Shown piece by piece: positions 1-64,000 of a stretch of 64,000 nucleotides of DNA. Source of the stretch: Planctomycetota bacterium (GTDB taxonomy: Bacteria > Planctomycetota > Planctomycetia > Planctomycetales > Planctomycetaceae); NCBI GenBank assembly GCA_003388505.1, contig QQVO01000069.1, positions 62,001 to 126,000 of the forward strand, written 5' to 3'. The notes beneath the pieces are model-generated. The model was not told the origin of the DNA. It was given only the letters and a program-made list of their open reading frames with translations, and did no database searches. The translations under genes and the position numbers were made by a program. Each line of letters starts with the position of its first letter. Position 1 is the first letter of the stretch.

Positions 1-58
1 AGGCAAGCCGGGGCCCCGGACGATTGTCGACACACCGCAGGTGGGGTCGGCGCGAAGG

Positions 59-1144
59 TCAAAATGAACTGTCGTCGAGCGCCTCCTGACCGTATTTCTC
101 GCCGCCGGAAGTGACGAGTTTGGCGAAGACGAGCGGGTCGATCGATTCGCTGAGCGACCGGCCGTGGCCGTCCAGGAAGAAGACATTCACCACGCTGGGG
201 TGGACGGAACTGGGACGGGGGCGGTAGCGGCGTTTTCGGTTGAGATCTGAGTTGATCGCGCTCGGGCCGAGGTCGAACGCATCGTGTGCGGGGAGTTGCA
301 GAGCTGTTTGCTGTGTGTCGCTTCCTATGCCGCCGTCCTCGGCGGTTGGGATCGCGGCGGTCGTCCCGTCGATCCGGACGGCGAAGCCGATGTCGTGCGG
401 GACACCGCTGATCCAGCTTCCTGCGTCGAGGTTTTCAGTGAGCAGAATGGTCGAAGAGACACCGTCGGGAATGCGATTGAGTGAGGTAGGAACGCCCTCG
501 TGGTCAAACAGGACAGCACCGGAGGCGCGCGAGAGCTGTTCGTCTTCGAAGGAGTCGGCTGCGAAGTCGCCGTTGTTCCAGTCGTAGGTGCCGGAGACCT
601 GGTGCCGGTAGGTCTGGCCGGGATCGTCCCAGATGTCGGCCGTCATGTAGCCCATGTTGACAACGAAGCTGAGCGCTCCGCCCTGTTCGTCCTTGTCTGA
701 ATCAGGGCAGGTATACACTCTGAGGTTGATGTTTGATGTGAGCGAGTGAAACGTGTCGGCATTATTGGGATCGCTGTTCGTGGCGGCGTCGACCGTTGTC
801 AGCCGATCGTAGAGACCCTGTTCCTCGAGATACGGCAGCAACTCGAAGGGCCACCCGGCGCGGTGCGGCGTGTTGCCGGGGTCGGCGTCGTTCTCCAGAT
901 CCGCCTGATGGAGCATCGGCAGATCGCCGTTGTTGGCGGTGGCGTAGGTCTGGAATGCGATCGCAACCCACCTCATGTTGTTGAGGCACTCCGCGCGCCG
1001 CGAGTTGACTCGGGTTCCATTCAGCCCGGGGAGGATCAGTGCCATCAGGAGAATCAGGACGACGATGGTGACGAGCACTTCCAAGAGCGTGAGGCCTGAT
1101 CGTTCGGTTGTGCGGTGGGAGCCGGCGGTCCGGTTGTGCAGCAT
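59..1144 (-). CDS. DUF1559-type protein with prepilin-like N-terminus
   Basis: The N-terminus carries a type II/IV pseudopilin methylation segment (RSGLTLLEVLVTIVVLILL), a single membrane helix after G-L-T-L-L-E. It is followed by a large extracytoplasmic domain and ends near SVVNVFFLDGHGRSLSESID, the F-x-D-G-H signature seen at the C-terminus of DUF1559 proteins. These are abundant in Planctomycetes; their biochemical role is unknown, and pseudopilin-like processing and surface location are inferences. I chose the ATG at 1144 because GAGGTG lies 6 bases upstream. An upstream ATG at 1171, with GAGGGG 10 bases before it, would add 9 residues and cannot be excluded. Length about 361 aa, usual for the family. 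Confidence 0.85.
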   Translation of the reverse strand: MLHNRTAGSHRTTERSGLTLLEVLVTIVVLILLMALILPGLNGTRVNSRRAECLNNMRWVAIAFQTYATANNGDLPMLHQADLENDADPGNTPHRAGWPFELLPYLEEQGLYDRLTTVDAATNSDPNNADTFHSLTSNINLRVYTCPDSDKDEQGGALSFVVNMGYMTADIWDDPGQTYRHQVSGTYDWNNGDFAADSFEDEQLSRASGAVLFDHEGVPTSLNRIPDGVSSTILLTENLDAGSWISGVPHDIGFAVRIDGTTAAIPTAEDGGIGSDTQQTALQLPAHDAFDLGPSAINSDLNRKRRYRPRPSSVHPSVVNVFFLDGHGRSLSESIDPLVFAKLVTSGGEKYGQEALDDSSF

Positions 1145-1285
1145 GGGCACACCTCGGTCTTTAGGGGACATGGAGTTTTTTCCCCTCTGTGAAACGGCAA
1201 GTCGGGGCGGTTGTTCACAGAGTTTTCGCCGCTACCATCAGGCGTTTCCGGCTACGGGCCTGCCACAGCGGATAGCGGTGACTCG

Positions 1286-2158
1286 ATGAGCAAGGCGGAC
1301 GAAACTCAATTGCGATCCAGCGACGACGAAGCTCACTTTCGGTTCGGAAAGAACTGGGCGAGATTTCTGGCGAGCCTGAATGACGAACGGATTCAGGGGG
1401 CCGAGGATTCGCTCCGGCGACTGCTCCGCCGGGACTTAAGCGGATGCCGCTTCCTGGACGCCGGCAGCGGGAGCGGCCTGTTCAGCCTGGCCGCACATCG
1501 GCTCGGGGCCGAGGTGATGTCATTCGACGTCGATGCCGATTCAGTCGCCTGCTCGCGCGAACTCAAGCAGCGGTACGCAAGCGACGCGGAGAACTGGAGC
1601 GTTCTGGACGGTTCGCTGCTCGACCGGATTTTCCTAGAATCGCTGGGGAAATTCGATGTGGTTTACTGTTGGGGCGTGGCGCATCACACCGGCAGCATGT
1701 GGACGGCGATCGAAAACCTTTCGTCGCTGGTGAATCCGGGCGGCTCGATCGTGCTCGCGATTTACAACGATCAATTCTATGTGTCGCGGGTGTGGCGAGC
1801 GGTGAAACGCATCTACCAGCGACTGCCTCAGTTCCTGCGCCCGCTGTACGTCGCTGCAATCGGATGCATTTCGTTCGCCAGGCGACTCACGACGACCCTG
1901 CTGGCAAGCCTGCTGCGTCTGCTGACGCTGCGCAACCCGCTCATTCCGTTTCTCAACTGGGCCGGCGAATCAAAGACGCGCGGAATGCACGCCTGGTACG
2001 ATCTCGTCGACTGGGTCGGCGGCTGGCCGTTTGAAGTCGCCCGTCCGGAAGAAGTCTTCCGCTTCCTCCGCGATCGCGGTTTCGTGCTTGACGAGCTGAC
2101 GACAAGCGGGGGTCATGGGTGTAATGAGTTCGTGTTCAGGCGCTCTGGGACCGAGTAG
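1286..2158 (+). CDS. Class I SAM-dependent methyltransferase
   Basis: A 290-aa protein with a Rossmann-fold methyltransferase core. Motif I is FLDAGSGSGLFSLAAHRLGA, the acidic end of strand 2 is MSFDVDAD, and motif IV-like FDVVYCWGVAHHT precedes the conserved NPGGSIVLAIYN segment. It transfers a methyl group from SAM; the acceptor cannot be told from sequence. The C-terminal third has hydrophobic and basic stretches (FLRPLYVAAIGCISFARRL), so membrane association is possible. The start at ATG 1286 (MSKADETQ) excludes an unlikely 25-residue extension. It stands alone between divergent and convergent neighbours. Confidence 0.85.
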   Translation: MSKADETQLRSSDDEAHFRFGKNWARFLASLNDERIQGAEDSLRRLLRRDLSGCRFLDAGSGSGLFSLAAHRLGAEVMSFDVDADSVACSRELKQRYASDAENWSVLDGSLLDRIFLESLGKFDVVYCWGVAHHTGSMWTAIENLSSLVNPGGSIVLAIYNDQFYVSRVWRAVKRIYQRLPQFLRPLYVAAIGCISFARRLTTTLLASLLRLLTLRNPLIPFLNWAGESKTRGMHAWYDLVDWVGGWPFEVARPEEVFRFLRDRGFVLDELTTSGGHGCNEFVFRRSGTE

Positions 2159-2256
2159 AAGCCTTGTGGGATTGAACGCTGCGTCTTCACTGTCCGGTGA
2201 ACTTGACCGTCATCCTCATACCCGCAGCAGGCAGTCTCTCAAAGTGAATCGCCAGC

Positions 2257-2670
2257 TCAAGACGATGCCACCTGCCTTTTCGGCTTTTTCTTTTTTGCCG
2301 TCGCCACTCCTTTCTTCCTGTCTCCACGACGACTCTTGCCACTTGGCTTTCCCTTTCTCGTCCCAGTCAACTTCGTCTTTGCACCCTCTTGAACCTCAAG
2401 GCCCAAAGCCTGCTCCAATAGAGAATGAAGACTCGACAAGACGCCGTCATCCTCATTGATGTTGGACCCGAGTAACATGATGCACGCTGCAGGAACATCC
2501 AATGCACGGGCAATATCATTGAGAGCAGAGAAGCTCGGCGTATTTCGGCCTTGCTCAATGTGTTGGATGGTGCTCATTCCAAGCCGCTCATTGAGTTCTG
2601 ACTGCGTGAGGCCCCGCATGACCCGTAGGCGGGCGATCGCCTGACCCACAAGCTTCTTTTCGATGTCCAT
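2257..2670 (-). CDS. XRE-family HTH transcriptional regulator with basic tail
   Basis: A 137-aa protein. Residues about 8-65 form a Cro/CI-type helix-turn-helix: AIARLRVMRGLTQSELNERLG then STIQHIEQGRNTPSFSALNDIARALDV. The last ~35 residues are very Lys/Arg rich (GTRKGKPSGKSRRGDRKKG...), perhaps an extra DNA contact. The ATG at 2670 has GGGGAG 8 bases upstream. A TTG at 2724, overlapping the stop of the upstream gene (2721-3107), is possible but lacks a ribosome site. Coding sequence is visibly lower in GC than the neighbours, suggesting a transferred two-gene unit with 2721-3107. Confidence 0.85.
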   Translation of the reverse strand: MDIEKKLVGQAIARLRVMRGLTQSELNERLGMSTIQHIEQGRNTPSFSALNDIARALDVPAACIMLLGSNINEDDGVLSSLHSLLEQALGLEVQEGAKTKLTGTRKGKPSGKSRRGDRKKGVATAKKKKPKRQVASS

Positions 2671-2720
2671 GTCATTTCTCCCCGGATCACTCCAACTTCC
2701 GTCAAAGACACTCCGCAGCT

Positions 2721-3107
2721 TCAAGGGAGTGAATTTTCATCACTGTCAGCATTCCACGCGTCCTCAAGAGAGTCGCCTTCTCGATCTGCGACGGCTTGGC
2801 GAACTCTCAGAATCTTCTGCAAGGCAATGTCGATAAAACGCAGAATGTCTTTCTGCACTCTTTCGATTCCATCTCTCTCAACTCTCCCTGTCAGTCCGGT
2901 TGAGATGTGCGCGGCACTGTTGAGGACTTTCACGTACTCGCGCACTTCCGAGGCAGTCAACTTCGGGTCCATTGACTCGCGCGTCACCTGCTCGCAAACT
3001 TCCTTCAATTGCTGCTGCACGCCTTGCAACTGCTGTTGCAGGTCATTGGACGCCACGGCAACCCTCGTCGCTGAAGATGTATGTATGATATACAGTACAT
3101 CTGGCAT
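2721..3107 (-). CDS. Hypothetical coiled-coil protein paired with XRE regulator
   Basis: A 128-aa protein I do not recognise. Residues ~20-45 (NDLQQQLQGVQQQLKEVCEQ) look like a Gln-rich coiled coil, followed by further helices (LTASEVREYVKVLNS, VQKDILRFIDIALQKILRVRQ) and an acidic C-terminus. It lies directly upstream of the XRE gene and both are probably cotranscribed. The ATG at 3107 has no ribosome site and the first codons coincide with an AT-rich, promoter-like stretch, so the true start may be further in. A regulator/partner pair of toxin-antitoxin or defence type is conceivable but there is no direct support. Confidence 0.6.
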   Translation of the reverse strand: MPDVLYIIHTSSATRVAVASNDLQQQLQGVQQQLKEVCEQVTRESMDPKLTASEVREYVKVLNSAAHISTGLTGRVERDGIERVQKDILRFIDIALQKILRVRQAVADREGDSLEDAWNADSDENSLP

Positions 3108-3225
3108 ACAGTCGTCGTCAAGGAGCGTTGGCGATGATCAGTTTCTTTCGAGAAGGACCGTCAAGATCCAGCGCGCAATCGGCGACTCTCCGCTGTCCTG
3201 TTGATCGTTCGCGGCAAGACGACGA

Positions 3226-4023
3226 CTACTGCCCGCCATCCCGGGGAATCGGCCAGACGCGGCCGGCGACCATCCCCCCGTCAACGTAAATCGTTTGGCC
3301 GGTGAGGAAGCCGGCGGCCGGGGACGCCAGGAAGACCGCCGTGCCGACCAGGTCTTCAGGCACGCCGAGCCGGCCCAGCGGCGTGTTGAACTCGCCCCAC
3401 CCTTTCATGGTCGGGTTGGACCACAGCTTCTGCGTGAGGTCGGTCAGGATGAAGCCCGGCGCCAGGCCGTTCACGCGGACGCCTTTGGGCCCCCATTCCA
3501 TCGCCATCGACCGGGTCATGCCGGTGAGGCCGCATTTGCTCATCGCATACGGGGCGACGTACTTGAGCGGTCCGTCGCTGTTCAGCGAATCGATGTTGAC
3601 GATCGAGCCGCTGCCCTGCGCCAGCATCTGCTTGCCGACGGCCTGCGCCATGAAGAACGCGCCGCGGAGGTTGATGTCGAGGATGAAGTCGTACTGCTCC
3701 TGCGTGAAATCCTCGGTCGGCTGCCGGATGTTGACCCCGGCGACGTTGAGCAGAGTGTCGATCCGTCCGTGCTCCGCTGCGATGTCTTCGACAACCGGAC
3801 CGATCCGGCCGGTGTCCGCCACGTCGCACACGCGCGCCTGAACTGGATGCGTTCCCGATGAGATCCCGGCAGCCGCTGCGTCCAGCGTTGATTGTTCGCG
3901 GCCGGTGATGATGACTTTCGCGCCGCAGTCTGCGAATCCCTTCGCGAGCGCTTTGCCGATCCCGCGGCTGCCGCCTGAGACCAGGACCACCTGATCGGCG
4001 ACGGAAAACAGAGAGTCAGTCAT
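3226..4023 (-). CDS. SDR-family NAD(P)-dependent oxidoreductase
   Basis: A 265-aa classical short-chain dehydrogenase. The dinucleotide-binding motif is VLVSGGSRGIGKALAKGF (SGGxxGIG rather than TGxxxGIG), NVAG follows, and the active site shows S in IVNIDSLNS and Y-x-x-x-K in PYAMSK. The C-terminal PGFILTD and a final VDGGMV are typical of the gluconate 5-dehydrogenase/3-oxoacyl-ACP reductase-like subgroup; substrate unknown. MTDSL at 4023 is preferred, with AGGAG 12 bases upstream; ATG 4035 is directly against that AGGAG. The in-frame open region further upstream (to 4377) is not family-like. Confidence 0.9.
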   Translation of the reverse strand: MTDSLFSVADQVVLVSGGSRGIGKALAKGFADCGAKVIITGREQSTLDAAAAGISSGTHPVQARVCDVADTGRIGPVVEDIAAEHGRIDTLLNVAGVNIRQPTEDFTQEQYDFILDINLRGAFFMAQAVGKQMLAQGSGSIVNIDSLNSDGPLKYVAPYAMSKCGLTGMTRSMAMEWGPKGVRVNGLAPGFILTDLTQKLWSNPTMKGWGEFNTPLGRLGVPEDLVGTAVFLASPAAGFLTGQTIYVDGGMVAGRVWPIPRDGGQ

Positions 4024-4333
4024 GTTGTTCGTCATCTCCTGCAGGGAATTCAGAAAAAAACGAGGATCGCGCCCCATCCTATCGATCCGGACGGTCTGAC
4101 GGGACTCTCGCCCGGAAACGCCTTCATCCGTAACGATCGCCAATTCGCCCGTCGGCAATACGAACCGAAGAGCCGTCATCTCCGACATCCTCGATTTGTG
4201 CGACGGCGATGTGCGAGAGATGAGCGATTCCACGCACGCGATCTGTATTTCGGGACTGCCGGTGCCGATCGGTACTTCTGCCGTGTCGGCTTTGCGCCGA
4301 GATTTCGCAACGATCGTTCGAGGAGCTTCCCTG
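4024..4333. other. Intergenic region between divergent genes
   Basis: A 310-base spacer between the SDR and the small secreted protein, which must contain both promoters. I recognise no clear -35/-10 pair, operator or repeat. Open frames here are shadows without ribosome sites. Confidence 0.4.
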
Positions 4334-4657
4334 ATGCGACATTTGACCCTGGCCGCTGCCGCTTTCGCCGCCTTCACCGTCTCACACGCCGCTGCAACGG
4401 CCGCCGAGCCGACTCCCGCGCCGTCCGCCCAGCTTCAGATCCAGCCGCAGACGCCGGTCCGAACCGCCCAGGCGCCGCAGACGCAAACCACTCAGACTCA
4501 GACACAGTCGAATCAGCAGAACAACTACAATCAGAACCGCCAGCGGTATTATTACCGTCAGCCCCAGCAACAGCAGAACCAAGGCTTCTTCGGTCGCTTG
4601 ATGGACCTGGAACGTCGCAAGAACGCCGCGATCCTCCGCTTCTTCGGCATCCGCTAG
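4334..4657 (+). CDS. Small secreted Gln/Asn/Thr-rich protein
   Basis: A 107-aa protein with a Sec signal peptide (MRHLTLAAAAFAAFTVSHAAATAAE), then a low-complexity region of Gln, Thr, Pro and Asn (TQTTQTQTQSNQQNNYNQNR) with a YYYRQPQQQQNQ run. It ends in a short charged helix, FFGRLMDLERRKNAAILRFFGIR. The ATG at 4334 has AGGAG 8 bases upstream, which overrides a longer frame starting at 4196. The low-complexity part suggests a flexible linker or surface-adhesive segment; function unknown. A dispersed repeat begins at its stop codon. Confidence 0.7.
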   Translation: MRHLTLAAAAFAAFTVSHAAATAAEPTPAPSAQLQIQPQTPVRTAQAPQTQTTQTQTQSNQQNNYNQNRQRYYYRQPQQQQNQGFFGRLMDLERRKNAAILRFFGIR

Positions 4658-4755
4658 AGCAAATTGCTCTATCATGTGTCCGCGTCGAGCGGTGTTTGGA
4701 CTGTCGAGGACGAGAATCCGCGAGACAGATCGCCAACACTGATTTGCAAAGCGCT
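4655..4755 (+). repeat. Dispersed repeat family R1, copy 1
   Basis: This 101-base non-coding segment is nearly identical, without gaps, to 19059-19159 on the same strand; I count about a dozen mismatches. It opens with the palindrome AGAGCAAATTGCTCT and contains TGTCCGCGTCGAGCGGTGTT. It starts inside the stop codon of the upstream gene. Confidence 0.85.
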
Positions 4756-4811
4756 ATAAGGGCGACCCGGTTGGGCCGCTGCTTCCGTGTCTGCGCGATG
4801 AATAATCCAGG

Positions 4812-6224
4812 TTAGCGCAGGTCGTATTCCTTCATCTTGCGATAGAGCGTCCTCTCGCCGATGCCGAGCATGGTGGCCGCTTCCTTGCGATTACCTTCAG
4901 TCATTTCCAGTGCGCGGGCGATGTAGTACTTCTCCACTTCGACGAGCGGTTGCCCCGCCAGACCGTCCGCCCCTCCCGCCGGCGCGAGGCCGTCATCCGA
5001 GGCATCGGCGACAAGAGGAGCGATTTCCGCCGGCAGGTCGTCGACGTCGAGCAGGCCGTCGGTGTCGAGCATCAGCATGCCCTCGACGACGTTTCGCAAT
5101 TGCCGGATGTTCCCGGGCCAGTCGTACTCCGCCAGACCGATGCGCGCGCCGCGCGAAAAACCCTGGATCTGCTTGCCGGAGCGCTCACAGAGTTCCTTTA
5201 GAAAGTGATCCGTCAGGAGCGGGATGTCCTGCTTTCGTTCGCGCAGCGGCGGAAGTTCGATCGTGACGACGCTCAGCCGGTAATAGAGATCGCTGCGAAA
5301 CTCGCCCCGCTCCATCATCGCCTTGAGGTTTGCATTCGTTGCCGCCACCAGGCGCACGTTGACCGATCTCTCTTCGTTGCTGCCCAGCCGAGTGATCTTG
5401 CGGTCTTCGAGAACGCGGAGCAGCTTGATCTGCGTGTCCATCGGCATTTCGCCGACTTCGTCGAGGAACAGCGTCCCCCCGTTGGCGTACTCAAAAACGC
5501 CGATACGCCGCGCCGCCGCGCCGGTAAACGCGCCCTGCTCGTGCCCGAACAGTTCGCTCTCCAGAATGCTCTCCGGCAGCGCCGAGATGTTGAGCGGACG
5601 GAACGGCTTGTTCTTGCGCGGACTGTTCTGGTGCAGCGCGCGGGCGACAAGTTCCTTTCCCGTCCCGCTCTCGCCGAGGATCAGCACCGTCGTTTCGGTG
5701 GGGGCGAGATTCCGCAACTGCTCGATGACTTTGTGCATTGCCGGGCTGTTGCCGATCACGCCTTCAAAGCCGAACCTCTCGTCGAGCCGCCTCGACAGTG
5801 CGATGTTCCGCCGCAGCAACCGCACGCGCGAGGACGCTTTTTCGACCGCCGTACGAAGTTCGCGGATGTCGAGCGGCTTGGTCAGGTAGGTGTAGGCGCC
5901 CCCCTGCATTGCGGTCACCGCCGAGTGCACGGAACTGTGCCCTGTCAGAACGATGACTTCGGCGTCGGGAAGTTCCTCTTTCGCCTTACGGAGCACCGTC
6001 AGGCCGTCGACGTCGTCCATGCGGAGGTCGGTAATGACGACGTCGTAATTTTCACTTTCAATCAACTCGACTCCGCGCCGGCCGGTCGCGGCGATGGTGC
6101 ATTCGCAGTTGACCCGGGTCAGGCTTTCCGCGACGGCGTGCGCGTGCGCCTCGTCATCGTCGACGATCAGCACACTGATCCCGATGGCGGACAGATCAGA
6201 ATCTTCAGACGTCAGTTCGCTCAC
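4812..6224 (-). CDS. NtrC-family sigma-54-dependent response regulator
   Basis: A 470-aa activator with three domains. The receiver (residues ~15-130) has acidic pocket VDDDE, phosphoacceptor Asp66 (VVITDLRM), Thr in VLTGHSS and Lys in TKPLD. The AAA+ domain (~155-385) has Walker A GESGTGK (184-190), the sigma-54-contacting GAFTGA loop (231-236) and Walker B TLFLDEVG. The C-terminal Fis-type HTH (433-470) reads [20 protein letters not shown]. It should activate sigma-54 promoters on phosphorylation; no histidine kinase is adjacent. The start is GTG at 6224 with no strong ribosome site. Confidence 0.95.
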
Positions 6225-6347
6225 GAACGCTGGAGTCCCAGACAGAAACCGAGATGGAGGCGCGACTCGCCGCCCGCCGCTTGCACCCGCCGTTCAACCG
6301 GCGGGAGAGTCAGGGTGGCGGTCCAATTCGCCGACTGCAAGCGAACG

Positions 6348-8135
6348 TCAGGAAAAATCGCCCGGATTGCCGAACAGACCTCCCTGCACGTCGCCGCCGA
6401 TGCCTCCCTTGAGCGGGCCGCTTCGTTTCCGCTCCGGCGGGGGGGCCTCCGCTTCTTCGGGCGCGGCTTCCTCCGGCGGAGCTTTCAGCGCTTTGACCGA
6501 GAGGGAAATGCGTTTGCGGCCGGAATCAATCTCCAGCACCTGCACGTCGGTCCGCTGGCCGACGCTGAGGACGTCGGTCACCCGGCCGACCCGTTTGAAG
6601 TCGAGTTCACTGATGTGCACCAGGCCCTCGACGCCCGGTTCCAGTTCAACGAATGCGCCGAATTGTTCCGTCCGGGTCACCTTGCCCGTCACGGTCGAGC
6701 CCTTGGGAAACTTCGTTTCGACGTTCGACCAGGGATTGCCGCTCAATTGGCGCATTCCCAGGCTGATTTTCTTTTTGTCAGAGTCGACCGTGAGGACTTT
6801 CACCTCAACGGTCTGACCTTCCGAAATCACTTCGGACGGATGGTTGATGCGGGCCCAACTGATCTGCCCGATGTGCAGGAACCCGTCGATGCCTCCCAGA
6901 TCGACGAACGCGCCATAATCCTTGATTGTCTTGACGCGCCCCGTCCGGGTCTGGTTGGGAGCGAGTTCCTCCAGCATCTGCTTCTCGGACGCCTCTCGCT
7001 CTTCCTGCAGCAGCGCCCGGCGGCTGAGCACCAGCCGCCGGCGTTTCGGATTGACCTCAATGATTCTGGCGTTGAACTTTTGTCCGACAAACGCGGAGAG
7101 ATCTTCGACGAAGAACAGATCGACCTGGCTGGCCGGCATGAATCCGCGGATCGATCCGACTCCGACGTCGAGCCCCCCCTTGTTCGTGCCGTTGACCGTG
7201 CACTCGACCGACTGGCCCGCGATCAGTGCGTCCCAATCACCCGAGACGCGGGCCGCCCCGCGCGGCAGGTTGCAGACGATCAGCCCTTCCTCCTCGTCCA
7301 CCTTGTTGACGACGACCTCGATCGACTTTCCGACCTCCGGCGGCTTCTTGTCCCCGAACTGGCGTCGCGAGACGATTCCGGAAAGGCGAAGTCCGAAATC
7401 CAGAAAGACGTCGTCGTCGCGCACCGAGTGGATCCTCCCCTTCAGTCTGGCGCCTTCGCCCAGGCTGTCGACGTCGGTCGCCGCCGGAGGCGCGCCCTCT
7501 TCAGCCGCGTCGGGAACGGAGACCTCGGGTTGGCCGACCTCTCCACTCGCGAGCGCCTCGGCAATCTCCGCTTCCATCTGAGCGTCCAGATTCTCGTCGC
7601 CGGGAATCTCCACAGCCGGGGCGGCGCTCGTCGGCGTCGTCGCTTCAGCAGCGGGTTGCTCAGCCTCCGGTTCGGGTTCTTCCGTCGCTGATGACTCGTC
7701 GGTTGCGGTCGACTCGGGCTCTGTTGGAGCCGGTTCGCTGCTTGAGGGCGCGGCTTCGGGCCGATCAACCGCAGTCTTCGACTGGGCTTCTCCGGCCGGC
7801 TGAGGGGTGGTGGACGAAATCGACGGCACGGCGACGGCGGAGTTCGGATCGACCTTGGGGTTCAACCGGACGCGAGGCCGGGACGACGGAGCCTCCGGTT
7901 GGGAATCTGCCCTGTCTGCTGTTGCTGCTTCACTCTGCTCAGCGCCGCCGCCGTCCGCTGTTCCGCCTTGCGTTTCGTCTTCCCGGACTTCTGCGGCGGT
8001 GGACGCGCTCTCCGACGAGTCGGCCGGCGCTTCATCGACGGCCGGCTCCTCAGCAGTCAGGTTCGCATTGTCCGGTGCGTCGGCGCCAACGTCGGGAGCG
8101 CGCGGTTCAGCTTGTTCAGTCGGTTGCGAAGTCAT
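6348..8135 (-). CDS. S1-domain RNA-binding protein with long acidic N-terminal extension
   Basis: A 595-aa protein. The first ~240 residues are low complexity, rich in Glu, Ala, Pro, Ser and Thr, and probably disordered. Four S1 repeats follow, beginning near [60 protein letters not shown] and [20 protein letters not shown]; the last two are canonical ([17 protein letters not shown]). A short basic/glycine tail ends it. It resembles ribosomal protein S1 but replaces the ribosome-binding N-terminal S1 copies with the acidic arm. MTSQPTEQ at 8135 is the best start, although without a clear ribosome site. Role: mRNA binding or translation initiation by analogy. Confidence 0.85.
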
Positions 8136-8281
8136 GAGATCGCCGGAGAGGACAGACAGGGAGCATATGTTTCGCGTTCCCGAGGGCCGGCGGGATTGTA
8201 ACATTCCACGGAAATCGTCGGAAACGGAAAGTGGTTTAATTTCCATGAAATCGCACATTACGCAGTGATGCACCTCGCGCG

Positions 8282-8698
8282 TCAACTCCCCGGCGCGCCG
8301 AACAGAACGTCGCGCGTCAATTGCTGCACAGCGCCGGTGCGGTCCACGCAGGCCAGAACGACACGGGCCCGAGCCAGAAGTTCGTCGCCGCGCCGCAGTT
8401 CGTAGTCGTGTTCCAGTTTGGCGGGAGTGACGTTGGCGATCCTCGTCGTCAGCGTCAGCAGATCGTCGAACTTCGCGGGCCGTTTGAATTCGCACTGCAG
8501 TTTGAGCACCACGACGAACAGGCCGCGCGATTCCATCTCGCGATAGTCGCCCCCCTGCGCCCGGAAAAGTTCCATGCGGCCCATCTCGAAATAGCTGAGG
8601 TATCGCGAATGATGGAGCAGGCCCATCGGATCCGACTCGCTGTAGCGGACGCGAATCCGGATCTCATGGGAATCGGGATCGGGCAGCGGCGAATTCAC
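8282..8698 (-). CDS. YbgC/4-hydroxybenzoyl-CoA-type acyl-CoA thioesterase
   Basis: A 138-aa single hot-dog fold protein. The signature [30 protein letters not shown] matches the YbgC family, where the Asp of the Y-x-E-x-D-x-x-G motif is catalytic. It hydrolyses acyl-CoA or acyl-ACP thioesters; the exact substrate is unknown. Its GTG start at 8698 lies 9 bases after the stop of transaldolase, so the two are probably cotranscribed, with GAAAGG upstream across the transaldolase stop. Confidence 0.9.
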
Positions 8699-8707
8699 GA
8701 TGCGCTG

Positions 8708-9769
8708 TTAACCTTTCCCGGCCAGCGCGGCGTGCTTGTCGGCGATCAACGACTGGAGCGCCGCCTGAGGGTCGGCGAATTTCTTCAGACCTTCTTCCAT
8801 CAGCACCGCCTCCATCCGCTCGAAGTCGACCTTGGCGTCGATCTCCGCCAACACATTTTCGGGCGGCATCTCTTCGACGCGGGAGGTGAATGACTTGCCC
8901 TCCATTTTCTGGATCGCCGCGTTGGTGTCGGGCGGGTTGGTCTGAATGTCGGAGCCGGCCAGGGCTGCCACGTACTTGTCCGGAGGATCATTCTTGTTCT
9001 TGACGCCCGTGCTGGCGAAGATGATTTCCTGCTTCAGTGGCAGGTCTTTGTCCTGCCACCAGTCGCGGTTCTCCCGCCAGATCCGCTTGGCGTTGACGAT
9101 GCCGACCTGGCCCTGCGCCTCGGCGGAAAGTTCCGGCACGTCCCGCGCCGTGTACACGTCGATGCGGCTGATGAAAATGCTGTACACCGATTTCAGAGTG
9201 CGGACGTCGTCTCTCCGTTGTGCGCCGCGCCACACCGCGTCTCGCGCTGCCCGGTACTGGCGTTCACTGAAAATGAGTGTGATGTTGGGCGTGACGCCTG
9301 CGGCGACGATCTCCTCGAGCGCGTCGAGTCCTCCCGGCGTGGCCGGCACCTTGATCATGCGGTTCTGGTGACCTTCCGACCACGTTTGCGCCAGTTCGAT
9401 GTAACGCGCGGTGCGTTCCGCGGTCGACAGCGGGCAGTCGGCCGCTTCGAGGAGGGGGTCGAGTTCGAAGCTGACATACCCGTCGTCGCCGGACGTCTCT
9501 TTCCAGACCGGCAGGAACACCTCTTGCGCGGCTTTCACAAGCTGGTCGGTCATCCGCCAGGCGACCTGCTCGTCGGCGAGGCCTTCTTCGAGTAACGCTG
9601 ACAACTGTTCGTCGAAGCGGCCTGTCTTGATCAGGTCGGAGATAATGACGGGGTTGGACGTGGCACCGGTGGCGCCGATCTCGCGATTTTCCCGCACGGC
9701 GTCCGGATCGACGCTGTCGAGCCAGAGTTTCGTGCCTGTGGCGACCAGTGATTCAAGCGGAGTCTGCAT
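8708..9769 (-). CDS. tal: Transaldolase
   Basis: A 353-aa TalB/TAL-type protein. The N-terminal signature [16 protein letters not shown] and GATSNPVI are followed by the Schiff-base Lys140 in [10 protein letters not shown], and by [19 protein letters not shown] and ASTGVKNKN segments characteristic of the family. It moves dihydroxyacetone units between sugar phosphates in the non-oxidative pentose-phosphate pathway. The ATG at 9769 has AGGGA about 8 bases upstream. It is the first gene of a likely two-gene operon with the thioesterase. zwf of the oxidative branch lies at 42.9 kb, not adjacent. Confidence 0.95.
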
Positions 9770-10190
9770 ATCAGCGTCCCTGTTCGGGTAATCAAAGTAA
9801 CCCGCCGTTTCGCTGTGTATGACACTCGCTCCGCATCCGTCAAGGTTGCGCTATGCTGCGGCCGGTGACAGTCGCTGGATGGCGCGTCCGCTCACCCGAT
9901 TTTGCTGCGCCTCGCCATTCGCCGTTGCGCCGCAGTTGAAAGGGCCAAGGCGGATCGTGTTTCGGCTTCGGGCGGTGTTGTAAAGGGTTGAGCTGCGTTT
10001 TTTCGGAGGATTGGGGTAACCGTGCAAGGCTTCGGGAAAATACGGGCCCGGTGGCGCGTGAAACTGTGTTTGGGATGGCGTGTGGCGGGTGGCGGGTGGC
10101 TCATGGGGGGTGTGCTCCGGGGAGTGGGTTTGGCGGTAGGGGCTCTGCGTATTTCGGCGGCTGGTTGCGCTGGAGGGGGCCGACGGGGCG
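9770..10190. other. Intergenic region upstream of orphan toxin tail
   Basis: 421 bases. A G-rich part at about 10080-10140 contains GTGGCGGGTGGCGGGTGGC short tandem repeats. A frame from GTG 10022 encodes a hydrophobic stretch ending in a lipobox-like SAAGC, but runs into the toxin gene in another phase; it could be a decayed signal peptide. In the toxin frame the last stop is at 10137. No promoter was identified with confidence. Confidence 0.35.
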
Positions 10191-11447
10191 GTGACGACCG
10201 GGTCGCACGCCAGCGGGGAGGGGGACGCATTCGTCACCACCAGTCTGCAGCACGAGTATGAGCGCACGGTCGCCAACCCGTGGCAGGTTCACGATCACGA
10301 CTACCAGAAGCTCACGCAGGTCACCAGCCAGGACGAATACGATGAGGTCAACTTCGCGCTGACCAACACCAACGCCGACGGAACGCCCGGCACTTCGTCG
10401 ATCGACATGTCGACCACCGTCGCCGGGTTCAAGACGACCGACGTGTATTCGGTAACGAACGGCCAGGTGAGCGACCCGCCGCCCGTCACGGTCAACTACG
10501 GCCCGACCGTGTTCGCCGCCCACCAGTGGTTCGCGCCCGAGGCGTACTTCAAGCAGCAGACGACGTACCAGCAGGATCCCGCCCCCGAACCGCCGGCGGT
10601 GAACTCGTACGACGACATGCCGTGGTGGAAGCAGCGGGCTGCGCCGCCTTCCCAGCAAATGGCGAACGAACTCGGCATCGAAGACCCGCTGGCCCGCTGG
10701 GCGTTCACACAGTTCCTGAATCCCGGCCAGGGAACGCCGATGGAACTCGTCGGGATCGACGGCCTGGCCAACATCGGCAACGACGGGATGCAGATCGTCG
10801 ACAACTTCATGACGGCCTACACGAATACGGCCGACACCGGGGCCGGCCCGATCATGTCGGCCTGGATCGGCTTCTCGACGGTGGTCAGCGAAATCGGCGT
10901 GATGGACATCGAGGAGGCGATTGAGGGCAAGACGTTCTACGGCGAACGCGAGATGCCGTGGTGGGAACGCTTATTCAGCGGCGTCTGGGGCCTGTTCCAG
11001 GTCTCCACCCTCGTCAGCAGCGGCGCCAGCTTCCTCAAAGGCGGGTTTGGCGGGACGAGTGCGCTCGATGATGTTGCTCAGTCTGCACGGATGAAGCACA
11101 CATTCAGTTCGAGAGCTGACGCAGTCCCCCCAACAAATCTGATTTCGCTCGATGACGCGGCGGCCGCGGCACGGCGCAACGGAATAGACATGCGGATGAT
11201 TGAGCTCCGATTCGAGTCTGGGCCAGATTTCGGCTTCGTGAGTAACATTGGATCGAAATTGTGGCGCGCGCCCAACGGGAAAATCTACGTCACGTTGCAA
11301 GAACTTGCGCTTCAGAGCGAGGCAGCGGCGGTGAACACCATCGCTCACGAACTGAATCACATTCGTGGATTCCTGAAGACCGGTATAATGTCGGGGGAAC
11401 GGAATGCACTCCTCGCTGGTGACCTTGCAGAACTGTTTTTCAAGTAG
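10191..11447 (+). CDS. Orphan polymorphic-toxin C-terminal module with HExxH domain
   Basis: A 418-aa protein that looks like the detached tail of a large polymorphic toxin. Residues ~5-125 form a module also found at 11640-12275 (shared ASGEGDA, FAPxAYFKQxTTYQ). Residues ~230-290 (DIEEAIEGKTFYGEREMPWWERLFSGVWGL) resemble the pre-toxin TG region that precedes toxin domains. The last ~120 residues end with AHELNHIRG, an HExxH zinc-metallopeptidase motif at 386-390, with Glu403 or Glu414 as possible third ligands. The start is GTG with GGAGGGGG ~10 bases upstream, but the protein has no signal or delivery domain. Metallopeptidase toxin activity is an inference. Confidence 0.65.
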   Translation: MTTGSHASGEGDAFVTTSLQHEYERTVANPWQVHDHDYQKLTQVTSQDEYDEVNFALTNTNADGTPGTSSIDMSTTVAGFKTTDVYSVTNGQVSDPPPVTVNYGPTVFAAHQWFAPEAYFKQQTTYQQDPAPEPPAVNSYDDMPWWKQRAAPPSQQMANELGIEDPLARWAFTQFLNPGQGTPMELVGIDGLANIGNDGMQIVDNFMTAYTNTADTGAGPIMSAWIGFSTVVSEIGVMDIEEAIEGKTFYGEREMPWWERLFSGVWGLFQVSTLVSSGASFLKGGFGGTSALDDVAQSARMKHTFSSRADAVPPTNLISLDDAAAAARRNGIDMRMIELRFESGPDFGFVSNIGSKLWRAPNGKIYVTLQELALQSEAAAVNTIAHELNHIRGFLKTGIMSGERNALLAGDLAELFFK

Positions 11448-11458
11448 AGAGAAGTTCG

Positions 11459-11647
11459 ATGTCGGAACAATGGAAAGTTGTTGTCGAGCCGATGCCGCTT
11501 TCGGAAGCAGAGAAGGCACTCAATGATTGGATTGAATGCCAACGACAACTTGGTCGCGCGTACGACGTCGATGAAGTGCGACGCGACACCATCTATTCAA
11601 GAGACCGAGAAGAGCTTGTGCGTTTCGCCGTGCGCGTGAACGACTGA
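11459..11647 (+). CDS. Small protein, candidate immunity protein
   Basis: A 62-aa acidic protein (EQWKVVVEPMPLSEAEKALNDW ... DREELVRFAVRVND) starting 11 bases after the toxin stop. Only a weak AGAGA precedes the ATG. Its size, position and cotranscription with an orphan toxin tail fit a cognate immunity protein. I recognise no family, so the assignment rests on context alone. Confidence 0.5.
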   Translation: MSEQWKVVVEPMPLSEAEKALNDWIECQRQLGRAYDVDEVRRDTIYSRDREELVRFAVRVND

Positions 11648-12275
11648 AACGGATGGGGAGAACATCAACGAGTTGTGGCACCATCGAGGCCACGCCGGGC
11701 GGACGGTCACCGAGAGCGGCTCGGGCGTCGGGCTCCATGTCAATTTCGTCGACGGCTCGGTGTCTCACTTCTCCGAGGCCAGCGGCGAGGGCGACGCCGA
11801 CGTCACCGGCGACTACGAGTACGATTACTCACGCTTCATCGACCGGCCGGTCAACGACGAGGACTACGACTACTCGTCAACCAGAGACGTCGTCAGCCAC
11901 GACGAGTACGACGACATCCAGTACTCGGAGACCAACGTCGCTTCGGACGGAACGATCCTCTTCAACGCGATGGACTTCTCCACCACCGTCAGCGGCTGGC
12001 GGACGACGCACGACACGTGGACGGTCGACGGCGTCACCAACAACCATGTGCCCAATCCGGAGACCTACGGCCCGACCGTCCTGGGAATGCAGCAGGGGTT
12101 TGCGCCCAACGCCTACTTCAAGCAGGTCACCACCTACCAGACCGACCCGCCCCCCGACGACGCCGACTTCACGTCCGTGGACGAGTTCTGGCTGCTCTCG
12201 AATACCGAGATGGTGCAGTACGGCTGGGAACAAGCCGTCGCCATGGCCTACAGCGGCGACCTTGAGGTTGGGTAG
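11640..12275 (+). pseudogene. Broken second toxin-tail module
   Basis: The frame opens after a stop at 11637 inside the immunity-like gene and runs to 12275 without a convincing start. It encodes NINELWHHRGHAGRTV, a segment GLHVNFVDGSVSHFSEASGEGDA, then a Tyr/Asp-rich stretch and FSTTVSGWRTT and YGPTVLGMQQGFAPNAYFKQ, which parallel residues ~10-120 of the 10191-11447 protein. The C-terminus (DEFWLLSNTEMVQYGWEQ) differs and stops quickly, so pre-toxin and toxin parts are missing. I read it as a remnant of a parental gene or a displaced cassette joined at about 11640. Confidence 0.6.
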
Positions 12276-12305
12276 AGACCTGTCGCGTTCTTCTTCGTTG
12301 AATGC

Positions 12306-12350
12306 AAGAACCCTCGGATGGCGAATTGCATCCGAGGGTTCTTCTGTTTT
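12306..12350 (+). terminator. Rho-independent terminator with perfect 15-bp stem
   Basis: The arms 12306-12320 and 12329-12343 are perfectly complementary (AAGAACCCTCGGATG and its inverse) around an 8-base loop, followed by CTGTTTT. It closes the toxin locus on the plus strand. The reverse direction, for the convergent sigma-factor gene, lacks a T-run. Confidence 0.85.
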
Positions 12351-12376
12351 ATGTAGCTGGGGAGTGGAAGCGCGTC

Positions 12377-13153
12377 TTACGCGAACTCCGGCTTGCGTCT
12401 TCGGAGGTGATCCTTGAGGCGGGCGACGATGCTGGAGTGCATCTGGCTGACGCGGCTTTCGGAGAGGCCGAGCGTCTGGCCGATCTCTTTCATCGTCAGC
12501 TCTTCATAATAGTAGAGGATGATGATGAGCCGCTCGTTGCGGTTGAGGCCTTTGGTGACCAGCCGCATCAGGTCGCGTTTCTGGATGCCGTTGGTGGGGT
12601 CTTCGCCCTTGGTGTCCTCGATGATGTCGATCTCGCGGACGTCCTTGTAGCTGTCGGTCTCGTACCACTTCTTGTTAAGGCTGACGAGATTGACGGCGCT
12701 CGCTTCGGCGCGGAGCTTGTCGAATTCTTCGAGCGACAACTCGAGTTTCTCAGCCAGTTCGGCGTCCGTGGGGGGGCGACCGGTTTTTGCTTCGAGTTGC
12801 TTGCGGGCCGCTTCGAGTTTGCTGGCCTTGCTGCGGACGAGCCTGGGGACCCAGTCCATGGTGCGGAGTTCGTCGAGCATGGCGCCGCGGATTCGCGGCA
12901 CGCAGTACGTTTCAAATTTCACGCCTCGCGTGAGATCGAACGACTCGATGGCGTCCATCAGGCCGAAGACGCCTGCTGAGATCATGTCGTTGATGTCGAC
13001 GCCGTCAGGGAGCTTGGCCCAGACCCGCTCGGCGTTGTAGCGCACGAGGGGAAAGTACCGTTCGATGAGTCGATTGCGGTACTCCTGATTGGACTGATCC
13101 TGCTTGAAGGCATGCCAGAGTTCCTGGACATCGCTGGCGACCTTGGTCGTCAT
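12377..13153 (-). CDS. fliA: Flagellar-type RNA polymerase sigma factor (sigma-28)
   Basis: A 258-aa sigma-70-family protein of the FliA/WhiG group. Region 2 has LIERYFPLVRYNAERVWAKL, DMISAGVFGLMDAIESFD and FETYCVPRIRGAMLDELR; the D-W-V-P-R motif (RTMDWVPRLVRSK) is diagnostic of FliA. Region 3 follows, and region 4 contains LTMKEIGQTLGLSESRVSQMHSS, the -35 recognition HTH. It directs transcription of late flagellar and chemotaxis genes by family analogy. The ATG at 13153 has GGAGG 5-6 bases upstream; longer forms have low-quality N-termini. It lies downstream of flhA and flhF on the same strand. Confidence 0.95.
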   Translation of the reverse strand: MTTKVASDVQELWHAFKQDQSNQEYRNRLIERYFPLVRYNAERVWAKLPDGVDINDMISAGVFGLMDAIESFDLTRGVKFETYCVPRIRGAMLDELRTMDWVPRLVRSKASKLEAARKQLEAKTGRPPTDAELAEKLELSLEEFDKLRAEASAVNLVSLNKKWYETDSYKDVREIDIIEDTKGEDPTNGIQKRDLMRLVTKGLNRNERLIIILYYYEELTMKEIGQTLGLSESRVSQMHSSIVARLKDHLRRRKPEFA

Positions 13154-13461
13154 GAAATCCTCCCTGAATGGGGCTGTCCGAGACGGCGCGGCGTCTGGTC
13201 GGTGGCTCGAAGGGGGTGAATCGGAAACGCTGCTTTTAATGACGGCGTCCGGCGGAGAGGTAAGAGGTGTGGGAAATGATTCGGAGATCAGGCGGGACGC
13301 CTGCGAACGATCGGGTGAGACGGAGGGTGAAGACGGGGTGCCGGGAGCGCACGAGCGGCGCGACGCCGGGCATCCTTTCATATCGGATTACTGAGGCTTC
13401 CTATTGAGAAAAGTTCTTACAAACCGCCCAATCGGAAAATCCTGCCAAACGGAGGCGGGAT
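13154..13461. other. Spacer between flhF and sigma factor
   Basis: About 308 bases without a supported gene. FlhG/YlxH, which often sits here in other bacteria, is absent. I see no terminator; a local promoter is possible but not evident. Confidence 0.4.
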
Positions 13462-14793
13462 TCAGGGGAAGGAGGCGTGTTGGGTGAGGTCGTCCCGGCC
13501 GACAATCAGCCGCGCGAGGCGGGCGGGGGCGGCCGCTTCGATGTCATCGGGGACATCCTGGCCGGTCGTCAGATAGCTGATGGGCAGGTCGATGCGGCGG
13601 GCGGCGGAAAGGATGACGCCGGGGGCGGGCGCTTCGTCGAGCTTGGTCAGCAGCATCGAACTGGCTCCGACGGTGCGGAACCGCGCCGCCGTGGCTTCGA
13701 GAGATCGCAAGCTCGAGTTGAGGCTCATCACGAGGTGCACCTGATCGACGTTCGCTTCCGCGAGCAGGGTCCGCAGCTCCTGGATGCGGAGTTCGTCGCG
13801 CGGACTGCGTCCGGCGGTGTCGATCAGCACCAGATCCATGTCCGCCAGTTCGTCAATGGAGCGGCGCATCTCGGCCGGACTCGTGACGACGTGCATGGGC
13901 AGATCGATGATTTCTGCATAGGTTCGCAGTTGTTCGACCGCCGCGACGCGGTAGGTGTCGACCGTGACGAGGCCGACGTCCAGGCGATCTCGCAATTTGA
14001 AATTGGCAGCGAGCTTGGCGATCGTTGTGGTTTTTCCCACGCCGGTGGGACCGACCAGCGCTGCGACGGTTGGCCGGCTGGAACCTGTCTGGATGGGGCC
14101 GCAGCAGGTCAGGCTTTGTTCCACGAGCCGCGACAGTTCGGCCGCGGCGCGTGATATGTCGGTTGTCCCCGCCAGGTCGAGGTTGGCCTTGAGTTGCAGC
14201 ACGAGTTCGCGGGCGTCGTCATCGCTGACGTCGGCGTCGATGAGCTGCGTATAGAGATGGAACAGATCATCGGGCATTTCCGTCCGGCCGAGGCGACTTG
14301 ACGCGGCGTTGAGTTGCGCCATGAGCGACTCGACCGTCTCGTGGCGGGCATCGGAAGCGGCCGGCGGGTGGGCAGGACGTGCCGTGTGCGACTTAATTTC
14401 CGGCAGCAGGGTTGACTCGCTGCGATCATCGCTGTGCCGTTGGTGGTGGGCGGCGTTGTCGTCGAGCGATTCCTGCCGACGGCGGGCGATGCGTTCGGCA
14501 AGTTCGTCGACGGCGGTCGTGATTTGTGCGGCTGCGGTGGCTGTGGAGGAGAACGAGGGGGCGGCGTTGGATCCTGGGCGATCCGCGTCTTTGCCGGCTG
14601 ATTGGCGAAGGGCGTCGGTCTGTTCTGCGATTCCGGCGACGACTTCCGCTTCGTTTTGGGCTTTCTGCCAGGGAAAACGACGTTTCTTGAGCACCTGGCG
14701 GGTGCTGAGAATGATCGCTTCGCCTCCGAGTTCCCGGCGCACGAGATCGAGCGCTTCCTTCATCGTTCCGGCGCGGTAAGTGCGAATGTTCAT
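13462..14793 (-). CDS. flhF: Flagellar SRP-like GTPase FlhF
   Basis: A 443-aa protein. The N-terminus MNIRTYRAGTMKEALDLVRRELG and ILSTR are typical of FlhF. A variable linker (~60-160) leads to the SRP-type NG domain with P-loop ALVGPTGVGKTTTIAKL (248-256), TVDTYRVAAVEQLRTYAEI, DTAG (325-328) and TKLDEA. FlhF sets flagellar position and number and helps place the export apparatus at the membrane. It is 152 bases downstream of flhA and on the same strand. The ATG at 14793 lacks a clear ribosome site but fits the conserved N-terminus. Confidence 0.95.
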   Translation of the reverse strand: MNIRTYRAGTMKEALDLVRRELGGEAIILSTRQVLKKRRFPWQKAQNEAEVVAGIAEQTDALRQSAGKDADRPGSNAAPSFSSTATAAAQITTAVDELAERIARRRQESLDDNAAHHQRHSDDRSESTLLPEIKSHTARPAHPPAASDARHETVESLMAQLNAASSRLGRTEMPDDLFHLYTQLIDADVSDDDARELVLQLKANLDLAGTTDISRAAAELSRLVEQSLTCCGPIQTGSSRPTVAALVGPTGVGKTTTIAKLAANFKLRDRLDVGLVTVDTYRVAAVEQLRTYAEIIDLPMHVVTSPAEMRRSIDELADMDLVLIDTAGRSPRDELRIQELRTLLAEANVDQVHLVMSLNSSLRSLEATAARFRTVGASSMLLTKLDEAPAPGVILSAARRIDLPISYLTTGQDVPDDIEAAAPARLARLIVGRDDLTQHASFP

Positions 14794-14857
14794 GGCGATA
14801 GGACGATCGACTCCAGAGCCCTGTCAGGGCCTTGTTTTCGGGTTGCCTGGATTACAA

Positions 14858-14937
14858 ATCCGCACGAAACCCTGCGGGATTGGTGCTCTTGAGCGAACCA
14901 CCCAACCAGAATGTTTTCGATTGAAAAACCACTCGAC
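14858..14937 (+). repeat. Dispersed repeat family R2, copy 1
   Basis: An ~80-base segment (ATCCGCACGAAACCCTGCGG ... CCACTCGAC) in the flhA-flhF spacer. It matches the reverse complement of 17356-17436 across most of its length, with scattered mismatches. Non-coding. Confidence 0.75.
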
Positions 14938-14945
14938 AGGACGGT

Positions 14946-17090
14946 TCAGGCGATTGCGACGGCGGGATCGCCCACGGAATGCTTCGTTTCGTTTTCGGAA
15001 GCCGTGGCGAGCGCGAGCTTCCCGTGCAGGACCAATTCCGTTTCCGGGGTGACTTCATCGCGACTGACGACGAACAGCGACGGATGCTGCCGCCGGGTCA
15101 ACGCCCGCAGAGCGGCGCGAATTCCCGGACTGCAGACGAGCACGGGCGTCCGCCGGAAGCTGAGCATGCGGTCGATCAGACCTCCGAGAGACGTGTTGAG
15201 TTCCTCGGCGAGTGAGTCGTCGATCGCGATGTCGAGTCCCGACTCCGTCAGGCGGCTTTGTGCGCTCAAGAGGCGTTCGACGTCGCTCGAAACCGCGATG
15301 GCGTGGATCGTGCGGTTGCGGTCACAGCATGTCTGGCTGATTGTGCGGGCCAGTGCTCTCCGCGCCGTCTCGGTCAGGAGGATCGGGTTTCGCGTCTGAT
15401 CTGCGGCGTTGCCGAGCGCCTCCAGGATTGTTTCGAGGTCGCGAATCGGGATCTGTTCGGTGAGCAGATTCGAGAGCACCTGATGCACGTGGGAGGTTTT
15501 GAGCAGATTGGGGACGAGTTCATCGACCAGATGCGGAGCGCGTTGCCGGGTTTGCTCGAGCAATTCGAAGACCTGTTGCCTCGTCAGCAGTTCTCCCGCG
15601 TGGACCCGGACCACTTCAGACAGCCGCTTGACGAGGAAGACGTGCGGATCGTGAATGTGATAGCCGGCGCTACGGGCCGCGTCTTTTTGATGGGCTTCGA
15701 TCCAGATCGCGGGATTTCCTGTGCCGGGTTCTTCGGCCGAGATTCCGGAGAGAGGCTCTTCCACGTCTGCTTCATCGACGGCAAACAGGGCGCCCGCGTA
15801 AGCCTCGTTCCAGGCAACCGGAACGCCGCGGAGCTTGATCTGAAATTGCCTGGGATCGAGCCGGAGATTGTCCCGGACGCGGACCTTGGGAACGATGAAG
15901 CCGAGTTCGGCGGCGATGCAGGTTCTCAGACGGCTGATGTGATCGAGGAGATCGCCTCCGGCGGAGGCGTCGGCCAGTCGGATCAGCCCGAGGCCGAGTT
16001 CCAGTTCGAGGGACTCGACCCGCAATTGTTGGACCGGCTGCTGTGCTGCCTGCGGCGGAGCGGGGTGGGACTCGGGTGCGGGGTCTTTTTCGGCGGCCGG
16101 GGCAACTTCCGTTGTCTGGAGCATGCGGCCGATGAGCAGGCAAGCGCCTCCCAGGGCCAGGAGCGGCACGGTCGGCAGTCCGGTAAAGGCGATCGAGAAC
16201 AGGAATGCAGCCGCGATGTAGAGCGCGACCGGATGGCGGAAGACCTGGCTGACGACGTCCCGCGGGAGGTCGCTGTCCACCGACGTTCGCGTGACGAGCA
16301 GGCCGGCGGCGATCGAAACGAGAAGCGCCGGGATCTGCGCGACCAGTCCGTCGCCGATCGTCAGCGTGGTGAACACTGAAGCGGCCTGCGGGGCGGACAT
16401 GCCGTGGCTGATGACTCCGATCGCCAGCCCGCCGATGATGTTGATGCAGGTGATCACGAGTCCGGCGACTGCGTCGCCGCGAACGAACTTGCTGGCACCG
16501 TCCATCGCACCGTAGAAGTCTGCCTGCTGGGCGATCTCGTTGCGGCGGCGTCCGGCTTCGTCCTTCGTGATGAGGCCGTTCGCCAAATCGGCGTCGACGG
16601 CCATCTGCCGGCCGGGCATGCCGTCGAGGGCGAATCGGGCGGCGACTTCTCCGATCCGCGTCGCCCCTTTGGTGACGACGAGGAACTGGATGGTGACAAG
16701 GATGAGAAAGATAACGAGCCCGACAGCGGGCGATCCCCCGGCGACGAAATCCCCGAAGGCGGCGATGACGCGGCCGGCGGCTTCGGTCCCGCCGTCTGCG
16801 GCGCGGGTCAGGATGAGCCGGGTCGAAGCCACGTTGAGCACGAGTCGCGTCAGCGTGGTTCCGAGCAGCAGGGCCGGGAAGACGCTGAACTCGCGGGGGC
16901 TGGCGACGTGAATCGTCGTCAGCAGCACGACGACTGAGAGCGTAATGTTGGCCGCCAGCAGCAGATCGAGCAGGAGCGGGGGCAGCGGCGCCACCATGAC
17001 GAGCACCGCGCCGACGATCAAGATCGGAAATATGAGCCCGAGGTTTCGCGAAACCGCGTCGCGCAATCCTGGCTGCGACTGCGAAGGCAT
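14946..17090 (-). CDS. flhA: Flagellar type III export apparatus protein FlhA
   Basis: A 714-aa protein. The N-terminal half is polytopic (about eight helices, starting at LGLIFPILIVGAVLVMVAP) and contains the FHIPEP-type signature region (FSVFPALLLGTTLTRLVLNVASTRLIL) and FALDGMPGRQMAVDADLANGLI. The C-terminal cytoplasmic part (~from residue 340) docks export substrates and ATPase. It forms the core of the flagellar export gate. ATG 17090 is preferred with GGAAG upstream; GTG 17096 is two codons earlier. First of the flhA-flhF-fliA cluster; flhB is not in the window. Confidence 0.95.
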   Translation of the reverse strand: MPSQSQPGLRDAVSRNLGLIFPILIVGAVLVMVAPLPPLLLDLLLAANITLSVVVLLTTIHVASPREFSVFPALLLGTTLTRLVLNVASTRLILTRAADGGTEAAGRVIAAFGDFVAGGSPAVGLVIFLILVTIQFLVVTKGATRIGEVAARFALDGMPGRQMAVDADLANGLITKDEAGRRRNEIAQQADFYGAMDGASKFVRGDAVAGLVITCINIIGGLAIGVISHGMSAPQAASVFTTLTIGDGLVAQIPALLVSIAAGLLVTRTSVDSDLPRDVVSQVFRHPVALYIAAAFLFSIAFTGLPTVPLLALGGACLLIGRMLQTTEVAPAAEKDPAPESHPAPPQAAQQPVQQLRVESLELELGLGLIRLADASAGGDLLDHISRLRTCIAAELGFIVPKVRVRDNLRLDPRQFQIKLRGVPVAWNEAYAGALFAVDEADVEEPLSGISAEEPGTGNPAIWIEAHQKDAARSAGYHIHDPHVFLVKRLSEVVRVHAGELLTRQQVFELLEQTRQRAPHLVDELVPNLLKTSHVHQVLSNLLTEQIPIRDLETILEALGNAADQTRNPILLTETARRALARTISQTCCDRNRTIHAIAVSSDVERLLSAQSRLTESGLDIAIDDSLAEELNTSLGGLIDRMLSFRRTPVLVCSPGIRAALRALTRRQHPSLFVVSRDEVTPETELVLHGKLALATASENETKHSVGDPAVAIA

Positions 17091-17355
17091 GCGCACTTCC
17101 AGTACATCGGCGGCTTACGAGCGCATCGTGCGCACGCATCGGTCCCGGGACGATCAACGCCAGAGACCGCTTTGAGCCTGATCCAACTGTCTGTGAATGG
17201 AAAAACGAGAGAGGTGAGGGGGGAGTGATATCGTATCGGCGGAATCATGTCCAGAGGCGTTGGGGTCTCGTGGCGGCAGGATGGCGGCGGTGGCATTCCG
17301 CGTGTTGCAAGTGTTGACGCAAAGTCGCAAAGGCGGCAAAGATCCGCAAAGTTGA

Positions 17356-17436
17356 GACGAGTGGTCCGTCAATTCAGATTCTTGGGGCGGGGTTGTTCTC
17401 ACGAAAGCACGAATCCCGGAGGGTTTCGTGCGGATG
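17356..17436 (-). repeat. Dispersed repeat family R2, copy 2
   Basis: Inverted relative to 14858-14937. The reverse strand reads ATCCGCACGAAACCCTCCGG near 17435 and ends in GGACCACTCGTC near 17356. Confidence 0.75.
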
Positions 17437-17465
17437 TGCAGTCTTGATCGGAATCGGTGTCGGGA

Positions 17466-17796
17466 CGGGTGTTTGGTGCTGTCGCGTACACACAACTCGG
17501 CTTCAACCTGTCGAATCGGGGCTCGCCCAGAGAAACCGGGCCCAAGGGATCCTCGAATAGGACGCAGATTTTCACGGATTCGGCGGATCAGCACGGATTT
17601 TTCCGGGTGTGCCTCAAGAGGCGGCCGCACCGAGGCCGCATCGATTCAGGCGTACATCGCGTCGACGCGCAAGAAAGCAAACAGTGAAAATCTGTTCACT
17701 CCGCGCTGATCCGCGTTCCATTCGAGACTTCTGTGAAGCGGACTGATCGAAGAAGGGTTTCTCAGGAGTTCCGTGTAATCGACGGGAGCTTGGCGA
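17466..17796 (-). repeat. Dispersed repeat family R3, copy 1
   Basis: About 330 bases matching the reverse complement of 25209-25537. Shared landmarks on the minus strand, in order: ACTCCTGAGA, CTCGAATGGAACGCGGAT, TTGCGYGTCGACGCGAT, CCGCCTCTTGAGG, ATCCGTGCTGATCCGCCGAA, GTCCTATTCGAG, GGGCCCGGTT. Small indels and many point differences. No protein resemblance. Confidence 0.85.
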
Positions 17797-17824
17797 ATCG
17801 CGCCGGGGCTGAGGCCGCGTCGGA

Positions 17825-19042
17825 TTACTCCGCGAGAAAGTGCTCGAAGAAGGCGAACAGGACCGCGTTCGATTCGGCCGTCGGGGAATGCATGGGGCGG
17901 CTCGTCAGGCCGATGCGGTTCTCGTATCCCAGCAGTTCGTTGACGGCGATCGTGTGGTTGAGCGGAATCCAGCGGTGCGGCGGATCTTCGCTGCCGCCGC
18001 TGACGAGGAACGGGCGGGGAGCGATGAGCGCATGCAGTTCGTGCAGATCGTGTCCCGACTCGACCAGCCGTTTGTAGGCCCCGGTGCGGGGGCGGTCGTC
18101 ACTGGGAATCCCGCGCGGCCGTGTGGGACCATCCGGATCGAGTCCCAGGTACCAGGGTTCCCAGTAGTTCACGCTGGGGTTAGTCTCGTCGAAGACGATG
18201 CCGGGGTCGCTGACGGCGACGGCGGCGAACTTGTCCCACAGGGCGGCTGAGAACATGGACCATTTGCCGCCGTAGCTGTGACCGGTGATGCCGATTCGCT
18301 CCGGGTCGACCTCGGGCATCGCGGCCAGGGCGTGCCAGCAATTGGCAGAGACGTACGCATGAAACGAGAGGGGCTGGCAACGCGCGTCGCCGATCTCAGG
18401 CTGATAGGCGTCGCCGCCCGGCGTTCCGATGTTGAGCGTGACGAAACCGCGCTTCGCCAGTTGAATCCCGAAGTCCCGGTGCGGCCCCGGCGGTTTGCCG
18501 TCGACTCCCAGGCCGACTGACGTCTCCGGTTCGTAAAAGACAACGAGCACCGCCGGAAACGGCCCGTCGCCTTCCGGCACGAGCAGCCAGCCTTCGGGCG
18601 TCTGATCCGGCGCATACCCGATGCGAATGCGTTTCCAGATCACGCCGTCCTTGTTCTCTTCGGTCAGCACCTCGACGCGAGGTCTGGTGATTAATTCCGG
18701 CCAGGGGCCGAGTTCGTTCATCCAGAATTTGCGAATCTCTTCCCGGCGGCGCGGCCAGTCATCGGCGTTTTCGACACGGCTGCCGTCATCGAACTTCATC
18801 ACCGATCGAAACTCGCCCAACTCCCCCTGGTATTCGTCCGGAACACCGAAGTGCGGCTTCAACTGCTCCGGGAGCGGGTCTGCGGCGGAAACGGGAGAGA
18901 GCATCGAGACGACGCCAATTGCCGCCACGGAAGCGAGTGAAACGGCGCGGCGACTCCCGCTGCCGGCTGAAGGATCACTTCGGTTCGCCAGCGTCGATGC
19001 CGCGAAGTTGCTTGATTCGCACAAGGAAACTGCGTCTCTCAT
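17825..19042 (-). CDS. Secreted alpha/beta-hydrolase, esterase-like
   Basis: A 405-aa protein with an export signal (hydrophobic AVSLASVAAIGVVSMLSPVSAAD after a charged N-terminus). The hydrolase domain has the oxyanion-side PEGWLLVPEGDGPFPAVLVVFYEP, nucleophile elbow GITGHSYGGKW (Ser in G-x-S-x-G) and a late His in MHSPTAES; Asp/Glu is likely in VSGGSEDP. Overall pattern resembles acetylxylan or glucuronoyl esterase-type (dienelactone hydrolase-like) enzymes of polysaccharide-degrading planctomycetes; substrate is inferred only. ATG 19042 has AGGAG 8 bases upstream. Confidence 0.85.
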   Translation of the reverse strand: MRDAVSLCESSNFAASTLANRSDPSAGSGSRRAVSLASVAAIGVVSMLSPVSAADPLPEQLKPHFGVPDEYQGELGEFRSVMKFDDGSRVENADDWPRRREEIRKFWMNELGPWPELITRPRVEVLTEENKDGVIWKRIRIGYAPDQTPEGWLLVPEGDGPFPAVLVVFYEPETSVGLGVDGKPPGPHRDFGIQLAKRGFVTLNIGTPGGDAYQPEIGDARCQPLSFHAYVSANCWHALAAMPEVDPERIGITGHSYGGKWSMFSAALWDKFAAVAVSDPGIVFDETNPSVNYWEPWYLGLDPDGPTRPRGIPSDDRPRTGAYKRLVESGHDLHELHALIAPRPFLVSGGSEDPPHRWIPLNHTIAVNELLGYENRIGLTSRPMHSPTAESNAVLFAFFEHFLAE

Positions 19043-19058
19043 CGCGAATTCTCCTGCT

Positions 19059-19159
19059 TAGAGCCAATTGCTCGACCATGTGTCCGCGTCGAGCGGTGTT
19101 TGGACTGTCGCGGACGAGCATCCGCGAGACAGGTCGCCGACACCGGTTCGCGACGCGCT
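19059..19159 (+). repeat. Dispersed repeat family R1, copy 2
   Basis: 101 bases aligned without gaps to 4655-4755. It lies just upstream of the hydrolase gene, between it and the RND pump gene, and begins TAGAGCCAATTGCTCG where the palindrome of copy 1 is slightly decayed. Confidence 0.85.
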
Positions 19160-19180
19160 CCGGTTCGATCGGGCTGTTCT

Positions 19181-22100
19181 TCACGTGGACGCGTGCCGGG
19201 CCGTTTCGACGTGGGCCGCCTCAGGGGCTGGCTCCGAACGAATCGCAGGCAGCGAGACCAGGCGTGCCATGGCGCGGCGGGCATCGAGCGCGAGGCTGAA
19301 ACCGACGGGGACAAGAATCAGGGTAAACAGGGTCGAAACCAGCAGTCCACCCAGCACGACGCTTCCCAGTCCGCGGTAGAGTTCACTGCCGGCGCCGGCG
19401 GCGATGCGAATCCCATCCGGACCGAAACCGGGCAGCGGCACGACCAGCGGGAGCATGCCGAGGATCGTGGTCAGCGTGCTCATGAAGATCGGCCGCACAC
19501 GGGTCCGCACGGAATCGACGATCGCATCCCGGTCGGACATGCCCTCGCGGATATTATTCAGCGATTGATGCACGATCAGGATCGCGTTGTTGACGACGGT
19601 TCCGATGAGGATCACGAAACCCAGCATGGTGAGCATGTCGAGGGCCTGCTCGGTGAACATGTTGAGGAAGGAGAGTCCTCCAAATCCTCCCACGAGAGCA
19701 AGCAACACGCTGGTCATGATCACCAGCGGGAAGAAGAACGACTCGAACAGCGCCGCCATCAGGAGATAGGTGATTACTGCCGCCAGCAGCAGGCTGCCCT
19801 GCATCTGCCGCCGGGTATCGAGCAGTTTGTCGGACGTGCCGGCCAGTCGGATCTGGTAGAGACCGCCTTCCGCGGCTGGGGAATCAAGCAGTGGGCGGCG
19901 GATCTTCTCGTCGACGAGTTCCATGGCCGTTTCGAGCGGCATCCATGAAGCGGGTTTTACCTGGATCGTGATCGCCCGCTGGCGCTCGATGTGGTTGATG
20001 ACTTCCGGTCCGCCGGTGGGAGTCAGCCGCGCCACGTCTCCCACGTTGACCACGACCCCGGCGGGAGTCGCGATCGGGAGCGAATCGAGGTCTTGCGTGC
20101 GACGCGCGTACTGGTCGGCGCCATAGATCACCAGATCGATCTTGCGTCCCTGGTGCCGGTAGTCTCCCGCATAGGCGCCGTCGACCAGTGCATTGACGGC
20201 ATAGCCGAGATCGTCGGCCGTCACACCAAGGTCGGCGGCCCGTTCCCAGCGGGGGACGACGTGCAGTTCAGGATTCGTTGATTCCAGATTGGAACGGGGG
20301 GTCGTCTGATGGCCTTCGGCCGGGGGGAACACAGCGTGGCCTTCAAAGGGACCGATTCCCATGCACTGGGCGAAGACCTGCGACCCCATGGCGTTGAGTT
20401 TCTTGAGATCGGGACCGGAGATCTCGATGTCGATTGCGCGTCCGCCGCTCAACCCGCCCTGAAACAGGCTCGACTGGGTGACGATCGCAAACATGCCGGG
20501 AATTCCCACGGTGGTCCGTTGCAGGACCGGAAGCAGTTCCCGCGCCCGCAGCGGATCCCGCGCCCGTGCGCCCATGAACAACCGGCCGTCGCGGGCGACG
20601 AAAAAGAAGTTGTCGATCATTGGGCCGTCGAGCGCCGCCGCTGCTTCGGAGCCGGGCTCCGCTTCCCAATGCGGCGCGAGATCGGCTTCAATCCGCCGGC
20701 CGATTTCCACCATGTGGTCGAGGTTGTAACCGGGGGGAGGGAGCAGGATCGCAAAGACCAGGTTCCGGTTGCCTTCAGGCAGATACTCCGTCTCCGGGGT
20801 CAGCATCCACGCGCCGAGCACGGAGCCGACGACGAAGAGCAGCACGATGGCGACGCGGATCAGCGTGTTGCCCGGCATCCGCAGCAACCGGTCCATGCCG
20901 CCGGCGAAAAGGTCGACAGTTCTTGCGGCAAATCCAAGTTTGGTTGAGCTCTTCGTCCGGTCCCGGCCGTTGGAGTCGGGGCCGGTGTGCGGCTTGAGGA
21001 TTCTGCGGGCAGCAGTCGGAATGACCGTGATGGAGACAACAAGGGAGATCGCGACGGCGCAGGCGATGGCGATGGCGATATCGCGGAAGAGTTGGCCCGC
21101 CTGTCCTTCAATGAAGATCACCGGGACAAAGACGGCGAGAGTGGTCAGCGTCGATGCGAGCACCGCCCCCCAGACTTCCGTCGCCCCTCGCACGGCGGCG
21201 ACTGCGGGTGATTCTCCAAGCTGATAGTGACGATAGATGTTTTCCAGCACCACGATTGCGTTGTCGACGACCATGCCGACGGCGAACGCCATTCCGGCCA
21301 GGCTGATCACGTTGATGCTGCGGTCGAAACCGCGAATGAACAGGAACGACGCCATGATGCTGATGGGAATCGCGAGCCCGACGATCAACACGCTGCGGGG
21401 ACTACGGAGGAAGAGCAGCAGCACGAGGACCGCCAGCCCGCCCCCGACATAGATGTTCTGCGTCACCAGTTCGGTGGCGGAATCGATGTATTCGGTCTGG
21501 TCGTAAACCTGCTCGAGCACAAGTCCCCGCTGCTCGAGAGGGCCGAGATTCAGTTCCTCAATCGCGATGCGGATGCAGTCGCCATGGATCTTTTTGGATT
21601 CGGCCAGTTCGATCTGCGTCAGCCTTCCGTCGCCATTCAGGTCCAGTTCCGCGCGGGAGGGCCCCATGATCTCGAGCACGTTTGTACCGGGCGACTGCTG
21701 GCAGTTGATGGCCAGCGACGAAACTCCCTTCTGGCGGACCATGCCGTCCGGCTTGTGATAGTCGATGCGAACGGTCGCCACGTCTCGAACCCGGACCGGG
21801 GCGTTGTCGCGAATGGCGACGATTGTATCCGCGACTTCTTCGATCGACTCATACTGCCCGAGCGTCCGGACGATGTTTCGTTTCTTGCCCTCCCAGATGT
21901 CGCCGGCCGACGTGTTCCGGTTCTGCTCGGCGAGCGCGAGCCGGAGATCGTTGGTTGTCAGATGGTGCGCCGCGAGGCGCGGAGGATCGACGACGACGTG
22001 GCATTCCTGTTCTCGGCCGCCGATGACGTTGGAATTCGAGACGCCGGGCACCCGTTCCAGTCGGGCTTCGATTTCGTCTTCGGCGTACTTGCGCATCAAC

Positions 22101-22705
22101 GTGGGGTCGGCGCGGCCTCGCATTAGTATGGCCAGTTCGGGATGGTCCTGGGCGAGGCGGTTCAGGATCGGCAACTCGGCGATGCGGGCTCCGCTGGTGT
22201 AGGGTTCGAGGATCTCCTGCAAATGGGGGTGCAGTTCGGCGAACGACGAGATCTCTGCAGCCGACGGCGGCAGCGGTTTGAGGATAATCCAGGCGATGAA
22301 CTCGTTATTCTGCGAACCCTCGCTGATCGTCGGTTCGCGGGCGTCTTCCGGATACTCCTCCACCTGATTCAGCTTGTCGCTGACCCGCATGCGGGCGTCC
22401 GCCAGATCGAAGCCGACCGGGAACTTGAGGGTGATCGACGCCTGTGAATCGCGCGATTCGCTCTCAAACTCCGAGAGCCCTTCGACCGATTTCAGTTGTT
22501 CTTCCTGCTCGTCGATAATCTCGCGTTCGACCTCCGCGGCGCTGGCGCCGGGCCATCGGGTGGTTACGGCGATCTCGGGTTCCGCGACGTCGGGCGTCAA
22601 CTGCACCGGCGTCTGGAACAGCGCCAGCAATCCGAAGAGCGCAGCCAGAATGACGCCGACCGCGACTTTGACCGGGTTGTCGACAGCGAAGCGGATGATC
22701 GGCAT
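19181..22705 (-). CDS. RND-family efflux pump inner-membrane transporter
   Basis: A 1174-aa HAE/AcrB-like permease. The N-terminus (MPIIRFAVDNPVKVAVGVILAALFGLLALFQTPVQLTPDV) is the first helix, followed by the porter domain (TTRWPGASAAEVEREI), helices 2-6 with GMAFAVGMVVDNAIVVLENIYR, a second porter half and C-terminal helices with GFVILIGTVVNNAILIVHQ. It is somewhat longer than the usual ~1050 aa and contains an EF-hand-like insertion DLNGDGRLTQIEL near residue 350. With the adaptor at 22794-24191 it forms a proton-driven efflux system; no TolC-type outer-membrane gene is adjacent. Confidence 0.95.
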   Translation of the reverse strand: MPIIRFAVDNPVKVAVGVILAALFGLLALFQTPVQLTPDVAEPEIAVTTRWPGASAAEVEREIIDEQEEQLKSVEGLSEFESESRDSQASITLKFPVGFDLADARMRVSDKLNQVEEYPEDAREPTISEGSQNNEFIAWIILKPLPPSAAEISSFAELHPHLQEILEPYTSGARIAELPILNRLAQDHPELAILMRGRADPTLMRKYAEDEIEARLERVPGVSNSNVIGGREQECHVVVDPPRLAAHHLTTNDLRLALAEQNRNTSAGDIWEGKKRNIVRTLGQYESIEEVADTIVAIRDNAPVRVRDVATVRIDYHKPDGMVRQKGVSSLAINCQQSPGTNVLEIMGPSRAELDLNGDGRLTQIELAESKKIHGDCIRIAIEELNLGPLEQRGLVLEQVYDQTEYIDSATELVTQNIYVGGGLAVLVLLLFLRSPRSVLIVGLAIPISIMASFLFIRGFDRSINVISLAGMAFAVGMVVDNAIVVLENIYRHYQLGESPAVAAVRGATEVWGAVLASTLTTLAVFVPVIFIEGQAGQLFRDIAIAIACAVAISLVVSITVIPTAARRILKPHTGPDSNGRDRTKSSTKLGFAARTVDLFAGGMDRLLRMPGNTLIRVAIVLLFVVGSVLGAWMLTPETEYLPEGNRNLVFAILLPPPGYNLDHMVEIGRRIEADLAPHWEAEPGSEAAAALDGPMIDNFFFVARDGRLFMGARARDPLRARELLPVLQRTTVGIPGMFAIVTQSSLFQGGLSGGRAIDIEISGPDLKKLNAMGSQVFAQCMGIGPFEGHAVFPPAEGHQTTPRSNLESTNPELHVVPRWERAADLGVTADDLGYAVNALVDGAYAGDYRHQGRKIDLVIYGADQYARRTQDLDSLPIATPAGVVVNVGDVARLTPTGGPEVINHIERQRAITIQVKPASWMPLETAMELVDEKIRRPLLDSPAAEGGLYQIRLAGTSDKLLDTRRQMQGSLLLAAVITYLLMAALFESFFFPLVIMTSVLLALVGGFGGLSFLNMFTEQALDMLTMLGFVILIGTVVNNAILIVHQSLNNIREGMSDRDAIVDSVRTRVRPIFMSTLTTILGMLPLVVPLPGFGPDGIRIAAGAGSELYRGLGSVVLGGLLVSTLFTLILVPVGFSLALDARRAMARLVSLPAIRSEPAPEAAHVETARHAST

Positions 22706-22793
22706 GGGAACGGTTCAATCAGCCGTATCGAGGGAGCGACCGCGCGGTGTGCGAGGGAGAGAACGAAGCGGCCGCTTCGGTGGGAAATCGAAA

Positions 22794-24191
22794 TTACTCA
22801 TCGGGAGCGAGCGGTTCTCCCGACGCGTCGGATGTCTCGCTCGGAGACTCAGCCTGTTCCGGGTCGTCCTGAATGACGATCTCTGCGAACGGTTGCAACC
22901 GTTCTCCTCCTTCAACGACGACCTGCGTGCCGGGTTGGAGTTCCCCTTCCAGGAGTTCAACAAAGGGGCCGTAGCCGGGCCCGTCGACAATGGGAACCGG
23001 GCGCGCCTTCGGCAGGGCCGACGAATCTCCCGGAACTACGGCGTAGACGAGCGAGCCCGATTCCGAGCGGATGACGGCGTCCTTCGGGACCAGGACGGCG
23101 TTGCGCTTCGGGCCGGTGAACGTGACACGGGCCAGCATGCCCTCTGTCAGCATGGGGATCGACCGGTCGCCGCTGCCCTCGACCATGCGATTGGGCACGG
23201 CGACCTTGACCGGGAAGGCGCGAGAACCACTTTGCCATTCGCTGCGGGGGACAATCGAAAGCACGGTGCCTTCCCATTCCTGCTGCGGAGCGCCTTCGAT
23301 CACGACTTGGACTTTCCGGCCGATCTGCACGTTGCCCAGCTCCCGCTGGTCAACGTTGGCGATCACGTGGACTTCTTCCAGCAGGTCGGAAATCGTGGCC
23401 ACGGGGTCTCCTTTGGAGAGCCACTGTCCTCGTTCCGTGCCCTCATCGACGACAACGCCGGCAAACGGCGCAACGGTGGTTCGTTTGTTCTTCTCCGCCT
23501 TCAAGAACTCGACGTGTTCCCGCTGGCCGTCACGCCGGGCGCGAGCCACGGCAATCACTTCGTCGCGCGGTCCGGCCTCGACCATTTCCCATTGGGCCTC
23601 GGCGGCTTCGAACAGTTTAACGGCCGCCTCAGCCCGTTCACGGGCGTCGTCAAGGTCGTCCTGATTGGCCGCACCTTTTTCAGCCAGGTTTTCCATCCGC
23701 TCCAGCTTTCGCGCCGCCACGTCGCGGGCGACTTTAGCAGCCTCCATCCGGGCGATCGCTTCGGCCCGCTCTTCAACGCGCGAGCCAGCCTCCAGTTCTT
23801 CCAGTTCGTGCTGGCGTTCCGCCAGCACCTGTTCCGCCTCGGCGATTCCGAGGTTCGTCGTCACCATCCGCAGGATCGAAAGTTCCTGCCCCTCCTCGAC
23901 GACGTCCCCCTCCCGGACGAGAAACTGATCAACCTGTCCATCGGCGCCGGAGGCGACCACGCTGGTCCTGCGGGCCACCACAGTTCCGACGACAATCACC
24001 TCGGGCTGAACGTCCTGCTGGACGACCGGCGCGACGCGGACCTGGGCCGGAGGCCGTCCGCCGCCCGGCGCGCCCGACGCTTCGGAGGCCGGGCCGTTGC
24101 ATCCAGCGGCGGTGCAACATGCTGCGGCGAGGAAGGCGGCCGCTGCAGGCCGCACGATTTTCAGCAGTGTGCAATGTTCAACGATGCGCAT
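22794..24191 (-). CDS. RND efflux periplasmic adaptor lipoprotein
   Basis: A 465-aa membrane-fusion protein. The N-terminus has a lipoprotein signal (VRPAAAAFLAAACCTAAGCNG). The core has the barrel/lipoyl start (VVVGTV-like VIVVGTVVARRTSVVASGADGQ, VREGDVVEEGQELSIL), a ~110-residue alpha-helical coiled-coil hairpin rich in Glu/Ala, the returning lipoyl half VAPFAGVVVDEGTERGQWL and a beta-barrel. It bridges the inner-membrane pump to an outer channel. It is upstream of the RND gene by 88 bases and probably in one operon. Confidence 0.92.
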   Translation of the reverse strand: MRIVEHCTLLKIVRPAAAAFLAAACCTAAGCNGPASEASGAPGGGRPPAQVRVAPVVQQDVQPEVIVVGTVVARRTSVVASGADGQVDQFLVREGDVVEEGQELSILRMVTTNLGIAEAEQVLAERQHELEELEAGSRVEERAEAIARMEAAKVARDVAARKLERMENLAEKGAANQDDLDDARERAEAAVKLFEAAEAQWEMVEAGPRDEVIAVARARRDGQREHVEFLKAEKNKRTTVAPFAGVVVDEGTERGQWLSKGDPVATISDLLEEVHVIANVDQRELGNVQIGRKVQVVIEGAPQQEWEGTVLSIVPRSEWQSGSRAFPVKVAVPNRMVEGSGDRSIPMLTEGMLARVTFTGPKRNAVLVPKDAVIRSESGSLVYAVVPGDSSALPKARPVPIVDGPGYGPFVELLEGELQPGTQVVVEGGERLQPFAEIVIQDDPEQAESPSETSDASGEPLAPDE

Positions 24192-24505
24192 ACGGTCTGC
24201 TGAGAGCGGTATAGAATCAGTCCCCGAACGGTGCCACGTTTCCTCTGAGCATCGATCATTCGGATCGCTCGATGGAAACGACAGAAGGCGCCGCTACTTG
24301 GAACTATCTGAGCGCCCTTGTCGCTCGTCAAGGCGGGACAGGTCGGGGAACGACACGATTTCACCGATCCCGCAGCAGTTCCAGGCGTTCTTTGACCGGC
24401 CGGACCCGAATTGGCCTTCCCGTGCGCGAATCGTCGGCACGGTGCGGCGCTCGGGAGCCAGACGAGTCACCGACGGACGCGGCAGCACGAATTCCGGCAG
24501 CCGGC
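24192..24505. other. Intergenic, nothing recognised
   Basis: 314 bases between the adaptor start and the end of the small membrane protein gene. It contains the adaptor promoter presumably; no repeat, hairpin or gene stood out. Confidence 0.4.
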
Positions 24506-24754
24506 TCACTCCATCAGGGCCTGCGCACAGAACCCGAGAGTGATGCCGACAGCCGCGCCGAGCATGGTATACAACACGATGCCGTCTCCCGTATCCCCCA
24601 TCGCGCCGAAGGCCAAACCGCAAACGCCGAAAATGCAGAGCAGCAGGCTGGAACTCGACATGCCGCGTCCGCCGGCGATGGGAGCGGACATGTCCACGTG
24701 TGCGGGGGACGCCTCGGAAGTCGGCGTTGTTTGCGGGAGAACGTCGGTTGCCAT
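24506..24754 (-). CDS. Small two-helix membrane protein
   Basis: An 82-aa protein with a polar, Ala/Pro/Thr-rich N-terminus (MATDVLPQTTPTSEASPAHV) and two hydrophobic stretches, SSSLLLCIFGVCGLAFGAMG and IVLYTMLGAAVGITLGFCAQAL. ATG 24754 has GAGG 6 bases upstream, so longer open frames are rejected. It precedes the RND operon on the same strand but is 314 bases away. Function unknown. Confidence 0.65.
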   Translation of the reverse strand: MATDVLPQTTPTSEASPAHVDMSAPIAGGRGMSSSSLLLCIFGVCGLAFGAMGDTGDGIVLYTMLGAAVGITLGFCAQALME

Positions 24755-25566
24755 AAGGGGCCTCTGTTTGATCTGGAATCGCAGCCATTGCGGTCGGAGA
24801 ACCGCTCCAACACTCCGTTTCGCCGACAACGAACTCAGCGCGACGGATGACTGGCCGTGGGGAGCGGCATCCCGAGCGGAGGCGCTGCGGGACCGCAAAC
24901 CATAGATCGCCCCGCCTTCCGCCCATCCACACGTGAGCGAAATCCCGCTCGATGCCCTGGATTGCTGTTCCGTTTGTGTCGGCTCTCACGAACATCCGCG
25001 ATGGTGGCCCGATCACCACTCCGGAATCTGGTTGGATTCGGACTACCCGGCGTTCAGCTCATCGCCGCATCAGGCGGTCGGAAAAGGGAAGGACGGAGGC
25101 ATGATCGCGACAACCGTCCGAATCCGACGTGGGAGACTTCGTGAGGTCAGATAATTCGCTGCGCACACTGCCGGCGTGCGTCAGCGGACTTTGCGATCAG
25201 CGGCACGCACGCCCAAACCTGTCGTTTACACATGACTCCTGAGATAGTTTCTCTCGTTCGGTTCGCTTCACAAGAGTCTCGAATGGAACGCGGATGACCA
25301 CGGATTGGACCGATTTTCGCTGATTGCCTTCTTGCGTGTCGACGCGATCTGGGCCTGCATCAACGCGGTGTCGGCGCTGCCGCCTCTTGAGGAAGACCCT
25401 GCGAAATCCGTGCTGATCCGCCGAAACGGCCAAAATCTGTGTCCTATTCGAGAATCCCCTGGGCCCGGTTCCTCGGCGCCGGGCCCCATCCGACGGTTTG
25501 AAGTCGAGTTGTGCGGAAGTGACAGACGCCCAAACTCCTCAGTGCGTCTTCGGTGAACAATCAGGT
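24755..25566. other. 812-base intergenic region with repeat R3
   Basis: No supported gene. The right part is R3 copy 2 (25209-25537). The left part (24755-25200) shows no repeat, hairpin or family-like frame; a 241-codon minus frame there is a shadow of 24506-24754. Confidence 0.5.
25209..25537 (+). repeat. Dispersed repeat family R3, copy 2
   Basis: About 330 bases, inverted relative to 17466-17796. It lies immediately beyond the APC permease stop. Conserved blocks include CTCGAATGGAACGCGGAT and ATCCGTGCTGATCCGCCGAA. Confidence 0.85.
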
Positions 25567-27006
25567 CTATAGCGCCCGGGGTCTCCGTTGCGTCGCCAGA
25601 AAGAGGACAAATCCGCCCAGCAGCACGACGAGGCTCAACACCGCCAGGGAACGGGCGAAGTTGAACGCATAGACCGTTCCGCTCCACAGCATGTAGGCGG
25701 ACGTCGCACAGAAAATGAGCGGGACGAGCGGTGCGCCGCAACGGAATGGACGATCAATCTCAGGTTCCCTGCGTCTGAGGACGATCACGGAAAGTCCCGA
25801 CAAGAGGAGAAACACCCAGAAGATCGGCGCGGTGCCGACGACGAGTGTTTCAAAGCCGCCCGCCCCCGAGGACAACACGGCCCCCTCCAGGCGAAGTGAG
25901 GCGAGGATGCCACGGATCAAACGCGTGCCGACATCCGTGCCGACGAGCCAGACCAACAGCAGTGACATCAATCCGATTGCGGAGAGCGCGCGGACCGGCG
26001 ACCTGCGAGCGGTGTCCCATCGGCCGAGAATTGCGAACGCGCGGTGCTCCGCCCCCATAGCGGAAAAGACCCTCGAACCGGCGAAAATCATCCCGTTCGC
26101 TGCGCCCAGGGCGGAGAGCATGACGATCACGCTGATCGCTGCATCGCCGGAATCGCCCCAGGCCGCTTGCAGCAGGTCGGCGGCCGGCGTATTCGCACTC
26201 CGGACACCGTGCACCCCCAACCCGCCGATGTAGGCCACGTTCACCAGCAGATACACTGCCGTGATGGTTCCCAGTCCCAGCAGCAGTGCCCGCGGGATGT
26301 TCCGCCGCACGTCCCGCACTTCAGCCGCGACGAACGCCGCGTCGTTCCAGCCTCCGTAGCTGTAGAGGACGAAGATCAGGGCGAGCCCGTAGTTGACGGA
26401 GGGCATCGCATTGGCGCTGCCTTCGGTTGTTGTGGAAACCGCCTCGCCGCCCGCGCCGGACCACGCCAGCCACGCGCCGGCTGCCACGATCGCCGCCAGT
26501 CCGGCAATCTTGCTGACGGTAAGTGTGTTCTGCGTCTGCTTGCCGATTGTCACGCCAAACAGATTGAGAATTGTGAGCAGGCCGATCGCCGACATCGCCA
26601 GCAGGGCCTCCCGTCCGGGCGGCAGACGGAACAGGCGGACTGCGTGTTCGGCAAACACGAACGCCATCGCTCCGATGTTGGCCGGGTGGATGATGGTGAA
26701 CCGCATCCAGCCGAACAGGAATCCGGTACAGCGCCCGTAAGCCCGCGTGAGATAGACGTAGTCGCCGCCCGATTGCGGATAGGCGGTTGCCAGTTCGCAA
26801 TAGCACAGCGCTCCGAACAGCGACAGCAGTCCGCCCAGCAGCCACATCGACAACCCGGCCAGCGGACCGGGGACATGACTGAGCACGTCCCCCGGCACGC
26901 GAAACAGCGAAACGCCAATGACGATTCCGATGATGAGGCTGCCGGCATCCCAGACGCCGAGGGGCGGGGAGTCGGCGTCGGCCGGCGTCGGCGCAGTATC
27001 GGGCAT
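25567..27006 (-). CDS. APC-family amino acid/polyamine permease
   Basis: A 479-aa protein with about twelve hydrophobic segments. The first helix GVWDAGSLIIGIVIGVSLFRVPGDV carries the I-x-G-x-G/S-I-F-type unwound motif of APC transporters (here IGIVIGVSLFRVP), and GGDYVYLTRAYGRCTGFLFGW is the conserved loop before helix 3. It probably imports or exchanges amino acids; specificity unknown. The ATG at 27006 has a pyrimidine-rich leader without ribosome site. It lies 111 bases downstream of the sulfatase gene on the same strand. Confidence 0.9.
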   Translation of the reverse strand: MPDTAPTPADADSPPLGVWDAGSLIIGIVIGVSLFRVPGDVLSHVPGPLAGLSMWLLGGLLSLFGALCYCELATAYPQSGGDYVYLTRAYGRCTGFLFGWMRFTIIHPANIGAMAFVFAEHAVRLFRLPPGREALLAMSAIGLLTILNLFGVTIGKQTQNTLTVSKIAGLAAIVAAGAWLAWSGAGGEAVSTTTEGSANAMPSVNYGLALIFVLYSYGGWNDAAFVAAEVRDVRRNIPRALLLGLGTITAVYLLVNVAYIGGLGVHGVRSANTPAADLLQAAWGDSGDAAISVIVMLSALGAANGMIFAGSRVFSAMGAEHRAFAILGRWDTARRSPVRALSAIGLMSLLLVWLVGTDVGTRLIRGILASLRLEGAVLSSGAGGFETLVVGTAPIFWVFLLLSGLSVIVLRRREPEIDRPFRCGAPLVPLIFCATSAYMLWSGTVYAFNFARSLAVLSLVVLLGGFVLFLATQRRPRAL

Positions 27007-27117
27007 GCGCTGAGGGAGGGGAGAACGGAGGTCAGAGGTCAGAGAGTTCCGATGCTGAACCTGAGAAAATCGTTGCTTGGCGCTGTTTCACTTCGCTCCG
27101 TACCAGCCACCAGCCAT

Positions 27118-28602
27118 TCACCGACCCTGCCGGCGGTACGGCGGCCACTTGATGCGCCGGCCCTCGTAGCGCGGCCATTCCCACGCAGGCCAGACAGGGC
27201 TCTCTTCGCGAACTTCGAGGTAGATCTCCCGCATGACCGACTTTAGCTCTGCGAGCTTATCCGGATAACGGTCGCTCAACTCGGTCGTCTCGCCGACGTC
27301 GTCGGTCAGGTTGTACAGCTCGAAGTCGGTCAGTTCGGCCGTCTTGAGAACCTGCATCTGTTCGTCGGTGATGTCCGCTCCACGGGGCAGGTCGCTGCCG
27401 GTCAGTCCGGCCAGCAGTTTCCAGTCTCCGTCTCGAATGGCGACTTTCGGCGCGCTCGATGCATACAGAAAATGCCAGTACAGCGGGCGTTCGCGTTCGA
27501 TCGTTTCTCCGCTGAGCACAGGCATGAGGTTTGCGCCGTCAAGGGCACGGTCTTGCGGCGGTTCGACGCCGGCGATTGCGCAGAGCGTGGGAAGGAGATC
27601 AACGCCGGAGACCGGTTCATCGCTCTCCGTCCCGGGCGTTGTCCGGCCCGGCCAGCGGATGATGCCCGGCACGCGGATGCCGCCGTCCCAGGTGTGCCCT
27701 TTCTTCTCCCGGAGCGGCCCCGAAGAACCGTGCGGATGAATGCTGGTGATGGCGGGGCCGTTGTCGCTGGTGAACATGACGAATGTGTTTTCCCGCAGCC
27801 CCTGATCGTCGAGTGAGTCCATCAGGTCGCCGAATGCTGCGTCCATCTGCGTCACGTTGCCGTGATGGGCTTCCTTCGCCGGATTCTCGCCGTCGCCATA
27901 GAGACGAGTGAACTCTTCCGCCGTGGCGATCGGCTCATGCGGCTCGTGATAGCAGACGAACAGAAAGAACGGCTTCTCCGGATCGCGAATTTCCGTGAGC
28001 CAGTGAATCGCTTCGGCGGTCACCAGGGGCGCGGCGTAACCCTCCAACGGTCCGACCGGTATGTCGTTCCGGACGAAATTGTAAGGGTTACGGTGATTCG
28101 GCAGGGCGTTGTTCTGCGTGGAGAACCAGTGGTTGAAACCGTGGTCGTCCGGCTGCGGCTGGCCCGGCAGATTGAACCAGCCGTTGAGATGCCACTTGCC
28201 GACGTGACAGGTGTCGTACCCGGCGTCCCGCAGCAGAGTGGCGATCGTGATTTCGGACTCGGGCACGTGCATCGGCGAGAGGAACGGAATCCAGTTGTGG
28301 ACCCCGACGCGATACGGCGTGCGGCCGGTCATCAAGCCGGTCCGTGAGGGAGAGCAGTTCGGCGCGGCGGAATAGCAACTCGTCAGCCGCAGGCCTTCCG
28401 AGGCAAACCGGTCGACGTTTGGCGACTGGATGACGGGATGTCCGTAACAGGCGAGGTCTCCGTATCCCAGATCGTCGCAAAGGACGATGAGGAAGTTGGG
28501 ACGTTCGATGCGCGAAGCTTCAGCGAACAAAGATGGAGGCGTCGGCATCCACAGTGCCACGAATACGGCGAATGTTCCAGAGGTCGTCGTCTTGCAATTC
28601 AT
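27118..28602 (-). CDS. Secreted formylglycine-dependent sulfatase
   Basis: A 494-aa arylsulfatase-type enzyme. A signal peptide (TTSGTFAVFVALWMPTPPSLFAEA) precedes the catalytic domain. RPNFLIVLCDDLGYGDLACYG contains the metal-binding Asp43-Asp44, and Cys83 in CSPSRTGLMTGR is the C-x-P-S-R site converted to formylglycine. Later VGKWHLNG and SDNGP segments are also conserved. It cleaves sulfate esters, likely from polysaccharides outside the cytoplasm. The ATG at 28602 has AGG ~9 bases upstream; the TTG at 28623 is less suitable. A maturase is not in the window. Confidence 0.95.
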   Translation of the reverse strand: MNCKTTTSGTFAVFVALWMPTPPSLFAEASRIERPNFLIVLCDDLGYGDLACYGHPVIQSPNVDRFASEGLRLTSCYSAAPNCSPSRTGLMTGRTPYRVGVHNWIPFLSPMHVPESEITIATLLRDAGYDTCHVGKWHLNGWFNLPGQPQPDDHGFNHWFSTQNNALPNHRNPYNFVRNDIPVGPLEGYAAPLVTAEAIHWLTEIRDPEKPFFLFVCYHEPHEPIATAEEFTRLYGDGENPAKEAHHGNVTQMDAAFGDLMDSLDDQGLRENTFVMFTSDNGPAITSIHPHGSSGPLREKKGHTWDGGIRVPGIIRWPGRTTPGTESDEPVSGVDLLPTLCAIAGVEPPQDRALDGANLMPVLSGETIERERPLYWHFLYASSAPKVAIRDGDWKLLAGLTGSDLPRGADITDEQMQVLKTAELTDFELYNLTDDVGETTELSDRYPDKLAELKSVMREIYLEVREESPVWPAWEWPRYEGRRIKWPPYRRQGR

Positions 28603-28801
28603 TATGTTGACCTGTGTGAACAAGGCTTGCCCCAGTCAAGTTACAAGTGTTGAAGTGAGGCGACAAGCCGTTCTGGACTTCATTCGAAGCGCGATTCCAA
28701 CGATTGCTTGTGACGATCCAGACGGGCGGTTAGGCTCACGAATCCGAACCATCGCGGATGTTGTCACCAATTCGGCAAACTTGCAGTGTGGAGCCATCGA
28801 G

Positions 28802-29458
28802 ATGAGTGTCAACGTGTTCAGACGTGAAGTGCTACGAATTGCAGTGCTGGGGCACTTGGGACTTGCCGCTGGATGTGGCGGCGGCGATGCGAACGAACCT
28901 GATGTCACAGCGCACCCGGCAGTGATTTCCTCAGAGCAAGTTGATGAGAAAACAACGGCGACGCCTGCGGACGCCGAGACTTTGGAGGCATCGTCTGACG
29001 AATCTGCGCCATCTGACCACGATTCGGATGCACGGCCGGCAGCGGCGACAATTGAAAGCCCGACGTTGCGCGCCGAACTCGCCGCGTTTTTCCGCTCGTC
29101 CGCCGAGGCTCAGGGCGCTCAGATCGCGGAGGAAGATGTTGAGTCAGGCGTCGCCTCATTCATCGAGATGGCAACTGAGGTTGATCGTGATTTTCTCCTC
29201 GTGACTGCAGAGAACGAAGCGCTCCTCGCAACGGGGGAATACCCTGTTGAGACGGCGCGGTCTCATCTGGAATCTGCGAAGTCAGCGTTTGAGGAGGCAG
29301 ACCTCCGGATTCCGGCCGCAGGGCTGGCCCTCATGCGTTCTGCTGAGGCGGAAGATGCGAGTTCGACGCGGATCGAACTTGCGGCCAGAACACTCGATGC
29401 CTTCCTGCTGAAGGTTCAGCAATCAGATGCGTCCTCACCTCAGAATGAGGGGCAATAG
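28802..29458 (+). CDS. Predicted lipoprotein, function unknown
   Basis: A 218-aa protein with lipoprotein signal VLRIAVLGHLGLAAGCGGG (lipobox L-A-A-G-C), a disordered acidic/Thr-rich linker (~25-75) and a helical C-terminal domain with AHLES-like repeats (ARSHLESAKSAFEEADLRIP, ALMRSAEAEDASSTRIELAARTLDAF). ATG 28802 has GGAG 8 bases upstream, which excludes a longer frame from 28487. No family recognised. Divergent from the sulfatase gene; spacing of about 200 bases holds both promoters. Confidence 0.75.
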   Translation: MSVNVFRREVLRIAVLGHLGLAAGCGGGDANEPDVTAHPAVISSEQVDEKTTATPADAETLEASSDESAPSDHDSDARPAAATIESPTLRAELAAFFRSSAEAQGAQIAEEDVESGVASFIEMATEVDRDFLLVTAENEALLATGEYPVETARSHLESAKSAFEEADLRIPAAGLALMRSAEAEDASSTRIELAARTLDAFLLKVQQSDASSPQNEGQ

Positions 29459-29565
29459 TTGCGACCAATGTCTGTGTACGCCCCTGCATAACAGCGTCGA
29501 TCGCTTCGCGCTGCTGGGTCTGATACGCGCACGAAACGCGGGCGACCGGAAGGAGATCGCCCAGG

Positions 29566-30360
29566 CTATCGCTTTGAAGTCCGCTTCGCGGCCAGTCGCT
29601 GCATCCGCTCGTTGAGCTTCGCGAAGTTCTCCAGCCACTCGTCGTAGTGCTGCGCCTTGAACGCGAAGAACTCGCCGACTTCCGGATGCGGCAACGCGAG
29701 GAATGTCTCCTCCCGCATCGTCGAAATCACGGCTTCGGCCACCTGTTCTGGTGAGCAGGCCGTGCGCTTCAGGAACTGATCGTACACATTGTCGGGATTC
29801 AGAAAACCGGTGTCGACGCCGGCCGGGCAAACGCAAGAGACCCGAATTCCCCGGGGCTGGTAGTGCACCGCCAGCCATTCCGCGAGAGCGACCGCGGCAT
29901 GCTTCGTCGTCGAGTAGGGCGCCGAACCCATCTCAGTCAGCAGCCCCGCCGCGGAGGCGACCTGAACCAGATATCCCTCGCCGCGCTCCAGCATCCGCGG
30001 GACGACCGAACGCGCCGCGTGCACATGCGCCATTACGTTGACGTCCCAGCAGCGCTGCCAGTCTTCGATCGGGAGGTCGACGCCGCCTTTGGACGTGACT
30101 CCCGCATTGGAGACGAAGACGTCAATCCGACCGCACTCAGCGATCGTCCGACGCACCAGGGCGTCCATCGAATCGGGCGAAGACACATCGCAAGCGATCG
30201 CCAGACCGCCGAGTTCGGAGGAAACAGCCTGAGCGGCCGACTCGTCGACGTCGGACACGACGACCCGTTCCGCCTGCTCGTCAGCAAACCGCCTGCAGAG
30301 CGCGCGGCCAATTCCTCCGGCGGCGCCCGTAACGACGATGACCCGATTCCGGACTTCCAT
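29566..30360 (-). CDS. SDR-family oxidoreductase
   Basis: A 264-aa classical short-chain dehydrogenase. VIVVTGAAGGIGRALCRRFAD is the T-G-x-x-x-G-I-G cofactor site, VSNAG follows, and catalytic residues are Ser in VQVASAAGLL and Tyr/Lys in PYSTTK. The C-terminal region after VCPAGVDTGFLNPDN is long. Substrate unknown. The start MEVRNRV at 30360 is chosen because it matches the family's beginning; the 37-residue upstream extension is not family-like. Confidence 0.9.
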   Translation of the reverse strand: MEVRNRVIVVTGAAGGIGRALCRRFADEQAERVVVSDVDESAAQAVSSELGGLAIACDVSSPDSMDALVRRTIAECGRIDVFVSNAGVTSKGGVDLPIEDWQRCWDVNVMAHVHAARSVVPRMLERGEGYLVQVASAAGLLTEMGSAPYSTTKHAAVALAEWLAVHYQPRGIRVSCVCPAGVDTGFLNPDNVYDQFLKRTACSPEQVAEAVISTMREETFLALPHPEVGEFFAFKAQHYDEWLENFAKLNERMQRLAAKRTSKR

Positions 30361-30394
30361 GGTTTCGCGAATTCTGCGGATTGAATGAGCGGCG

Positions 30395-31741
30395 TCAGGT
30401 GGGGCGCGCCGGGCTCCGGTCTCGGTGCCGCGGCTCAACCATGCGGAACGTAAACAGTCCGCCGGCCGCAATCAACACGCTGACGAGGATGAAGGGAATC
30501 TGATACGGCAGCACATCAATGAGCCCCCCGAAGAACGGCGACAGGATGAACGGCATCGCGAAGCAGACCGTCATCGTGCTCAGATAACGCGGATGCTGCG
30601 ATTCGTCGACAAGTTCCAGCGTGTAGTTCTGGATTGTCCGCATGGTGACGGGCGTCAGTCCCAGTAACACGAATGTCAGCCAGTACCAGCGGCGACCGGT
30701 CTCGGGATCGAACGCGGCCAATACCAGAGCGGACAACGGCGTCAACGAAGCAACGAATACAGCGATCCGCACGGCGAGACGATTCCCGTTCCGATCGGCG
30801 ATGCGGCCGATCAACGGGCTGAAGACCCCCACACTGAGATTCTGGGCGACGACCCAGTAGATCAGATCTTCGTTTGTGGTCCCGAGCCGCGTCCGCCCCA
30901 GCCACTGGTAATGCGGGAACAGCAGGATCGAGGAGATAAAGAGCATCCCGACGCGGGCCGCGCGGCGGAACGCCTCGTCGTCGCGATAGACCCGCCATGC
31001 CTTGCGGACATGCCGCCGGATGTCGATCGAAGCGCGCGGCCTGCGGTCGTCGGCAGGCTCGACACACACCGCGGCAATCAAGCCGGCGCACGCGAAGGCC
31101 GCCCCATTGAACAGAAATACCAGACCGAACCCGGAATTGTCCGGACGCGCCAACCACGGCCTCAGCAGCAACAACGCCGCCGTCACGGCCGCGAGCGAAC
31201 CGGCAACGCCGGCCCAGCCCATGAGCCGGCCCCTGCGGTGCGGACGAATGAGCTTTCCCTGAACCGTTCCAAAGGCGAGCTGGTTGAGCCCGGTGAAACA
31301 AAAGAACAGCAGATAGAGCAGGAGGAACAGAGGCGGCAGCCAAGGCTGCCGAGGTTCCTCCAGTCCACTCCAGATGGCGGAGAGCAACAGAAACGGCGTC
31401 GCCATCAAGATCGACGACGTGACGAGGGCCCGCTTCTTGACACGAATGCCACGCAGAGAGTCGGCAAAGCACATCGGTGGGACGCTTTGCCCCAACCGGT
31501 TCAGCACCGGCAGGAAGCCGCGAATCCAGCCCGCGCCGGCGATGGCGTCCAGAAACGCCGGCATAATCACGCTCTCGGTCTTGAAGATCCAACCGACGCG
31601 CAGCATCACCTGATACGCCGCGAGAGCGATCAGATTTCGCGGTTCGTGGGATTCGATCTCGACGCGTCGATCCTGGTTCTCGGCAGGCACAGACCGGGAG
31701 TCGGAAGCCGGCCGGGCTACGTCCGCAACGGGGTGGGGCAT
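30395..31741 (-). CDS. MFS-type transporter
   Basis: A 448-aa polytopic membrane protein with about twelve hydrophobic segments (for example TSSILMATPFLLLSAIW, LFLLLYLLFFCFTGLNQLAFG). The loop GKLIRPHRRGRLMGWAG is the basic loop after helix 4, typical of MFS proteins. Substrate unknown. The start MPHPVADV at 31741 is preferred over an open extension to 32026 that would overlap the divergent Cys-rich gene; neither has a clear ribosome site. It ends 34 bases before the SDR start, so the two are probably cotranscribed. Confidence 0.8.
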   Translation of the reverse strand: MPHPVADVARPASDSRSVPAENQDRRVEIESHEPRNLIALAAYQVMLRVGWIFKTESVIMPAFLDAIAGAGWIRGFLPVLNRLGQSVPPMCFADSLRGIRVKKRALVTSSILMATPFLLLSAIWSGLEEPRQPWLPPLFLLLYLLFFCFTGLNQLAFGTVQGKLIRPHRRGRLMGWAGVAGSLAAVTAALLLLRPWLARPDNSGFGLVFLFNGAAFACAGLIAAVCVEPADDRRPRASIDIRRHVRKAWRVYRDDEAFRRAARVGMLFISSILLFPHYQWLGRTRLGTTNEDLIYWVVAQNLSVGVFSPLIGRIADRNGNRLAVRIAVFVASLTPLSALVLAAFDPETGRRWYWLTFVLLGLTPVTMRTIQNYTLELVDESQHPRYLSTMTVCFAMPFILSPFFGGLIDVLPYQIPFILVSVLIAAGGLFTFRMVEPRHRDRSPARPT

Positions 31742-31976
31742 TGGGGGAGGATTCGGGCAGGCAGATTTCGTTCGGTTCGCCGAGTGTAGTGGATCACGCC
31801 ACCCGCGTCCCTGCGGCTGTCGGAAATTCAACGCCGGCGGCCGGCGAGCGAAATGCTCCGCGGGCTTGCCATTCGGTACAATCGTCATAATCATAAGAGA
31901 AGGCCGGGTTTCGGGCACGAGTCGAAACCGGCCGCCCTCCTTGTGAGTCCCTCCGCAAAGATCCTGCCTCACGAAG

Positions 31977-32516
31977 ATGTTTTCCCGGTTGATCCAGCAC
32001 CTGAAGCGGCTGCGGAGTTCGCCCACGCGATGGGCGCGCCGCGTGGCCGCTGCTGTGACACTGGTTGCTTACCTCGTCGGCTCGGCGGGGATTTCGATCT
32101 CCCTCGACGGCGGCGGGTCTGCGAACCGTCCCCAGTGCAAGCTGCGGGGCGGCCCCTGTTGTTGCCCCGCGCAGGCGGTTCAAAGCGGGACCTGTTGCTG
32201 TCACTCTCCCGCTTCCAGAAAGAAGGCCGAGGACGAAGCCCCGCACAACAAGTCGTGCTGCGCGACAAAGCAGGGGAGTTCGAACGACAAGCGCGATCGC
32301 CGGGAATCGCCGACGACCGATCAGGTGAGCCCTTGTCCCTGCGGTCCCGCAGGCGGCGATGCGGCTTCCGGCTCCTCTGAACCACGTTTGTGCTTTCGCA
32401 GCGGTGGGATTCCGCCGGCAGCCAACTCTCATGATAGCGTATGTCTGGAGACGCCAAGGCTGCTCTCGAACATGCTTGAGCCGGAAACCCCTCCTCCTCG
32501 AACGAACGCTGCGTAA
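31977..32516 (+). CDS. Cysteine-rich secreted or membrane-anchored protein
   Basis: A 179-aa protein. A hydrophobic segment (RRVAAAVTLVAYLVGSAGISISL, ~22-44) follows a basic N-terminus, and then Cys clusters GGPCCCPAQ, SGTCCCHSP, KSCCATKQ and SPCPCGPAGG alternate with charged linkers. The arrangement suggests metal binding or disulfide pairing outside the cytoplasm. No named family recognised. The ATG at 31977 lacks a good ribosome site, so the start is uncertain. It is upstream of the DUF1559 gene at 32666. Confidence 0.6.
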   Translation: MFSRLIQHLKRLRSSPTRWARRVAAAVTLVAYLVGSAGISISLDGGGSANRPQCKLRGGPCCCPAQAVQSGTCCCHSPASRKKAEDEAPHNKSCCATKQGSSNDKRDRRESPTTDQVSPCPCGPAGGDAASGSSEPRLCFRSGGIPPAANSHDSVCLETPRLLSNMLEPETPPPRTNAA

Positions 32517-32665
32517 CGCAGCGAGTCGTTCCGTTTTCGTCTCATCCCGCCGTCCGGCGTTGCGGCGGCGACGCTGCGCCGTGTCGGGGCTATGGTCCGC
32601 ACGGCCGTTGTGTCGCCTCTGAAGCAGGACGCCGGACCTGATTCAACGATCCGAGGGGATTCTCC

Positions 32666-33634
32666 ATGTCTGTTTATTTTGACAAATCTCGCCGCGCGCG
32701 GCGCGGATTCACGCTGATTGAGTTGCTGGTGGTGATCGCGATCATCGCCATTCTGATCGCCCTGTTGCTGCCCGCTGTTCAGCAGGCGCGAGAGGCGGCA
32801 CGCCGCACCCAGTGCAAAAATCATCTCAAACAGATCGGCCTGGCACTCCACAACTACCATGATGCGCATCTTGTCTTTCCACCCGGCTACGTCGCGGGCA
32901 ACGTGACAGCCGCCGATCCCGCGTCCGCCGAAGATGGCAGCGGTTTCGCCTGGGGGACAATGATCCTGCCGATGATGGATCAGGCGTCGCTCTACAACCA
33001 ACTGAATCTTGACCTCGACTCGCGCGATCCGGCCAACCTGGTCGCCGGCCGAACCTACCTGCCCACGTTTCGCTGTCCTTCGGATAACGCCAACAACACG
33101 TTCATCGTCACCGACGGCACGAACAACTACGAGCTGGCGACAGCCAATTACGTGGGCATGTACGGCTACGGCAGCGTGACGATGGCGCCGGGGAACCCCG
33201 ACCCGGCCGGTGTTCTGTACCGCAACAGCAGTGTGCGGATCGGCGACATCACGGACGGGACGACGGCCACGATTCTCGTCGCAGAGCGGGCGCACGTGCA
33301 TGACTTCATTCCGGGGGCGGCTGACGTGCAGGCGAACTCGACCTGGTATGCGGCCGTTCCCGGCGTGTTTCGTCCCGCCGGCATGGGAACGATGCCCGAC
33401 GAGGCGCCCGCGTCGCTCGTGCTGGGGCATGTCGGCCAGATGATGGGCGCCATGACGATGCATCACCCCCCCAATACGACCCATCACATTGTCAACTTCT
33501 CGAGTCGCCACGAAGGCGGGGCGCATATCCTGCTGGCGGACGGATCGGTGCACTTCATCAGCGAGAACATCAACTACAATACGTTTCGCTGGCTCGGACA
33601 GCGATCTGACGGCGAGGTGATCGGCGAATTCTGA
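32666..33634 (+). CDS. DUF1559-type protein with prepilin-like N-terminus
   Basis: A 322-aa protein. RRGFTLIELLVVIAIIAILIALLLPAVQQAREAARRTQC is the canonical pilin-like N-terminus of the family, and NHLKQIGLALHNYHDAHLVFPPGY is also typical. The C-terminus has GGAHILLADGSVHFISENIN. ATG 32666 has GAGGGG 8 bases upstream. A terminator follows at 33695. Likely exported and cleaved by a prepilin peptidase, by family analogy; role unknown. Confidence 0.95.
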   Translation: MSVYFDKSRRARRGFTLIELLVVIAIIAILIALLLPAVQQAREAARRTQCKNHLKQIGLALHNYHDAHLVFPPGYVAGNVTAADPASAEDGSGFAWGTMILPMMDQASLYNQLNLDLDSRDPANLVAGRTYLPTFRCPSDNANNTFIVTDGTNNYELATANYVGMYGYGSVTMAPGNPDPAGVLYRNSSVRIGDITDGTTATILVAERAHVHDFIPGAADVQANSTWYAAVPGVFRPAGMGTMPDEAPASLVLGHVGQMMGAMTMHHPPNTTHHIVNFSSRHEGGAHILLADGSVHFISENINYNTFRWLGQRSDGEVIGEF

Positions 33635-33694
33635 GACGACACCTCCGTTCAGCGCTGTCCGCGTACGACCGGACGGCAACCTGGAGCCACGACC

Positions 33695-33735
33695 CGCAGC
33701 AGCGGTTTGACCGAAGGGGGCCGCTGCTGCGTTTT
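33695..33735 (+). terminator. Rho-independent terminator
   Basis: Perfect 11-bp stem CGCAGCAGCGG (33695-33705) with CCGCTGCTGCG (33721-33731), 15-base loop, then TTTT. It ends the 32666-33634 transcript. Confidence 0.85.
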
Positions 33736-33796
33736 CTGTGCTTCTCACGTAACGTGCGGGATCTTGTTGTCATGCGCACGATCGTGCGCTTGCTCG

Positions 33797-33872
33797 TAGC
33801 ACACGCTGCCAGCGTGTGCCAGCCGCTCTTGCGATCGGCGTAACGCACGCAAGGCTGCGTGCGTTACGTGAT
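33797..33872. repeat. Two tandem palindromes (REP-like)
   Basis: GCACACGCTGCCAGCGTGTGC and, ~20 bases later, TAACGCACGCAAGGCTGCGTGCG followed by TTACG form two near-perfect hairpins without T-runs. They sit between two DUF1559 genes and have the look of small dispersed intergenic palindromes. Confidence 0.7.
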
Positions 33873-33950
33873 TGTGTTGCGCCAACATCTCGGGACACTC
33901 CGTCGTAGATCAGATGTCCGTCCGTACGTTCCTCTCTTCATGCCGTGGCA

Positions 33951-34856
33951 ATGACACGCACGCCTGCACGTCGAGACAGCGGTTTTACGCTTCTGGAAGT
34001 CGTCCTCGTTCTGGCGCTGATTCTCGTCGCGCTCGCTTTGCTGCTGCCCGCACTGGGCGACGCCCGGCTGGCGGCCCGTCGCACGCAGTGTATGAACAAC
34101 GCCCGGCAGATCGGGCTGGCGATGCAGAACTACCATGACGTCTACCGGCTGTTTCCGCCCGGCTATGTCGCCAGAGACGTCGCTCCCTCAGATCCGGCCG
34201 AAAAGGAACGCGGACCGGGCTATGCCTGGGCCGCGATGCTGCTGCCCTACATCGACCAGGCGGCTCTCGCGGGAACGATCGATTTCTCCGCCGATCCAAT
34301 CAGCAACGCCGCGGCGCCTGCGATTGCCACTTACCGCTGCGCCAGCGACCCGGATCCGATGATGAGCTACGTCGGCTGCGCGGGACTTGGCAGCCTGACG
34401 GAATCCCCCGGCGCCCCGTCCGGCCCCGGGATCTTCTACCGGAACAGTTTCACCAGTGTGTTCGACGTCACGGACGGAACGACTCACACGATTCTGATCG
34501 GGGAGCGGGCGCAAACCCATGATTTCGTACCCGGCGAACTCCCGGTCCCTGCCGGGGCGGTCTGGCTGGCCGCGACTCCGGGAGAGTTGCGCCCTGCGGG
34601 CGTCGAGCAGCCGTTTCTGGAAAGCTCCGCGTCGCTCGTGCTGGGCAACGTCGGCCAGGACGAGCCGTTCTCGGTCAGCGCCGCACACTGCCGCACGAAT
34701 CACGTCGCCTCGTTTTCGAGTTCGCATCCCGGCGGCGCGGTGTTCGTGATGGCCGATTCGTCGACGCACTTTCTGAGCGACGACATCGACGTTGACCTGT
34801 ATCGGCAACTGGGACAACGCAGCGACGGCATGCAGGCGGATGTTCCGGACTGGTAG
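33951..34856 (+). CDS. DUF1559-type protein with prepilin-like N-terminus
   Basis: A 301-aa paralogue of the preceding DUF1559 protein: DSGFTLLEVVLVLALILVALALLLPALGDARLAARRTQC, then NNARQIGLAMQNYHDVYRLFPPGYVARDV, and GGAVFVMADSSTHFLSDDID near the end. Shared blocks with 32666-33634 suggest tandem duplication. The start ATG 33951 or GTG 33945 cannot be separated; no ribosome site is evident. It converges with the dioxygenase gene; a C-G-rich inverted repeat at about 34873-34910 may act as bidirectional terminator. Confidence 0.9.
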   Translation: MTRTPARRDSGFTLLEVVLVLALILVALALLLPALGDARLAARRTQCMNNARQIGLAMQNYHDVYRLFPPGYVARDVAPSDPAEKERGPGYAWAAMLLPYIDQAALAGTIDFSADPISNAAAPAIATYRCASDPDPMMSYVGCAGLGSLTESPGAPSGPGIFYRNSFTSVFDVTDGTTHTILIGERAQTHDFVPGELPVPAGAVWLAATPGELRPAGVEQPFLESSASLVLGNVGQDEPFSVSAAHCRTNHVASFSSSHPGGAVFVMADSSTHFLSDDIDVDLYRQLGQRSDGMQADVPDW

Positions 34857-34910
34857 CGAGGGCGTGGTGACGCGGCAACCGGAATCGTTCCGGAGTTTGG
34901 TTGTCGCCGA

Positions 34911-35744
34911 TCAGTCTTGCGGAGGCCGGGGCGGGTTGGCCCAGTGACCGCTGGGATCTTCTCCACTGACGATCACCCCTTTGCCGTTCCAGTCGAGATG
35001 CGCCCTGACGTCGGCGGCGGCGTAACGCAGTGTGAGTCCGCAGCGCCGGCGATCGGAATCGTTGGCGTTCGAGCCGTGGAGCAACAGGTCGGAGTGAATC
35101 GAGATTTCGCCCGCGCCGAGTACGTCATCGACCGGTTCGCCGTACTGCTCGGGGTTCTCAATCGTCTGGTTGAGCACGTTATGCTCGCCCGAGTCGCTGG
35201 GGCGGTACGTGAGGTGCCCGAAATGATGCGACCCGCTGATGAAACGCATGCAGGCGTTTTCGGTGTCGGCGTCGTCGATCGCCAGCCAGACCGTGGCGGC
35301 TTTGGTCGGAGTCAAAGGCCAGTAGCTGGCGTCCTGATGCCAAGCGACGCTCTTGCCGTCGTGCGGCATCTTGCAGAAAAAGTGCGAGCCCCAGCCGACG
35401 ACGTTCTCGCCCAGAATATCCTTCACGACGGCCACAATCCGCGGCTCCGTCAACAGGTCGTAAACGCGGCCATGCTTCAGATGCGCCGTGCTGATGGAGT
35501 AGCTGTCCCCACCCTCGGCGATCACCCTCTCGAGCAGGGCGTCAAAATACCGACGGACTTGCAGGATCTCTTCGTTGTCGAAGACCGGAATCGGCCTCAA
35601 ATAGCCGTCGCGGTTGTAGGCCTCGATCTGCTCAGTCGTCAGCACCTGCGGCTGTGTGACGGTGCTCGGGTAGAACCGGAGATCGCGCTCGATCGCATCG
35701 ATCTCGTCCTGCTCGGGGATCATCTTATAATCTGCGGCTGTCAT
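34911..35744 (-). CDS. Phytanoyl-CoA dioxygenase-family Fe(II)/2-oxoglutarate enzyme
   Basis: A 277-aa PhyH-type double-stranded beta-helix protein. EQIEAYNRDGYLRPIPVFDNEE is the typical N-terminus. The iron ligands appear as H-x-D in VAWHQDASYWPL and a distal His in LLLHGSNAND, with Arg in RRRCGLTLRYA for 2-oxoglutarate. The substrate is unknown. MTAADYKM at 35744 is preferred, with AGGG ~10 bases upstream. Divergent to the candidate selenoprotein gene. Confidence 0.92.
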   Translation of the reverse strand: MTAADYKMIPEQDEIDAIERDLRFYPSTVTQPQVLTTEQIEAYNRDGYLRPIPVFDNEEILQVRRYFDALLERVIAEGGDSYSISTAHLKHGRVYDLLTEPRIVAVVKDILGENVVGWGSHFFCKMPHDGKSVAWHQDASYWPLTPTKAATVWLAIDDADTENACMRFISGSHHFGHLTYRPSDSGEHNVLNQTIENPEQYGEPVDDVLGAGEISIHSDLLLHGSNANDSDRRRCGLTLRYAAADVRAHLDWNGKGVIVSGEDPSGHWANPPRPPQD

Positions 35745-35826
35745 GTCTCGTTGCCCTGTTCCAGAGGCGTGGCCGGGGCTGGGGCGGGACCAACGGGAGT
35801 GAAGCCCCCGTCGTGGGAAGGGTTCG

Positions 35827-35856
35827 TCCGAAGTCTCACGACTTCGGCTACACGAC
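35827..35856. repeat. Short palindrome upstream of candidate selenoprotein gene
   Basis: CCGAAGTC-TCAC-GACTTCGG is an 8-bp perfect inverted repeat between the dioxygenase and AhpD-like genes. It lacks a T-run. It may be a small dispersed palindrome or an operator. Confidence 0.55.
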
Positions 35857-35978
35857 CGGTCGGCTGCGCTCCTCGCAGAACCTGTCGGCCGTCCGACCTT
35901 CCGCAACGTTCGTATTTGCCAATAATCTGTATCGTCGCCAGTATCCTGAATTGAAACGTTCGCACAAGCGAGACCTCC

Positions 35979-36548
35979 ATGGCCTACGTCCGCACTGTCG
36001 CTCCGGAAGAGTCGACCGGCCTGTTGAAGAGACTCTATGACGCCGCGATTCGCCGGGCCGGGCGGGTGTGGAACGTGGTGCGGCTGATGAGCATCAACCC
36101 GGAGGCGCTCAAGGGATCAATCGATTTCTATCGGGTGCTGATGTACGGCGACTCCCCGCTCAGCCGCGCACAACGCGAGATGATCGCCGTTGTCGTCTCC
36201 CGGGCGAATTCCTGCCATTACTGAACGCATTCGCATGCCTACGACCTCCGTGCTGAGGTCGCTGACGAGGCTCTGGTCAACGCCGTCGCCGACGACTACC
36301 GCCGGGCGCCGCTGGACCAGGCAACCCGCGCGCTGCTCGACGCCTGCGTGAAACTCACGCTCACACCGGCGCAGATGACCGCAAGCGACGTCGATGCGCT
36401 CCGCGCCCAGGGCTTCGACGACCGCGCAATCCACGATGCGTTTCAGATCGCCGGATACTTCAACTACATCAACCGCCTCTGCGACGGCCTCGGCGTTGAT
36501 CTTGAAGAGTTCATGCCGCCGAAAGGGACGGCGTTGGAATCGGCATGA
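35979..36548 (+). CDS. AhpD/CMD-like peroxidase-related protein, probable selenoprotein (in-frame TGA)
   Basis: Read through the TGA at 36222-36224, one 189-aa protein results. SRAQREMIAVVVSRANSCHY-(TGA)-THSHAYDLRAE matches the peroxidase-related carboxymuconolactone-decarboxylase group, where this site is a C-x-x-C followed by His; the TGA stands at the second Cys (residue 82, after C79-H80-Y81). The C-terminal half (LTPAQMTASDVDALRAQGFDDRAIHDAFQIAGYFNYINRL) is the conserved family end and stays in frame. A hairpin, CGACCTC (36242-36248) with GAGGTCG (36255-36261) around loop CGTGCT, is a plausible bacterial SECIS. Alternatives: nonsense mutation or sequencing error. The ATG has no strong ribosome site. 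Confidence 0.8.
36242..36261 (+). promoter_or_regulatory. Candidate bacterial SECIS hairpin
   Basis: A 7-bp perfect stem with a 6-base loop that has G at its second position (36250) followed by T. The loop lies about 25 bases after the TGA, inside the usual range for SelB-dependent recoding. It is embedded in codons for D-L-R-A-E-V. Confidence 0.65.
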
Positions 36549-36703
36549 CCGGCACAGTCGTCGCCGGTCGGGGTGATGCCGTTTTGCAACATCGGCTTTC
36601 GCGCGCACGGTTTGTTCGCGCGACCTAGATTTGAGCGGCGCGCCACACGGACTGCACCGACGCCGCATCCGCTTTCTGAACGTTCCCCAGTGAGACGCCT
36701 CTC

Positions 36704-37750
36704 ATGTCAACCGCCATCGAATCTGCCGCCGGATCGCGAGCGGTCACACGCCCCGGCTGGCTGCGCAGCAAGTCGTTCGACCTGAACTTCATTGCCGTCG
36801 CCTCGGGGGTCGCGGTCCTCACCGGCCTGGCGGCCCTGATCGACGACGCGGTCTTCAAAGTGCTGCTGTTTCTCGACCTGTGGCTGCTCGGGTATCACCA
36901 CGTCATTTCGACGTTCACCCGGCTGGTCTTTGACTGGAAGAGCTTCCGCGAACACCGGTTTCTGATCGTCGAACTCCCGTTGATCATCACGGCGGCCACG
37001 CTGGCGGGAGTGCTCATCTGCGGTCAGTGGATCCTGGCGACCGTTTATCTGTACTGGCAGTGGTTCCATTACACCCGCCAGAGCTACGGAATCGAGCGGG
37101 CGTATCGCCGCAATGCCGATGAGAATGCGACGATCAACGACTACGTCACAACCCGCGCGCTGTCACTCGTCCCGATCTTCGGGATCGTGTTCCGGTCGTG
37201 GCAGCGACAGGATCGCTACCTGGGCATGGAGATTCGTTACCTGCCCGTGCCCGAGGTGGTGGTCTGGATCGTCGGCGTGATGGCGGCGGCGGCCGTGGGC
37301 TGGTGGCTGCTCCAGTGCGGGCGCGCCGCCTGGCAGGGCCGGCTGGCGAAGGCTCACTTCGGGTATCTGCTCTCGCACCACGCCGTGTTTCTGATCGGCT
37401 ACGTGCTGATTCCCGACATCACATCCGGCTGGCTGGTGCTCAACGTCTGGCACAACATCCAGTACATCATGTTCGTGTGGTACTTCAACAACCGCCGCTT
37501 CAAGGAACAGGTCGATCCCGACGCCAAACTGCTCTCGACGCTCTCCCAGAGCAAGCATGTGTTTTCATACATCCTGCTCTGTGTGACGGCCTCGACCGGC
37601 ATCTACCTGCTGGTCCACCAGACGACGACATCCTACATGGACAACAGCCTGATTCCGGCCGCGGTCACCGCGATGATGGTGATCAATTTCCACCACTACG
37701 TGGTCGATGGAATGATCTGGAAGCGACGGAAGCCGGCTGCGGCGGCCTGA
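36704..37750 (+). CDS. Polytopic membrane protein with histidine motifs
   Basis: A 348-aa protein with about eight hydrophobic segments (from DLNFIAVASGVAVLTGLAAL). Conserved-looking His motifs are WLLGYHHVISTFTRL, YLYWQWFHYTRQSYG, LLSHHAVFLIGY, NVWHNIQYIMFVWYFNNRR and INFHHYVVDGMIWK. These face the same general membrane region and recall di-metal membrane oxygenases such as the Brp/Blh group, but I cannot assign a family. The basis for a catalytic metal site is inference only. ATG 36704, weak ribosome site. Downstream of the candidate selenoprotein gene. Confidence 0.75.
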   Translation: MSTAIESAAGSRAVTRPGWLRSKSFDLNFIAVASGVAVLTGLAALIDDAVFKVLLFLDLWLLGYHHVISTFTRLVFDWKSFREHRFLIVELPLIITAATLAGVLICGQWILATVYLYWQWFHYTRQSYGIERAYRRNADENATINDYVTTRALSLVPIFGIVFRSWQRQDRYLGMEIRYLPVPEVVVWIVGVMAAAAVGWWLLQCGRAAWQGRLAKAHFGYLLSHHAVFLIGYVLIPDITSGWLVLNVWHNIQYIMFVWYFNNRRFKEQVDPDAKLLSTLSQSKHVFSYILLCVTASTGIYLLVHQTTTSYMDNSLIPAAVTAMMVINFHHYVVDGMIWKRRKPAAAA

Positions 37751-37768
37751 GCGAGTTGAAGCAGCTAC

Positions 37769-37818
37769 AGCCATTCGCCCCGCGCTGCGTCCGTGCCGCG
37801 CTGCTGAGGCGAATGGCT
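37769..37818. repeat. Inverted repeat downstream of membrane protein
   Basis: AGCCATTCGCC (37769-37779) and GGCGAATGGCT (37808-37818) form a perfect 11-bp stem with a GC-rich loop. No T-run, so either a weak terminator or a mobile palindrome. Confidence 0.6.
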
Positions 37819-37970
37819 GCCGGCCGATGGAAGGGACCGACCGGGAAAGTGCTGGCACAGCTTCGTGCCGGCCGAATCCGCAAGCCCGGTAGCCGGCGGA
37901 TGATCGCACTTGATGGGACAAGTTGATTGTTTCGTCGAGTCTCCGATGTCGTGCTGCGAGAACGTGTGCG

Positions 37971-38408
37971 CTAATTGAATACTTCCGCGGCGAGTTGATC
38001 GAACTCCTGGCTGTGCCTCCGAAAGAAGTCCTGCCAGGTGGTCTTGTCCCAGATCTCGACATGATCGTGGACGCCCAGCAGCACGACTTCCTGCTGCAAT
38101 TTCGCAAACTCAACAAGCCGCTCCGGCAATCGAATACGGCCCTGACTGTCGACCTCCACCCGTTCCGCCTGTGAGTAATAGAGCCTCAGGTAATTCGTCA
38201 CTCTGCTGCGGGCTGAGGTGGCCTCTTCCAGCCGCTGGGCGCGTCGCTCGAACGACTCGGGTGAAAACAGGGCCAGGGCATGGTCGACTTCGGGGCCCAC
38301 GTACAGTTCCTTGAGTTCCTTCGGACTCATTGCATCGCGCAACCGCTTCGGCACGGCGATGCGTTGCTTTTCGTCGAGAGATCGCAGATAAGTGCCGGTG
38401 AGGGCCAT
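37971..38408 (-). CDS. mraZ: Transcriptional regulator MraZ
   Basis: A 145-aa protein with two SpoVT/AbrB-like swapped-hairpin domains. The first begins LTGTYLRSLDEKQRIAVPKRLRD and the second AERVEVDSQGRIRLPERLVEFAKL, with VVLLGVHDHVEIWDKTTW, typical of MraZ. In other bacteria it represses its own operon through repeated TGGG boxes; four such boxes precede this gene. rsmH and other division/cell-wall genes are absent downstream. The annotated start fits the MraZ N-terminus though no ribosome site is close. Confidence 0.93.
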   Translation of the reverse strand: MALTGTYLRSLDEKQRIAVPKRLRDAMSPKELKELYVGPEVDHALALFSPESFERRAQRLEEATSARSRVTNYLRLYYSQAERVEVDSQGRIRLPERLVEFAKLQQEVVLLGVHDHVEIWDKTTWQDFFRRHSQEFDQLAAEVFN

Positions 38409-38473
38409 GCCGTCTGAAGCCCGTCATGAGGGGGATTCGCGAAGTGGATCTCCTTTCCGGTGACGCCGCTGTG

Positions 38474-38513
38474 GTCTTCACCACTCGTCACCAATTCTCC
38501 CCACGAGGCCCCA
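38474..38513 (-). promoter_or_regulatory. Four decamer MraZ-type operator boxes
   Basis: On the minus strand four consecutive 10-bp units read TGGGGCCTCG, TGGGGAGAAT, TGGTGACGAG and TGGTGAAGAC. The exact 10-bp period and TGG(G/T)G core match the known TGGGN-N5 direct repeats bound by MraZ rings. They overlap the transcription start region of the mraZ promoter. Confidence 0.8.
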
Positions 38514-38540
38514 AAATATCACCGACCTTTGAATCGTCAA
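38513..38540 (-). promoter_or_regulatory. Sigma-70-type promoter of mraZ
   Basis: TTGACG (38535-38540) and TATTTT (38513-38518) on the minus strand, separated by 16 bases. The expected start falls in the MraZ boxes, so bound MraZ would block initiation. Confidence 0.7.
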
Positions 38541-38662
38541 GTGAGGCCGTCGACCCTGGAGACGTCCTGAGCACGTCGACGGAGCGCAGGTCTAGACGGG
38601 GTCGCCAATTGGGAGTTTTCAGAAAATTTTTTAGCACTTCTCCCGCCACTCGAATCCGGTCG

Positions 38663-39790
38663 TCAACTGTTCAGCAGCCCGCGATTCTTGAGCAGTTCGT
38701 TGTAAAGTCCGGCGTAGGAATCGAGCAGAGAACTTCTCGCAAACCGCTCCTGTGAAATAACTTGTAAATCGTGTGCGATCTTGCGGGCGGAGGCGGGGTC
38801 GGAGAGCACCGTTTCGATCCCGGATCGTAGAGATTCCGCAGATCCGGGGGGCACAATCAATTTCTCACCGGCCGGAGCGAGCAGTTCCCGCACCCCCTCC
38901 ACGTCGCTGGCGACCGCCGGAACTCCCGCCGCCATCGCTTCCAGGAGGACGTTGGGCATCCCTTCCCACAGCGAGGGGAGCACGAACAGCGTCGCCGCCC
39001 GCATCAGTTGCGGAATGTCCTCACGGGGCCCGAGCAGATGCACCTGAGGCCCCCAGGAAGCCGCTGCGATCGATTCCTGTAACGCAGCTCGAAGCGGACC
39101 CTCTCCCGCGATGAGAACGTGCAGATGGGGGTCTCGATCGAGCAGCGGCGCGGCCGCTTCAAGCAGCAACCGGTGGCCCTTCTGCCTGTGCAGTCGCCCG
39201 ACGGCCAGGAGAGTTCGTTCACCGGGCCCGATTCCGAATTCGCTCAAGTCGGCCGGCGACGCATTGCGAAAACGATCGACGTCGACGCAGTTCGGAATGA
39301 CCGCCAGTTTCTCGCGGGGAATGCCGCCGGCCGTCTGCGAGAAATTGGCCACCGCCCGGCTGACGCAGACGTTCATGGTCACGGCCCATTGCGTGATCCG
39401 GTCGAGGGACAGATGCCAGCGACGCTCCCGTTCTGCGACTCTAACGCCCGAAACGACGACCGGAACTCCGGCCATAACGGCCGCAAGTCGTCCGACGAGA
39501 TTGGCGTGAAACAGAAATGTCTGCAGCAGCGCAGGGCGCTGAGCCCGCAATTGCCGGGCGAGCGTCACGACCGTCCCTATGTTCCTCCAACTTCTCATCC
39601 CCAGGCAGGTGACCGGGACGTTGGCTTCCACAAGCCGATCGACGAGAGCGCCGCCGGCAGAAAGGCAATACACGTGTGGTTCCCAGCCGCGTCGTTTCAG
39701 GCCGCTGGCGAGCGTCGCCAGACATCGTTCCGCGCCCCCGGCGTCAAGGTCGGTGATGCAGAAGGCGACGCGTCGATGCTTGGAATTCAC
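38663..39790 (-). CDS. GT4-family glycosyltransferase
   Basis: A 375-aa GT-B fold enzyme. The N-terminal DLDAGGAERCLATLASGLKRRGW is typical of GT4 acceptor-side domains. The C-terminal donor-binding part has LLAVGRLHRQKGHRLLLEA, VLIAGEGPLRAAL, LGPREDIPQLM and the E-x7-E-like SLWEGMPNVLLEAMAAGVPAVAS. It likely transfers a sugar in surface polysaccharide or lipid-glycan synthesis. The GTG start at 39790 lacks a clear ribosome site. No other polysaccharide genes are adjacent. Confidence 0.92.
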   Translation of the reverse strand: MNSKHRRVAFCITDLDAGGAERCLATLASGLKRRGWEPHVYCLSAGGALVDRLVEANVPVTCLGMRSWRNIGTVVTLARQLRAQRPALLQTFLFHANLVGRLAAVMAGVPVVVSGVRVAERERRWHLSLDRITQWAVTMNVCVSRAVANFSQTAGGIPREKLAVIPNCVDVDRFRNASPADLSEFGIGPGERTLLAVGRLHRQKGHRLLLEAAAPLLDRDPHLHVLIAGEGPLRAALQESIAAASWGPQVHLLGPREDIPQLMRAATLFVLPSLWEGMPNVLLEAMAAGVPAVASDVEGVRELLAPAGEKLIVPPGSAESLRSGIETVLSDPASARKIAHDLQVISQERFARSSLLDSYAGLYNELLKNRGLLNS

Positions 39791-39899
39791 GTTGTCGGTC
39801 TGCCAGTCGACACTTCGATTCGCACATCGTTCCGTGAGTGATGCCGCGTTTCAAAGCGGGCGGCGGGGCGAAACGGATGCGCGGCAATTCACGTACGGC

Positions 39900-41918
39900 T
39901 CAACCTTGCCAGAACTCTTGCTCTCCCTGCCGGATTTCGTCTGACGGCGAGCCGCCGTCCGAGGTCTGTCGCTTTTTCTTGCCGGTCGGCACGCGCTTCT
40001 TCGGAGTGGCCATGCGTTCGGTGCGGGCGAGATTCTCATCCAGGCTCATGATCTCGGCGTCGTCCACCGGCGGCGGCGCCACAGCCGGCTTCGGGCGCGG
40101 CTTCCGGCCTTTCACGCCGCGTTTCGACGCCGAGTCTGTGGTCTTGCCACAGGCTGTACAGACTCCGCGGCTGTTGAGCGGTTCTCCGCAGTCGTTGCAC
40201 AGCGGAATGGGACGTTCCGCCCGGTCGAGGTCGAGACCGCTGCGCGACGACTGCGGCTTGCGCTGGGCGGCCCTTGTTGGCTTCTTCGCAGTTCCCTTGC
40301 GCGCCGGACGAAACGTCGAGGATCCGACCGCAAGTTCCGGCGGAGGCGGGGCCGCGTCCGCCTTCCGTTCCGGCGGAGAGAGAGAGACATCGGCGGACCG
40401 CGCCTGATCCTGAGGAAGGTGCGCCAGGTTCTCCTCCCGGACGATGATCGCCTTGGCGATTTTCCCGCTGGTCACGTCTTTCGCGTCGACGTGGACCCGC
40501 GCCTGTTCGTCGTAGCGGATGGTCACTTCAACCGGCGCCGCCTCGGGCAGGTCCGGCGGCAGTTCGTCGATGACGCAGGCCCCGAGCTTCACAAACGGCT
40601 GTTCCGGATTCGTCCCGCTCTCGACGATGTGCAGATGGACCCGCTTCTGATTCCGGACCACCGTGCCGAAGGTCTGCCGGAACGCGCAGGGCAGCGGCGT
40701 ATTGGCGGGGAGCAGATAATGCGGCACGCGCAACCCCGATTCCTTGTCGCGCACGAGAATCCCCAGCGCCCTGGCGTTCACGCTCACCTGTTTGAATTTC
40801 GCCAGCCGCGCGCTGGCTTCCTTTCCCAGCGACGACTTGCCGAACTTCTTGCCGCTCAGCAGCATTCCCGCGTAGTAGGCGGCCCCGTGCGCGATCGACT
40901 GGTCGGGAGAGAGCGATGTATTGAGCGTCGTGCCGCTCATCTTCTGCAACATGCGGCGAATCATCGGCATTCTCGTCGCCCCGCCGGTCACCAGAACGGC
41001 GTCGACGTGCGCCCAGCCCATGTTGCGCTTCTCGAGCATGTCGTGCGTGATCTTCTCACAGCGGTTCACCAGATCGCTGGTCAGGAGTTCGAAGTGCTCC
41101 TGGCCGATCGAGAAGGTCTTCCTCCGTCCGCCGTGTTGAACGGTCAGCGGCGCTTTCGGGCGGACGCTGAGGCTGCGCTTGGTCTGCTCGACCTCATTCG
41201 CGAGCGCCTGCATGCTTTCCTTGTCGAGTCGCGGATCGTGCGGTGTTTCCTTGATGAACTCGTCGCACGCGCACTGCTCCAGGCGCCGGTTCCAGTCGAT
41301 CCCGCCGAGCTGCAAGTCGCCTCCGCTGGCGATCACGTTGACCTCCTCCTTGTTGTAACGCACCAGCGAGAGATCGAACGTGCCGCCGCCGAGGTCGAAC
41401 ACCATGACGGTCTGATCGTCGGCCAGCTCCGCAAACCACATTCCTTCACTCAAGACGTAGCAGAGCGCCGCAGCGACCGGTTCGTTGATGATGTCGACGC
41501 GCTCCAGTCCCGCCATCCGGCCTGCTTCGGCGGTGTCCTGCCGCTGGAGATCGCCGAACTGGGCCGGCACGGTGATGACGGCATGACGGACCGGCCCCAA
41601 ACGTTCTTCCGCGGCGTCCAGAAGTTTGCGCAGAATCAGGGCGGAAATGTCGGGCGGGCGGTGGACCTTCCCGTCGACGACCCAGAATTTCTGCCGGTCC
41701 CCCATAAAACGCTTGGCGTTCTGGATCACGCGTTCCGGCTGGGAAACGGCGCTGCGCAGCGCTTCCGTGCCGACGATCGGGTTGTCCCCGTCGAACAGAA
41801 CGACTGACGGCGTCGCCAACTCGCCTTCGCTGTTGGGCAGCGTCACCGGCTCGCCCTGCGGCGTCAGATAGGAGAGACAGGAGTAGGTCGTCCCCAGGTC
41901 AATGCCAACCGCGTGCAT
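39900..41918 (-). CDS. Hsp70/DnaK-like protein with C-terminal zinc ribbon
   Basis: A 672-aa protein. MHAVGIDLGTTYSCLSYLTP is the phosphate-1 motif; VFDLGGGTFDLSLVRY and VLVTGGATRMPMIRRML complete the ATPase domain. A divergent substrate-binding beta domain (about 390-520) lacks the DnaK helical lid. A basic, Pro/Lys-rich linker then leads to PLCNDCGEPLNSRGVCTACGK, a CxxC...CxxC ribbon near residue 600. It is a specialised Hsp70 paralogue; clients unknown, and no DnaJ or GrpE is nearby. The true start is MHAVGID at 41918; the 140-residue upstream open extension is spurious. Confidence 0.9.
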   Translation of the reverse strand: MHAVGIDLGTTYSCLSYLTPQGEPVTLPNSEGELATPSVVLFDGDNPIVGTEALRSAVSQPERVIQNAKRFMGDRQKFWVVDGKVHRPPDISALILRKLLDAAEERLGPVRHAVITVPAQFGDLQRQDTAEAGRMAGLERVDIINEPVAAALCYVLSEGMWFAELADDQTVMVFDLGGGTFDLSLVRYNKEEVNVIASGGDLQLGGIDWNRRLEQCACDEFIKETPHDPRLDKESMQALANEVEQTKRSLSVRPKAPLTVQHGGRRKTFSIGQEHFELLTSDLVNRCEKITHDMLEKRNMGWAHVDAVLVTGGATRMPMIRRMLQKMSGTTLNTSLSPDQSIAHGAAYYAGMLLSGKKFGKSSLGKEASARLAKFKQVSVNARALGILVRDKESGLRVPHYLLPANTPLPCAFRQTFGTVVRNQKRVHLHIVESGTNPEQPFVKLGACVIDELPPDLPEAAPVEVTIRYDEQARVHVDAKDVTSGKIAKAIIVREENLAHLPQDQARSADVSLSPPERKADAAPPPPELAVGSSTFRPARKGTAKKPTRAAQRKPQSSRSGLDLDRAERPIPLCNDCGEPLNSRGVCTACGKTTDSASKRGVKGRKPRPKPAVAPPPVDDAEIMSLDENLARTERMATPKKRVPTGKKKRQTSDGGSPSDEIRQGEQEFWQG

Positions 41919-42228
41919 GCTTCTCGACTTTCTGATCGTCGAAGGTGTTCCTGTCGAACGGGAAACAGAGTCTGTGGGGACGCCGGGTGTTGAACAATTG
42001 AAATGCGTCGTGGTTGCGAGATAACGAGATGTCTTCCACGACCCATCCACCATCCTACCACTCGCAAACGGCAGGCTCCAGTAGTCGTTTTTCACTGCGA
42101 TCCAACAACGAGCCGTTCTGACGCGAACGGGGATGATTGCTGCATCCTGACAACCTATGCTTGACGCGCCGTGCGGCCCGCGTCCGCCGGTCAAGTACGG
42201 ATCATCTGTCGAGAGTGAACTCGCCTCG
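41919..42228. other. Divergent promoter region, nothing specific recognised
   Basis: About 310 bases between the Hsp70-like and TIGR04282-like genes. No heat-shock CIRCE inverted repeat was seen. Open frames are short or shadows. Confidence 0.4.
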
Positions 42229-42915
42229 ATGAAGACCCTCGGCATCTTTGCCAAATATCCCAGACCGGGCTGCGTCAAGACTCGCCTGGCTCGCGACATC
42301 GGAACTGACGCAGCGGCCCAACTCGCCGAAGCGTTCCTCAAGGACGTGTGCGAGAGTTTTCGAGATGCGGCGGACAGGCAGATTATTGCCTACACACCGG
42401 ATGATTGTGCAGCGCGGGTGTACTTCGAAGGTCTGGCCCGATCCGGTGACCAACTCTGGCCGCAACCAGCCGGCGACCTGGGCGACCGCCTCGCGGCGTT
42501 TTTCGAGATGGCGTGCTCCGCGAAGGACGCCACAGTTGTGATCGGAGCGGACGCCCCGACCGTGCCGGTCGAATTTGTTGCAGAGGCGTTCGAGCGACTG
42601 GCGTCCTGCGACTGCGCGATCGGCCCCTCAACCGACGGCGGCTATTATCTGTTGGCGCTTCGATCGGCATGTCCGTCGCTGTTCACAGGGATCGACTGGG
42701 GCACGGACCGCGTGTTTGAGCAGACGATGAACCGCATCAGCGATGCGAATCTGACCGTGCACCGACTCCCCGTCTGGTACGATGTTGATACGTTAGAGGA
42801 TCTGAGACGACTGGACAGTGACCTGCGGCGAACGCGCGTCGCTGACAACCGTGCGAGGGGACGCTTCACTTGCGAAGCACTTCGCCTCGTGCGGTCCGCG
42901 ATCGATCGTCTTTGA
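42229..42915 (+). CDS. TIGR04282-like glycosyltransferase (DUF2064)
   Basis: A 228-aa protein starting MKTLGIFAKYPRPGCVKTRLARDIG, which matches the NTP-sugar-binding N-terminus of the DUF2064/TIGR04282 family. VVIGADAPTVPVEFVAEAFERL and GPSTDGGYYLLALR are its other hallmarks. Some members are named arsenosugar-biosynthesis glycosyltransferases, but function is largely unproven. MKTL at 42229 is selected; upstream codons lack ribosome support. It lies 29 bases before zwf on the same strand. Confidence 0.88.
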   Translation: MKTLGIFAKYPRPGCVKTRLARDIGTDAAAQLAEAFLKDVCESFRDAADRQIIAYTPDDCAARVYFEGLARSGDQLWPQPAGDLGDRLAAFFEMACSAKDATVVIGADAPTVPVEFVAEAFERLASCDCAIGPSTDGGYYLLALRSACPSLFTGIDWGTDRVFEQTMNRISDANLTVHRLPVWYDVDTLEDLRRLDSDLRRTRVADNRARGRFTCEALRLVRSAIDRL

Positions 42916-42944
42916 GGCGTAGCGCCCGCTCGGAGAAGAAAAAG

Positions 42945-44507
42945 ATGCCCCAAGACGCAAAGCCTTCCACTCACGCGTCGGCAGTCTCTGCCAACGACGT
43001 CACACTGCTGATCTTCGGCGCATCCGGGGATCTTGCCGCCCGCAAACTGATCCCGGCGCTTTACCATCTGGTCAAGGACGGTTTCCTGTCGGAGAAATCA
43101 CTGGTTCTCGGAGTCGCTCGCCGCGAGAAAACCGACGAACAGTTTCGCAACGAAATGCGTCAGGCGCTGGTTGAGCACGGTCGACGTCGCGAACTGGACG
43201 CAGAACTCTGGGATCGGTTCGCGCCTCGCCTCGCCTATGAGCAGGTCGACCTGACGAGTCCCGATCAGTTCGACCGGCTGCGCAGCGCCGTGGAGGAGCG
43301 GGAGTCGAACGCCGGACTGTCCGGACGCCGGGTCGTTTATCTGGCGACGTCGCCCGACCTGTTCCTGCCTTCGGTCGAAGGGCTCGCCGCAGCGGGAATG
43401 CTGCCCGATGAGTCGAACAGGGACCGGCTGCGGGTCGTCTTCGAGAAACCGTTCGGCGACGACCTCGCGTCCGCCCGCGAACTGAGCGAGTCGCTCTCCG
43501 GACTGCTGACCGAGCCGCAGATCTATCGCATCGACCACTACCTCGGAAAGGAAACGGTCCAGAACATTCTTCTGTTTCGCTTCGGCAACGCAATCTTCGA
43601 GCCGCTCCTCAACCGGAACCAGGTCGATCACGTCCAGATCACCGTCGCCGAATCTCAAGGCTTGGAGCGCGGCCGCGGAGGCTACTACGACACCTCCGGC
43701 GCCCTCCGCGACGTCCTCCAGAATCACGTCCTGCAGTGTCTCTGCCTGATCGCGATGGAGCCGCCGTCGATGTTCGGCGCCGAGTCGATTCGAGACGAGA
43801 AGCTCAAGGTCTTGCAGGCGCTGGCGCCGGGACGAACCGGTGCGGTCGACGACTGGTGCGTGGCGGGCCAGTACGCGGCCGCCGAAGTCTCCGGAGAGCG
43901 GGTGCGCGCGTACGTCGATGAAGACCGCGTTGACGACGACTCGCGGACCGAGACGTACGTTGCCATGGAGGCCCGCATTGACAACTGGCGCTGGGCGGGC
44001 GTTCCATTCTACCTGCGAACCGGCAAGCGGCTTGCTCGCCGCGTGACGGAAATCGCCGTCCAGTTCAAGCTGCCGCCGCTGCACCTGTTTTCCACGGTCG
44101 AATGCGAGGGAAACATGTGCGATCTGGTTGAAGCGCGACCGAACACGCTCGTCTTCCGCATTCAGCCCCACGAATCGATCTCACTGTCGTGCTCCGCCAA
44201 GCGACCCGGCATGCAGTACCAGATTCAACCGGTGGAGATGGACTTCAACTACAGTGAGTCGTTCGAAATCGACGTGCCCGAGGCGTACGAGCGGCTGCTG
44301 CTCGACGTGATGCGCGGCGACTCGACGCTCTTCACGCGAACCGACGAACTCGAGGCCGCCTGGGCGTTCGTGGACCCGGTCCTCGAAGCGTGGAAATCGC
44401 CCCGCCATCGCCCCGAGTTGTACCCGGCCGGAAGCTGGGGCCCCCAGGCCGCCGATGATCTGCTCCAGCGAACCGGCCGGCAGTGGCGAACCCCCGACGA
44501 GGACTGA
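42945..44507 (+). CDS. zwf: Glucose-6-phosphate 1-dehydrogenase
   Basis: A 520-aa protein. TLLIFGASGDLAARKLIPALY is the NADP-binding G-x-x-G-D-L-A motif, and RIDHYLGKETVQNILLFRFGN is the active-site signature with the substrate-binding RIDHYLGKE. It oxidises glucose 6-phosphate in the first step of the oxidative pentose-phosphate pathway. ATG 42945 has GGAG ~10 bases upstream. It probably shares a transcript with 42229-42915. 6PGL and gnd are not in the window. Confidence 0.96.
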   Translation: MPQDAKPSTHASAVSANDVTLLIFGASGDLAARKLIPALYHLVKDGFLSEKSLVLGVARREKTDEQFRNEMRQALVEHGRRRELDAELWDRFAPRLAYEQVDLTSPDQFDRLRSAVEERESNAGLSGRRVVYLATSPDLFLPSVEGLAAAGMLPDESNRDRLRVVFEKPFGDDLASARELSESLSGLLTEPQIYRIDHYLGKETVQNILLFRFGNAIFEPLLNRNQVDHVQITVAESQGLERGRGGYYDTSGALRDVLQNHVLQCLCLIAMEPPSMFGAESIRDEKLKVLQALAPGRTGAVDDWCVAGQYAAAEVSGERVRAYVDEDRVDDDSRTETYVAMEARIDNWRWAGVPFYLRTGKRLARRVTEIAVQFKLPPLHLFSTVECEGNMCDLVEARPNTLVFRIQPHESISLSCSAKRPGMQYQIQPVEMDFNYSESFEIDVPEAYERLLLDVMRGDSTLFTRTDELEAAWAFVDPVLEAWKSPRHRPELYPAGSWGPQAADDLLQRTGRQWRTPDED

Positions 44508-44513
44508 CGACGC

Positions 44514-44948
44514 TCAGCGTTCCGAGTCGGGCTCATCAATGGCCGATCGCACGAAACGCGTTCTCAGGAATTCGCCGACCGTTGCTCCCACAATCGCGCC
44601 GCCCGCGTCGGCGAGCCAGTCCAACCACTCGGCCGACCGTCCCACCGGGATCTGCAGCAACTCATCGATTGCCCCGTAAGCGCACAACACCCCGACGATT
44701 CCCGCCACCCGCTTCGCCGAGCGGTGTAATCGAACGCGCCGGTCGCGATGGATCGCCTCGCCGACATTCCAGAACGCAAGCAGGCATCCCAGCAGGCCGT
44801 ACGCGGCGAAATGCAGTTGCTTGTCCGACGCCGGAACCTGCTCCATCGCTTTCTCGACCGGCAAGTGCGTCGCCAGAAACAGGGCCGCCCAGCAAACGCA
44901 GGTGATCGTGCGGATGATCCTGACGCTGCGGTGAACGGGCTTCGGCAT
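44514..44948 (-). CDS. VanZ-like membrane protein
   Basis: A 144-aa protein with about four hydrophobic segments. KQLHFAAYGLLGCLLAFW and AYGAIDELLQIPVGRSAEWLDWLADAGGAIVG carry the VanZ-like pattern E-x-x-Q...D-x-x-D-x-x-A/N. VanZ relatives affect glycopeptide resistance but most are of unknown function. The start MPKPVHRS at 44948 is preferred over a longer frame to 45017. Convergent with zwf, whose stop is only 6 bases away. Confidence 0.85.
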   Translation of the reverse strand: MPKPVHRSVRIIRTITCVCWAALFLATHLPVEKAMEQVPASDKQLHFAAYGLLGCLLAFWNVGEAIHRDRRVRLHRSAKRVAGIVGVLCAYGAIDELLQIPVGRSAEWLDWLADAGGAIVGATVGEFLRTRFVRSAIDEPDSER

Positions 44949-45065
44949 GGCCGGCTTTGCAACGAGGTGCGCTTCGTTGTTGAGATCGTTGCGGCGCAGC
45001 AGAACACAGACGATCAAGAAACGAGTCGAGACGCCGATTCAACGGCCGCCTCCTGGCTCCCTGTC

Positions 45066-46334
45066 TCAGGACTCAATTCGATACGGCGTCTTCAGACGAA
45101 ACTGCGGATGACTGTCGAGAAACGCATCAATCCGTTCGGTTCGCGACAGTGCAAGTGGCAGGAAATCGAGAGCCGATTGCAGCCGGTCGTTCGGCTCGGC
45201 GCAACTGAACCGCAGGAACCCGTGCCCGGCCTCGCCGAAACACTCCCCTCCCAAGCAGGCCACGCCGAAGTTGTCGTCGGCCGCCTCCAACAGAAAGACC
45301 GCCAATCCGTGACTTGTGATTCCCAGCCGGTTGCAGACCGGCGCCACGTTGGGAAACACGTAGAACGTCGCCGCCGGATCGAGCGTGTGAAAACCGTCGA
45401 TCCGGTTCAACCCGTCCGCCAGCAGCGTCACCTTCTCGCGAAACTTCTGCATCTGTTCGTTCCGCTCGGCGTGATCCTGTTTCAGCGCCCGTGTTCCCGC
45501 GAGTTGGACGAGCGGCGGCGTGCAGGACAACGACGTATTGATCATCTTCCCGATGGCGTCCGCCGTCTCCGACGACGAAACGGCGAATCCGAGCCGCCAG
45601 CCGCTCATGCTGTAAGACTTGCTGAAGGTATACGCCGCCACGCACTGCTCCATCATTCCGGGCTGTTCAAGGATCGAGTGATGCCGCCCTTTCCAGACCA
45701 TGTGGCAGTACGGTTCGTCGCTGAAGACCGCGATGTTCCGGCCGCGGACCGCATCGGCAATGGCCGCCAGATCCTCCTCGGTCGTCACTCCGCCGGTTGG
45801 ATTGTGCGGCGAATTGAGAAAGATCGCCTTGGGGGATTCGGCCTCAGCCAGAAACCGTTCGATCTCGCTGATTTCCGGCCGGAACTCATTCGCTTGCCGC
45901 AGCGGGCTGAAAACCGCCTTCGCGCCCCGTCGCTCGATGTTCGGCGTGTACGTCGGAAAGAAGGGACTGAACACGAGCACTGAATCGCCCGGATCAAGAA
46001 ACGCTTCGCAGAAGAATTGCTCGAAGATCTTCGCACCAGGTCCGGCGACAATGTTCTCCGCCTGCGCCGGGATCTTGAATTCCTCCCGCACAAACTCGGC
46101 CGCCGCTTCGCGAAATTCCGGAATTCCAGGCGACGGGCAGTAGTGCGTCTGGCCCCCTTCGATCGCCTCGATGCCCGCTGCCCGCGCCGACTCCGTACTT
46201 TCAAACGGGCTGTCGCCGATTTCCAGTTCGACGACGTCCTTCCCCTTCGCTTTCAGCGACTTCGCGACGGCCAGAACCGTGAACGCGGTTTCAACCGACA
46301 GTGAACGGGCAAAGGAACTCAATTGGGCAGTCAC
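45066..46334 (-). CDS. PLP-dependent aminotransferase (class I/II)
   Basis: A 422-aa fold-type I aminotransferase. Lys239 in AAYTFSKSYSMSGWRLGFAV is the PLP Schiff-base residue; NSPHNPTGGVTTEEDLAAIA and SDEPYCHMVW are substrate and cofactor motifs. Aspartate or similar amino donors are likely; the specific reaction is unknown. GTG 46334 (MTAQLSSFARS) fits homologues better than the GTG at 46382. No ribosome site is obvious. Divergent to the SSS transporter. Confidence 0.92.
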   Translation of the reverse strand: MTAQLSSFARSLSVETAFTVLAVAKSLKAKGKDVVELEIGDSPFESTESARAAGIEAIEGGQTHYCPSPGIPEFREAAAEFVREEFKIPAQAENIVAGPGAKIFEQFFCEAFLDPGDSVLVFSPFFPTYTPNIERRGAKAVFSPLRQANEFRPEISEIERFLAEAESPKAIFLNSPHNPTGGVTTEEDLAAIADAVRGRNIAVFSDEPYCHMVWKGRHHSILEQPGMMEQCVAAYTFSKSYSMSGWRLGFAVSSSETADAIGKMINTSLSCTPPLVQLAGTRALKQDHAERNEQMQKFREKVTLLADGLNRIDGFHTLDPAATFYVFPNVAPVCNRLGITSHGLAVFLLEAADDNFGVACLGGECFGEAGHGFLRFSCAEPNDRLQSALDFLPLALSRTERIDAFLDSHPQFRLKTPYRIES

Positions 46335-46817
46335 GGGCGGAGGTCCGAATGGTGAGCGGGTGGATTGTCGCGAACAGTCCACCGTTCTTAGATCGACCGG
46401 CCGCGAGCGTCAACCGTCGCCCCCCTGGTCGCCGGACTTCGGCATTCTGAGGCAACTTACTCCCGTCGGTCTGGTCGGCAGCGCCCGTATGGAGAGTGCG
46501 ATCGGACCTCTCCGGCCCATCCGACCGGGACGGCAATTCGTACCAACGGACACGAAATGTGATCGTGCCGCCTTTCGTGATCTGGTGGATTCGTGTTCAG
46601 CAGCCGGCGGCATGAAAATTATCATCCGCTGCGTCGTCTGATGCGCAACTTGCTTGTGCTGAGGCGTCTGGCCGCTGTAGGCTGATCTGCCGCGTGCGTG
46701 CACCGGGGCGTTCCATCGCTCCGGGCTGATCCCCGCGCCGAGGTAACCGGCTCATCACGTCAACGACCCGGCGGCTGGTGAAAAACTCACTCTCTTGATT
46801 CGCGAGCGCAACACTCG
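46335..46817. other. 483-base divergent intergenic region
   Basis: No supported gene. A 157-codon plus-strand frame ending at 46641 overlaps the aminotransferase start and lacks any family signature. No clear promoter pair recognised. Confidence 0.45.
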
Positions 46818-48395
46818 ATGAGCGGCGAAGGTCTCCACTGGATCGACTACCTGATCATCGGCCTGTATGCCTGCGGCATGCTGGCGATCGGTCTTTATTA
46901 CCGCCGCCGGCAGACCAGCACCGACGAGTACTTCGTCGGCAACCGGGCAATGCCGCCCCTGCTGATCGGCGTCTCCATGTTCGCGACGCTCTTCAGCACC
47001 ATCTCTTATCTCTCCACGCCCGGCGAAATCGTCAAACATGGACCGGCCGTGCTGAGCGGGATGCTCGCGATTCCGATTGTGTACTACATCGTCGGCTATC
47101 TGATGGTGCCCGTCTACATGGCGAACCGGGTGACGAGCGCTTACGAACTGTTGGAAGTCAAACTCGGACTCGGCGCCCGACTGCTCGGCGCCGGGCTCTT
47201 CATTCTGCTGCGGCTCACCTGGATGGCGCTGCTCATCTACTTCGCCTCCGACGCTCTCGTCGTGGTCTTGCTCGGCCCCGAGGCCGACAAGGCGCTGTGG
47301 TTGCCGTACGTGACGGCCGTGACCGGGGCAATCGCAGTCTGTTATTCAGCGCTGGGGGGGCTCCGGGCCGTTGTCGTGACCGATGCAATCCAGTTCCTGC
47401 TGCTCTTTTCCGGCGCGCTGCTGGTCCTGGCCTTCGTTTCGTTGAGGCTCGGCGGATTCGGTTGGGTGCCTACGCAATGGAATCCGCACTGGGATCAGCA
47501 GCCCCTCTTCTCGTTGAGTCCGGCCGTCCGCGTCACCGTGTTCGGGTCGATGCTGCACGGCGGACTGTGGTGGATCTGCACGGCCGGCGGCGATCAGACA
47601 GCCGTGCAGCGATTCATGTCGACCAGAGACGCCGCCGCCGCGCGGCGGTCGTTTCTGTTCAACTCGATCGCCAACGCCGCGGTCAGTGTCGTGCTGGCGT
47701 TCGTCGGCTTCGCACTGCTCGGCTATTTCCTCTCGGATTCGAGCCGGTTGCCTCCCGGCTGGACGATTGCGGAAGACGCCGATCAACTCTTTCCCCACTT
47801 TCTTTCGGACCACCTTCCGATCGGGCTGTCCGGCCTGGTGATCTCAGGAATGTTCGCGGCCGCGATGTCGAGCCTGGATTCCGGGATCAACTCAATCTCG
47901 GCCGTCGTCACCACGGACTTTGTCGACCGTTTCCGCTCGGAGCCGATGCCCGAGAAGACTCATGTCCGATTGTCCACGTTTCTCGCGCTCGGAGTCGGGT
48001 TGGCGGTGGTGGGGGCGAGTTCCTGGATGATGTACGTCCCGGGGAACTTTCTGGAAATCTCGCAGCGCACGCAGGGAATCATGGTGGCGCCGATCTTTGT
48101 ATTGTTCTTTCTCGCGCTGTTTCGCCCCGGGTCCACGCAGGTGGGCGCCATACTGGGCGCGGCCGTCTCGAACGTGACGGGCATTCTCGTCGCCTACTGG
48201 GCGCAGTTGACGATTGAGATCAAGGAACATCTCTTTTGGCCCGACTCGTTGTCGTGGATGGTTGGCCAGGAGATCAGCTTTCAGTGGATCTTGCCGGTCT
48301 CTCTCATTGTGGGAATCGCTTGCGGCTGGCTCGTCGGCGGCGTGTCGCGACTTGTGGTTTCAAGAAAGTCGGCAAACAGTCGCACCGTCGAATAA
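46818..48395 (+). CDS. Sodium:solute symporter (SSS family)
   Basis: A 525-aa protein with about 13 hydrophobic segments. WIDYLIIGLYACGMLAIGLYY, TSTDEYFVGNRAMPP, GVSMFATLFSTISYLSTPGEI and SGLVISGMFAAAMSSLDSGINSIS are SSS signatures, including the Na2-site Ser/Thr region in the last. It imports an organic solute with sodium; substrate unknown. It ends 19 bases before the MFS gene start and is likely in one operon with it. Confidence 0.93.
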   Translation: MSGEGLHWIDYLIIGLYACGMLAIGLYYRRRQTSTDEYFVGNRAMPPLLIGVSMFATLFSTISYLSTPGEIVKHGPAVLSGMLAIPIVYYIVGYLMVPVYMANRVTSAYELLEVKLGLGARLLGAGLFILLRLTWMALLIYFASDALVVVLLGPEADKALWLPYVTAVTGAIAVCYSALGGLRAVVVTDAIQFLLLFSGALLVLAFVSLRLGGFGWVPTQWNPHWDQQPLFSLSPAVRVTVFGSMLHGGLWWICTAGGDQTAVQRFMSTRDAAAARRSFLFNSIANAAVSVVLAFVGFALLGYFLSDSSRLPPGWTIAEDADQLFPHFLSDHLPIGLSGLVISGMFAAAMSSLDSGINSISAVVTTDFVDRFRSEPMPEKTHVRLSTFLALGVGLAVVGASSWMMYVPGNFLEISQRTQGIMVAPIFVLFFLALFRPGSTQVGAILGAAVSNVTGILVAYWAQLTIEIKEHLFWPDSLSWMVGQEISFQWILPVSLIVGIACGWLVGGVSRLVVSRKSANSRTVE

Positions 48396-48414
48396 CAGAA
48401 AACCCGGGATCAAC

Positions 48415-49575
48415 ATGGATCCATGGCTGACAGTCATGCAGGTCGCCGCCCTGGCGATCGGCGGCATGTGTTTCGCCCTGCTCGGCAGCATCAAGCTTCC
48501 GCTCGCCCGGTCCCTGGAGATCGATGAAGGCCGCGTCGGAGCGCTCGTGTCGGTCTTTGGATTCACGCTCATCCCGATGGTGGTGGCGGCCGGATTCCTC
48601 GTCGACGCTCTCGGCAAACAGGCCGTGCTCGGCGGCGGTTTCGTGCTCGTCATCATCAGCCTGATCGTCCTCGCTCATTCACGCCAATATGCCGCAGCTC
48701 TCCTGGCCGTCCTCCTGCTGGGAACCGGCTGGTCGGCACTTGTTAACGTGCTGAACGTCACGTCTCCGCCCGCGTTCGTTCCCGCAGACGAACTGCCCGA
48801 CCGAATGGCGTACGCCATGAACATGGGCGACTTCATCTTCGGGATGGGGACGTTCGTCACGCCGCTCATCATCGTTTACTCAGCCAGGCAGTTTGGATTG
48901 GCGCGAACCCTCTACGGTTTTGCGGCCGCGTCGATGATTCCGCTCCTGCTGGGATGGGGCGTCGACTGGAAAGCTCTCGACGTCGAGGCGACCGAGACCG
49001 TCGCCGGCGGGCTGGCCAAGCTGCTCTCCGATCCGATCGTCTGGATCTGCTCCATCGCCTTCTTCTTCCACGTTCCGACGGAAGCCTCAGTCGCCACGTG
49101 GGCCACAACCCTCCTGACTCAGAAGAACGTCAGCGAATCGGAAGCCTCAACACTGCTGTCGTGCTTCTGGCTGACATTCATGGCATCGCGGCTTGTTACT
49201 GCGCTGACGCTTCCCGCCGGCGCCGACACCATGCTGGTCGTCGTGATGGCCTGCCTGAGCGTCGCGATCACGCTAAGCATCGTCTTCTGCCCGGGCGCAA
49301 TGCTGATGCGCGTCCTGGTCATTTTCGCCGGCGCGGTCGTCGGACCGATCTTTCCGACGCTCATCGCCATTCTGCTCGGGCACGTGGAAGAGTCGCTGCA
49401 CGGACGCGCCGTCGGCATCTTCTTCTGCATCGGCGGCATCGGCTGGACCTTCATTCCGATCCTTATCGGAATGTATGCCCGTCGAACTTCGGTTCAGCGC
49501 GGCTTTCTGATCGCAACCGGCTCAGCCATCATGCTCTGCGCCCTGGCCCTCACTCTCCACGTCACCCTGGAATAA
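48415..49575 (+). CDS. MFS transporter
   Basis: A 386-aa polytopic protein of about 12 helices. The N-terminal half contains LPLARSLEIDEGRVGALVSVFGF and the loop GFLVDALGKQAVLGGGFVLV, the MFS motif A equivalent between helices 2 and 3. GPIFPTLIAILLGHVEESLHGRAVGIFFCIGGIG resembles fucose/sugar-permease-type members. Substrate unknown. The ATG 48415 follows the SSS stop closely. Confidence 0.88.
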   Translation: MDPWLTVMQVAALAIGGMCFALLGSIKLPLARSLEIDEGRVGALVSVFGFTLIPMVVAAGFLVDALGKQAVLGGGFVLVIISLIVLAHSRQYAAALLAVLLLGTGWSALVNVLNVTSPPAFVPADELPDRMAYAMNMGDFIFGMGTFVTPLIIVYSARQFGLARTLYGFAAASMIPLLLGWGVDWKALDVEATETVAGGLAKLLSDPIVWICSIAFFFHVPTEASVATWATTLLTQKNVSESEASTLLSCFWLTFMASRLVTALTLPAGADTMLVVVMACLSVAITLSIVFCPGAMLMRVLVIFAGAVVGPIFPTLIAILLGHVEESLHGRAVGIFFCIGGIGWTFIPILIGMYARRTSVQRGFLIATGSAIMLCALALTLHVTLE

Positions 49576-49591
49576 AAGAGGAACAAAGGGG

Positions 49592-50956
49592 TCAGGCCTC
49601 GATGGGGCCTTCGCGGCGAGCCGCTTCGTACAGCTTCTGCCAGCGGTCGCTGCCGTCGTCGGGAACGAGACGGGTCTCGGCGCCCTCTTTGTAGTAAGGG
49701 TACTTGTCCTGCTGTCCGGCGGTCAGCATGAAGTTCACTTCGCCGTTGTTGGCCGTGTACATCCGCTGACCGTCCGCCCAGGTCGTTTCGATCAACCGCG
49801 GCGGATCGGGCCTGCGCTGCGGACGGGGCACCTTGAGCTTCTCCATCAGGTCGCGATCCAGTTCAAACCCGAGGCCCGGGGCATCGGGCACGGCGGCCGT
49901 TCCCCCCTCCACGCGGATCGGCTCGGCGAGCAGATCCTGTTCGTACAATTGATGACAATTGACGGCCGGCCAGACGGCGTGAGTGAGGACGCCGCCGAAG
50001 TGCAGCGACCAGGCGGCTGTCACACCGGAGCCGACAAGTTGCAGCCAGAACGGCATGTCCATCTCGCCCGAGAAGCGGCCGGCGGCGATGAGTTCGGTCG
50101 CGCCATGCTGTACGATGAATCCGTCGCAGGCGGAGGCCCGGACGACCGAGGCCGGATCGGGAATGCCGTAGTGCATGGCGACGTTCACCCGCGTCGCCTC
50201 GCAGATGGCGCGGTTGCCGGCCAGGTCGACCTGTGGAATCGGCGATTCGTAGATGTCGATCTGTGGAGTCTGCTCCAGGTCCAGGAGAATGGGGATTCCC
50301 TGCTCGGCGGTCAGCAGGGTGTCGTTGAAGTCCATGTCGATCTTGAAGTCCTCGGGCACGGCCGCTGCGGCCTGGGACACCTGCTCGTAAATGTCGAACC
50401 ACTGCCGCCCCTTGGTCTTGTACGACATGTAGCCCTGTTTGAACGCCGTGGCGCACTCGGACGCCATGTCGGCCGCCGAAGTGTCGATGTTCCACCACGA
50501 GAGAGGCGTTCGCTCGTTCACCAGTTCCCCGAGCAGATGATGGACCGGCACTTCCGCAGTGCGGGCGACGGCGTCGAAGAGCGCCATCTGCAGGCCCGCG
50601 CCGAGCGAGTCGTCCCACATCACGCTGATCGCATTCTGACCGACGACCCGCGCCACGTCTGCGTCATCCGGAACGCCCCAGGTGTAATAGAGCAGCGTTT
50701 CGCCGATTCCCACCTCGCCCGATGCGAGCGTGACCTCGCAGATCTCGGTCCACCGCCAGTGCGGCAGTTCGCGGTCCATGTTGCGGCGTGGAACCTCGCG
50801 GTACTCCAGCTTGACTGTGGTTCGCTTGACGTCCGCGACGCGGAAGAACTTTTCGGAGAGTCCGGTGCCGGCCGCGCGCAGCCGTCGCTCGCTCAAACCG
50901 GTCAAGGCCGCGGCTGCGGCCACTCCCGACATGGCCAGAAACTCGCGTCGATTCAT
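49592..50956 (-). CDS. Tat-exported enolase-superfamily protein (mandelate racemase-like)
   Basis: A 454-aa protein. The N-terminus NRREFLAMSGVAAAAALTGLS is a twin-arginine signal. The body has the capping-domain pattern (GEVGIGETLLYYTWGVPDD) and a barrel with YKTKGRQWFDIYEQV (Lys on strand 2), DMDFNDTLLTAEQ (Asp ligand), and IYESPIPQVD (Glu ligand). These support Mg2+-dependent alpha-proton abstraction from a carboxylate; substrate unknown. ATG 50956 has GGGGGA ~7 bases upstream. It is convergent with the MFS gene, 16 bases away. Confidence 0.88.
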   Translation of the reverse strand: MNRREFLAMSGVAAAAALTGLSERRLRAAGTGLSEKFFRVADVKRTTVKLEYREVPRRNMDRELPHWRWTEICEVTLASGEVGIGETLLYYTWGVPDDADVARVVGQNAISVMWDDSLGAGLQMALFDAVARTAEVPVHHLLGELVNERTPLSWWNIDTSAADMASECATAFKQGYMSYKTKGRQWFDIYEQVSQAAAAVPEDFKIDMDFNDTLLTAEQGIPILLDLEQTPQIDIYESPIPQVDLAGNRAICEATRVNVAMHYGIPDPASVVRASACDGFIVQHGATELIAAGRFSGEMDMPFWLQLVGSGVTAAWSLHFGGVLTHAVWPAVNCHQLYEQDLLAEPIRVEGGTAAVPDAPGLGFELDRDLMEKLKVPRPQRRPDPPRLIETTWADGQRMYTANNGEVNFMLTAGQQDKYPYYKEGAETRLVPDDGSDRWQKLYEAARREGPIEA

Positions 50957-51413
50957 CTGTTTTCCCCCGGCGCGTGCAAACGGAAGGCTCGTGTCTGCAC
51001 AACACTATCGACGGGGGACGCGAGAGACAACGCCGCCGAGAGACACGCCGGGTGATCGGTTATTTCACACCGGAGAGGCTGATGCAGGAAGCGAATCAAA
51101 CGCCGGCAGAGTTCGCCGCTTGCTGTGTGCAGACTGCCGGCGCCCGCTCATTGACCGCTCGAATTCCGACTTTCCGCACAGCCGGCAAAATCGTTGAAGC
51201 CTGCCCGATCGAACGGCCGATCTTAACATAGAGTGCCGGCGGCACTTTTTCGCGGCGGAGTCTGACGGCGTATCGGCCCTCCGGTTCGGGCTTGTTCGCA
51301 GGCAGCACCGCAGCAGCCCTGTGCAATCCGCTTTCGATTTCTGCGATTCGGGCGCTGCACCGGTTTCGGGGCGGAATGATCACTTGCGACGCAACACCCG
51401 AGAGAGAACGCGG
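50957..51413. other. 457-base intergenic region
   Basis: No supported gene. An 85-codon plus frame at 50974-51231 has no ribosome site or family resemblance. I saw no repeat here. Confidence 0.4.
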
Positions 51414-51635
51414 ATGCGACCACGATTGCGAATCTTCCACGGCGAGGATGAGGGTGGGCTGGCGGTTGAGAGTCCACGAGTCTCGATCAGCTTCGGTGAA
51501 CTGTCGCGGATCGTCGCAGATGCACGCTGGTGCGACCGGACCTGGCTCTCCGATTTCGAGGACGATCAGGTCGATCTGCCGGAGGATCTCTACGACGTCT
51601 TGATCGCGTACCGCCGCCTGCGTCCCGGCGCTTGA
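51414..51635 (+). CDS. Small acidic protein, planctomycete-type hypothetical
   Basis: A 73-aa protein: RLRIFHGEDEGGLAVESPRV, FGELSRIVADARWCDRTWLSDFEDDQVDLPEDLYDVLIAYRRLRP. The dense conserved-looking acidic/aromatic C-terminal part suggests a real domain. The start MRPRLRIF at 51414 has GAGAG ~7 bases upstream. I believe similar small proteins occur in other planctomycetes, but no function is known. Convergent with rplU. Confidence 0.65.
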   Translation: MRPRLRIFHGEDEGGLAVESPRVSISFGELSRIVADARWCDRTWLSDFEDDQVDLPEDLYDVLIAYRRLRPGA

Positions 51636-51753
51636 GAAGCGCCTTTCACGCTGAACATGGAAGGGCTGTGCGGCTCAACGGGAGCTTCGCCCTTCCGAGG
51701 CTGACCCGCCTCGCAATATTTTCCGGGTTGCAAAGACCCGAAAGTCCGTCACT

Positions 51754-52116
51754 TTAGTCGGCTTCGGCGGCTGAAGCGGACGCGGCTTTGTCGAGGCCGG
51801 GAACATTGATGCCGGTGATGCGGACCTGCGTGTACTTTTGCCTGTGGCCGGTGAACGTTCGGGAGTTCTTACGGCGGCGAAACTTCTGAACTTCGAGTTT
51901 CTTGCCCTTCGTGAGCGGGTCGACGATCTCGGCGTCGACCGTGGCGCCGTCAATCAGGGGACGACCGACGACGCTGTCCGCCCCTGCGTTCGCCAACAGC
52001 ACTCGATCGAAAGAGACCGCGGCGCCGGGTTCCGCGTCTCCGCGGAAGTCCACGCGGACTGTGTCTCCCTCTTCCACGCGAATCTGGCGGTTGCCGTCTT
52101 CAATAATCGCAAACAT
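51754..52116 (-). CDS. rplU: 50S ribosomal protein bL21
   Basis: A 120-aa protein. MFAIIEDGNRQIRVEEGDTVRVD is the L21 N-terminus, and LEVQKFRRRKNSRTFTGHRQKYTQVRITGI is the basic rRNA-binding signature. It binds 23S rRNA. The start at 52116 has AAGGTG upstream. It follows RNase E/G by 84 bases. rpmA (L27), the usual next gene, is not present here. The C-terminus has an Ala/Ser-rich extension (DKAASASAAEAD). Confidence 0.96.
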   Translation of the reverse strand: MFAIIEDGNRQIRVEEGDTVRVDFRGDAEPGAAVSFDRVLLANAGADSVVGRPLIDGATVDAEIVDPLTKGKKLEVQKFRRRKNSRTFTGHRQKYTQVRITGINVPGLDKAASASAAEAD

Positions 52117-52200
52117 GGCAGAGTCACCTTCAAAATGTCGCTTCGAGGGTTCGCCCCGGACAGAGTTCCGCGCCGGAGCGAAGCCCAAGATAGTAGCAAG

Positions 52201-53805
52201 TCACCGGCGGGAATTCGAGTGTTCCGCAGCGGTCTCGGCGACCTCAGCGCCAATGTCGTTGAAGCAGCGGACGGCAAGATGTTCCGGCTGAACATTGAAC
52301 CCGACCTGGACGTTCACGACGACGTCATAACCTTCCTCCAGTTCCGTCATTTTGCGGCGCTTATGGTTAATCAGGTAGTCTGCGACGCGCTGGTGAACCT
52401 CGATGTCGACGCGGCGGACGTCCGGCCTGCTGGCGCGGGTCATCAACGTGCGCATGACGTCGATTCCCATGCTTTCGGCGGTCTTGACCTGGCCGACTCC
52501 GTGGCAGCAGGGACAGTCTTCATAGACGCTGCGTCGGAGTGAAGGTCGAATCCGCTGGCGGGTCATTTCGATGATGCCGAAGGGGCTGATGCGGAGTACC
52601 TTGGACCGGGCGCGGTCGCGCTCGACGCAGGCCCTGAGTTTGCGTTCCACCCCTCTGCGGTGCCGTTCCTCGCGCATGTCGATGAAGTCATTGACGATGA
52701 CGCCTCCGAGATCCCGCAGCCGGACCTGGCGGGCGATTTCCTCGGCGGCCTTCAGATTGACCTGATAAGCAGTTTCCTCCGCGTCGTTCTCGACCCGAAA
52801 ACTCCCGCTGTTCACGTCGATGGCGACAAGCGCTTCGGTCTGATCGATCACAATGGATCCACCGCCTTCCAGCGGAAGATGCCGGTTCTGGATGCGGTCG
52901 ATTTCTTCCTCGATGTGATACATGTGGAAGATCGGTTCCTTGCCGTCGTACCGCTTGACGCAATCGGCGTGCTTGGGCATGACGACCCGCATAAAGTCCT
53001 TGGCCCGTTCGTAAGCCTGCGGTTCGTCGATCCAGACGGACTCGATGTCGCCGGTGTAAATGTCGCGGATCGTCCGCGTGATCATGTCGCTTTCTTCATA
53101 GATGTCCACGGGCGAGGACTGATTCTTGATGCGTTTGACGATGGTCTTCCAGAGTCTGAGCAGGTAGTGCAGATCCCGCTGCAACTCCTGCTTGGTGCGA
53201 TCGATTCCGGCGGTGCGGACGATGAAGCCGAGTCCTTCCGGCGGATTGATGTCCCGCAGGGCTTGGCGGATGCGGCGGCGGGCCGTGTCGTCCGAGATTT
53301 TGCGGCTTACGCCGACACGCTGCAGACCCGGCATGAGCACCAGATACCGGCCGGGAATGCTGATGTAGGTGGAGAGAGTCGGCCCTTTGGTGCCAATGCC
53401 TTCCTTGATGACCTGAACCAACACTTCGCTTCCGCGCTGAAAGATTTCCTGGATGGGGGGCTTGTTGCGGGCGCTGCGTTCGTTGACCCTGCGACCGCGA
53501 TTTCCCCGTCCCCCGGAGGACGACCCTGACCCGTTGCCGTCCGCGTCCTGTTCTCCGACGAGGTGCTTGAAGTACTGGTGCTCGACGTCGCTGACGTGGA
53601 GGAACCCGTTCCGGCCGACGCCGAAATCGACGAAGACGGCCTGAATGCTCGGCTCGATGTTGACGACGCGGCCTTTGTAGATATTCCCGACGAGATTGCC
53701 CTGGCTGGTCCGCTCCACGTAGAGCTCTTCGAGCACGCCATCTTCAACGATGGCGATGCGGCTCTCCTCCGGTTGGAGGGCGTTGATCAGCATTTCCTTC
53801 TTCAT
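52201..53805 (-). CDS. rng: Ribonuclease E/G
   Basis: A 534-aa endoribonuclease. An S1 domain (NIYKGRVVNIEPSIQAVFVDFGVGRNGFLHVSDV) with a Gly/Ser/Arg-rich insertion (DGNGSGSSSGGRGNRGRR) precedes the catalytic core. Metal-binding acids are Asp in VAIDVNSGSF and Asp in VNDFIDMREERHRR; the zinc-link is CPCCHG. There is no long degradosome scaffold, so the size is closer to RNase G. It processes rRNA/mRNA in the cytoplasm. ATG 53805 (MKKEMLIN) has AAGGG 7 bases upstream. Confidence 0.94.
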   Translation of the reverse strand: MKKEMLINALQPEESRIAIVEDGVLEELYVERTSQGNLVGNIYKGRVVNIEPSIQAVFVDFGVGRNGFLHVSDVEHQYFKHLVGEQDADGNGSGSSSGGRGNRGRRVNERSARNKPPIQEIFQRGSEVLVQVIKEGIGTKGPTLSTYISIPGRYLVLMPGLQRVGVSRKISDDTARRRIRQALRDINPPEGLGFIVRTAGIDRTKQELQRDLHYLLRLWKTIVKRIKNQSSPVDIYEESDMITRTIRDIYTGDIESVWIDEPQAYERAKDFMRVVMPKHADCVKRYDGKEPIFHMYHIEEEIDRIQNRHLPLEGGGSIVIDQTEALVAIDVNSGSFRVENDAEETAYQVNLKAAEEIARQVRLRDLGGVIVNDFIDMREERHRRGVERKLRACVERDRARSKVLRISPFGIIEMTRQRIRPSLRRSVYEDCPCCHGVGQVKTAESMGIDVMRTLMTRASRPDVRRVDIEVHQRVADYLINHKRRKMTELEEGYDVVVNVQVGFNVQPEHLAVRCFNDIGAEVAETAAEHSNSRR

Positions 53806-54385
53806 TCGAGACCCTTTGTCTGAGGCCACGAACGGGGCGATGTCGAATTCGATCTTCCGATCCAGACGCCTTGCAACGAACACGCGACCTGCATCCGGAC
53901 GGACTGGACGCTGCGGTTGGACGCCTGAGGCCGCCGACGAGACATCCGGCAGGCTGGAACGACTTTCTCGTCTGTGCAGCGGCCGCCTGGAATGCGTTGT
54001 TCCGGACGTCGTGTTGGTTGCGGGAACTGTCGTACGCCGCCGTGCAGAGGGAAGCGATTTCGCGCATTCCTGCGACGGCCCACTGATCGCTGCGCGCGGC
54101 GGAGTTCGCCCGCTGTGGGAGTGCGCGGCGGCAGGAGGAGTCCTGCTGCGCATCGTCCCGACGCGTCGACTTTGACGCGCGATCCGCCTGAAGCCTCGTC
54201 GACGAAGCTGTGGGCGCTTCCAGTGCCGGCACGGCAGTCCCCAACATGGCCGGCTCAGTCTCCGGCGCTGGGTGTGATCGAATCTGACAAGCTCTGTTCG
54301 AGTCCAATGGTTCAATGAATCTGGCAGTCGACGGTGCACGATGCATCGGCATGGTGTTCGCCACTGCGGTCCCCCGGGATTCCGC
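53806..54385. other. 580-base leader upstream of RNase E/G
   Basis: An Arg-rich open frame runs in phase with the RNase for ~178 codons but has no ribosome site, family pattern or biased composition, so I treat this as non-coding. It could be a structured 5' leader, as RNase E genes elsewhere are autoregulated through theirs. No strong hairpin was read by eye. Confidence 0.45.
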
Positions 54386-56134
54386 CTACTCGACGAGATC
54401 CGGACAAATCTTTTTCAACTCACCGCGCAAGAAGACTTCCACATCGCGGGCCAACTCGAATTCGAGTGCGCGGCCCAGTATCTCCTCCGCCTGCGGAATT
54501 GTGAGGCTGCGAACGACTTCCTTGACTTCCGGGATGGCAAGGGGCGTGGTGCTCAACTGCCGCAGCCCCATACCGACCAGGAGAGGCACAAATTTCGGAT
54601 CGGAACTCATCTGGCCGCAAACCGTGACAGGCAGATCGGCCTGGACGGCGGCCTGGACGATCCGGCGAACGATCCGCAGAATGGCCGGATCGGCCGCGTT
54701 GTAGTACTTGGCCACCGCTGGGTCGGAGCGATCGGCTGCCAGAGTATATTGAATCAGATCGTTGGTGCCGATAGAAAAAAAGTCGACTTCCCGGGCGAAT
54801 TCTTCGGCCATCATGGCGACCGCCGGAACCTCGACCATGATCCCGACGGGAAGGTCTCCGCGGTAATCAACGCCCTCGTCTTCAAGATCTTCGGTCACGT
54901 CGCGGAGGATCATTTTCGCCTGGCGCAGCTCCATGAGCGAGGAAATCATGGGAAACATGACGCGCACGTCGCCGGTCGTGGCGGCGCGGAGGACGGCCCT
55001 GAGTTGCGTCTTGAAGAGGCTCAGATTGTCGAGGCTCAAGCGAATACTGCGCAGCCCCAGTTCCGGGTTGCCTCTTTGCTTATAGGCGCGGACCGCGGCT
55101 CCGGGGATCTTGTCGGCGCCGAGGTCGAGCGTGCGGATGACGACGGGGCGGTCCCCCATCGTTTCGACGACCTGCCGGTAAGCGCGGTAGTGGTCGTCTT
55201 CGGAGCGCTGGGAGAAGGTGGTCAGATAGAGGAACTCGGTGCGATAGAGGCCGATGCCGTCGGCGCCCCGCTCGAGACAATGTTCGGCCTCCTCGGGAAA
55301 TTCGATGTTGCCGAACACTTCGATGCGGACGCGGTCTTTCGTTTTCGAGATGCGCGAGCCGCGTGAGAGGAGTCGCTGAGCGAGGGAGCGGGACCGTTCG
55401 GCGCTGTCGCGATAGCGTTCGAGCGTTTCGTCGTCGGGCGCGATGACGATTTCGCCGTGGTTCCCGTCGATGATGACGATGTCGCCGCCGGAGACATCGG
55501 CGAGGAAATGGCCGACGCCGACGACGGCGGGAATTTCGAACGCTCCGGCGAGAATCGCGGTGTGACTGGTTGAACCGCCGACCTCGGTGACGAACCCACG
55601 GACGTGTTTGCGATCGAGCGTCGCGGTTTCGCTGGGGGTCAGGTCGTGGGCGAGAACGACGACGTCCTCGGCGAGGTTGGCGACCTCCTCCCGCTGTTCG
55701 CCGAGCAGGTGCCTCAGCATGCTGCGTTCGAGATCGAAGAGGTCGGCGGCGCGCTCTGCGAAATAGTGATTGCCGAGATTCTGGAGTTCCTTCGCATACC
55801 GGCGGAGCACCTGTGAGGCGGCGAACTCGGGCGAGTAATGGCGGGTGCGGATGAGCGATTCGACTTCGCCGATCAGCTTGGGGTCTCGCGCCAGTTGGAG
55901 GTGGGCGCCGAAGATCGCCCCGTACTTTTCGCCGATCTGCTGGGAGGCAAGTTGTTCGTTCGTCGAGATCTCGCGGCAGACGTTTTCCAGCGCGCAGCGG
56001 AACCGGACGATTTCGGATTCGACCGCGTTGACGCGGACGAAGCGGCTGGGAATCTGGAACGATTCTGTGCCGAGCACCAGCGCAGGACCGATCGCGACGC
56101 CGTGGGAGACCGCGATGCCCCGCTTGACGATCAT
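54386..56134 (-). CDS. ptsI: PTS enzyme I (PEP-protein phosphotransferase)
   Basis: A 582-aa protein. His191 in [22 protein letters not shown] is the phosphorylated residue; the C-terminal PEP-binding barrel has [18 protein letters not shown] and [32 protein letters not shown]. It takes phosphate from PEP and passes it to HPr. Its ATG overlaps the ptsH stop (ATGA), so the two are translationally coupled. No EIIB/EIIC sugar permease is nearby. Confidence 0.97.
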
Positions 56135-56454
56135 GGAAGGGCTGTGTCCGTGTTTGCGGATTCAGGCCGGTCCCCGTCCGGATCGAAGTTTGTCTCGAAG
56201 AGTCGGACGATGCTTTCGACGGCTGCTGCGGCGTCCTCTCCTTCGGCTTCGACGATCAATTCGGCGCCGCATTCGGCTTTGAGTTGCAGAAGGTCGAGGA
56301 CTGACTTGGCGTCCGCCGTGACGTTGTTGCCGACGATTCTGACGGTCGACGCCGATTTCGCCGCGAGCTTCGCGATTCCCGAGCAAGGAACCATGTGCAG
56401 GCCGTTGGGCAGCCCGACCGTGACGGTGCGGCGAGTGACATCTGACTCTGTCAT
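56131..56454 (-). CDS. ptsH: HPr phosphocarrier protein, Arg17-less variant
   Basis: A 107-aa HPr-fold protein, longer than usual through an acidic C-terminal tail ([19 protein letters not shown]). His20 in [15 protein letters not shown] corresponds to His15 of HPr, but the normal A-R-P after it is M-V-P, so Arg17 is Val. Ser51 in DAKSVLDLL corresponds to regulatory Ser46. It carries phosphate between EI and EIIA-type domains. The start MTESDVTR at 56454 is preferred to long upstream frames. Confidence 0.93.
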
Positions 56455-56476
56455 GCTGACACGAGATTGGGCGCTA

Positions 56477-56515
56477 ATGACCGCCCCGGAGTCTCTCCGG
56501 GGGGCGGTTGTCGAC
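56477..56515. other. GC-rich hairpin between ptsN and ptsH
   Basis: ACCGCCCCGGAG and CTCCGGGGGGCGGT form a strong stem with two unpaired G, just before ptsH. It lacks a T-run; it may be a processing or attenuation element that sets ptsN versus ptsH-ptsI expression. Confidence 0.6.
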
Positions 56516-56596
56516 TCGGTAAGAAGATTGCAATCAGAACGCGCAACGCGAGAGCGGCGCGACGGTCTCTTGCGCGGTTTCGGAAATGTCGTGCAG

Positions 56597-57070
56597 TCAC
56601 GTGGGGGCGCCGCCGTCGGCCTCGGCCAGCAGTTCCCAGACGTGCTCCTGTGTCTTCGATTGTCGCAAAAAGCGGCAGAAGTCATCATCCTTGAGGTGAC
56701 GTGTGATCGTTTCGAGTCCGCGCAGATGATCGCCGGGACGATCCGGGGGGGAGACGAGCAGAAAGAGGATGTAGACCGGCTCGCCGTCCAGACTGGCGAA
56801 GTCGAGCCCGGCTTCGCAGAGCGCGACCGCGCAGATCAGTTCATCGACCGAGGCGTGCTTGGTATGGGGGACGGCGACGCCGCGACCGATGCCGGTCGAT
56901 CCGAGTTCCTCGCGTTTCATGATGGCGAGGGTGATGTCGCCTTCGTGATCGGCCGAGATCCGCCCGGCGTCGCGGAGGGCGCCGACCATCTGTTTAACGG
57001 CATCCTCCTTGGAGGACACCTGAAGCTCCGGGATGACGGCGTCCCGGACCACAAATTCAGTCAACTTCAT
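56597..57070 (-). CDS. ptsN: PTS EIIA-type (PtsN-like) phosphorelay protein
   Basis: A 157-aa PTS_EIIA_2 domain. His69 in [21 protein letters not shown] is the phosphorylation site; LGSTGIGRG precedes it. [16 protein letters not shown] begins as in PtsN. ATG 57070 has AAGGAG 6 bases upstream. It follows hpf and precedes ptsH-ptsI, a nitrogen-PTS-like arrangement; a regulatory phosphoacceptor is more likely than sugar transport. Confidence 0.93.
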
Positions 57071-57261
57071 TGAACACTCCTTGATCGGCGCAACTGTCCC
57101 ACGAAACCTCAAAGCTCTCGCAGGGATTCTGGATCACGAAGAACTGAAACGACTCCGAATTCCGATTCAGGCGTCTGACGCGAATCCTCCGGGAAGCGGA
57201 CACCTCGTGGGATGCGAAACGCCGTTGAATCCCGGCCTCCACCGGGCAATGACAACCAGCC

Positions 57262-57618
57262 TCACTCCGAATCGGATTCCTCGTCGTCCAGCGGCGATTC
57301 GACGATTTCGTTCATGGGCCGGTCGCGGCGATGGTCCTGGAGTTTCTCTTTGTATTTCCGGATCTGCTGTTCCATCTTCTGCAGCGATTGATCGAACGTG
57401 GGCACCACCTCGTCGCCCTCAGCGTGGGCGACGAAATTGTGCTTGTGCTCGGCATCAACGAGGATTTCCGACTTGACTCGATCGTCCACAAAATCGACCG
57501 TCACCTGAATTGCGGTGACGCGCTCGAAATAGGTCAGCAGCTTTTCTGATTTTCGCTCAATATAGTGGTGGACGTCGGATTTGATACTGCCGTGTCGGCA
57601 GGTGATCGCCACTTGCAC
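57262..57618 (-). CDS. hpf: Ribosome hibernation promoting factor / sigma-54 modulation protein
   Basis: A 118-aa protein with the short HPF/YfiA fold: VAITCRHGSIKSDVHHYIERKSEKLLTYFERVTAIQVTVDF and KSEILVDAEHKHNFVAHAEGDEV...SLQKMEQQIRKYKEKLQDHR. It binds the 30S decoding site and inactivates ribosomes in stationary phase. GTG 57618 is selected because GGAG lies ~9 bases upstream and the N-terminus aligns with the family. It begins the hpf-ptsN-ptsH-ptsI cluster. Confidence 0.92.
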   Translation of the reverse strand: MQVAITCRHGSIKSDVHHYIERKSEKLLTYFERVTAIQVTVDFVDDRVKSEILVDAEHKHNFVAHAEGDEVVPTFDQSLQKMEQQIRKYKEKLQDHRRDRPMNEIVESPLDDEESDSE

Positions 57619-57902
57619 GGACGAGAACTCCTCGCAAAGGTTGTCAAACCGGCTGAAAAGGAAGCTGTTCTTGTGCGGCGTGAGGTGAGGAACGGGCCGG
57701 GCGGCCGCATTCATTCCCCTTCGCCGATCCGGGCGCCACAAGGACGCCGACTCAGTCTAACAGGAGATGCGCCCGGCTGCGATGATGCAGAAGCGCTGTC
57801 TGGTGGGCGTCGATTCTAGTTCATGCATCGCAGGGGTCAAACGAATCGGCGAGTCGGCGCTCGCGCGGGCTGGTTCGCGATCATGGGTCGTGATGCGGCC
57901 GC

Positions 57903-60017
57903 TCAGTCGGAATCGGGGCGGTGCGGGACAAACATGGTGCCGCGGGATCGTTGTGCAAGATCGAACGCCTCGACCGCCCGGCGATACAGTTCCTGCTGGG
58001 CACGGCGGCTCGGCTCGTCGTCGCTGCGGTCGACTGCGCGATGCGCGCCGTCGGGCAGGAGTCGCCGCGCTTTCACATTGTCCCGAAAATAGGTGTCAAG
58101 GATCGACTTCAAGCGTCGCCGGCATTCGACGTCCTCAATCGGGGTCAACAATTCGATGCGTCGATCGAGGTTTCTCGGCATCCAGTCGGCGCTGGAGATG
58201 AACATCAGTTCGTCGCCGCCGTGGTGGAAATACAGGATGCGGGCGTGTTCGAGAAACCGGTCGACGATGCTGACGACGTCGATATTGTCGCTGAGGCCGG
58301 GGACGCCGGGCCGGAGACGGCAAATTCCACGGACATTGAGCTGGACGCGGACGCCTGCCTGTGAGGCCTTGTACAGCGCGTCGATCAGCCGCGCGTCGAC
58401 CAGGGCATTGACCTTGGCGATGATTCTGGCGGGCCGGTTGTCGCGGGCCCGTGCGGTTTCGGTGCGGATCAGTTCCAGCAGGCGATCGCGCAGCCCCTGG
58501 GGAGCTGCGGCGATCTTGCGGTACTTCTGAGGCTGAGAGTAGCCGGTGACTGCGTTGAAGAACGCGACGGCATCGGCGCTCAGGTCCGGATCGACGGTGA
58601 AAAAGCTGATATCGCTGTAGATTCTCGCCGTGGCTTCGTTGTAGTTGCCTGTGCCGAAGTGGACGTAGCGCTGGATGCCGTGCGGTTCGCGGCGGATGAT
58701 CAAACAGGCTTTGGCGTGGGTCTTGAGTCCCTTGACTCCGTAAATCACCTGAGCTCCCGCCTCCTCGAGCCTGCGGGCCCATTGGATATTTCGCGCCTCA
58801 TCGAAGCGGGCCTTCAGTTCGACGACGACGGTGACGTGTTTGCCGGCTTCGGTGGCGCGTTGCAGGGCTTCCACAATGGGACTGTTGCGGCTGGTGCGAT
58901 ACAGAGTCTGCTTGATCGCCATGACCTCGGGGTCCTCGGCGGCTTCCTCGATGAACCGCACGACGGGTTCGAAACTCTCGTAGGGATGGCAGAGGAGCAC
59001 GTCGCCCGCCGCGATGACCTCGAACAGCGACCGATCGCGGGGCGCGGCCGGGGACGGTTGGGGCGGCCAGTCTTCGTAGGTCAGATCCTCGAAACCGGGG
59101 CGGTCGGTCAGGGAGAACCACGCGGAGAGATCGAGCGGCCCGGCGACGTTGAAGGTCCGCTCCGGGGAAATCCGCAAGGAATCGAGCAGGAATTGCGTGG
59201 AATGCGTACTCGCCGTCTCCGCGATCTCGAGTCTCGCGCACTGTGCGAGGTTTCGTTGGCTCAGGACATTCTGCATGGCCTCGAGCAGGTCGGAGGCGGA
59301 ATCCTCCTGGACGGAGATGTCAGCGTTCCGGGTGACGCGGAACGGGACGCACTCGACGACTTCCTGTTCTTCGAAGAACCGGCCGACGAACGCGGTGACC
59401 AGATCCTCGAGGAGGACGTAGGCATAGCCTCGCTCAGCCGGGATCGAAACGAACCTCGGCAAGTTCGGACCCAGCGGGAGGACGGCGAACCGCGGCGGCG
59501 AGTCGGTCTCGTCCGAGGTCGGCGTCAAGCGGACGCAGAGAGTGAGCATCAGATTCGGGAGCAGCGGGAATTTGCTGCCGTCCGCGACCGCAACCGGAGT
59601 GAGGATCGGATAGATCTGCTCGTCGAAAACCTGCCGGGCGAACGTCCGCTGGGTTGAAGTCAGGTCGTCGGGTTGGAGGCGGCAGAGACCGGCGCGGGCG
59701 AGGACCGGTTCGATCTCGTGGAGAAAGCAGTGGTACTGGGCGGCGTACATCCGGGCGACGCGGTCCCGAATGGCGTCCAACTGTTCTCTCGGTGAGAGGC
59801 CGGACGCGTCCCGCCGGGTGGCGCCTCTGGCTTCGAGTTGCTGGAGACCGCCCACACGCACACGAAAGAACTCGTCGAGATTGGACGAGGTGATGGCGAG
59901 AAACTTCAACCGCTCCAGCGCCGGCACGGATGCATCCAGGGCTTCCTCCAGAACGCGCTGGTTGAAACCGAGCCAGCTCAGCTCGCGATTCAGGTACTTT
60001 TCGTGAGTAGCCGTCAT
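57903..60017 (-). CDS. ppk1: Polyphosphate kinase 1
   Basis: A 704-aa protein. YLNRELSWLGFNQRVLEEA and ITSSNLDEFFRVRV are the N-terminal hallmarks. The catalytic core has HPYESFEPVVRF, IKQTLYRTSRNSPIVEAL and His434 in VKGLKTHAKACLI, the phosphorylated residue, with HFGTGNYNE and SADWMPRNLDRRIELL (phospholipase-D-like fold). It makes polyphosphate from ATP. ATG 60017 has no ribosome site. It is upstream of hpf on the same strand with a 284-base gap. Confidence 0.96.
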   Translation of the reverse strand: MTATHEKYLNRELSWLGFNQRVLEEALDASVPALERLKFLAITSSNLDEFFRVRVGGLQQLEARGATRRDASGLSPREQLDAIRDRVARMYAAQYHCFLHEIEPVLARAGLCRLQPDDLTSTQRTFARQVFDEQIYPILTPVAVADGSKFPLLPNLMLTLCVRLTPTSDETDSPPRFAVLPLGPNLPRFVSIPAERGYAYVLLEDLVTAFVGRFFEEQEVVECVPFRVTRNADISVQEDSASDLLEAMQNVLSQRNLAQCARLEIAETASTHSTQFLLDSLRISPERTFNVAGPLDLSAWFSLTDRPGFEDLTYEDWPPQPSPAAPRDRSLFEVIAAGDVLLCHPYESFEPVVRFIEEAAEDPEVMAIKQTLYRTSRNSPIVEALQRATEAGKHVTVVVELKARFDEARNIQWARRLEEAGAQVIYGVKGLKTHAKACLIIRREPHGIQRYVHFGTGNYNEATARIYSDISFFTVDPDLSADAVAFFNAVTGYSQPQKYRKIAAAPQGLRDRLLELIRTETARARDNRPARIIAKVNALVDARLIDALYKASQAGVRVQLNVRGICRLRPGVPGLSDNIDVVSIVDRFLEHARILYFHHGGDELMFISSADWMPRNLDRRIELLTPIEDVECRRRLKSILDTYFRDNVKARRLLPDGAHRAVDRSDDEPSRRAQQELYRRAVEAFDLAQRSRGTMFVPHRPDSD

Positions 60018-60052
60018 GGGGGAGAGTTGCGCGGTGCGTCAGCGGCCGTGCA

Positions 60053-60262
60053 TCAGGGGGAAGATGTCTCGTATTCGACGATGATCAGGATATCGGACGG
60101 GGTGAAGCGTTGCCCGGTGCTCGGGCCGCCCGTGCTCTGGGGGGCGATATTGCCCCGAACGCCGACCACGTCGACCTGGGACTCCCGGATCCACGAATTG
60201 ACCTCGGACTCAAGCGAACCGATCTCTGCTTCAACGCCTTTGAACAGCTTGACTTGCCGCAT
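60053..60262 (-). CDS. Small conserved-type hypothetical protein
   Basis: A 69-aa protein: MRQVKLFKGVEAEIGSLESE, VNSWIRESQVDVVGVRGNIAPQ, SDILIIVEYETSS. The beta-strand ends and short helix suggest a compact alpha/beta domain. ATG 60262 has GGGGAG 8 bases upstream, so a longer upstream frame is rejected. I recall similar short proteins in planctomycetes; function unknown. It sits 35 bases upstream of ppk1 on the same strand and may be cotranscribed with it. Confidence 0.75.
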   Translation of the reverse strand: MRQVKLFKGVEAEIGSLESEVNSWIRESQVDVVGVRGNIAPQSTGGPSTGQRFTPSDILIIVEYETSSP

Positions 60263-60675
60263 GGATCCAACTCCCCGACCTGCGATTTCGTACGCGAATT
60301 TCCCTGACAACGCACGGGTTGGCGACAACCTCACGGCAGTCACCGCCGAGAATTCGCCGGACTTCGTTGCGACACACTGTAGAAGCAGCCCGAGCCCTGA
60401 TGACTGTGAATCGAACGAGGCAGGGCCTCGGTTCCTGCGAACTGCCGCCCGTCGGCGGGAACCCGCTGCCGCCCGCCGCTGCACGATGACTCAAGTGCAA
60501 CAACTTTCGGGCGAGAAGGTAAGCTACGTCCATCGGGCCGGAAAAGAAAGCGCGACGGCTGCGGCCGCGCGCAGATGTTGCGGTCCCTTTGTTAACTCGC
60601 AGGGGCACGAAAAAAGCGTCCGGCCGCTTGGGAGCAACCGGACGCTGTGAACTTCTTCAGTGGGCTGAGGATTTC
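60263..60675. other. 413-base intergenic region with terminator
   Basis: Contains the terminator of the 60676-61680 gene at 60609-60646 and presumably the promoter for the small protein and ppk1. The left two thirds show no repeat or hairpin. Confidence 0.5.
60609..60646 (-). terminator. Rho-independent terminator
   Basis: On the minus strand a perfect 9-bp stem AGCGTCCGG / CCGGACGCT with a 14-base loop is followed by TTTTT. It terminates the secreted-protein gene at 60676. Confidence 0.9.
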
Positions 60676-61680
60676 TCAGCGGCGGAAGGACCGCTGACGC
60701 GGCTGGGCGAAGCGCGTCGGCTGGCCGCCGGCGTGGTAGACCTTGGGGTCGTCGATGATCCAGGGCGTGGACCAGGAACGGCCGTTGTCGGCGGAGCAGA
60801 CGTTGAAGAAGATCGTGTTGAAGACGTTCCCCTGGATGGAGTAGGGGAGCGTGGAGGTGATGTAGTCGGACGAGGTCAGGTCGTCGACGCCGGGCTTGGC
60901 GTAGTAGTGGCAGCGGCCGTCGGGCGTGACCGACATGCCGAAGGTCCACCAGCCGGGTTGCAAGATCTTGCGGGACTGCATGTCCTGACCGAGTTCATTG
61001 CCGCGAATGAGAATGACCGCATGCGGCTCGGGATTCTGGGCCGATTTCGGATTGAATTGAATGAAGAAGCCGGGATAGAACGGCTCGTTCTTTGTAACGC
61101 GGACCTGCTTCTGACCGAAGAGCCGGCGGGCGAAGCTGGCGTCTTCGAAGGTCTCCTGCGGTCCCTGCATCCCGGCGCGAATACCGAATGAGACGCCGTG
61201 ACGCTGTTCCCATTCGCTCCACTCGGGCAGGTAGACGCGTACGACGAAGCTGGGGGTATAGTTGACGGCGAGCGGACGCGCCTTGAGGATGAAATCGTCC
61301 TGGCACTGCTTGCCCATGGGACGGCCGGGGATTCCGGTGTCACGGGTCTGCAGGAGGAGCGCGCCTTCGCTGCCTTCCAGTCCGCCTGCCGGGGTGGCCA
61401 CGCGTTTGATGACGTCAGGTTGGCCGCGCTTGGGGCTCTCGATCCAGCGGCCGTTCGTGGAGCCGCCGAGCGGATACCGGATGGTCTCGTCTTCTTCCTT
61501 GCTGCTCTTGGGCAGGTTAAATACGTAACTCCAGTCTTCGCTCTCGAAGTCGTCGGTGTTGTGCAGCGTGCCGGTGCCCGGAACGACCTGGGCGTGTGCC
61601 ACCGTCGAAAGGCCGCTGAGCAGCACGGCGGAACCGATGCAGCAACAAGCCAGTGTTCTAAGTCGAATGCGTCCGTTCAT
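60676..61680 (-). CDS. Secreted hypothetical protein
   Basis: A 334-aa protein with a Sec signal peptide (CIGSAVLLSGLSTVAHAQ). The mature part begins GTGTLHNTDDFESEDWSYVFNLPKSSKEEDE and contains long beta-rich segments (SFVVRVYLPEWSEWEQRHGVSFGIRAG, GWWTFGMSVTPDGRCHYYAKPGVDDL), suggesting a jelly-roll or concanavalin-like carbohydrate-binding fold. No family named with confidence. ATG 61680 has GGGGA 7 bases upstream. The basic C-terminus RFAQPRQRSFRR is odd. Confidence 0.75.
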   Translation of the reverse strand: MNGRIRLRTLACCCIGSAVLLSGLSTVAHAQVVPGTGTLHNTDDFESEDWSYVFNLPKSSKEEDETIRYPLGGSTNGRWIESPKRGQPDVIKRVATPAGGLEGSEGALLLQTRDTGIPGRPMGKQCQDDFILKARPLAVNYTPSFVVRVYLPEWSEWEQRHGVSFGIRAGMQGPQETFEDASFARRLFGQKQVRVTKNEPFYPGFFIQFNPKSAQNPEPHAVILIRGNELGQDMQSRKILQPGWWTFGMSVTPDGRCHYYAKPGVDDLTSSDYITSTLPYSIQGNVFNTIFFNVCSADNGRSWSTPWIIDDPKVYHAGGQPTRFAQPRQRSFRR

Positions 61681-62024
61681 CGTGTAGTCCCCGCTCCGTC
61701 ATGGATGATGCAATGCCCGCCGTGTCACGCGGCGCCATCAGTGCTTCGGACCCAAACGCACAATCGCGGGCGAATGGGAAGCAGGATGATGGCCATTCCT
61801 GATTCGTATCGGACAGCGGCGCTGCGAGCGTTGAGCGTTCCGATGGGACGGGGAAGACGGTTGATCGGCGCTGCAGCATTGCACCGGTCAGTCAAACTTT
61901 GCGGGCCGCGGCTGGGGCGGGCTGGAGAGCGCGGCGGGCGGGCGACGCCCGGAAAACGGGGTTTTCCCTGAAGTTTGCTGATGTGGGCGACGCCCCGGTG
62001 GGGTCTCCCGGCTGCCAGCTGGGG
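61681..62024. other. 344-base intergenic region
   Basis: Between the HtrA-type protease stop and the secreted protein start. It should contain the promoter of 60676-61680. No repeat, gene or terminator stood out. Confidence 0.4.
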
Positions 62025-63485
62025 TTAGCGGTTCCAGATGACGAGACGGGTGTGGGTTTCGTTACCGTCGACGCGGCGGACGCGGAGGACCACCGGCCCC
62101 TGGAGTTGCTCTGCGAGCGCCGCATCGAACTCCTCGGGGGTGGAGACTTCGGTGCGGGCAACTGCCTCGATGACGTCGTACAGGTGGAGCGCGTTCTCAT
62201 CGGAAGCGTCATCAGGAGTCCGGGTGACGAGCACGCCTTGCTGGCCGCGGGCATAGCCCAACTGGAGTGCGAGTCCGCCATCGAGCCGATGGAGCGACAA
62301 GCCGGTGGTTTCGATCCGGGCCTGGCCCGGGGGAGATTCCGGCAGTGGTTGCGGCGCTTCGCTCCGCCGGCGATCGGGACGCTCAATCAGCGTGATAAAG
62401 AGCTTGCGCTCCTGGCCGCCGCGGATCACGAGGAGCTGGACGCGGCGATTGACCTCAGTGAGGCTGACGAGATGGATCAGATGGTTCTCGTCCTCGATCG
62501 GGATTCCGTCGAAGCTGAGGATCAGGTCGTTCACCTGCACACCGGCCTCGTCGGCGGGCGTGTTGGCGTAGACTTCGACGACTCGCGCGCCGCGGACACG
62601 GTCCAGCGCATAACGCTTGGCTGCGGCGTCGTCAAACTCGTCGTCCAATCGCACGCCGAGAAAGCCCCGCTGGACCCGTCCGTGCTCGAAGAGCTGGTCG
62701 ACGATGTAGCGAACGAGGTTGATCGGAATACTGAACCCGATGCCTTCGTTTCCTCCGCCCTGGGAGGCGATCGCCGTGTTGACGCCGACGACACGTCCCT
62801 GGAGGTCGACCAGCGGACCGCCGCTGTTGCCGGGATTGATCGCGGCGTCGGTCTGCAGGAAGTCCTGATTGATGACTTCCCTGCGGTCATCGAGTTCCAG
62901 CGCGCGGCGTCCTTTAGCGCTGATGATTCCCATAGTGACCGACTCACTGAGCCCGAACGGGCTGCCCATGGCGAGCACGATATGCCCGATATCGAGGTTG
63001 TCGCTGTCTCCCCAGCGGGCAGGCGTCAAGTCGGGGACATCGAGCCGGAGCACGGCGACGTCTGTCGCTGCGTCCTTCAGCACCGCCTTGGGATAGACGA
63101 CGCGGCCGTCGTGCAGATGGACCTGAATACGGTTCAACCGGGCGTCCATGATCACGTGCCGATTCGTCAGGACGAAGATGCCGCGCGACGTGGGGGTCAC
63201 CATCAAGGCGCCTGAGCCCGTCTCTTCGACGGTGCCGCTGCGGCTTTCGTGCTCCGCCAGGATATGGACCACCGAGGGCGTCATCGCGGCTGCGACGCGC
63301 GCCATGTGGCGACTGGCTTCCTGAAGCAGGGAATTCGCGTCTGCGAGTCCGTCCGGCGGGTCGTCGGCCTCGATGCTGAACAACCCGGCGACATTCTCGG
63401 CCGCCGGCAACGGGCCGGCCGTTCCCAGAGTCAGGGAAAAGATCGCCGCGAATGCGAGGGGGAGGGAGACGGATTGCTTCAACAT
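62025..63485 (-). CDS. HtrA/DegP-type periplasmic serine protease with two PDZ-like domains
   Basis: A 486-aa exported protease. Signal peptide: SVSLPLAFAAIFSLTLGTAGPLPAAE. The trypsin-like triad is His110 (LTNRHVIMD), Asp142 (AATDVAVLRLD) and Ser221 (INPGNSGGPLVD). A PDZ domain follows (GFLGVRLDDEFDD...GARVVEVYANTPADEAGVQVNDLI) and a second divergent one (~380-480; LALQLGYARGQQGVLVTRT). It degrades or refolds damaged envelope proteins. The start at 63485 has GAG-type ribosome site only. Confidence 0.93.
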   Translation of the reverse strand: MLKQSVSLPLAFAAIFSLTLGTAGPLPAAENVAGLFSIEADDPPDGLADANSLLQEASRHMARVAAAMTPSVVHILAEHESRSGTVEETGSGALMVTPTSRGIFVLTNRHVIMDARLNRIQVHLHDGRVVYPKAVLKDAATDVAVLRLDVPDLTPARWGDSDNLDIGHIVLAMGSPFGLSESVTMGIISAKGRRALELDDRREVINQDFLQTDAAINPGNSGGPLVDLQGRVVGVNTAIASQGGGNEGIGFSIPINLVRYIVDQLFEHGRVQRGFLGVRLDDEFDDAAAKRYALDRVRGARVVEVYANTPADEAGVQVNDLILSFDGIPIEDENHLIHLVSLTEVNRRVQLLVIRGGQERKLFITLIERPDRRRSEAPQPLPESPPGQARIETTGLSLHRLDGGLALQLGYARGQQGVLVTRTPDDASDENALHLYDVIEAVARTEVSTPEEFDAALAEQLQGPVVLRVRRVDGNETHTRLVIWNR

Positions 63486-63573
63486 GATTCGACTCTCGCT
63501 CTGAGGAAGAGGCGCCGGGAGAATTCCCGCCTGGACCCCTTCTGAAATGACAATCCCGTCCGGCTGCGACTGA

Positions 63574-63603
63574 AAAACCCGGCTTCTGGCGAAACCGGGT
63601 TTT
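63574..63603 (-). terminator. Rho-independent terminator
   Basis: AAAACCCGG (63574-63582) and CCGGGTTTT (63595-63603) form a 9-bp stem; on the minus strand the stem is followed by a T-run. It terminates the DksA/TraR-type gene and separates it from the HtrA gene. Confidence 0.8.
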
Positions 63604-63629
63604 CTCCTATTCCATGACGCGCGGCGGCG

Positions 63630-64000
63630 TCAAGGTTCCATCTGAATGTCGCTTAAGGTGAGTTCCTGGTCGTGCTGACGCGCCTGGTAGTCGTACGCTG
63701 ATTCCCAGTCGGCGTCGAAGGCGTCCGATTCGCCGGCCAGTTCCTGTTCCCGCTGACAGTTGATGCAACACGATGTGTAGGGCAGCGCCTGCAACCGGGC
63801 AATGGGAATCGACTTTCCGCAAGCCTCACACTTGCCGTAGCGGCCCTCGCGAATGGCGAGAATGGCCCGCTCGATCTTGGCCAGTTCTCGTGATTCGAGT
63901 GAGGCGAGCTGTGTATTCACTTCGCGCTCGGCGTCGTCGTTGGCCACGTCTCCCAGATCGCTCGTGCCTGCGCCATATTCCGTTCCGAGTGAGGAATCGG
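63630..64000 (-). CDS. DksA/TraR-type C4 zinc-finger protein (5' end outside window)
   Basis: The frame is open to the right edge of the window, so the gene is partial at its N-terminus. The visible part (~122 aa) reads DVANDDAEREVNTQLASLES, a coiled-coil-type helix pair, then the zinc finger YGKCEACGKSIPIARLQALP...CCINCQREQE (CxxC-x17-CxxC). The D-x-A/D-D motif fits the DksA group, which adjusts RNA polymerase with ppGpp; whether this one is DksA or a paralogue is not settled. A GTG at 63947 is not needed as start. Confidence 0.85.
   Translation of the reverse strand, partial: DSSLGTEYGAGTSDLGDVANDDAEREVNTQLASLESRELAKIERAILAIREGRYGKCEACGKSIPIARLQALPYTSCCINCQREQELAGESDAFDADWESAYDYQARQHDQELTLSDIQMEP

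Follow-up and report, generated by a model that had tools for sequence, protein, structure and literature searches.

A putative AhpD-like (TIGR01926) selenoprotein gene with an in-frame TGA at its redox motif in a planctomycete-like genome

Known AhpD-like selenoproteins and the gene under study

AhpD-like selenoproteins of the COG2128/TIGR01926 type, which carry a CxxU motif, have been described previously (PMC1088965, PMC2398784, PMC13188914). The GOS study counted 299 'AhpD-like 1' (COG2128, CxxU) genes (PMC2398784), and a 2006 survey reported AhpD-like (COG2128) selenoproteins in bacteria. The 2026 prokaryotic selenoprotein catalogue has an entry 'AhpD-like protein, TIGR01926, CxxU', for which it gives reference 59 (PMC13188914). 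This is probably the 2005 Sargasso Sea survey, judging by the match between the families listed with that reference and those of the survey. Selenoproteins of Planctomycetes have also been described, and AhpD is not mentioned in the main text of that paper (PMC4807772). Among Cys-type proteins, the closest are 6K40 (Deinococcus radiodurans), 2PFX, 2OYO, 3C1L, and 2PRR. They share the fold (TM about 0.85–0.9) and the C-x-x-C position with the protein studied here, but have Cys where it would have Sec, at 26–35% identity in fold alignments.

The window is a 64,000-nucleotide stretch of a contig from a planctomycete-like genome. Our analysis located the following features in it:

35979..36548, + strand: putative TIGR01926 selenoprotein gene, 189 aa including U82, with ATG at 35979 and a TGA stop at 36546–36548
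36177..36179, + strand: codon of Glu67, predicted proton-relay glutamate, invariant in 19/19 aligned homologues and at the AhpD spacing
36213..36224, + strand: redox motif C79-H-Y-U82, whose TGA codon (36222–36224) is predicted to be read as Sec
36234..36236, + strand: codon of His86 (U82 + 4), predicted proton-relay histidine, invariant in 19/19 and at the AhpD spacing
36242..36261, + strand: putative bacterial SECIS hairpin, 7-bp stem and 6-nt loop, about −11.3 to −11.6 kcal/mol

The gene agrees with the published CxxU family in NCBIfam subfamily, motif, replaced Cys position, and a SECIS element just after the UGA; it differs in coming from a planctomycete-like genome. Its likeness to published members (e.g. 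MCB9421940.1) is one of subfamily and motif, not of sequence alignment. The initial annotation had stated that Sec forms of AhpD-like proteins are known in other bacteria, which is correct, and the very subgroup (TIGR01926/COG2128, CxxU) is already published. Since this family is catalogued, the gene is a well-supported addition to a known kind of selenoprotein. Only the planctomycete-like instance, the SECIS map, and a broad clade that is apparently all Sec are new here, and it is the breadth of the Cys-free clade and the SECIS covariation that go somewhat beyond the studies cited here.

Translation of the window showed only one in-frame TGA in the gene, at 36222–36224, after which the same phase continues up to the stop. 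Open reading frame lists break the gene into an 81-aa frame and a 66-aa remnant started by GTG. That these two short frames are one gene, as had been suggested from the letters alone, is borne out by the single frame and by a profile match that spans the TGA: the protein scored 148.6 bits against TIGR01926 (peroxid_rel; cut-off, 81.8) over residues 3–173, and 19/19 aligned homologues matched the same model at E ≤ 0.001. The joined 189-residue protein was also matched by Pfam CMD. U82 lies at the second Cys position of the AhpD C-x-x-C motif (SCHY-U-THSH), and in the sequence search the TGA codon paired with the second Cys of both 2PFX and 6K40, so the proposed replacement of that Cys holds.

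Two other NCBI models were considered. NF041238 (AhpD_rel_CFYUT, alkylhydroperoxidase-related (seleno)protein) describes a related CxxU domain, to which the protein gave 69.5 bits against a cut-off of 175, over about half of the 357-position model, and it is not a member. NF053654, labelled by NCBI as GroundWater_YciW, YciW-related (seleno)protein, is a distant relative (20 bits; cut-off, 310) and was likewise rejected.

The flanking genes encode a PhyH-like dioxygenase, a 348-aa protein, and mraZ. The gene neighbourhood comparison found no conserved neighbour genes outside close relatives. Upstream of the gene, the window contains two consecutive pseudopilin-like DUF1559-type genes (32666–34856; Pfam was run on the second). 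The presence of a DUF1559 protein, together with the identity of the nearest relatives, makes a planctomycete the likely host.

Conservation of the TGA codon and the Sec machinery

Relatives were collected by scanning one genome per species with patterns derived from the window protein, and the best 80 of 95 were kept. The codon at U82 was TGA in 80/80 of these best 80 of 95, at roughly 42–63% identity, and the codon at C79 was TGY in all of them. Their source MAGs carry the labels Planctomycetota, Chloroflexota, Gemmatimonadota, Acidobacteriota, Calditrichota, Gammaproteobacteria, and others, though such labels may be wrong. A TGA shared by all of the best 80 of 95 is beyond chance.

These results bear on whether the gene is an ordinary Cys gene carrying a nonsense mutation or a sequencing error. 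A TGA is one base away from TGC or TGT, and some relatives, L109, L110, and L112 among them, do have Cys forms. But the TGA is shared across several phyla by the relatives above, by which this explanation is already refuted. The gene is also conserved to the same degree on either side of residue 82: the 50 best homologues average 54% identity upstream of the TGA and 53% downstream, and this speaks against a pseudogene. Third-position GC is 0.81 and 0.79, respectively. The equal identity and the high GC on either side mean that there is no drift, as the initial annotation had held for the downstream part. With the full Sec machinery in the genome as well, we regard the chance of a pseudogene as negligible.

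Among remoter relatives from the same family and class as the window, TGA was found in L105–L108, L111, L113, L114, L116–L119, and L121, while the remaining ones have TGC or TGT at the U82 codon. Comparison of homologues at this position, as had been advised, thus gave TGA throughout the best 80 of 95 and Cys forms in other relatives. On a tree of 111 sequences, four U/C changes were needed at this residue. Of the Cys forms, L109, L110, and L112 were placed within or beside Sec clades of the same subfamily, and the genomes of L110 and L112 (G025 and G003) contained no SelA above the cut-off. This suggests that Sec may have been exchanged for Cys in lineages that lack Sec decoding. In L110, an ACG (Thr) codon is aligned with the first Cys of the CxxC motif, and a TGC adjoins it.

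A search for the Sec genes elsewhere in the genome, which is 98.8% complete, had also been proposed, and all four were detected. tRNA-Sec was found on contig 22 at 27134 (66.5 bits; ARAGORN anticodon TCA). Contig 33 contains SelB (313 bits, or 340 including the C-terminal part), SelA (528 bits), and SelD (285 bits), in the order selB, selA, and an 836-aa frame (L135:6340–8850) whose C-terminal end is SelD. The N-terminal part of this frame is NADH-dehydrogenase-like as assigned by eye, and the whole is apparently an Ndh-SelD fusion; such fusions have been described in GOS data (PMC2398784). The genome therefore possesses selA, selB, selC, and selD, the set taken as the criterion for bacterial selenoproteins. 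It probably also holds at least two further selenoprotein genes with a TGA. One is a SelW-like gene with the TGA in a CxxU motif, MQIRITYCKEUNYRPQ (contig 16, L139:1450–1750). The other is a peroxiredoxin-like (AhpC-TSA) gene in which an in-frame TGA occupies the redox position, GDTUPVC (contig 1, L144:1399–1899, minus strand).

Co-occurrence with SelA was analysed in 59 related genomes, 13 with the TGA form and 46 others. SelA was present in 13/13 of the former versus 17/46 of the latter (Fisher p = 3e-5), where 12 of the 13 matches exceed the model cut-off and the other, in G037, consists of two partial matches (halves) on two contigs. When G037 is counted as lacking SelA, the figure is 12/13 and p = 4e-4. 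An apparent TGA match in G018, a genome with no SelA, was rejected, because this gene is of the Cys type and has a Cys codon at the active site.

The UGA might instead be read as Cys or Trp, through a reassigned code or generic readthrough. The codon stands at a redox Cys position, so readthrough that inserts Cys would yield a working enzyme. Against this, TGA also serves as the normal stop of this very gene, tRNA-Sec, SelA, SelB, and SelD are all present, the TGA form tracks SelA, and the hairpin described below covaries. We give such a reading only a very slight chance. The in-frame TGA almost certainly encodes Sec at the active site of a small enzyme of antioxidant type, as judged from these sequence comparisons.

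The putative SECIS hairpin

The hairpin consists of the arms 36242–36248 (CGACCTC) and 36255–36261 (GAGGTCG) and the loop 36249–36254 (CGTGCT), which has G at position 2 followed by U (CGU start). It begins 17 nt downstream of the UGA. A perfect 7-bp hairpin with this G, about 25 bases after the TGA, had been noted before, and our analysis confirmed it with the loop 24 nt after. According to Fig. 2 of the catalogue (PMC13188914), a SECIS element has a loop of 3–9 nt, a stem of 4–16 bp, G within the first two loop positions, a spacing of 16–37 nt, and an energy of ≤ −7.5 kcal/mol. The hairpin falls within all of these limits, which answers the suggestion that a SECIS prediction be run on this region. 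Such loose rules were passed by 87/93 Sec loci but also by 10/18 Cys loci, and the hairpin alone is for this reason weak evidence. Folding of the single sequence was unremarkable (z −1.3 for 60 nt), the codon-shuffle test on the window hairpin alone was not significant (13/100), and codon-shuffle and dinucleotide-shuffle tests were weak for single sequences generally.

The strong part of the hairpin evidence is its conserved place and its covariation. A stem occurs at the same position in 53 homologues, with 6 of the 7 pairs formed in 51 to 53 of the 53 and the outermost pair in 47/53. In these homologues the Asp codon GAC goes with partner codons that begin with G (37/38), and GAT goes with ATC (14/15). 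In the two exceptions the partner codon is CTC, and that one pair is lost. The Asp codon and its partner each changed three times on the tree. Depending on how much support is demanded, the covarying changes occupy between one and three independent branches, and just one contrast is carried by starred branches. With so few branches a sign test is without power, and the covariation is supportive rather than a formal test. The Leu codon of the stem is CTC in 53/53 homologues, versus 35% CTC among Leu codons of the same genes.

Other Sec clades have different hairpins near the same place, e.g. ACGGAG-CGGGT-CTCCGT in L070 and its kin. Within the class of the window, a further, separate Sec clade (L111, L114, L116–L119, and L121) has the palindromic hairpin TTCCTGCAGTTGCAGGA, which encodes F-L-Q-L-Q after the UGA. 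Such differences would be expected if each coding context shapes its SECIS element anew.

Active site, predicted chemistry and the Sec clade

Residues E67, C79, Y81, U82, and H86 are invariant across the 19 aligned homologues. They reproduce the AhpD relay Glu-(11)-Cys-x-Tyr/His-Cys-(3)-His, with Sec in place of the second Cys. The spacing is that of PA0269 (Glu36, Cys48, Tyr50, Cys51, His55) and of M. tuberculosis AhpD (Glu118, Cys130, His132, Cys133, His137) (PMC3141380). An AlphaFold2 model, computed with U as C, had a pLDDT of 93.6. Its best PDB matches were the five Cys-type structures named above, all AhpD-like or peroxidase-related, in agreement with the sequence search. Weaker matches to the Bmp8 debrominase (6OHI/6OHJ, 17% identity) and to sestrins indicate that this fold has further functions as well.

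Our preferred explanation, which we hold with great confidence, is that the gene encodes a TIGR01926 selenoprotein whose UGA at 36222 is decoded as Sec under the direction of the hairpin, and that U82 would carry out relay-type redox chemistry. The reading frame, the machinery, the conserved TGA, the RNA-level covariation, the relay residues, and the fold all support it. The initial annotation's call of a probable AhpD/CMD-like selenoprotein is upheld by the machinery, the conserved TGA, and the SECIS covariation. Under this explanation, SelB and Sec-tRNA would decode the UGA in the cell, guided by the hairpin 17 nt downstream, and U82 would stand in for the second Cys of the C-x-x-C pair. The Glu67/Tyr81/His86 proton relay would activate U82, whose selenolate would react with a hydroperoxide (or a disulfide). 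C79 would then resolve it as a selenenylsulfide, and a dithiol donor would reduce the latter. From the relay residues and the fold, we infer reduction of hydroperoxide or disulfide by the selenolate at residue 82, with C79 resolving; the peroxidase-type activity, the substrate, and the electron donor are predictions from sequence and model.

The protein may be a selenoprotein that is not a peroxidase, with CxxU serving either to reduce disulfides, as an adaptor of AhpC, or for reductive dehalogenation, as in Bmp8. The Bmp8 fold match fits the latter, while M. tuberculosis AhpD is itself an adaptor for AhpC, and the measured peroxidase activity of the AhpD-like PA0269 is weak (PMC3141380). However, the complete AhpD relay is conserved, the closest structures are AhpD-like or peroxidase-related, and no neighbour gene indicates another pathway. 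We consider a non-peroxidase role unlikely, though with an appreciable share of the probability.

The clade to which the selenoprotein gene belongs comprises more than 50 sequences, all Sec, from Planctomycetota, Chloroflexota, Gemmatimonadota, and MAGs labelled Gammaproteobacteria. No Cys form of this clade was found among the best 80 of 95 relatives retrieved with patterns from the window protein, whereas other AhpD-like branches do include Cys members. That the clade is an obligately Sec-dependent branch, with a chemistry impossible for Cys, appears improbable to us. The SECIS element may also constrain the protein of this clade, because the hairpin encodes residues 89–94 (D-L-R-x-E-V/I).

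Standard annotation truncates genes of this type at their TGA; the two short frames here are an example. A correct call adds an antioxidant-type selenoprotein to the genome and shows that this genome decodes Sec. The homologue set allows a covariation study of a SECIS element in a coding region, and the Sec-only clade, if it holds, would provide a test of what Sec does beyond Cys in AhpD-type chemistry.
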